Shown here: positions 1 to 20,882 of the stretch, one piece after another
How the letters are laid out: each line of letters starts with the position of its first letter
Numbering within the stretch: position 1 is the first letter of the stretch
Virus record (IMG/VR): IMGVR_UViG_3300005833_000002
Span: 1 to 20,882 of that record
From: a virus
Strand: one strand, 5' to 3'
Length of the DNA: 20,882 bases
Program-made: the position numbers and the translations under genes
The notes under the pieces: generated by a model
Database searches by the model: none
Seen by the model: the letters and a program-made list of their open reading frames with translations, nothing else
Told to the model about the DNA's origin: nothing

Positions 1-325
1 ACTGCAACGCGAGAGGCCAGCTCTGCCTGTCTGCCGGAGAGCCTTCCTGGCACGCTGCTGCCTCAGCATCAGCAACCTTGGCGCACTCCTCGATGACGGT
101 GTTACGCACGGTTGCGGAGGGTGCGCTCAGGTCCGCGCTGTGATTCGCCGTCGCCCGCTCGAGATCGTGCTTCAGGGCGGAAAGCTCGCGCTGCGCTTCC
201 TCCAAGTCCGCTCGCGCCTCAGAGAGCCTGCTCTCGTACTCGGCAATCCTGGCGTTGAGCCGTTCGGCGGCGCATCCCGGCTTCTCGAACGATGCCGCCC
301 AACACTGAGGTTCACTGTGCGCCAT
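1..325 (-). CDS. Coiled-coil phage protein, C-terminus off the left edge
   Basis: The reading frame opens with ATG at 325-323 and stays open to the window edge, giving 108 codons with no stop. The Shine-Dalgarno GGGAG lies 7 nt upstream, inside the end of the preceding gene, which it overlaps by 14 nt. After a short Cys-containing start, residues ~20-70 are rich in Ala, Glu, Leu and Arg and look like a coiled coil (AERLNARIAEYESRL and onward). Next comes HDLERATANHSADL, nearly repeated in the neighbouring protein at 1135-1728, then VIEECAKVADAEAAAC. This last pattern resembles the tail of many phage accessory proteins that end in an A-x-I-R-A-L motif, which would lie outside the window. No enzymatic motif is visible. 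Function unknown. Confidence 0.8.
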   Translation of the reverse strand, partial: MAHSEPQCWAASFEKPGCAAERLNARIAEYESRLSEARADLEEAQRELSALKHDLERATANHSADLSAPSATVRNTVIEECAKVADAEAAACQEGSPADRQSWPLALQ

Positions 326-1148
326 TGATGATCTCCCTTGCCTGCTTGACGTGCCAGGGTTCGTCAGCGATTGACTGAGTGCGCTTGGACTGCTCCTTGT
401 CCCACGTTCCGATCATTGACCGCATAAGATCCATTGCTCTGCGGCAACGGCTCGGCTGTTCGCGCTCCGCGGTCATGAGCTTCGCCTGGATGCGATAGTC
501 CTGCGCTTCCTCGGCGGCTAGCTGCGCCTCTTTCGCCTCGGCGAGCTCGCGCTGCGCTTTCCGGACGCGGCGCTCAAGCTGGCGGGCGAGACGTTCGTAT
601 GCCTGCCAGCGATAGTGGACGTCACGGCCTACCTCCGCAGCAGCGATGGCATCCGTCTCCGGCGTCTCGCCGGCCAGCGGCGTAGGAGTGGAGGGGGGCC
701 TTCCACCCCCTTGGCTGCTCTCCATACCTGACGCCGAAGCAATATCGGGTGCCATTCCGCCACCACGTTGGCTTCGCGGGGCATCGGCGTCGGCACTCTC
801 ACCGGCAGCTTGGGTGATCTGTAGTTCGTGGGATGGCGCCGATTTCATGAGCCTGTTCTCGACCTCAAATACCGGCACGTAAACTCCGTTCCTACGCCAC
901 GCCTCATCGCCGCGCAGCTCTGACGGGCGAATTGCATCCCATCCGTCCGCACGCCATCGAGCCATGATTGCCTCAGGCTCGTCAATTTCTACTTCATCGC
1001 GCTTATCGCGCTGAGCCTCTTCCAGGGACCGAGACGAAAGGATCAGAGAATAGGCCAGCTCCCGTTCGATGAAGGTCATGCCGTCGCCACGGCGCACCAT
1101 CATCGCCAACTCCTCGACCGTTGCGCGCGACTTATCATCGTGCGGCAT
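312..1148 (-). CDS. Phage hypothetical protein with C-terminal coiled coil
   Basis: A protein of 278 residues. I place the start at the second of two close ATGs (MPHDDK) because GGAGG lies 6 nt before it; the first ATG, two codons upstream, directly abuts that site. The N-terminal ~100 residues are mixed and acidic, with Trp-rich pieces (ARWRADGWDAI, DEAWRRNGVYVPVFEVENRL). Residues ~115-165 are a low-complexity Gly/Ser/Pro linker containing ETPETDA. Residues ~170-225 form a strongly predicted coiled coil (YERLARQLERRVRKAQREL). The PETDA linker followed by an A-R-x-L-E-R helix occurs in other phage accessory proteins, but that does not assign a role. It overlaps the upstream gene by 14 nt and the downstream one by 14 nt, so it sits inside the operon. 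Function unknown. Confidence 0.8.
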   Translation of the reverse strand: MPHDDKSRATVEELAMMVRRGDGMTFIERELAYSLILSSRSLEEAQRDKRDEVEIDEPEAIMARWRADGWDAIRPSELRGDEAWRRNGVYVPVFEVENRLMKSAPSHELQITQAAGESADADAPRSQRGGGMAPDIASASGMESSQGGGRPPSTPTPLAGETPETDAIAAAEVGRDVHYRWQAYERLARQLERRVRKAQRELAEAKEAQLAAEEAQDYRIQAKLMTAEREQPSRCRRAMDLMRSMIGTWDKEQSKRTQSIADEPWHVKQAREIINGAQ

Positions 1149-1728
1149 TGACATCCTCCGCTTCCTGAAGTCGTTTCTTGAGGCGGCGCAGCAGGGCCTC
1201 GATATGCTTCGGCTTGATACAGCCAGTGGCGTCGAACACGGCGCTTGGGCCTGTGAGCAGCGGGTCCAGCCAGTTCGTAGGCACCAGTTCGGACAGCTTC
1301 AACGGTGTGGCAGACACAGCGTTCAGGTCGGCGGTGTGGTTCGCAACGGCGCGCTCAACATCGTGTTGCAGCGCTGCCGTCTCCGACTCGGTATAGCGCG
1401 CCTGGGTATTGAGGTAGTAGTGCGCCTGCCGCGCAAGATCGTAGGCGAGATTCTTCCAGACGTTGACCGCTTGCTCGGCGCACATCAGCGCCTCGGCGCG
1501 GTTCTGTTGAGCCTTTGCGCCCTTGAGCCAGTAGTCCGCGTACTTCGCGGTGCTGTCGCACAAATACGCACCGACCGGCGGCAGCGCCTCGATGGTTTTT
1601 ACGTTGCCTGTGGAAATCGACGCAAGAGCCTTGTCTTCCATGTCCGTCCTTTCGTAAATGCCGCGCTCGAAATCTCGCTTCAAGGCGCTGGTATCTTCGT
1701 CTCCTGGGATATCGCGTTGTTCGCTCAT
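1135..1728 (-). CDS. Phage hypothetical protein sharing a module with its downstream neighbour
   Basis: A protein of 197 residues starting at the ATG that forms an ATGA overlap with the stop of the gene at 1725-1982. The middle (residues ~60-130) is helical and Ala-rich, with many aromatic residues (YADYWLKGAKAQQNRAEAL, ARQAHYYLNTQARYT). It carries HDVERAVANHTADLNAVSAT, closely matched by HDLERATANHSADLSAPSAT in the partial protein at 1-325. A Pro-rich stretch (LSELVPTNWLDPLL) and a basic C-terminal helix (EALLRRLKKRLQEAED) follow. No signal peptide or membrane span is visible. Function unknown; the shared module suggests a common partner or a duplicated coiled-coil segment. Confidence 0.8.
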   Translation of the reverse strand: MSEQRDIPGDEDTSALKRDFERGIYERTDMEDKALASISTGNVKTIEALPPVGAYLCDSTAKYADYWLKGAKAQQNRAEALMCAEQAVNVWKNLAYDLARQAHYYLNTQARYTESETAALQHDVERAVANHTADLNAVSATPLKLSELVPTNWLDPLLTGPSAVFDATGCIKPKHIEALLRRLKKRLQEAEDVNAAR

Positions 1729-1982
1729 GCCGAGTCTCCGTCATCATCCCAATAGGTCATTTCCTCGTCCGCTGCGTCGGCAGGATCGTCGGTGAAGTCG
1801 TGCTCGCCAGCCTCGCAGCAGGCCCACGCGTCTTCTGCGTTGATGCCGAGCTCCACCATACGTGCGACGTATGCCGCCATCCACATCTCTTCTTCGGTCG
1901 GCATCGGCGACCGCCCGCCACCGATAACGGTAGGTTCATCGTCGAGGCTTTCCCCTGGGGTATCGCGCGCAGACGGCTTCAT
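1725..1982 (-). CDS. Small acidic phage protein
   Basis: A protein of 85 residues. The start is the ATG in the ATGA overlap with the stop of the upstream gene, preceded by AAGGCGG at good distance; a longer open frame upstream has no such support. The N-terminus is polar and disordered, followed by a helix with MPTEEEMWMAAYVARMVELG and AEDAWACCEAG. The C-terminus is very acidic (DDPADAADEEM, YWDDDGDSA). Small acidic proteins like this are common in phage accessory regions, and some mimic DNA, but nothing here proves that. Coupled at both ends by 4-nt overlaps. Function unknown. Confidence 0.8.
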   Translation of the reverse strand: MKPSARDTPGESLDDEPTVIGGGRSPMPTEEEMWMAAYVARMVELGINAEDAWACCEAGEHDFTDDPADAADEEMTYWDDDGDSA

Positions 1983-2197
1983 GTCGCCGCCTTGCACGAC
2001 GAGCACGGAAGCCGGCTGTCCGGGTTATTCAGGTGCCACGCCGCATGGCCGGCGGCGTTCGTGTGGGTCATGATCTCGGCCAATCGCTTGATGGTTTCCT
2101 CTGGCACGACTACGCCGATGTGCCGGCCGCTGACCTTGGCGTGAAAGCAGATGCCGCTCGTATAGCCCTCAACGAATGTGCAGTTTCCGTTTTTCAT
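1979..2197 (-). CDS. Small phage hypothetical protein
   Basis: A protein of 72 residues. AGGAGAGGAA directly precedes the ATG, a strong ribosome binding site, and the start lies inside the end of the gene at 2169-2621 (29-nt overlap). The fold looks mixed alpha/beta: CTFVEGYTSGICFHAKVSG and HIGVVVPEETIKRLAEIM, then a tail with PCSSCKAAT. The C-x-x-C pair could bind metal, but no partner pair is obvious. Ends in an ATGA overlap with the next gene. Function unknown. Confidence 0.75.
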   Translation of the reverse strand: MKNGNCTFVEGYTSGICFHAKVSGRHIGVVVPEETIKRLAEIMTHTNAAGHAAWHLNNPDSRLPCSSCKAAT

Positions 2198-2621
2198 TTC
2201 CTCTCCTTCGTCGTGTAGGCTGTTGCTTGCGCTCGCAAAAGAGCGTCGCGGGCTCGCTGCCGTTGTGCAGGCGCATAGCGGACAGAAGCTCGCGCACCGG
2301 GTCGGAACCGAGCGCGCCCTGCAAGGCGATGCGCTGCCATGGATTTACCTTGAATGGCAGGGATACCGTGATGTGGCGACGTGGGTAGCCGCTCTTGCTC
2401 TCGTGCTCAAGCATCGTGGCCTCGGGTACGTCCCTGCCGAAGATCGCCCAGGAGCGCAGGAAAGCCTCGTAGTGGGTATCGTTGTCGATGTCCACCTGAA
2501 GCTCGTTGTCTGCCGGATACACGATAACGAACCCCTCTGCTTCGACCCTAGCGATGTACGCCTCGCGCGTCTCGTTCGGGTCGCTGGCGATCTTCGCAAT
2601 CATAGGTTCCATCGAAAGCAT
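2169..2621 (-). CDS. Conserved phage protein with archaeo-eukaryotic-primase-like motifs
   Basis: A protein of 150 residues. The start is the ATG preceded by GGAGGGGGCGTA; a longer open frame upstream overlaps the integrase and lacks a ribosome site. Two motifs stand out: LQVDIDND, a D-x-D following a hydrophobic strand, and SKSGYPRRHITVSL, a Ser...His strand motif. They come in the order of motifs I and II of archaeo-eukaryotic primase (AEP) folds. The region RIALQGALGSDPVRELL and the ending ATLFCE recall a widespread short phage protein family. A basic tail (PTRRRRGNEKRKL) follows. The AEP relationship is inference from two motifs; a full primase-polymerase is encoded elsewhere in the window, so this may be an inactive or specialised relative. 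Follows the broken integrase after a 31-nt gap. Confidence 0.75.
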   Translation of the reverse strand: MLSMEPMIAKIASDPNETREAYIARVEAEGFVIVYPADNELQVDIDNDTHYEAFLRSWAIFGRDVPEATMLEHESKSGYPRRHITVSLPFKVNPWQRIALQGALGSDPVRELLSAMRLHNGSEPATLFCERKQQPTRRRRGNEKRKLHIR

Positions 2622-2652
2622 TACGCCCCCTCCGTGCTTCGGCGAAAGTCGC

Positions 2653-3455
2653 TCATTGTACCCCCATCCGTTGTGTTGCCGCAAGCGCGCCAGCAAGCCC
2701 GGTGTCCGGCGCCAAGTGAGCGTAGCGCAAGGTCGTCTGCGCCTTGCGGTGCCCGAGCAGGCGCCCGACGATGTCCAAACCCACGCCGGCGGCGAGCGCG
2801 CTGGACGCAAAGGTATGCCGCAAGTCGTACATCCGCGCGACGGGCACCCCCGCAGCGCGCAGGATCCGTACCCAAGCCCGGCGAAGGTCCATGCCGGCCG
2901 GGAAATATCGCCCGTTGACCACCGTCAGATCGTCTAGGATCGCGCAGGCGGCGGGCGGCAAGTAGACCGTCCTGACCCCCGTCTTGCTGTCTGGAAGCTG
3001 TAGAACGCTGCCGTGGCGCGCCCCGAATCCAGAAGTTCCGAGGGTCGAGCTCCGGTCAAGAGGCACAGGGCGACGTACCGGCCCCGGATGTCGGGGAAAG
3101 CCAGCGCGGCGGCATGGATGGCCTGGGCGTCGGCCGGCATGTAGAAATGCTCCCGGTGCCGCTCCGGGTTGCGCCTAACCCCGGTGCAGGGGTTGGCCGG
3201 GATGAACCCCCTGGCGACCGCGTAGCCCAAGGCCGCGGAGAGCAGCGCGAGGGCGCGGTTGGCCTGGACCATAGCGGTTTGCTTGTCGTGCCAGTCCTCC
3301 ACCGTCGAGAGCGTGATGCTGGCGATCGGCAAGGCGCCGAAAGTGGGGAGCAGGAGGGTATCGGCCAAGCGCGTGTACTCCGCGACCGTGCGCGGCTTCA
3401 GGTGCCGGCGCATGTGCGGGAGGTAGCGATTGGCGAGGATGTTGGCGAGGGTCAT
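2653..3455 (-). pseudogene. int: Tyrosine integrase, broken by a frameshift and probable deletion
   Basis: Site-specific recombinase that would integrate or excise the phage DNA. The first frame starts at the ATG 3455-3453 (GGAGGGAGA just before; ATGA overlap upstream). It holds the SAM-like core-binding domain (RTVAEYTRLADTLL, TVEDWH) and catalytic TGARPSELL, Arg137, before running out of frame. The second frame, shifted by one base near 3010-3030, supplies LQLPDSKTGVRTVYLP (catalytic Lys), YDLRHTFAS (Arg box, with Tyr where His is usual), LLGHRKAQ and the nucleophile in TTLRYAHL, ending at 2653. Joining the frames at the GGGG run gives ELLDSGARHGSVLQL. That lacks the usual L-R-W-x-D-I-D strand and is about four residues short, which fits a real deletion of about 13 bp better than a single-base sequencing error. 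As written, no intact integrase can be made. Confidence 0.85.
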
Positions 3456-3604
3456 TCTCCCTCCAACAGAATGCGGCCGTGCTCATCGACGGAGACAGAA
3501 TTGATGGCGTATAGACAGGGTTCTGCGCTCGGCGACATGAAAACTTCCGCGTCCAGTTCCGGGCACTCCTCCGTGAGTTTTTTGAGTAGGTCGCGCAGGT
3601 TCAT
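3452..3604 (-). CDS. Short phage protein (50 aa)
   Basis: A 50-residue gene, MNLRDLLKKLTEECPELD onward, ending RILLEGE. Its ATG overlaps the stop of the upstream gene (ATGA at 3601-3604), and its stop overlaps the integrase start (ATGA at 3452-3455). The layout, a leading helix followed by D-A-E-V and two short strands, matches a common class of tiny phage proteins built as L-x-x-L-L...p-D-A-E-V. The function of that class is unknown to me. The fit into two 4-nt overlaps is the main evidence that it is real. Confidence 0.75.
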   Translation of the reverse strand: MNLRDLLKKLTEECPELDAEVFMSPSAEPCLYAINSVSVDEHGRILLEGE

Positions 3605-3792
3605 GCGGGGTACATCTTATTGAGCCAATCACGCAGCGCCCGCGCATCAGTTTCCGGCAGGATCATGCTGTGCCCGCTGCAGTCGCGGTAGGCTTCGTTA
3701 ACGTAGATATAAATACCGCCGTTGGGATTGGGGCCGCGCTGCAGCACTTCCAAGTGGCCACAGCCGGACACGCGCAGAGATAAGAGATTCAC
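3601..3792 (-). CDS. Small phage hypothetical protein (63 aa)
   Basis: A protein of 63 residues starting at GTG within a GTGA overlap with the stop of the zinc-ribbon gene; GGAAGGG sits about 5 nt upstream. The sequence suggests a small beta-rich fold: LLSLRVSGCGHLEVLQR, then GGIYIYVNEAYRDC, closed by a helix DARALRDWLNKMY. No catalytic motif is visible. It is co-translated with the upstream zinc-ribbon gene and the 50-residue gene downstream. Function unknown. Confidence 0.75.
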   Translation of the reverse strand: MNLLSLRVSGCGHLEVLQRGPNPNGGIYIYVNEAYRDCSGHSMILPETDARALRDWLNKMYPA

Positions 3793-4010
3793 GTTGACCC
3801 TTCCACTGTCAGGTTAGACATCATTGCGCCGCACGTGACGCAGTGCACAGCGCCGCCGACGAACAGCTTGAAGCGGTCGTTGTCGCACTTCACGCAGAAG
3901 TAGTGGCCGCCATCGGCGTTGAGTTTCTGGCTCGCGGCCTTCATGTCGGCGGCCTGCTTGCGCTCGGCGAGGTTGATGACGTTGTCGGTAATCCCTAGGG
4001 TAGGTTTCAT
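3789..4010 (-). CDS. Small zinc-ribbon protein, probably leaderless mRNA
   Basis: A protein of 73 residues (MKPTLGITD onward). The N-terminal half is a charged helix (INLAERKQAADMKAASQKL). The C-terminal half has FCVKC and HCVTCGA about 17 residues apart, a typical four-Cys zinc ribbon. I chose the ATG at 4010-4008 because a consensus promoter ends only 7 nt upstream, so the longer open frame upstream would not be transcribed from it. No Shine-Dalgarno is visible, which fits a leaderless message. It begins a short operon (73-, 63- and 50-residue genes, then the integrase remnant). Role unknown; a nucleic-acid-binding or regulatory role would be a guess. Confidence 0.8.
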   Translation of the reverse strand: MKPTLGITDNVINLAERKQAADMKAASQKLNADGGHYFCVKCDNDRFKLFVGGAVHCVTCGAMMSNLTVEGST

Positions 4011-4017
4011 ATCCGGC

Positions 4018-4046
4018 ACTCTACGCTCTTTCGTGTCGACTGTCAA
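4018..4046 (-). promoter_or_regulatory. Sigma70-type promoter, TTGACA-N17-TAGAGT
   Basis: Minus-strand -35 TTGACA (4046-4041), a 17-nt spacer and -10 TAGAGT (4023-4018). The start codon of the zinc-ribbon gene comes 7 nt after the -10 box, so transcription should begin at or beside its A. This predicts a leaderless mRNA for the integrase-side operon. Confidence 0.8.
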
Positions 4047-4055
4047 GCAGACAGT
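4039..4055. promoter_or_regulatory. Operator-like inverted repeat over the -35 box
   Basis: ACTGTC-N5-GACAGT, a perfect 6+6 bp inverted repeat of 17 bp, covers the -35 box of the promoter at 4018-4046. Size and position fit a dimeric repressor site. No repressor gene is evident in the window, so the regulator is unknown. Confidence 0.5.
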
Positions 4056-4066
4056 AGGCACCCCTT

Positions 4067-4318
4067 TCAGCGCGCCGTAACCCGCACGTCCAGCAGCTTC
4101 CATTTGTCGTACGGCAACATCTCGCCTTCGTGCTCGACGTAGCAACCACCGATCCAGCGGAAGTCGGTCTTGCGCTTGGTGACTTCGCCCAGGTTGGTGC
4201 ACTCGGCCTTGCTGAACCAGGCGTTGAGCGCGACCAGCGGCCCGATCACAAAGCAGATGGCGAACGCACAGATGACAAGCAGCATTATAAAGCCTACAAC
4301 ATCTTTCAGAAAGTTCAT
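4067..4318 (-). CDS. Small membrane-anchored phage protein
   Basis: A protein of 83 residues. The ATG at 4318-4316 follows GGAG by 8 nt and lies about 25 nt after a predicted transcription start. Residues ~9-33 form one hydrophobic membrane segment (GFIMLLVICAFAICFVIG). The remainder has two cysteines in A-E-C-T-N-L-G and G-G-C-Y-V-E, ending with LPYDKWKLLDVRV. A single TM helix followed by a small Cys-pair domain of this form is seen in other prophage small proteins of unknown role. The same open frame continues upstream through the terminator and candidate RNA; I treat that extension as chance. Confidence 0.75.
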   Translation of the reverse strand: MNFLKDVVGFIMLLVICAFAICFVIGPLVALNAWFSKAECTNLGEVTKRKTDFRWIGGCYVEHEGEMLPYDKWKLLDVRVTAR

Positions 4319-4349
4319 TACGTTTTCTCCAGTAGTTGAGACTTCGCCC

Positions 4350-4378
4350 ACTATACAGGAAGTCGGCGCAAATGAAAA
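4350..4378 (-). promoter_or_regulatory. Promoter for the small membrane-protein gene
   Basis: -35-like TTTTCA (4378-4373, four of six consensus bases), a 17-nt spacer and -10 TATAGT (4355-4350). The -35 box uses the T-run of the terminator just upstream. Predicted start near 4343, about 25 nt before the ATG of the gene at 4067-4318. Confidence 0.55.
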
Positions 4379-4563
4379 GGCCCGACTTTGTGGGCCGGGC
4401 CTAGTATCGCCGCGTTGTAGGCGTTGCTTGAGTGCAATGCTGTTGGGCGCCTCGTTTAGTCCGTTCTCGAATCTCGGGCTAGTAGATGGATTCTCAGGCC
4501 CACCGTCCCGCACGCTTAACGACCCGTCTGACCCTTTGCAGCAGACGGACTCCCACAGCGACA
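4373..4563 (-). ncRNA. Candidate structured small RNA or attenuated leader, about 190 nt
   Basis: A non-coding stretch bounded by a consensus promoter (4570-4598) and an intrinsic terminator (4378-4402). Possible helices: CAGACGG with CCGTCTG (4542-4548 with 4524-4530, 11-nt loop); a long-range AGTCCGT/ACGGACT pairing (4545-4551 with 4458-4464) that competes with it; GGGC/GCCC around 4476-4503; and AGGCG/CGCCT (4419-4423 with 4448-4452) enclosing TTGC/GCAA. No Shine-Dalgarno plus start codon gives a convincing peptide. I do not recognise a known RNA family. It could be a trans-acting phage RNA, or a leader whose terminator controls the membrane-protein gene downstream. Drawn from motif reading only; no folding or covariation was computed. 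Confidence 0.5.
4378..4402 (-). terminator. Intrinsic terminator of the candidate RNA
   Basis: On the minus strand, AGGCCCG/CGGGCCT type 7-bp GC-rich stem with an 11-nt loop, followed directly by a T-run (TTTT) and CATTTG. It separates the promoter at 4570-4598 from the gene at 4067-4318. Confidence 0.75.
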
Positions 4564-4569
4564 ACTCAC

Positions 4570-4598
4570 ACTATACGCACTTCCGCGCTAGTTGTCAA
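4570..4598 (-). promoter_or_regulatory. Strong consensus promoter, TTGACA-N17-TATAGT
   Basis: Minus-strand -35 TTGACA (4598-4593), exactly 17 nt, then -10 TATAGT (4575-4570). It matches the sigma70 consensus at 11 of 12 positions. Predicted start near 4563. Half-sites GACAAC and GTTGTC (4596-4591 and 4565-4560 on the minus strand) flank it as an inverted pair 31 bp apart centre to centre. The promoter begins 14 nt after the stop of the HExxH gene. Confidence 0.85.
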
Positions 4599-4612
4599 TG
4601 CTCGCTATAATG

Positions 4613-4942
4613 CTACTTTTCTTTGGTTTTAAGGTACGCCAGCAACCCAGGGTTGTCTTTGATGACTGCCAGCAGGCACGTCGCGAACTTCTCGACAATC
4701 TCTTCGTTCACCGGCAGGCTCATCGCTGTTTCGACGGCGTGCAGGACTTCGTGCAACACGGTGTCCTGTTCCATGCCGAGCGGCTGCCCATCTTGGATGA
4801 CGATCAACTGATTGGCCGGCGAGAAACGGCCGATGCCCGGCTCGGTGTCCTCGGGGTTGTCACACAGCAGCGCGTCGCCTTCCGGCACGTACTTGATCGA
4901 CAGACGCTTGCCGAGCACGCGGATGTGGACGGGGCGCTTCAC
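4613..4942 (-). CDS. Small HExxH (zincin-like) phage protein
   Basis: A protein of 109 residues starting at GTG in a GTGA overlap with the holin stop; the longer open frame upstream lies over the holin gene and is a shadow. The N-terminus is a beta-rich region (VHIRVLGKRLSIKYV). Residues 61-72 contain HEVLHAVE, a classic H-E-x-x-H metal site (His64, Glu65, His68), followed by L-P-V-N-E-E, whose Glu could be a third ligand, and a helix ending DNPGLLAYL. This arrangement is a recurring short phage family resembling a minimal zinc metallopeptidase. Catalysis is not shown. Its place directly after a holin suggests a lysis or late-accessory role, but the link is positional only. Confidence 0.8.
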   Translation of the reverse strand: MKRPVHIRVLGKRLSIKYVPEGDALLCDNPEDTEPGIGRFSPANQLIVIQDGQPLGMEQDTVLHEVLHAVETAMSLPVNEEIVEKFATCLLAVIKDNPGLLAYLKTKEK

Positions 4943-5343
4943 TTCGACGCGACCTTCCCGAACTTCTCCCCGGTACGCAGGCCAGCGATGCCGAGCAGGC
5001 CGGTGATGACGACCCACAGCAGATCGGAATTCAGGCTCGGCGGCACCGGCCAGCCGCGGGACTGCGCGAGCCAGGCGAGCAGAGGCTGCAGCAGGACGAC
5101 GTAGCCGAAGCCCGCGCCGCCTACCCACCCGAAGAACGGCCGCCAACCCGAGACGAAGACCGACGGGCTCTGCGCCTCGCGAGCGTTGATCTCAAGCTGC
5201 GCGAGGACTTCCTTCAACGTCCCGTCCTGCGTCATCTTCAGCAGATCGAGCTCGGCGGCCGCTTTCGCGGCCGGGTCAGGGATCAGCCGGTCGATCAGCG
5301 TTTTGCCAATGTCGAGCAGCGGACCAGCGAACAGCGGGAGCAT
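4939..5343 (-). CDS. Holin of the three-TM (GTA/phage release) family
   Basis: A protein of 134 residues. Its start follows the upstream TAA directly (TAAATG). Residues 1-55 are amphipathic and helical (LLDIGKTLIDRLIPDPAAKAA, LEINAREAQ). A hydrophobic region at ~66-92 (FFGWVGGAGFGYVVLLQPLL) and another at ~107-122 (LLWVVITGLLGIAG) precede R-T-x-E-K. This layout, with the NAREA segment, F-V-x-x-W-R-P and the final GLRTxEK, is that of the 3TM holin family (Pfam PF11351), known from gene transfer agents and proteobacterial phages. Holins sit in the inner membrane and open it at the time of lysis. No endolysin is seen next to it; it may lie elsewhere. Confidence 0.88.
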   Translation of the reverse strand: MLPLFAGPLLDIGKTLIDRLIPDPAAKAAAELDLLKMTQDGTLKEVLAQLEINAREAQSPSVFVSGWRPFFGWVGGAGFGYVVLLQPLLAWLAQSRGWPVPPSLNSDLLWVVITGLLGIAGLRTGEKFGKVASK

Positions 5344-5679
5344 TTATATCTGCTCGACTTTGAACAGTTCGCGCGGGATCGGCTGCAATGGGTCGCCACC
5401 TTCGTCGATCGAGTACACGGTGCCGTTGAGATCCACCCAGCAACTTGCGTAGTCCTTGCCGTCCGTCCAGGTCAGGGTCGCCGCCTTCAGGAGCGGCAAC
5501 CGCGACGGTTGCACGAGCGCGACGACCTTCGGGTTCGTGCAGGGCTTGTCATACAGACGCAGCGTCACGCTTTCCTTGCCATCCTTGGCGGTGAATACCT
5601 CAGACGCGAATACACTGAATCCGAGCGCCAGCAGCGCGAACAACGCCACGACCAGCAGCACTTGCTTTGCTTCTTTCAC
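5344..5679 (-). CDS. Small exported phage protein
   Basis: A protein of 111 residues starting at GTG after AGGAGGAGAAA, a very strong ribosome site. Residues 1-26 look like a signal peptide or anchor: Lys early, then VLLVVALFALLALGFSVFA, with a possible signal-peptidase cut after V-F-A-S. The mature part is beta-rich with two cysteines (DKPCTNPK and YASCWVDLNG) that could form a disulfide, and ends with YSIDEGGDPLQPIP. Similar periplasmic two-Cys proteins occur near phage lysis genes. It stops just before the holin (TAAATG), so it likely belongs to the lysis block, perhaps as a regulator, but no function is established. Confidence 0.8.
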   Translation of the reverse strand: MKEAKQVLLVVALFALLALGFSVFASEVFTAKDGKESVTLRLYDKPCTNPKVVALVQPSRLPLLKAATLTWTDGKDYASCWVDLNGTVYSIDEGGDPLQPIPRELFKVEQI

Positions 5680-5741
5680 TTTCTCCTCCTTGCGGCGTCA
5701 GCCGCGTTTTCGACCCTATAACTCCATTTTATCAGGCGGGA

Positions 5742-5966
5742 CTAAGCCTTTGATTGTGCAGGCTTGCCGCGCGCTTTTTCCATCGCGTCGGCGATCGCGT
5801 ACGCGAGGATCCCGTACCAGTCTGCGACGTAGGGATCGCACATACGCGGCGGCCGCAGCATCGCCGCCATCGCGGCGAGCGCGAACTGGTCGCGCCGGGT
5901 CAGCTCGGTGCGGATCGGCTGCGCCATCAGTTCCTGCAGCACTTCCATGTCGGTTTTCTCGGTCAT
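5742..5966 (-). CDS. Small phage hypothetical protein (74 aa)
   Basis: A protein of 74 residues starting in an ATGA overlap with the 46-residue gene upstream. It is helical and Ala/Met-rich: MEVLQELMAQPIRTELTRRDQFALAAMAAML, then DWYGILAYAIADAMEKARG. Short phage proteins built around R-D-x-F-A-x-x-A-M are common and of unknown role. A 62-nt gap follows, holding only a weak GCGGC-TGAC-GCCGC hairpin and the ribosome site of the exported-protein gene. Confidence 0.75.
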   Translation of the reverse strand: MTEKTDMEVLQELMAQPIRTELTRRDQFALAAMAAMLRPPRMCDPYVADWYGILAYAIADAMEKARGKPAQSKA

Positions 5967-6103
5967 GCTGCCGCCAGTATGAGTAGCGCCCGGTAGGCGT
6001 CGGCGAGCTCCGGGTTGTTTTCTTCCAGCAATTCAGTCTCCTCTCCGTCGTTCATGTTGATCTCGTGTGCGTTGATAATCGCTTGTGCTTGCTCCGGGGT
6101 CAT
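5963..6103 (-). CDS. Very short acidic phage protein (46 aa)
   Basis: A 46-residue gene, MTPEQAQAIINAHEINM onward, ending YRALLILAAA. AAGGAGATACGG precedes the ATG at the right distance. It has ATGA overlaps with both the metallophosphoesterase stop upstream and the 74-residue gene downstream. The sequence is acidic with a C-terminal hydrophobic helix. Function unknown. The ribosome site and two exact overlaps make it more than a chance frame. Confidence 0.75.
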   Translation of the reverse strand: MTPEQAQAIINAHEINMNDGEETELLEENNPELADAYRALLILAAA

Positions 6104-6996
6104 CCGTATCTCCTTCGTAGGTAATCAATTGACAGCCACATCTCGTCGAACTTCCCGTCGCGCACTTCATGTAGAAAGCAGGTACCGCGGTAGTGCGCGT
6201 TCGTGAAGGGCGAGAGGAACTTGTACGTGTGCTGGTAGAACGAGCCCGAGATGATCGCAGTCAGGTTGCCGCCGTCCGCGCGGCGCGCATACGCCGTTTC
6301 GCGCCCCTGCTGGTGGCCGGCGACAGCGGACATGTGCAGCTTTCGCAGAATTTCCGGCGCCGAGCCGATCGGGCGGCCCATGACGCCGCTCGGAAAGTAG
6401 TGGCAGAACGCGACGCCTCCCACGGAGATCGGGTGCAGGAACGGGTGAACACGCCAGCCGTACTCCTCCAAGCAAAGATCGGATTTGGAAATCGTGCCTT
6501 CGAGGATCGGGAACTCCTGCGTGATGCGGTCGATATGTGACTCGTGATTTCCCTCGCAAAACTCCAGGTACGGCTTCCACTTCGGGTCCGCAGCCTTGGC
6601 TGCATCAATCGGCCCGAGGAACAACTGCATCCCCTCGTGGAACGCGGCGAGATCCTTGGCCCAACGGTGCCCGGCGAAGTCGCGCTCTCCGCGCCCAAAC
6701 TTCGAGAGCGAAGGAAAGTCCCCGAAGTCGCCGATGCACACGATGACGTCGGGCTTCTTCTCGGCGATGTAGGTGCCATACCAACCAAGATGATCCATCG
6801 GCACCCCTGGCATGACCTGGGCATCGGTAAGGACCGCGATTTTCAGGCCGTGCTTCGGCACCGGGATGGCGAGAGGTTTGACGATGTCGACCGCGCGATT
6901 CATCGCGGCGGATACGGCGAGCGGACCTTTCCCTTTGACTCGCTGCCAGTAGTCCTTGTCCTTGCGTCGCTTCTCGGCTATATCTCGATAGGGCAA
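6100..6996 (-). CDS. Metallophosphoesterase (calcineurin-like)
   Basis: A protein of 298 residues that hydrolyses a phosphoester, substrate unknown. Metal-site motifs are in order: LTDAQ (Asp58), GDFGD (Asp90, Asp93), EGNHE (Asn150, His151), CHYF (His199) and GHQQ (His228). Two usual ligands are changed: D-x-H is D-A-Q, and G-H-x-H is G-H-Q-Q. The first change is, to my memory, common in phage members. The start is TTG at 6996-6994, supported by GGAG 7 nt upstream; the site lies inside a small AAAAGGA-GAT-TCCTTTT hairpin. The first 19 nt overlap the end of the HNH gene. It ends the replication block and is coupled to the 46-residue gene by ATGA. Roles in nucleotide or DNA-end processing are possible but unproven. 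Confidence 0.85.
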   Translation of the reverse strand: MPYRDIAEKRRKDKDYWQRVKGKGPLAVSAAMNRAVDIVKPLAIPVPKHGLKIAVLTDAQVMPGVPMDHLGWYGTYIAEKKPDVIVCIGDFGDFPSLSKFGRGERDFAGHRWAKDLAAFHEGMQLFLGPIDAAKAADPKWKPYLEFCEGNHESHIDRITQEFPILEGTISKSDLCLEEYGWRVHPFLHPISVGGVAFCHYFPSGVMGRPIGSAPEILRKLHMSAVAGHQQGRETAYARRADGGNLTAIISGSFYQHTYKFLSPFTNAHYRGTCFLHEVRDGKFDEMWLSIDYLRRRYG

Positions 6997-7367
6997 AAGG
7001 AATCTCCTTTTACTAGGTTTTCAGACCTGCGCAAAATTTGCAAATTGCTAGGGTGATGTGCGCCACCCTTCGCTAGAGGTTTAATATGGTCGACATGGTA
7101 AGGCTCGCCGAAGCGCAAAGTCATTTCCTGAGCCTTTCTGTATAGTGCCGAAACCGCCGCGCGCTCGCTGCGCGTCAGCAGCGTTGTGCGTTTTTGTGCG
7201 CGGCGACGATGCTCTTTGGCCGCGTATTTACCTAGGTTTTTCTTCCGGTACCGCGTCTCCGCTGCCCGAGTTTTTTCTCGATTTTTCTCCCGCCACTCCG
7301 CGTAGTGCTCGGGGTGCGCTTTGCGCCATTTCATTTTAGCTCTGCGCTGCGCCTCTGTGGTCTTCAT
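6978..7367 (-). CDS. HNH endonuclease
   Basis: A protein of 129 residues. The ATG at 7367-7365 follows GGAGGGAGCA, inside the end of the primase-helicase gene (32-nt overlap). The N-terminal ~55 residues are basic with repeating R-x-x-N-x-x-K/Y units (MKWRKAHPEHYAEWREKN, KKNLGKYAAKEHRRR), as in many phage HNH proteins. The nuclease motif is at the C-terminus: YHVDHIKPLAKGG, then HHPSNLQIL, then ENLVKGD. The Cys pairs that bind structural zinc in some HNH proteins are absent. It is likely a free-standing homing-type or phage DNA nuclease that cuts double-stranded DNA. Its position between two replication genes fits a mobile insertion that kept tight overlaps. Confidence 0.88.
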   Translation of the reverse strand: MKTTEAQRRAKMKWRKAHPEHYAEWREKNREKTRAAETRYRKKNLGKYAAKEHRRRAQKRTTLLTRSERAAVSALYRKAQEMTLRFGEPYHVDHIKPLAKGGAHHPSNLQILRRSENLVKGDSFCPIEI

Positions 7368-9237
7368 TGCTCCCTCCATCAAACATTGCTGCCGGCCCGC
7401 GTTCGCAAACCCTGTAACCGCCGCCTTCCGGACGCAGGTACTGCTTCCGGTCCAGAACCTCCAACAGCGCCCGGCGCTGCGTCGACGACATATCTTCTGG
7501 CATGGAGTCGCGAACCTCCGTCAGTGTCGCGAGACCGTTGATACCGCACCGTGCAATGACCCGGTCCATGACTTCCCGCTGCGGGGTCGTCAGCTCGGGC
7601 GAGAGTGGGTTGTCCTCGATTTGCTCCACCACGCACGTCGTCACCGGATCGCCGTCTGTGTCGCGCCCGACTTCCACGACGACCAACTTATAATACGCCT
7701 TGCTGCGAACGTCGTCACGCTGCTTCGTGAGCGCGATCTCCTGCTTGTCCACTCGTATTTCTGTATCAATCCCGGCTGGCAGCATCGAGTGGCCGCGCGC
7801 CCGGTCCTGGTTGCTGTGCCCGGTGTGGTGCACGCGCAGTATCGTATATTTTTTTCGGATGAGAGCCTTAATGTAGCGATTGAGCTCCGCCATCTTGTTC
7901 GCGTCCGAGTCGTCCCCGCCCAACGCCGCCGCCAGGGTGTCGATGACGATGATGTCCGGCGGCCCCCCGTGCAGCGCGATGAAGTCTTTGAGCACCACCG
8001 TCATCTCGTCGGTGCCCGACTTGATGGTGAGAGGGTCCGTCATCGCGTGGTAGCGAAAGGGCGTGCGGGTGTCCTTCAGCATCGGGTACTTCTCGCGCAG
8101 CGCCCACATCCGCTTTCGCAACGCCCGGATGCCCTCGTAACCGACGTAGAGCACGCGCCCTTGTTTAACACGCCGACCAAACCACGGCAGGCCGCAGGCG
8201 ATGCTCGCCGCCATGTCGAGCACCACGAAAGTCTTGCCCACGTTCCAGGTGCCGAACAGCACGGCATCGGACTGGTATTCGAGCACGCCCTTGATGTGGT
8301 AGGCGATGCGAAGGATGTCCGCTTCATCGACGTTCGCCGGGTGCAGAAGACCGTTTACCTCCAATTTGACGATTGGAGGGGTTGTACCCGAATTGAGAGC
8401 GGATACGTCCTCGAACCCCATCGCTTCCGGAGTCAGCTTCCCTGGCGCATCCTGCGCGTAACGGTAGGCGTTGTGGATCTTGACTTCGAGTTCTTCCGCT
8501 TCCCACGGCGGAACGCAGCGCGCATTCCAATCTTCGAGCGCTTCGCGGGCGCGCTCTTGGGGGACGCCGAAGTCGCGAACGCGGCAGATTGTGCGGAATG
8601 TGTGATGATCGCCGCCGGCGCCCTGAACGGCGACCGGATGAGTACGCAGGAAATCGACGGCGCGTGCGACGGCCCCGGCTTCGTCTGTACCGACAGCTTC
8701 TGGAACACTGCCCCTGTCCGGTACAGATCGTGCGCGTACTCGTGCCACCAGCGCGACATCTGCGCCGGCGATTGGCTCGTCAGCGACGACTCGGTATTCT
8801 CCCGCGGCCGTTCGCGTTCGCGCGTCCTCAACAGTTCGAGACCCCGCTCCGACAACGTATCCGCCCAGCGTCCGAATATCAACGCCAGGGCCGAGCACGT
8901 CCACTCCGTTGCGCACAGCATCCGCGCAGCGATAGTAGATGTGGCGCCCGCCGCGCGGCGTCTCAACCTCGTAAGTAGCTTCAAGCTCGATCTCCTTTTC
9001 GAGGGCGGCGAGCGACTCCCATCCGCCTTTGGTGGGGTCAACGTCGACCACCAGCAGGCCGTTGCAGTGAACGCCGGGGTTCGCGTTGGGCCACGCGAGC
9101 CACCACTGCCGAATTTGGTTCTCGTCAGTAGTAGCACGCGCCGGCCATTCCGCGATGAGCGGCTGCGCCTTGGTCCCCGCCTTGATCGGGAAGACCTTAA
9201 AGCCGCGCGCTGCGAGCCCGAGGGCCGCGTCGAGCAC
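7336..9237 (-). CDS. Primase-polymerase / replicative helicase fusion
   Basis: A protein of 633 residues combining primer synthesis and DNA unwinding at the phage fork. The start is GTG at 9237-9235, sharing one base with the upstream stop (TAGTG); a longer frame upstream has no support. Residues ~1-170 are the bifunctional primase-polymerase domain: FKVFPIKAGTK, VVDVDP (Asp64, Asp66), GGRHIYYR (His98) and GVDIRTLGGYVVGAGS. Residues ~200-265 form a helical linker like PriCT domains. Residues ~305-500 are a RecA/RepA-like ATPase: Walker A GTWNVGKT (329-336), Walker B IIVIDT (Asp433) and VHHTGHS. The C-terminus looks like a winged helix (REVMDRVIARCG, RRALLEVLDRKQYL). It sits downstream of the polymerase gene and before an HNH gene. 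Confidence 0.93.
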   Translation of the reverse strand: MLDAALGLAARGFKVFPIKAGTKAQPLIAEWPARATTDENQIRQWWLAWPNANPGVHCNGLLVVDVDPTKGGWESLAALEKEIELEATYEVETPRGGRHIYYRCADAVRNGVDVLGPGVDIRTLGGYVVGAGSRTVEDARTRTAAGEYRVVADEPIAGADVALVARVRARSVPDRGSVPEAVGTDEAGAVARAVDFLRTHPVAVQGAGGDHHTFRTICRVRDFGVPQERAREALEDWNARCVPPWEAEELEVKIHNAYRYAQDAPGKLTPEAMGFEDVSALNSGTTPPIVKLEVNGLLHPANVDEADILRIAYHIKGVLEYQSDAVLFGTWNVGKTFVVLDMAASIACGLPWFGRRVKQGRVLYVGYEGIRALRKRMWALREKYPMLKDTRTPFRYHAMTDPLTIKSGTDEMTVVLKDFIALHGGPPDIIVIDTLAAALGGDDSDANKMAELNRYIKALIRKKYTILRVHHTGHSNQDRARGHSMLPAGIDTEIRVDKQEIALTKQRDDVRSKAYYKLVVVEVGRDTDGDPVTTCVVEQIEDNPLSPELTTPQREVMDRVIARCGINGLATLTEVRDSMPEDMSSTQRRALLEVLDRKQYLRPEGGGYRVCERGPAAMFDGGSNEDHRGAAQS

Positions 9238-9473
9238 TAGGCGACCGGGTCCGCGTCTCTCGGGGCCATCGCTACCGCGCGCTGCGCCTTCTGCCAGTCG
9301 TCCCGGCAGGGCGCGTTGCACCACCGCAGCTTCATGTTGTGCAGCGCCGCGTCGCAGTTCAGGCAGTAGCCCGTGGCGATAGGCCCTTCGGGGGCGCGCT
9401 GCGAAAGGGCGGAGCGCCGGAAGATTTCCGCCGCTTCATTCGCCTGGTCAATAATATCGCCTTTGCCGTCCAT
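9237..9473 (-). CDS. Small zinc-finger protein between polymerase and primase
   Basis: A protein of 78 residues. AAGGGG lies 9 nt before the ATG, inside the polymerase stop region. The N-terminal helix (DIIDQANEAAEIFRRSAL) is followed by GYCLNCDAAL and RWCNAPCRDDWQKA, a four-Cys zinc site of the DksA/TraR-finger kind often found in short phage proteins. Such fingers usually mediate protein or nucleic-acid contacts. The full DksA coiled coil is absent, so a DksA-like effect on RNA polymerase is not implied. Sharing its stop with the primase-helicase start suggests coordinated expression. Confidence 0.8.
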   Translation of the reverse strand: MDGKGDIIDQANEAAEIFRRSALSQRAPEGPIATGYCLNCDAALHNMKLRWCNAPCRDDWQKAQRAVAMAPRDADPVA

Positions 9474-9479
9474 TGATTT

Positions 9480-11591
9480 TTACCCCTTAATGTAGCGAGC
9501 CGACCGCCAGCAGGCGGCGGCGATTGGAAAACCTACGGCCCACGGCGGCACGACCGCCATGAGTGCTTCAAATCGGGTCAAGTCTGAATCAGTGAAGTAT
9601 ATCTCTGCAATCACTTCGTCGTGCACGTGAACGACGATCGGAAAACCCACAGACTCGACACGCAGCATAGCTTCGGCAAGCAAGTCCCGACAGATGGCTT
9701 GAGTGATGTTTTCCGCCAACTTGCCGCCGTAGGTGGAAACCCGGCACCACTCGCGGGTGTGGTTCTCGCCGCCAATGGGCTCGACGATGTAGGTGGTATT
9801 CTCCTCGCCGCGTTCCTTCTGCCCCTGGTACTTCGCCCACACGACGGCGTCCGGCACCGTCTTGAACGTGAGCTGGTCGTAGCCGAAGTTACCCGTGCCG
9901 ATGGCGGGATAGGGGTAGCACAAGTTGCGGCCCGACGGGAGCCTGCACCACAGGAACGAACCGACTTTGCGGAAGCGCACTTCGCGCCCAGCGGCGCCAG
10001 CATACGTGACAGTGCCCGGCTTCTGGACCGCGGCGATCGACGCGCGTTCGAGCGCCTTCCAGTAGCCGGTGACGGCGGGATGACTCGCGCGCCAACCGTT
10101 CTTGAACTCGTCGGCTTGGCTCTCGGTGATGATCTGATATCCGGCGCGGCGCTTGACGATTTCCGGCGTGATCTTCGGCACGACCAACACCTTGTACGTC
10201 TTGCCCATCGTGCGGAAGGCCCCTACCCCACCAGCATACCCGAACGCGAGCTCCTCAACCTTGCCGATCTGACGCTCGGTCTTCGTGACACGCCCGACCG
10301 GGATGTTGAACGTCTTCGCGTATGCGACGTTGTAAAGATCAGGCCCGGTGCCGGCGTCGAAGTCACGATACGCCTGCAGCTTCCACTCCTCGCCCGCGAG
10401 CCAACACAGGCCCCGTCCCTCGATGTTGGAGAAGTCCCCGCCCAAGAGCGTCTTGCCGGGTGCCGCATGGATGAAACCGCGCAGACACTTGGAAACCATG
10501 ATGCTCGGTTCGTCGTACGCCGCCGCGACCCAGGCCGCGTCTCCGCGGCGCAGCGCGGCCAGGACGTCTTCGACTTCCTCGGGCTCGGGGAGATCACGCG
10601 TGAAGTTGTGCGGCTGAATCCCGCGCCCAGCCCAACGCCCCGTCGTGGCGGCATGATACTGCAGCGCGTAGTGCACGCGCCCGACCATTTCGCGACGTTG
10701 TATCGCATTTAATTTCGAGATGCTAGTGAAGCGGCCGGCAGACTGGCGAAGTTTGAGCGCGGCCTCAACAGGTTCGGGGAGGTATTCTTCCCCGAGGAGT
10801 TCATCGACTTCAGCCTTGGCGAGCGAGTCCTGCATTACACCGAAGTCCGCCGCCCATTCTTTCAACGCGCCAACGGCGGAGCAGGCCGTGACCGCGCCTT
10901 CGGTTACTACGCCCATTTCCTTGTTCAACCGCTCCTTCTCGACGTCGGCGACCTTGAGCGCCGCCTCCAGGCTCGGCATGTCGAACGGGATGCCGCGAAG
11001 ATTAATGCGCTGATCGAGCTGCCAGAGTCTTTGCTCTTGGTCGGTGAGCGGCTGGATACGGTAGTAGATGTCGCGCTCGACGACGCCGTCTTGGCGACAG
11101 TACAGGCCGAGCCGAGCGCGCATCTCGGGAGAGTCGTGATAGATGGGTGTGCCGTCGACGAGGATCTCGCGAGGTTTGCACATCTTCATCATCAGCGCGT
11201 ACCCCTCGCGGTCCTTCGTGACCTTGAGGCCCATCGCGGGCGCCGCGTTGTCGAGCGCGCCAGGGAAGCCCATCGCGTAGGCCGCCGACATTGTGCATCG
11301 CACCTGTTCGATCGCGAGCGCGGGCCAGCCGTGACGGCGCATCACGAAATTCCAGATCGCGAGCTCGAACTGCGCATTGTGCGCGACGACGATGCCGCCT
11401 GCATCAACGTGCTGGGCGATACGCCCTGGAAGCGGCTGGCCCTGGTGCCATTCCGTGAAGTCCTCGCGCCCGAAGGCCCAGGTCATGCACAACGCCTCGG
11501 TAAGCGGGTGCCGCGCGTAACGCATTAGCCCGGCCTTTCGCAAGTCGACCGGGCTGCGCGTTTCTTTATCAATGAAGAGGGGTTCTGCCAT
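9480..11591 (-). CDS. polA: Family A DNA polymerase with 3'-5' exonuclease
   Basis: A protein of 703 residues that copies the phage genome. Proofreading motifs are present: FIDKET (Asp8, Glu10), AHNAQFE (Asn72) and YCRQD (Tyr164, Asp168). Polymerase motif A is GGDFSNIEGR (Asp386, Glu391); the O helix is RQIGKVEELAFGYAGG (Arg440, Lys444, Tyr452); motif C is HVHDEV (Asp658, Glu659). There is no 5'-nuclease domain, and the length is usual for phage family A enzymes. A TGRWAGRG segment precedes motif A, as in phage enzymes found with DUF2815 and DUF2800 genes. The start lacks a clear Shine-Dalgarno and follows a region of nested inverted repeats and a terminator, so expression may be regulated separately from the upstream genes. 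All catalytic residues look intact. Confidence 0.96.
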   Translation of the reverse strand: MAEPLFIDKETRSPVDLRKAGLMRYARHPLTEALCMTWAFGREDFTEWHQGQPLPGRIAQHVDAGGIVVAHNAQFELAIWNFVMRRHGWPALAIEQVRCTMSAAYAMGFPGALDNAAPAMGLKVTKDREGYALMMKMCKPREILVDGTPIYHDSPEMRARLGLYCRQDGVVERDIYYRIQPLTDQEQRLWQLDQRINLRGIPFDMPSLEAALKVADVEKERLNKEMGVVTEGAVTACSAVGALKEWAADFGVMQDSLAKAEVDELLGEEYLPEPVEAALKLRQSAGRFTSISKLNAIQRREMVGRVHYALQYHAATTGRWAGRGIQPHNFTRDLPEPEEVEDVLAALRRGDAAWVAAAYDEPSIMVSKCLRGFIHAAPGKTLLGGDFSNIEGRGLCWLAGEEWKLQAYRDFDAGTGPDLYNVAYAKTFNIPVGRVTKTERQIGKVEELAFGYAGGVGAFRTMGKTYKVLVVPKITPEIVKRRAGYQIITESQADEFKNGWRASHPAVTGYWKALERASIAAVQKPGTVTYAGAAGREVRFRKVGSFLWCRLPSGRNLCYPYPAIGTGNFGYDQLTFKTVPDAVVWAKYQGQKERGEENTTYIVEPIGGENHTREWCRVSTYGGKLAENITQAICRDLLAEAMLRVESVGFPIVVHVHDEVIAEIYFTDSDLTRFEALMAVVPPWAVGFPIAAACWRSARYIKG

Positions 11592-11597
11592 GATGGG

Positions 11598-11660
11598 CTT
11601 TTTAGAACGCTGCCTGAGTCGTCAACTCAGGTGAAGGGTGACGCACAGCGCTCTAAAAAG
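11598..11660. promoter_or_regulatory. Nested inverted repeats upstream of the polymerase gene
   Basis: An outer inverted repeat with 15-nt arms (11598-11612 and 11646-11660, one mismatch) encloses an inner perfect 7-bp repeat CCTGAGT-N5-ACTCAGG (11613-11631). On the minus strand the inner repeat contains TTGACG, and TAAAAA lies 15 nt later, a weak promoter candidate. The region begins 7 nt before the polymerase start codon. It could be an operator with promoter, or an RNA structure controlling translation. Confidence 0.55.
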
Positions 11661-11661
11661 A

Positions 11662-11679
11662 CCTCCCCCGAAGGGGAGG
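11662..11679 (-). terminator. Intrinsic terminator with UUCG loop after the SSB gene
   Basis: On the minus strand: CCTCCCC, loop TTCG, GGGGAGG, then TCTTTTTAG. A perfect 7-bp GC stem with a stable tetraloop and T-run is a textbook intrinsic terminator. It lies about 37 nt after the stop of the DUF2815 gene and separates it from the polymerase gene. Confidence 0.88.
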
Positions 11680-11716
11680 AAAGAACAGCCACAGAGAGAA
11701 AACCCTACCTACCGCC

Positions 11717-12343
11717 CTACGCGAACGGGTCCACGGCCACGCCGCCGCCAGCGGGCGCCGCCGAACCAGCCGCCGCCGGGGCGCTCGCTCCTGCCGCCTC
11801 GGGGATCGCCTGGAAGTCGTCCGCGCTCGCCACGCCACCGCCGGACAGGCGCTCGCCGTCGCGCAGGAACTGCACGCCCATGAGGGACGCATTGATGCGC
11901 TTGCCCCACTTGTTGTCCTGCGGCCAGAGCTGAATCCTGGCGTTGACGTAGCAGCCCGAGTAGGGCTTGCCGGACGTCGCGGACAGCGGGCTCTTGTTGC
12001 CGTCGATCACCAGGGGTTTCAGCTTGTTGCTGGCGCTGACGAACATCACACCCGCGTAACCTTCCTTGCCCGGCTTCGAGGCGCCGTCGTGCAGGCACAG
12101 CTTGTCGCCGGCCTTCAGACCGGCAAAAATCTCAGCGGCCTTGTCCTTCCACTTCTCGACCGACACGACGCGGAACGCCTCCTTGATCGCCGCGTGCGCC
12201 GGGTGCTCGGGCTTGAAGCCGAGCGTCGCGCTGAACTTCAGATCGCCCTCACCATTCGGCCCGCGCTGGGGCTCGAAAAGCGCCGCGCCGTACAGCAGGC
12301 GCACGTCGAGCAGCATGATTTCCGTTACCTTCTCTTGCGACAT
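11717..12343 (-). CDS. Single-stranded DNA-binding protein, DUF2815 (Enc34 type)
   Basis: A protein of 208 residues. The ATG at 12343-12341 follows TAGGAGA by 9 nt; the longer open frame upstream overlaps the zinc-finger gene. The body matches the DUF2815 family, shown for phage Enc34 to be an OB-fold single-strand DNA-binding protein: VRLLYGAALFEPQRG, KFSATLGFK, GDKLCLHDGAS, VSASNKLKPLVID, KPYSGCYVNARIQLWPQDN and INASLMGVQFLRDGE. Residues ~165-208 are an Ala/Gly/Pro-rich flexible tail ending V-D-P-F-A, which resembles the acidic-aromatic tip by which SSB proteins recruit partners. It ends at a strong terminator and lies between the recombination nuclease genes and the polymerase. An 80-nt leader upstream shows no convincing promoter. 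Confidence 0.92.
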   Translation of the reverse strand: MSQEKVTEIMLLDVRLLYGAALFEPQRGPNGEGDLKFSATLGFKPEHPAHAAIKEAFRVVSVEKWKDKAAEIFAGLKAGDKLCLHDGASKPGKEGYAGVMFVSASNKLKPLVIDGNKSPLSATSGKPYSGCYVNARIQLWPQDNKWGKRINASLMGVQFLRDGERLSGGGVASADDFQAIPEAAGASAPAAAGSAAPAGGGVAVDPFA

Positions 12344-12423
12344 CGTTTTCAATCTCCTAGTTTGTTTAGACGGGGGGATACCGCTCTGCTTCCACGGGTC
12401 CGTCCTGACCGTGATTCGGGGTA

Positions 12424-12660
12424 CTACTCTGCGGGCTTGTCCGCCCGAGTAAAGCCACAGCCAGCGCGGCAACACCACTTTCCGTTGTTCGCGCCGTAAT
12501 GCTCTTCGAGAAGCCACCAGCCCGCGTTGTGCAAGCAGCACAAGTCGCAGATAGTGAAGTGCGGCGTACCGCGCTTGCTGTACTGGTAGGAGCCTGTGCC
12601 CTTGCACTGCGGGCAATCCGCCTTCGCGTTCTGCGCCGCGTTGTCGAAAGCGTTCTTCAC
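12424..12660 (-). CDS. Small zinc-finger protein (DnaJ-type half-finger)
   Basis: A protein of 78 residues starting at GTG in a GTGA overlap with the DUF2800 stop. It has three Cys clusters: CPQCKGTGSY (the C-x-x-C-x-G-x-G unit of DnaJ zinc fingers), CDLCC and WCCRAGCGF. It could bind one or two zinc ions. Such small proteins are frequent beside phage recombination genes and may contact DNA or the neighbouring nuclease. A Trp-rich middle (NAGWWLLEEHYG) separates the clusters. Function unknown. Confidence 0.8.
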   Translation of the reverse strand: MKNAFDNAAQNAKADCPQCKGTGSYQYSKRGTPHFTICDLCCLHNAGWWLLEEHYGANNGKWCCRAGCGFTRADKPAE

Positions 12661-13856
12661 TCTGCTGTCGGCGCGCTGACGTCCTGAAAATGTTCGAGCT
12701 GTGCAACCTGCGCTGGCGGCCGGGGATCGGACGCGGGCACCAGGGTCATACCGCTTGATTTCTTCTCGACCAGCGCCGCTTCGTGCGTCTTAAACGCTTT
12801 CTTGCCGACGATGGCCTCGATCTTAGCCGGGCTCTTGAGTTCGGGCGTGGTGTAGAATGCCGCGTTCCCGAACGTCTTTTTCGCCTCCTCCTCGTCCGCC
12901 CACTTCCGCGTCGCGCGTTTCTCGACGATCTTCCACCCAGGAAACCCCTCACCTTTCAAGGCTTCCTGGTACGCGAACTCGCGTACCGCCGAGATTTGTG
13001 CTTCCACCAGCGGCGCCGCCGCCAGGAACTCGGCGATCTGCTCCTTGCTGTATTTCGCCGGGTGGACCACATTGAACGTGGCGGCGATGAGCGCGTGATT
13101 CTGTTTGTCCGCCGCCGGGCACTTCTTCGCTTTGAACGCCGGGCACCACTTGCACGCCTTGGGTGAGGGCACGAGATCCGCGCCGAACTCCTCCGTCTTT
13201 TTCGCTGCGTCGACCAGCTCGCCCGCGTACTCGATCAGGTCGAAGGCGGGCATACAATAACTACGAAAACGCCCAGCCTCATGATCGCACCGGGGTTGGG
13301 CGATGCGGAGCTCGACTTTGTCTGCATTGTACTGCGAGTTGGATAGGAGCGCCCCGAGGGCATAGACTTTCAGTTGCTTGTTGTCGTCGACGTCGACTGC
13401 AACGCCAGCGCCGAATTTCAGATCCGTGACGCGCAGCAACCGTTCCGACTCGCGCCACATGACTCGATCGCCGCTGCCGCCGAAACTTGGGTGCAGCTTC
13501 TTCAGCGCGGGGGTGAACGACTGCTCCACGACGGCGATGTCACCGGGCTGTTCGTTCGTTTTTATGTCATCGAGGTACTCCTGCACCCCTTCACACAAAT
13601 CATCGTCTAGGCCGATCTCGAAACCTTCAACGAGCGCCGTCTTACCCGCCCACCGCTCGGCGCGGCCGCCGTCACGCTGACACTCCGCGGCAATGTAGTG
13701 CGCCGCCGTGCCTTCCGCAGCGAACTTCGACCCGTGATTCGGCAGCCCTTTTGACAGCGCAACAGAGCCCGGACAAGAAATCCATCTTTCGGCGGACGAC
13801 GCCGAGAGTTCGGCATGACCGCTTGGCTCGACTGTGAAGGCGTACGCTTTAGACAT
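12657..13856 (-). CDS. DUF2800 nuclease, PD-(D/E)XK with likely Fe-S cluster
   Basis: A protein of 399 residues. I chose the ATG at 13856-13854, which overlaps the HNH stop by 8 nt; upstream sequence is a shadow. RecB/Cas4-type nuclease motifs appear in order: EGTAAHYIAAE (His53), SGDRVM (Asp130), VTDLKFG (Asp145, Lys147) and QLKVYALGA (Gln161, Tyr165). Four cysteines, one N-terminal (SCPGS, Cys28) and three C-terminal (CKWC and C eight residues later: Cys235, Cys238, Cys246), match the spread 1+3 pattern that binds 4Fe-4S in Cas4 and AddB. The family is DUF2800, commonly found beside DUF2815 and phage polymerase. A role in end resection or recombination is inferred. The Ser/Pro-rich C-terminus (VPASDPRPPAQ) is probably disordered. 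Confidence 0.88.
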   Translation of the reverse strand: MSKAYAFTVEPSGHAELSASSAERWISCPGSVALSKGLPNHGSKFAAEGTAAHYIAAECQRDGGRAERWAGKTALVEGFEIGLDDDLCEGVQEYLDDIKTNEQPGDIAVVEQSFTPALKKLHPSFGGSGDRVMWRESERLLRVTDLKFGAGVAVDVDDNKQLKVYALGALLSNSQYNADKVELRIAQPRCDHEAGRFRSYCMPAFDLIEYAGELVDAAKKTEEFGADLVPSPKACKWCPAFKAKKCPAADKQNHALIAATFNVVHPAKYSKEQIAEFLAAAPLVEAQISAVREFAYQEALKGEGFPGWKIVEKRATRKWADEEEAKKTFGNAAFYTTPELKSPAKIEAIVGKKAFKTHEAALVEKKSSGMTLVPASDPRPPAQVAQLEHFQDVSAPTAE

Positions 13857-14322
13857 ACTGCACACTGTAACCTTTACACTTGTGGCCGCGCAGCGCCGCA
13901 GACGCCATGCTGCCGTCGACGACCCCGACCGCTTCGGCTGCGACAGACAAACTCTCGAACGCCCGCGTGCCCTCCGGCCCAACGAGCATGACGGCGCGAG
14001 TCTTGCTGTGCTGCTTGCGCGGTAACGCCCGGTGCGCGTGCAAGTGGTTCTCCGAAGGCGTGACCCACTCCAAATTCACCGCGCGATTGTCCGCTCGCAC
14101 GCCGTTCTTATGGTTCACGTGCGGCTTCCCGTCCGGGTTCGGTAGAAACGTGCTCGCGACTAAGCGATGCACCCGGCACGCCTTCCCGCCCAAAACCAGC
14201 ATGAGGTAAGCGTTCAGGCAGACCCCAGGGCGCAGCACACGGCGCGTGCGGGCGCTACGAATCTGCCCCGCGCGGCTCGCTTGGTAGCGCCCTTCGAGAC
14301 CTGGAATATCTCGCCAGATCAC
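13849..14322 (-). CDS. HNH homing endonuclease (NUMOD4 plus HNH)
   Basis: A protein of 157 residues starting at GTG in a GTGA overlap with the upstream stop; AAGGCGG lies 8 nt before. Domain order: NUMOD4 DNA-binding motif at ~1-45 (WRDIPGLEGRYQASRAGQI); the HNH core at ~50-95 (VHRLVASTFLPNP, HVNHKNGVRADNRAVNLEWV, ENHLHAH); and a C-terminal NUMOD-like helix-turn-helix (SLSVAAEAVGV, ASAALRGHKCKGY). This is the usual build of a free-standing phage homing nuclease, which cuts a cognate site in related phages lacking the gene. It separates two replication-block genes, so it is probably a recent insertion. Overlap with the following gene shows that it was fitted tightly to its surroundings. Confidence 0.93.
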   Translation of the reverse strand: MIWRDIPGLEGRYQASRAGQIRSARTRRVLRPGVCLNAYLMLVLGGKACRVHRLVASTFLPNPDGKPHVNHKNGVRADNRAVNLEWVTPSENHLHAHRALPRKQHSKTRAVMLVGPEGTRAFESLSVAAEAVGVVDGSMASAALRGHKCKGYSVQYV

Positions 14323-14897
14323 TTGGCGACCGCCTTCACCTTCGCGTCCGCCGCCGCAATGAACGCGGCGTACATCGCCTCGGGCAGCTTGGTGAGCTGG
14401 TTCACACCATGCGCCGCAAGGTGCGCAACGACCGCCTCGGCACCGAGCCCCTTCGTGTCTGAGATGCGCTTGAGCGCCGCGCGTGCATCGGCCAAGGTGG
14501 GGGCCGCACCCGCCGGAGACGGTGCCACAGGCGCTGCAGGCGGCGTGGCGGCCGAGGCCGGCGGGGCGGCTTGTTGGGTGGGGGAGACCGGCGCCGGGGG
14601 TTCCGTGCGTTGCGGCTCTTGGCCTTGGGCAGCGGCCGTCGCCGGCTCCCCCGTTGTCTTGTACGGCCCGCGCGGCACGCCAGCGTCGGCGCGGGGTTTG
14701 CGCTTGGGTTTCTCGGCCTCGACGGTGCCGACGGCGCTCTGCTGCTGTTGCTGCGCTTCCTGCGCCGCAATCACGGCGCCAGCACCGACGATCTCTCCAG
14801 GCGCGGGCGGCAACGCCGCGAAAGTTACCTGCGGCGGAAAGAACACCTGCTCGGCGAACTTGCGGACTTCTTCGAGGCTACTGAATTCGAGTTTCAT
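14319..14897 (-). CDS. Phage protein with Pro/Ala-rich linker
   Basis: A protein of 192 residues. The start MKLEFSSLEE is preferred to a longer frame because AGGAG is close upstream and the ATG forms an ATGA overlap with the short ORF before it. The N-terminal ~60 residues hold a small domain (LEEVRKFAEQVFF) and a Gln-rich stretch (AAQEAQQQQQ). Residues ~65-140 are Pro/Ala/Lys-rich and probably disordered. The C-terminal ~50 residues are conserved-looking: LADARAALKRISDTKG, AVVAHLAAHGVNQLTKLPE and AAFIAAADAKV. Related C-terminal helices occur in phage proteins encoded near recombination and SSB genes. It may be a scaffold or partner for them; no enzyme motif is present. Confidence 0.78.
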   Translation of the reverse strand: MKLEFSSLEEVRKFAEQVFFPPQVTFAALPPAPGEIVGAGAVIAAQEAQQQQQSAVGTVEAEKPKRKPRADAGVPRGPYKTTGEPATAAAQGQEPQRTEPPAPVSPTQQAAPPASAATPPAAPVAPSPAGAAPTLADARAALKRISDTKGLGAEAVVAHLAAHGVNQLTKLPEAMYAAFIAAADAKVKAVAK

Positions 14898-15127
14898 GTC
14901 GCTCCTACGTGGGTTGAGTGATTGCCCGGACGAGCGCGCTTGCGCCTTCCTGGACATTGCGCTGACGCGCGCCGTCTGCCCTCCATTCGCCTGTTTATAC
15001 GACGGTACTTTTCCGGTGCCTTCGCGCGGCGAACTCGGGCGCGGGCGGTGTACCGGCGCTGCTGTTCAGCCGAACACTTCCGCGAGGTTTCTTGTTTTTT
15101 GTAGGACGATGTTGCTGACGATCTCAT
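14894..15127 (-). CDS. Possible small basic protein overlapping the SNF2 gene end
   Basis: An open frame of up to 77 residues that fills the otherwise empty 168-nt gap between the SNF2 helicase and the Pro/Ala-rich protein. Its stop forms an ATGA overlap with the latter, as most accepted genes here do. It is strongly basic (YTARARVRRAKAPEKYRRINRRM, GRRKRARPG), like the Arg/Lys-rich leading region of HNH proteins such as the one at 6978-7367, but it has no nuclease motif. No good ribosome site precedes the first ATG, which lies 62 nt inside the helicase gene; the true start may be internal. Arg-rich content can also arise by chance on GC-rich DNA. Confidence 0.4.
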   Translation of the reverse strand: MRSSATSSYKKQETSRKCSAEQQRRYTARARVRRAKAPEKYRRINRRMEGRRRASAQCPGRRKRARPGNHSTHVGAT

Positions 15128-16319
15128 CTATAGGGGTTCCGATAGCAACACGAACTGTCACCGGGTTCTCTTGCCCGTGGCGGTGCATACGCTGCATCGC
15201 TTGTAAGTTATTTCCAGGCACATAGTCTAATTCGAGCATGACCCCCTGGTGCGCCGCCGTGAAGTCCAGGGCGGTCGAAGCGATGATGGTGCTGGCGATC
15301 AAGACCCGGCCACCACGCTTCCATTCCTCGATCAGCGCGTCGCGGTCCCCGCGCGGCGTGTCGCCGAAGATCAGCGTCGTCGCGATGCACGCCCGCTTGA
15401 GCGCATCATGCAGCGCGAGCATCGCCTCCCGATGGTAGCCGAACACCACCACCTTATCCAGCAGCCCATTCTCGATCTCGAACTTGATCGTCTCGAACAC
15501 GGCGGGCGCCTTGAGGAGCGCGTTGTACCGGCGCAGAGTGGCGAACTCTTCATGGCCAGCGAGGAAAGTAAGTAGATCTTCGGGCGTGCGCTTCTCCAGT
15601 TCAGCGCGGAGGCGCGCTTCGAGCGGAGCGCAGTCGGTGCCAAAGCCAGCGAGGAAAGCGGGGCTAGGCTTGACGTACCACTCCTGAATGTCGATCTCGC
15701 CGAGCTCGGGAAGGACATCCCGCTTCTTCCGGCGGAGGGTGAATGATTCCAGTATAGCACGCAGCTCGGCGACGTGATCCGCGCGGTTCCCTCGCACCTT
15801 GCCGTTCTGATCGACGTGACAGAAGTAGCGGGTGAAAGAATCGTGATCCATGCCGATCTTGCCGAACGCGCGCAGCATCGGCCACAGTTCGGAGACGTTG
15901 TTGGGCGCCGGGGTTCCGCTCGCAGCCCAAACGCGGCGCGCGTACCAACCAAGCCCGCCGGTGCCGAACACAGCCTTGGCGCGCTTCGCCTGCGGGTTCT
16001 TTCCGAAGTGGCACTCGTCGGGGATCAGCACATCCCACGGCGTTAAGTGCCCCCGACGCTTGCAAAACTCGTGCGCCTGACCCCACGAAATAACGCGGAA
16101 GTCGTGGTGCGGCCGCGTCACGCCCCACTTTTTCAATTCGCGCAGCCAGTGCTCGATAGCGATGTCGGGGCACACCACGAGCCCTGTACGGGCTTGGACC
16201 AAGCGCGCGGCCGTACAAAGCTGCGGTGTCTTCCCGACCCCTGGCTCGTCCGCCAGCAGCGCGCGAGTGCGCGCCGCGAGGAACGTGGCGCCGGTGATCT
16301 GGAAGGGCTTAAGCTGCAT
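15066..16319 (-). CDS. SNF2-family (SF2) helicase/translocase
   Basis: A protein of 417 residues that uses ATP to move along double-stranded DNA, probably in phage replication or recombination. Motifs: I, DEPGVGKT (Lys30); Ia, LVVCPDIAIEHW; II, DECH (101-104), a DExH variant; III, SGTPAPNN; IV, KVVVFGYHREAM; V, near LIASTIIAS; VI, QAMQRMHRHGQ (Arg377, Arg380). The pattern Q-x-x-x-R-x-x-R-x-G-Q is diagnostic of SNF2 proteins. At ~420 residues it is a minimal form, as usual in phages that also encode DUF2800 and DUF2815. The start overlaps the upstream gene by 11 nt. The gene is intact. Confidence 0.94.
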   Translation of the reverse strand: MQLKPFQITGATFLAARTRALLADEPGVGKTPQLCTAARLVQARTGLVVCPDIAIEHWLRELKKWGVTRPHHDFRVISWGQAHEFCKRRGHLTPWDVLIPDECHFGKNPQAKRAKAVFGTGGLGWYARRVWAASGTPAPNNVSELWPMLRAFGKIGMDHDSFTRYFCHVDQNGKVRGNRADHVAELRAILESFTLRRKKRDVLPELGEIDIQEWYVKPSPAFLAGFGTDCAPLEARLRAELEKRTPEDLLTFLAGHEEFATLRRYNALLKAPAVFETIKFEIENGLLDKVVVFGYHREAMLALHDALKRACIATTLIFGDTPRGDRDALIEEWKRGGRVLIASTIIASTALDFTAAHQGVMLELDYVPGNNLQAMQRMHRHGQENPVTVRVAIGTPIDEIVSNIVLQKTRNLAEVFG

Positions 16320-16692
16320 CCGAGTACGGCGGCAGGTAATCCGTCGGCGTCCATGTCCGCACCTTCACCGTATGCTGCTCGCGCGGAAGGGCGATGCGGG
16401 GATACAGAACTTCCATGTCCACCCGCGACCGGAGCACCGGCCACCGGCGCAGAAACCACTTCGGCGCGAAGCGTTCTTTCAATGCCTCGATCCAGTTGGC
16501 CGGGTACTCAACGATGCACTCGCGCTGCACGAGCACCTTTTGAATAGCGTGCAAAGCGTACGCGCAGTGCTCGACAACGTAGTTCAACTCGAACTTCGGG
16601 CGCTCGGCGAACGGCCAGTCGATCAACGTCCGGTGGTGATACTGCTCAACTAACAAGTTGATCGTCTTGACATCGGACATAATGAAGGCCAT
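16309..16692 (-). CDS. Conserved phage hypothetical protein (127 aa)
   Basis: A protein of 127 residues. GGAGGG lies 7 nt before the ATG, which shares one base with the upstream TAA (TAATG). The sequence has an N-terminal helix-rich part (NYVVEHCAYALHAIQKVL) followed by WIEALKERFAPKWFLRRWPVLRS. That Trp-rich motif is frequent in phage proteins, where a P-x-x-W-x-x-x-x-K-x-R-x-x-P segment comes before an R-x-P-V strand. It then runs into a strand-rich C-terminus. No catalytic motif is evident. Function unknown; its position next to the SNF2 helicase suggests a replication accessory role. Confidence 0.78.
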   Translation of the reverse strand: MAFIMSDVKTINLLVEQYHHRTLIDWPFAERPKFELNYVVEHCAYALHAIQKVLVQRECIVEYPANWIEALKERFAPKWFLRRWPVLRSRVDMEVLYPRIALPREQHTVKVRTWTPTDYLPPYSDAA

Positions 16693-17009
16693 TACGCTAC
16701 CCTCCGCGCCGCGATCTCACGCCGCACCGCGCCGGGGTCCACACCAAGCTGCTCGCAGACCCACACGAAGCGGCGCGGCTCGTTCTCCTCGTCCGCCACC
16801 CACGCCTCGGCCGCCGCCTTCAGGTCGTTGCGGAATTGCTCGAACTGCGCGAAAGTCAGGCGCTGCCCGAGCGAACCTGGCTTCGGTTCCTCCGTGATGT
16901 CCGTGACCGCCTGGCGCAGCACCGCGACCCACAACTCGCGCGGCGCCCGTGCCTGCAGGTAGTCCGCAGCGGTCGTTTCGATAGAATAGAAGGAGGGGAG
17001 ACGGTTCAT
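16692..17009 (-). CDS. Conserved phage hypothetical protein (105 aa)
   Basis: A protein of 105 residues starting in an ATGA overlap with the upstream gene. It has YLQARAPRELWVAVLRQAVTDI near the N-terminus and RRFVWVCEQLGVDPGAVRREI at the C-terminus. I recall this pairing, a leading L-W-x-A-V-L-x-Q-A helix with a closing V-C-x-x-L-G-x-D-P-x-x-V-R helix-turn-helix-like end, from many short phage proteins. The C-terminal part could bind DNA. No function is established. It sits between a nucleotide-pool enzyme and the SNF2-linked genes. Confidence 0.78.
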   Translation of the reverse strand: MNRLPSFYSIETTAADYLQARAPRELWVAVLRQAVTDITEEPKPGSLGQRLTFAQFEQFRNDLKAAAEAWVADEENEPRRFVWVCEQLGVDPGAVRREIAARRVA

Positions 17010-17476
17010 TGAGTGTCGTCCGCGATAGACCAGTGTTTCGGGGTGCGGTCCTTGTATTGCTCTTTCAGCTTGGCGATCAACGCTTCACCTTCCGCGATGG
17101 TCGCGCGATGATCGAGCCTCGGCGGGCGATCGTCGGTCATCTTGCCAGCGGCGCGAGCCTCGATGAGCAGCGCGCAGCAAGCCATGATGTTACCGAGATG
17201 GTCGGTGCCGTCGAGCGGGTCTACGTCCTCCCCGGAGGCGAAGCCGTCGATGTGTCGCTGAATCGCCGAGATGTAGACAGACGCGCGCACGCCAGCCAAG
17301 CGCCAGTTCCATGCGCCATACTTCAGCATACCCGCGTACTGCGCGAGCGCCCATTTGATCTTGGCGATCGGTGAGCATAACCACAGCGGTATCTTGCTGT
17401 CGGCGATAGCGTCTTTCGGATTCGACACCTTGCCCGCGCCGCCACCGTTGTTGTTGGATACTATCAAATACTTCAC
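17006..17476 (-). CDS. dATP/dGTP diphosphohydrolase-like protein (DUF5664 type)
   Basis: A protein of 156 residues. The start is GTG at 17476-17474 (MKYLIVSNNN), chosen because AGGAGA lies 7 nt upstream and the longer frame runs over the resolvase gene. Residues ~18-115 match the dATP/dGTP diphosphohydrolase N-terminal family: SNPKDAIADSKIPLWL, YAGMLKYGAWNWRLAGV, SVYISAIQRHIDGF, GEDVDPLDGTDHLGNIMACC and DDRPPR. The His, Asp and Glu residues in the R-H-I-D, G-E-D and D-H-L segments likely hold metal. Family members remove purine deoxynucleotides from the pool, in some phages to favour modified bases. No purZ-like gene lies in this window, so a modified genome is not implied. It ends in an ATGA overlap with the next gene. 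Confidence 0.82.
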   Translation of the reverse strand: MKYLIVSNNNGGGAGKVSNPKDAIADSKIPLWLCSPIAKIKWALAQYAGMLKYGAWNWRLAGVRASVYISAIQRHIDGFASGEDVDPLDGTDHLGNIMACCALLIEARAAGKMTDDRPPRLDHRATIAEGEALIAKLKEQYKDRTPKHWSIADDTQ

Positions 17477-17499
17477 GAAACTGTCTCCTGCCTCTTCGC

Positions 17500-18000
17500 T
17501 CAAGTCGCGCCCCTCATTTGGCTTCCGTACCGGGCCAACAGCACCGCCTCGGCCCGCCCATCGTCCTTCTTCCGCATCCACAGGTGCGCGGATCCCGGAT
17601 AAAGCTGGCTCGCTTTCGCTCGGCTCATGTCTTTGTTCTCCCGGCCGCCCCGCAGCCCGTACACTGCCTTCCACGTCGCAGGGTGAATCAGCACCAGCGG
17701 GAGCCCTTCGCTCGCCACTGCCTGCTGCAGCGCGTAGAAAGCGCCACCGAAGCTGAAGCAAGAGGACACCCCCTGCCCCGGCATAGCACTCACGCGCTCT
17801 ATCGTCACGCCTTTGATGTCGTACTCGGCGTTCCAGGCTTTCAGGATCGCCGCGAGGCGCCAGAAATCCATGCGCTTCTTGCCATCAACCTCGTGTGCTG
17901 GCATGTCCTCGACCTCAACCTCCTTAACTTTCGCCGGTATCAGCAGGGCTAGGGCGCCGCTCATGCCAGGGTCGGCGCCGATCCAGGCGACAGGATTCAT
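17500..18000 (-). CDS. RuvC-like Holliday junction resolvase
   Basis: A protein of 166 residues that would cut four-way junctions arising in phage recombination or replication. The start MNPVAW is the ATG in an ATGA overlap with the deoxyribosyltransferase-like gene; an upstream extension is a shadow. RNase H-fold nuclease motifs: GADPGMSGAL (Asp10), VTIERVSAMPGQG (Glu68), then FSFGGAFYAL and HPATWK. Near the C-terminus is KKDDGRAEAVLLA (Asp147, Glu151), supplying the remaining acidic residues, with Glu in place of the more usual Asp. This order is that of RuvC-type phage resolvases. A 23-nt spacer with a ribosome site follows before the next gene. Confidence 0.9.
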   Translation of the reverse strand: MNPVAWIGADPGMSGALALLIPAKVKEVEVEDMPAHEVDGKKRMDFWRLAAILKAWNAEYDIKGVTIERVSAMPGQGVSSCFSFGGAFYALQQAVASEGLPLVLIHPATWKAVYGLRGGRENKDMSRAKASQLYPGSAHLWMRKKDDGRAEAVLLARYGSQMRGAT

Positions 18001-18476
18001 CGGTTCAGCAACACCGCAACGCTGTCGAACGCTTCGTCCAGGCTCGTCACCCGGAACGGCATCGCCTCGAAGATCATCGGGTGCCGGTCGTGCGGGTTGC
18101 CCGACGCCTCGATCGCGATGACGGCCGGCTTCTGCAGCGCGTAGGCCCAGCCGAGTTCCATGATTGTGCCCAAGCTCGGCTTCGTGAGGCCAAGCAAGTT
18201 GACGAGGACCGCATCGCACCGGCGGACATCGTTGAAGTCGCGAGTCATGATGCCGCGGGATGTGAAGAAGGCGCCGTTCGCCGCGTAGTCGTTGAAGTCG
18301 GTGCTGATCGTCCCGCCGTTCTGCGAGCCAAGCATCGCCTTGGCACGCATCGGGCTCAACGTCTCGATGCCGCGCTCGGCGAGGTAGAGCTTGGCATTGT
18401 GCCGCCAGTCGGTCGCATCATCGTAGGCGAGCCCGGCGATTCCGCCGGCTAAGTAGACGAGGGGATGTTGACTCAT
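17997..18476 (-). CDS. Nucleoside 2-deoxyribosyltransferase-like protein
   Basis: A protein of 159 residues preceded by AAGGA. Family features are VYLAGGI at the N-terminus (first strand and substrate loop), RDFNDVRRCDAVLVNLLG (Asp88 after a Cys) and PSLGTIMELGWAYAL, in which Glu107 is in the place of the catalytic nucleophile. An AVIAIEASGNPHDRHPMI segment follows. True enzymes exchange the base on deoxynucleosides or hydrolyse deoxynucleoside monophosphates. Phage members often sit, as here, by other nucleotide enzymes. Base specificity cannot be read from the sequence. The stop overlaps the resolvase start by ATGA. Confidence 0.85.
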   Translation of the reverse strand: MSQHPLVYLAGGIAGLAYDDATDWRHNAKLYLAERGIETLSPMRAKAMLGSQNGGTISTDFNDYAANGAFFTSRGIMTRDFNDVRRCDAVLVNLLGLTKPSLGTIMELGWAYALQKPAVIAIEASGNPHDRHPMIFEAMPFRVTSLDEAFDSVAVLLNR

Positions 18477-18482
18477 TTTTCC

Positions 18483-18692
18483 TTATTCCTCGATGATCGC
18501 AGCGATTTTGGCGCGAATGCGCTTCGCCTTGAGCGTTTCGATGTCCGCCGCAGCGGACTCGGCCGCCAGGGTGGCGATGACGCTGCTGTTTATCTCGGCT
18601 ATAGCCTCGTTCTGCACGACGACCTTGTCGAGCTGATTGAGCATGGCGTTGAACCCGGCGACGACGGCGGTTACAGTGCGTTTTCGGAACAT
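18483..18692 (-). CDS. Small helical phage protein (69 aa)
   Basis: A protein of 69 residues with a strong ribosome site (AAGGAGAT, 6 nt before the ATG). The N-terminus is MFRKRTVTAVVAGFNAML, then a coiled-coil-like helix (LDKVVVQNEAIAEINSSV) and a charged C-terminal helix (ETLKAKRIRAKIAAI). Similar proteins with an F-x-K-R-T-x-x-x-V-x-A-F start are found in the early regions of other phages, with no assigned role. The start overlaps the end of the Cys-rich gene by 22 nt. Confidence 0.78.
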   Translation of the reverse strand: MFRKRTVTAVVAGFNAMLNQLDKVVVQNEAIAEINSSVIATLAAESAAADIETLKAKRIRAKIAAIIEE

Positions 18693-18853
18693 GGCAAATC
18701 TCCTTGAGAGAGTTGGAAAGGAACGATGACTGCGTCATGTTGCTCTGGCGGACTGCGCAGCAGTTCGCAGTCTATCGGGCAAACGAGATGGTGATCTGAC
18801 CGGCACCCGTAGGTCTCACACAACGAGTGGCACGGATATCTCGGGGTAGTCAT
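18671..18853 (-). CDS. Small Cys-rich protein, probably leaderless mRNA
   Basis: A protein of 60 residues (MTTPRYPCHSLCE onward). Six cysteines and several histidines in the first half (CHSLCETYGC, DHHLVCPIDC) suggest a zinc-binding fold; the rest is polar with one more Cys. The ATG at 18853-18851 follows a predicted -10 box by 7 nt, with only a weak GGGTGG before it, so the transcript may be leaderless. A longer frame upstream runs through a terminator hairpin and is unlikely. First gene of the transcription unit leading to the replication genes. Function unknown. Confidence 0.65.
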   Translation of the reverse strand: MTTPRYPCHSLCETYGCRSDHHLVCPIDCELLRSPPEQHDAVIVPFQLSQGDLPCSENAL

Positions 18854-18860
18854 ACAAACC

Positions 18861-18888
18861 ACCCTAGCACGAGAAATCGGGAAGTCAA
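18861..18888 (-). promoter_or_regulatory. Promoter, TTGACT-N16-TAGGGT
   Basis: -35 TTGACT (18888-18883), 16-nt spacer and -10 TAGGGT (18866-18861). The -35 box starts where the upstream terminator hairpin ends. The ATG of the Cys-rich gene is 7 nt after the -10 box, the same spacing as at 4018-4046. It would drive the replication operon. Confidence 0.6.
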
Positions 18889-18914
18889 GAATCCGCGACG
18901 AGCGTCGCGGATTC
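18889..18914 (-). terminator. Hairpin terminator ending the right-hand small-gene operon
   Basis: Perfect 11-bp inverted repeat GAATCCGCGAC-N4-GTCGCGGATTC, 2 nt after the stop of the gene at 18917-19168. The following T-run is short (TTC TTGAC), so it may be a weak intrinsic terminator or an RNA-end stabiliser. Confidence 0.7.
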
Positions 18915-18916
18915 AC

Positions 18917-19168
18917 TCACAGATAGATACGCGCCTGCGTGCCAGGATCAATCGTGTACGTAGCCCAAAGTTCGTGGTCCAGCGCACTCACATACGGTGT
19001 CACCAGCGGACGGATATCGTGGTCGTTCTCGAAAGCCTCAATAATACCGAGGCGCACAGCCGTCTCGTCGTCCCGATTCGCGGCGGCGAGCATGGTGTCG
19101 AGGAATAAGTGGACGTCGAGCCTCGCGTTGTATATCTCAGAAAAGTAATCGCGGCCGCTCGGCGTCAC
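18917..19168 (-). CDS. Small phage hypothetical protein (83 aa)
   Basis: A protein of 83 residues starting at GTG in a GTGA overlap; GGAGG lies exactly 7 nt upstream, which decides this start over a longer frame. The sequence is acidic and mostly helical: DYFSEIYNARLDVHLFLDTML, AAANRDDETAVRLGIIEAFEN, then DHELWATYTIDPGTQARIYL. No known motif is apparent. It is the last gene before the 11-bp hairpin at 18889-18914. Function unknown. Confidence 0.78.
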   Translation of the reverse strand: MTPSGRDYFSEIYNARLDVHLFLDTMLAAANRDDETAVRLGIIEAFENDHDIRPLVTPYVSALDHELWATYTIDPGTQARIYL

Positions 19169-19344
19169 CGCTTCGCCTCCACCGTGCACGTTGCCACCTG
19201 TCCGGCCTCGACCAGCACCCGGCACGCGGCCTCCACGGCGATGCGCCGGGCTTCTTCACGGGTGGGGCACTGGTGAACCGCCACCGACAACACGATCAGC
19301 GCGAAGCTCATCAATACGATTGCCGCCATCTCGACACAGTTCAT
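19165..19344 (-). CDS. Small single-span membrane protein (59 aa)
   Basis: A protein of 59 residues, start in an ATGA overlap with the upstream gene. Residues ~5-24 (EMAAIVLMSFALIVLSVAV) form a membrane segment. A polar part with C-P-T-R-E-E-A-R-R and two more cysteines follows (EAACRVLVEAGQVATCTV). A longer open frame upstream lacks support. Comparable tiny membrane proteins are common in phage early regions, with roles such as exclusion or host takeover, but none is shown here. Confidence 0.72.
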   Translation of the reverse strand: MNCVEMAAIVLMSFALIVLSVAVHQCPTREEARRIAVEAACRVLVEAGQVATCTVEAKR

Positions 19345-20057
19345 GATGTCAACTCCTCCAATTCGCGCGCGGTGACACGCAGGATTTCGAGCGCGGTAGC
19401 CCGATCTTCGGCAGCCACCTTGCGCGCGGCACTGATGAGGCGCTGGCACTCGCCGAGCAAGTCGTTGGCCGTGACCGCGCCGGCGTTATCCGGCGCCGCC
19501 AACATCGGCAACTCCCGGCCCCCCAGCGCGGCAACCGTCGCCGCTTCCGTGATCCGGGCGGCATGATGATCCAACTGCACTACACTTCCCGGCGGGAGGC
19601 AGCCGTAGTACCCCGACTTAGTGGCTTTATTCATCCCCCGAGTCTCGGCAACCCGCTGCCCGGCCAGGCGCTTCTGTGCCGCGAGTTGTTGCACCTTCCG
19701 GGTCATGTGCCGCGCCTGCGCCGCGCCCGGATCGAGATGCCACTGGATCAGCCGCTTCGCCGTATCCCGATCAGCGGCCCCCTTGCCCGTCACCAGCTTA
19801 GCCGCTTTCAGGTGCTCATCCCACCACGGACGCGCCGTGGTCGAAAGGTACAGCCGCTCCAGCGCCTTCTCGTCGACCTTGCGCCCCTTGAGCTCGGGCG
19901 CGGCCGCGCAGGCCATGCGGAAGGCGGCGAACATCGAGGCCCCCGCCGCCTTCATCTTCTGCGCGTAGGACTCTTCGGCCTTGCCGGCGGTGCGCTCATG
20001 GGCCAGGGCTTCGCGGATCGCGGTGTGGATCTGGTGGGTGTTCGGCTGCGCGCTCAT
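19341..20057 (-). CDS. Phage hypothetical protein (238 aa)
   Basis: A protein of 238 residues starting in an ATGA overlap (MSAQPNTHQIHTA). It is Ala- and Arg-rich and helical throughout: EALAHERTAGKAEESYAQK, FRMACAAAPELKGRKVDEK, WWDEHLKAAKLV, ADRDTAKRLIQWHLDPG. The middle has a basic segment (MTRKVQQLAAQKRLAGQRV) and the C-terminal third resembles a helical bundle (DLLGECQRLISAARKVAAED). No catalytic or zinc motif is seen. The largest gene of the right-hand cluster. Function unknown. Confidence 0.82.
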   Translation of the reverse strand: MSAQPNTHQIHTAIREALAHERTAGKAEESYAQKMKAAGASMFAAFRMACAAAPELKGRKVDEKALERLYLSTTARPWWDEHLKAAKLVTGKGAADRDTAKRLIQWHLDPGAAQARHMTRKVQQLAAQKRLAGQRVAETRGMNKATKSGYYGCLPPGSVVQLDHHAARITEAATVAALGGRELPMLAAPDNAGAVTANDLLGECQRLISAARKVAAEDRATALEILRVTARELEELTS

Positions 20058-20164
20058 TGGTTCTCCTCGTTCTGGATGGCGTCCATGATGCGCCAGGCGT
20101 CCGGCCACCAGCTCCATGTGGCGGTTTCAAGCAATATTATAAGGCTGTAAAACTCGTCTCTCAT
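20054..20164 (-). CDS. Very short phage protein (36 aa)
   Basis: A 36-residue gene, MRDEFYSLIILLETAT onward, with WSWWPDAWRIMDA and the end QNEENQ. It has ATGA overlaps at both ends (20161-20164 and 20054-20057), with GAGGAG just before the next start. Trp-rich and amphipathic; may associate with membranes. The two exact overlaps are the main support. Function unknown. Confidence 0.6.
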   Translation of the reverse strand: MRDEFYSLIILLETATWSWWPDAWRIMDAIQNEENQ

Positions 20165-20250
20165 ACACCCCTCCGGGCCGCAACAAGGAGTGCGACGATA
20201 GGCGCCGCGAGCACGGCGCCGATGGTGACGATCAGAAGTATCGAGGTCAT
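20161..20250 (-). CDS. Very short membrane protein (29 aa)
   Basis: A 29-residue gene, MTSILLIVTIGAVLAAPIV and then A-L-L-V-A-A-R-R-G-V. Nearly the whole protein is one membrane helix with a basic end, so topology would place the C-terminus inside. It overlaps both neighbours by ATGA (20247-20250 and 20161-20164). Tiny membrane proteins of this shape occur in phage early operons. Function unknown. Confidence 0.6.
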   Translation of the reverse strand: MTSILLIVTIGAVLAAPIVALLVAARRGV

Positions 20251-20441
20251 CGGCCGCACCTCCAGCGCCGGCGCGTGCTCGCCGGGGCTTGCGCGTGCTG
20301 GCGCCAAAAAATGTCGAGCAATTCGCGGGCCGTGGCGGCATAACCGTCCGAGAGCACATCGCGCACAAGGCGCAGCAGCGACATCAACTCCCGCCTTCGG
20401 CTCGCGTACTGGTTGCCGGTGTTTCGAGCACTCGTCGTCAT
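20247..20441 (-). CDS. Small basic phage protein (64 aa)
   Basis: A protein of 64 residues (MTTSARNTGNQY onward). Two ATGs compete: the first, at 20447, makes the ATGA overlap but directly abuts GAGGAGGG; the second, at 20441, has that site 7 nt upstream, so I prefer it. The body is helical (MSLLRLVRDVLSDGYAATA, ELLDIFWRQH) with an Arg-rich end (STRRRWRCGR). Function unknown. Confidence 0.68.
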   Translation of the reverse strand: MTTSARNTGNQYASRRRELMSLLRLVRDVLSDGYAATARELLDIFWRQHAQAPASTRRRWRCGR

Positions 20442-20443
20442 AG

Positions 20444-20725
20444 TCATCCCTCCTCTGAAAGCCGTGGCCCGCCTTCGTCCTCGCGCCGGGTGCACCAGTC
20501 GTCAGGGATGCCCTCGTCATGCCGCAGAGCCGCCGCCTGCGCGTCCTGCCGGGTGGCGCTGTTCATGACTTGCTGCACAATCGCCAGGGGGAGGCGCCTG
20601 TATTCGGGGTGCTCATGGATGAAGGCATCCACGGCGCCCGCCTCCGCGTCCGCGGCGCTGCGTATGCGCCCCGGGCAGTAGGCATCGCCAGGCAAAATCG
20701 AGGTTTGAGTCGCCAAGGTTTTCAT
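20444..20725 (-). CDS. Small phage hypothetical protein (93 aa)
   Basis: A protein of 93 residues starting MKTLATQTSIL at the ATG that overlaps the stop of the repeat-protein gene (ATGA, 20722-20725). The same frame stays open to the window edge, but there it reads the 33-bp repeats in the wrong frame, so I reject the extension. The sequence has FIHEHPEYRRLPLAIVQQVMNSATRQD and an acidic tail with DDWCTRREDEGG. Mostly helical, no known motif. Function unknown. Confidence 0.72.
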   Translation of the reverse strand: MKTLATQTSILPGDAYCPGRIRSAADAEAGAVDAFIHEHPEYRRLPLAIVQQVMNSATRQDAQAAALRHDEGIPDDWCTRREDEGGPRLSEEG

Positions 20726-20882
20726 GACGGGAACACCAGCGCCCGCCCGTCCCAGGCGCAGTCGGGAATGTGGAGACGGATGAAGGCGAGTTTTTCGGCG
20801 TCCAGCGCTTCGCACTTCGCCCTGTATTTGGCGTCCAGCGCTTCGCACTTCGCCCTGTATTTGGCGTCCAGCGCTTCGCACT
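20722..20882 (-). CDS. Phage protein with 11-residue tandem repeats, N-terminus off the right edge
   Basis: Partial gene whose 5' end is outside the window. It consists of perfect K-Y-R-A-K-C-E-A-L-D-A repeats (two full copies plus a partial one visible, then C-E-A-L-D-A again), followed by EKLAFIRLHIPDCAWDG and R-A-L-V-F-P-S. The Ala/Leu/charged repeat should form a long helix. The ending I-P-D-C-x-W-D-G-x-x-x-x-F-P closes a known kind of phage protein in which 11-residue Y-x-A-K repeats vary in number. To my knowledge its function is not known. The frame is chosen because this ending is conserved and because its stop makes the ATGA overlap with the next gene. Confidence 0.8.
   Translation of the reverse strand, partial: CEALDAKYRAKCEALDAKYRAKCEALDAEKLAFIRLHIPDCAWDGRALVFPS
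20797..20882. repeat. 33-bp perfect tandem repeat inside the repeat-protein gene
   Basis: Two full identical 33-bp units (20797-20829, 20830-20862) and 20 nt of a third that continues beyond the window. The unit is a multiple of three, so copy-number change keeps the reading frame and alters the protein in 11-residue steps. Confidence 0.95.

Follow-up and report, generated by a model that had tools for sequence, protein, structure and literature searches.

A candidate family of compact, pseudoknotted noncoding RNAs in uncultivated phages, with members located at tRNA genes

A predicted RNA gene in an uncultivated virus probably represents a new family of compact, pseudoknotted, trans-acting structural noncoding RNAs (ncRNAs) of phages. 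The window (i.e., the whole stretch of DNA analyzed, IMG/VR virus record IMGVR_UViG_3300005833_000002, 20,882 bases) encodes an integrase, a DNA polymerase, primase-like replication genes, a metallophosphoesterase, and a holin. The family has been found in no fewer than 14 distinct uncultivated phages, and its members are about 120 to 190 nt long with a core of 98 to 148 nt. In the following sections, we describe the gene in the window, its homologs, the helices supported by covariation, and the genomic contexts of the copies.

RESULTS AND DISCUSSION

A predicted RNA gene with a promoter and a terminator

Directly behind the stop codon of a gene encoding an HExxH protein, the minus strand of the window carries a sigma-70-type promoter (TTGACA-N17-TATAGT, 11/12; positions 4570 to 4598), with hexamers at 4598-4593 and 4575-4570. 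Promoter-like sites scoring at least 9/12 numbered 3 in 3 kb, versus 0.7 expected. The start predicted from the -10 box (~4563) coincides with the outermost 5' base of helix P1 (see below), and a hairpin resembling an intrinsic terminator (9-bp stem with 7 G-C pairs, 7-nt loop), followed by TTTT, lies at 4378 to 4402 (minus strand). The predicted transcript is thus ~190 nt long (4373 to 4563, minus strand). The near-perfect promoter and the GC-rich terminator with its T-run had both been noted in the initial annotation, and both are present. A second promoter, described there as serving the next gene, is also found (4350 to 4378, minus strand), but it is weak (TTTTCA-N17-TATAGT, 9/12). The downstream membrane-protein gene starts with an ATG at 4318, preceded by the ribosome-binding site GGAG.

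A protein product of this region is excluded. Scored against the codon usage of this phage, every frame between 4564 and 4319 was negative, with a best value on the minus strand of -0.37 bits/codon, while the two flanking genes scored +0.37 to +0.47 bits/codon; the earlier view that no credible protein gene exists here is borne out. An 83-codon open TTG frame ahead of the membrane-protein gene also scored negative and was rejected as a chance opening. A conserved peptide is ruled out by these scores together with the lack of any reading frame common to the homologs. Single-sequence folding of the window RNA gave no sign of unusual stability (z = -1.0; 31 of 200 shuffled sequences folded equally well). 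Because the folding energy is unremarkable and no known RNA family matches, the case for an RNA rests on comparison with homologs.

Several other features of the window were recorded. Inverted repeats, which may be operators or chance occurrences, surround the -10 boxes of the RNA-gene promoter (GACAACT...AGTTGTC; 4598-4560, minus strand) and of the second promoter (GACTTC...GAAGTC; 4367-4338, minus strand). The integrase gene (2653-3455, minus strand) is split into overlapping frames (2934-3455 and 2653-3066) and is continuous in the homologs of loci L002 and L019, so that the split reflects either a frameshift or a sequencing error. L002 (6364-6397), L004 (7452-7489), and L019 (7129-7164) contain near-consensus sigma-70 promoters in which only ~6 to 9 nt separate the -10 box from a start codon, and the window has the same arrangement at 4046-4010. 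In L002, L004, and L019, this arrangement suggests leaderless mRNAs on the lysogeny side.

Homologs in uncultivated phages

Homologs were collected by DNA-pattern scans of IMG/VR, using patterns derived from the window and from one homolog, L038. The first pattern, representing the best hairpin (GTCCGTCTG-N11-CAGACGG), retrieved 6 viral contigs. One of these, L038, matches the window far beyond this pattern, including a hairpin CGAGGCG...CGCCTAC whose loop differs in length (local E = 2e-10). The second pattern, taken from the 3' block, recovered L044 and L045, in which the stems of the 5' hairpin differ in sequence yet stay complementary. The third, from the 5' half, retrieved 35 contigs; the 3' block AACGAGGCG..CGCC, which lies outside this pattern, was present in all true matches and missing from the remaining contigs, which are coding sequence. 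A scan with the pattern GAGAACGGACTAAACGAG gave no match. Because the patterns fixed some conserved bases beforehand, conservation inside them is partly a product of selection. After exclusion of near-identical copies, the family contained 14 distinct sequences (the window and 13 further homologs), and each of the 14 parent records tested carried a single copy.

A covariance model (R1) was built from ten homologs with the window left out of the seed. In a search of 643 kb of phage DNA, R1 matched the window at 4407 to 4561 on the minus strand (80.3 bits, E = 2.5e-21), and the match includes helices P1, P2, P3, and P4 and the conserved blocks that define membership in the family. The same search gave 20 matches of at least 61.7 bits, with the next best at 21.1 bits. 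Three further homologs that had been left out of the seed (L066, L079, and L072) scored 61.7 to 80.5 bits.

The family is rare: exact patterns found it in about 20 contigs among 2.9 million. No copy was found by blastn in 50,697 phage records, and none matched in 72,556 plasmids; in a leave-one-out control with the same database size, 14 of 14 sequences were recoverable from the other 13 (E values of 3e-5 to 1e-28). Given its rarity, absence of the family from cultivated phages is unsurprising by itself. No similar RNA was found in the literature text.

The proteins encoded around the RNA in the window did not lead to further copies. With the HExxH and membrane proteins as queries, no loci in viral contigs and no syntenic phage were found. 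The metallophosphoesterase query returned 26 loci (the closest 78% identical), all lacking the new RNA, and nothing among genome contigs. The region from the metallophosphoesterase gene to the integrase is a mosaic, and phage relatives sharing the replication genes of the window lack the RNA, which is the pattern expected of an accessory gene.

Conserved architecture and covariation

From the 5' end, the common order of elements is the 5' strand of P1, GAG, a strand S, the loop CUGC(or CUAC)AAAGGGU, S', CGNNAAGCGUGCG, and the variable hairpin P3; the 3' half continues with CGAGG, S'', AACGAGGCG, a loop UCCA..., ACGCCUAC, and the 3' strand of P1. In the window, where all elements lie on the minus strand, the closing helix P1 is formed by UGUCGCUGUG (4554 to 4563) and CGCGGCGAUA (4405 to 4414), as supported by folding and covariation. 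P1 has no sequence conservation, and all seven of its pairs show double changes. The invariant GAG (4550 to 4552) separates P1 from the switch strand S. P2 pairs CCGUCUG (4542 to 4548) with S', CAGACGG (4524 to 4530), around the almost invariant loop CUGCAAAGGGU (4531 to 4541); this helix is 100% paired in every sequence, with compensatory double changes in four of seven pairs. The conserved AAGCGUGCGG (4508 to 4517) forms the 5' side of the entry to P3, a variable hairpin CGGG...CCCG followed by conserved CGAG (4473 to 4510). The conserved sequence of P3 is AAGCGUGCG...CGAGG; pairing in P3a is limited to 62.5% of cells. P4 is a hairpin AGGCG...CGCCU within the conserved block AACGAGGCG...ACGCCUAC (4419 to 4452); because it is nearly invariant, P4 alone says little.

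Compensatory changes in the helices were found in the alignment of homologous loci. In the ten-sequence alignment, 86.4% of pair cells held standard pairs, versus 74.7% after shuffling; doubly changed cells numbered 37, versus 13.6 in shuffles, and the covariation score was 0.394, versus 0.155. When partners were slid by one column, pairing fell to 35 to 40%. We also compared each strand paired with its own partner and with partners swapped among the 14 distinct sequences (20,000 permutations; floor, p = 5e-5). P1, P2, and the alternative helix P5 each reached the floor, and pairing of the P2 loop with the P4 loop gave p = 0.005. The complementary segments pointed out in the initial annotation are therefore real by the evidence of the homologs, folding energy by itself having been insufficient.

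Additional hairpins were observed outside the core in two copies. On the minus strand of L055, ~60 to 80 nt upstream of P1, a second hairpin (GUAUCUG-CUACAA-CAGAUAC) repeats the end of the P2 stem together with the first half of its loop, like a copy or decoy of P2. L055 and L074 both have an outer helix of 16 to 19 bp and a GNRA-type hairpin ahead of P1.

Alternative pairing of P2 and P5 and a loop-loop contact

The 5' strand of P5, AGUCCGU (4545 to 4551, minus strand), consists of AG and the first bases of S, and pairs with S'', ACGGACU (4458 to 4464, minus strand). About four bases are shared with the 5' strand of P2. P5 is more than a shadow of P2, since the first base of S, which is unused in P2, covaries with S''. 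When complete, P2 and P5 are mutually incompatible, which implies two states or a three-way junction with a movable branch point. Forced folds under energy models made P5 about 1 to 11 kcal/mol less favorable than P2, and P5 is short in L044, L077, and L072; the switch may therefore be a partial three-way junction. The RNA may be a two-state switch, in which the 5' strand of P2 would swap to the far strand to give two alternative folds. Given the complementarity of the P2 and P4 loops, the two could kiss either in cis, closing the RNA, or in trans, linking it to further copies.

Genomic contexts and contact with tRNA genes

The flanking genes vary among copies, which supports the independence of the RNA from its neighbors. 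Packaging genes are near 3 of 14 copies: in L038 and L076, the RNA follows the terminase gene and precedes the portal gene, whereas in L044 it lies behind the portal gene. It is downstream of a T7-like RNA polymerase gene in L056/L082 and L074 and beside AAA/PDDEXK nuclease (recombination) genes in L059 and L079. In L066, the RtcB gene (PF01139, E = 2e-111) has its stop codon a few bases ahead of the RNA.

Contact with tRNA genes was observed for 5 of the 14 copies. A tRNA-Pro gene starts about 8 to 9 nt after the RNA in L066, and the RNA begins 2 nt after tRNA-Pro in L076. On the minus strand of L079, tRNA-Met ends at 1366 and tRNA-Leu starts at 1210, and the RNA fills the whole 155-nt gap. 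These adjoining tRNAs are the sole tRNAs in the 16 kb around the three copies. In L059, the core is flanked by the two portions of a tRNA-Leu-like gene, the acceptor/D part and the T arm/acceptor part, at the position expected for the anticodon arm; tRNA-like arms are similarly arranged around P1 in L058. In both cases, the arms lie around the core, not inside it. The L066 contig, which encodes RtcB, the new RNA, tRNA-Pro, and a GIY-YIG protein, also carries a type II hammerhead ribozyme at 179-242 (Rfam RF02276, 52.7 bits). The region behind the RNA in L038 (4820-5360) contains several stretches that resemble tRNAs in having T-arm sequences and matching acceptor ends but that ARAGORN did not call.

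The borders of the RNA agree in two unrelated contexts, since the predicted +1 in the window and the tRNA ends in L079 both coincide with the ends of P1. Only the window yielded a clear sigma-70 promoter, with a weaker one in L044, so that the RNA may belong to longer transcripts in other phages. Where the module lies exactly between tRNAs in tRNA operons, it would be freed by the usual processing of the tRNAs. A dedicated promoter in one phage and a location in tRNA operons in others point to an autonomous RNA that would act in trans.

Comparison with known RNAs

An Rfam 15 scan of the window and 12 homolog loci, in which membership required a score at or above the gathering threshold of a family, reported only tRNAs and the remote hammerhead and nothing for the new RNA; permissive scans of three copies yielded chance-level matches below threshold only. 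The families covered include GOLLD, ROOL, pRNA, tmRNA, group I and II introns, ribozymes, and 6S RNA. The statement that the RNA belongs to no known family therefore holds. Models of a betaproteobacterial toxic small RNA and of Trp_leader weakly resembled the terminator through a shared GC-rich hairpin only. For group I introns, tmRNA, prohead RNA (pRNA), Y RNA, and attC-like sites, either the model match or the defining sequence was missing.

GOLLD and ROOL are phage and prophage ncRNAs of unknown function that often lie near tRNA islands and contain pseudoknots and kissing loops (PMC12286853). They are nearest in kind to the new RNA, which is likewise noncoding, located near tRNA genes in some copies, and equipped with complementary loops; the resemblance is one of genre, and the RNAs are unrelated. 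GOLLD and ROOL are ~600 to 800 nt or more and form cages of 8 to 14 copies, whereas the new RNA is 120 to 190 nt long (~190 nt predicted in the window, which falls short of the ~600 nt or more that accompanies their family folds), and neither model gave a sequence or covariance match.

Bacterial Y RNAs (YrlA, in rsr-yrl-rtcBA RNA-repair operons) share with the new RNA a closing helix, tRNA-like surroundings, and, for one copy, proximity to RtcB. In contrast, the new RNA has no Rfam match to Y RNA, no adjoining Ro60/Rsr gene was seen, its core holds no T-loop-like sequence, and RtcB adjoins only one copy type. In L058 and L059, a large structured RNA stands where a tRNA-like molecule would have its anticodon arm, which recalls tmRNA, but neither ARAGORN nor Rfam found a tmRNA and no tag reading frame is common to the family. 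The window RNA lacks the acceptor and T arms and the tag frame of a tRNA or tmRNA, in agreement with the earlier remark that it is not a tRNA. The class is new at the level of the RNA family, and the broader genre has precedents. The stand-alone structured phage RNA of ~190 nt (predicted) first proposed for this locus is upheld by homolog covariation, the lack of a family match, and the lack of a common frame.

Possible modes of action

The window belongs to a temperate-type phage in which the RNA would have its own gene: host RNA polymerase would start at ~4563 and stop at the terminator (4402-4378), and P1, the P2 hairpin, P3, and P4 would fold around nearly invariant unpaired bases. Conservation of such bases across unrelated phages implies an active site or a conserved partner. 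The contact with tRNA genes hints at a partner in translation or tRNA metabolism without demonstrating one, and our guess is that the target is connected with one or the other. A catalytic or switching phage RNA embedded in tRNA operons and tRNA bodies, alternating between P2 and P5 and acting on tRNA or translation, perhaps with RtcB as a partner, is conceivable and on balance unlikely. Such an RNA might, for example, inhibit a host RNase or an anti-phage nuclease or serve as its decoy.

We consider it unlikely that the RNA is a ribozyme (self-cleaving, self-splicing, or self-circularizing, with RtcB-type ligation in some phages), the active site of which would be the nearly invariant unpaired bases GAG, CAAAGGGU, AAGCGUGCG, CGAGG, and AACGAGGCGUCCA. 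About 45 columns are invariant or nearly invariant across many phage types, the P2/P5 overlap resembles strand exchange, the RNA is inserted in tRNA-like genes, and one copy follows RtcB on a contig with a hammerhead elsewhere. However, no Rfam ribozyme matched even below threshold, the link to RtcB is confined to that copy type, and the window RNA, having its own promoter and terminator, has no exons to join.

An intron-like mobile element inserted in hairpins or tRNA anticodon loops, with P1 as a target hairpin outside the element, would account for the unconserved sequence of P1 and for the core that replaces the anticodon arm in L058 and L059. We regard it as quite improbable: removal of the core from L059 leaves no usable anticodon loop (U33 is missing), no group I or II intron matched, the unit stands alone in the window and between complete tRNAs in L079, and each phage has one copy.

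The initial annotation had offered a leader with attenuation as an alternative, and a cis-acting leader, attenuator, or riboswitch of the membrane-protein gene would suit the order of promoter, structured RNA, terminator, and gene in the window, as well as the two alternative folds typical of such switches. The comparison lends this reading no support, and it is now highly improbable, because the genes behind the RNA change and tRNAs often follow it: the downstream genes are unrelated among homologs, a tRNA directly follows the RNA in L066 and L079 (the latter copy lying between tRNAs, the former behind the RtcB stop codon), the next gene in the window has its own weak promoter-like site behind the terminator, and neither P2 nor P5 takes in the terminator hairpin.

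A packaging RNA that forms a ring through kissing loops, like the phi29 pRNA, can scarcely be the explanation: the general anatomy is the same (a 5'/3' closing helix and a pair of loops complementary over 4 nt) and terminase or portal genes flank the three copies mentioned above, but the Rfam pRNA model does not match, most copies sit in other modules, and the new family has long invariant blocks, whereas pRNAs lack strong sequence conservation.

The preferred reading thus remains a structural ncRNA that would act in trans, neither by coding nor as a leader, most likely on a partner linked to tRNA or translation. Structured RNA families with covariation-backed pseudoknots are seldom found, and the present one lies outside both the family library and the 50,697 phage records. 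It is common to unrelated phages, and it is short enough for in vitro work, probing, and crystallography. Through its association with tRNA genes, it bears on the question of how GOLLD, ROOL, and other RNAs of tRNA islands serve phages, at a size that is far more tractable.
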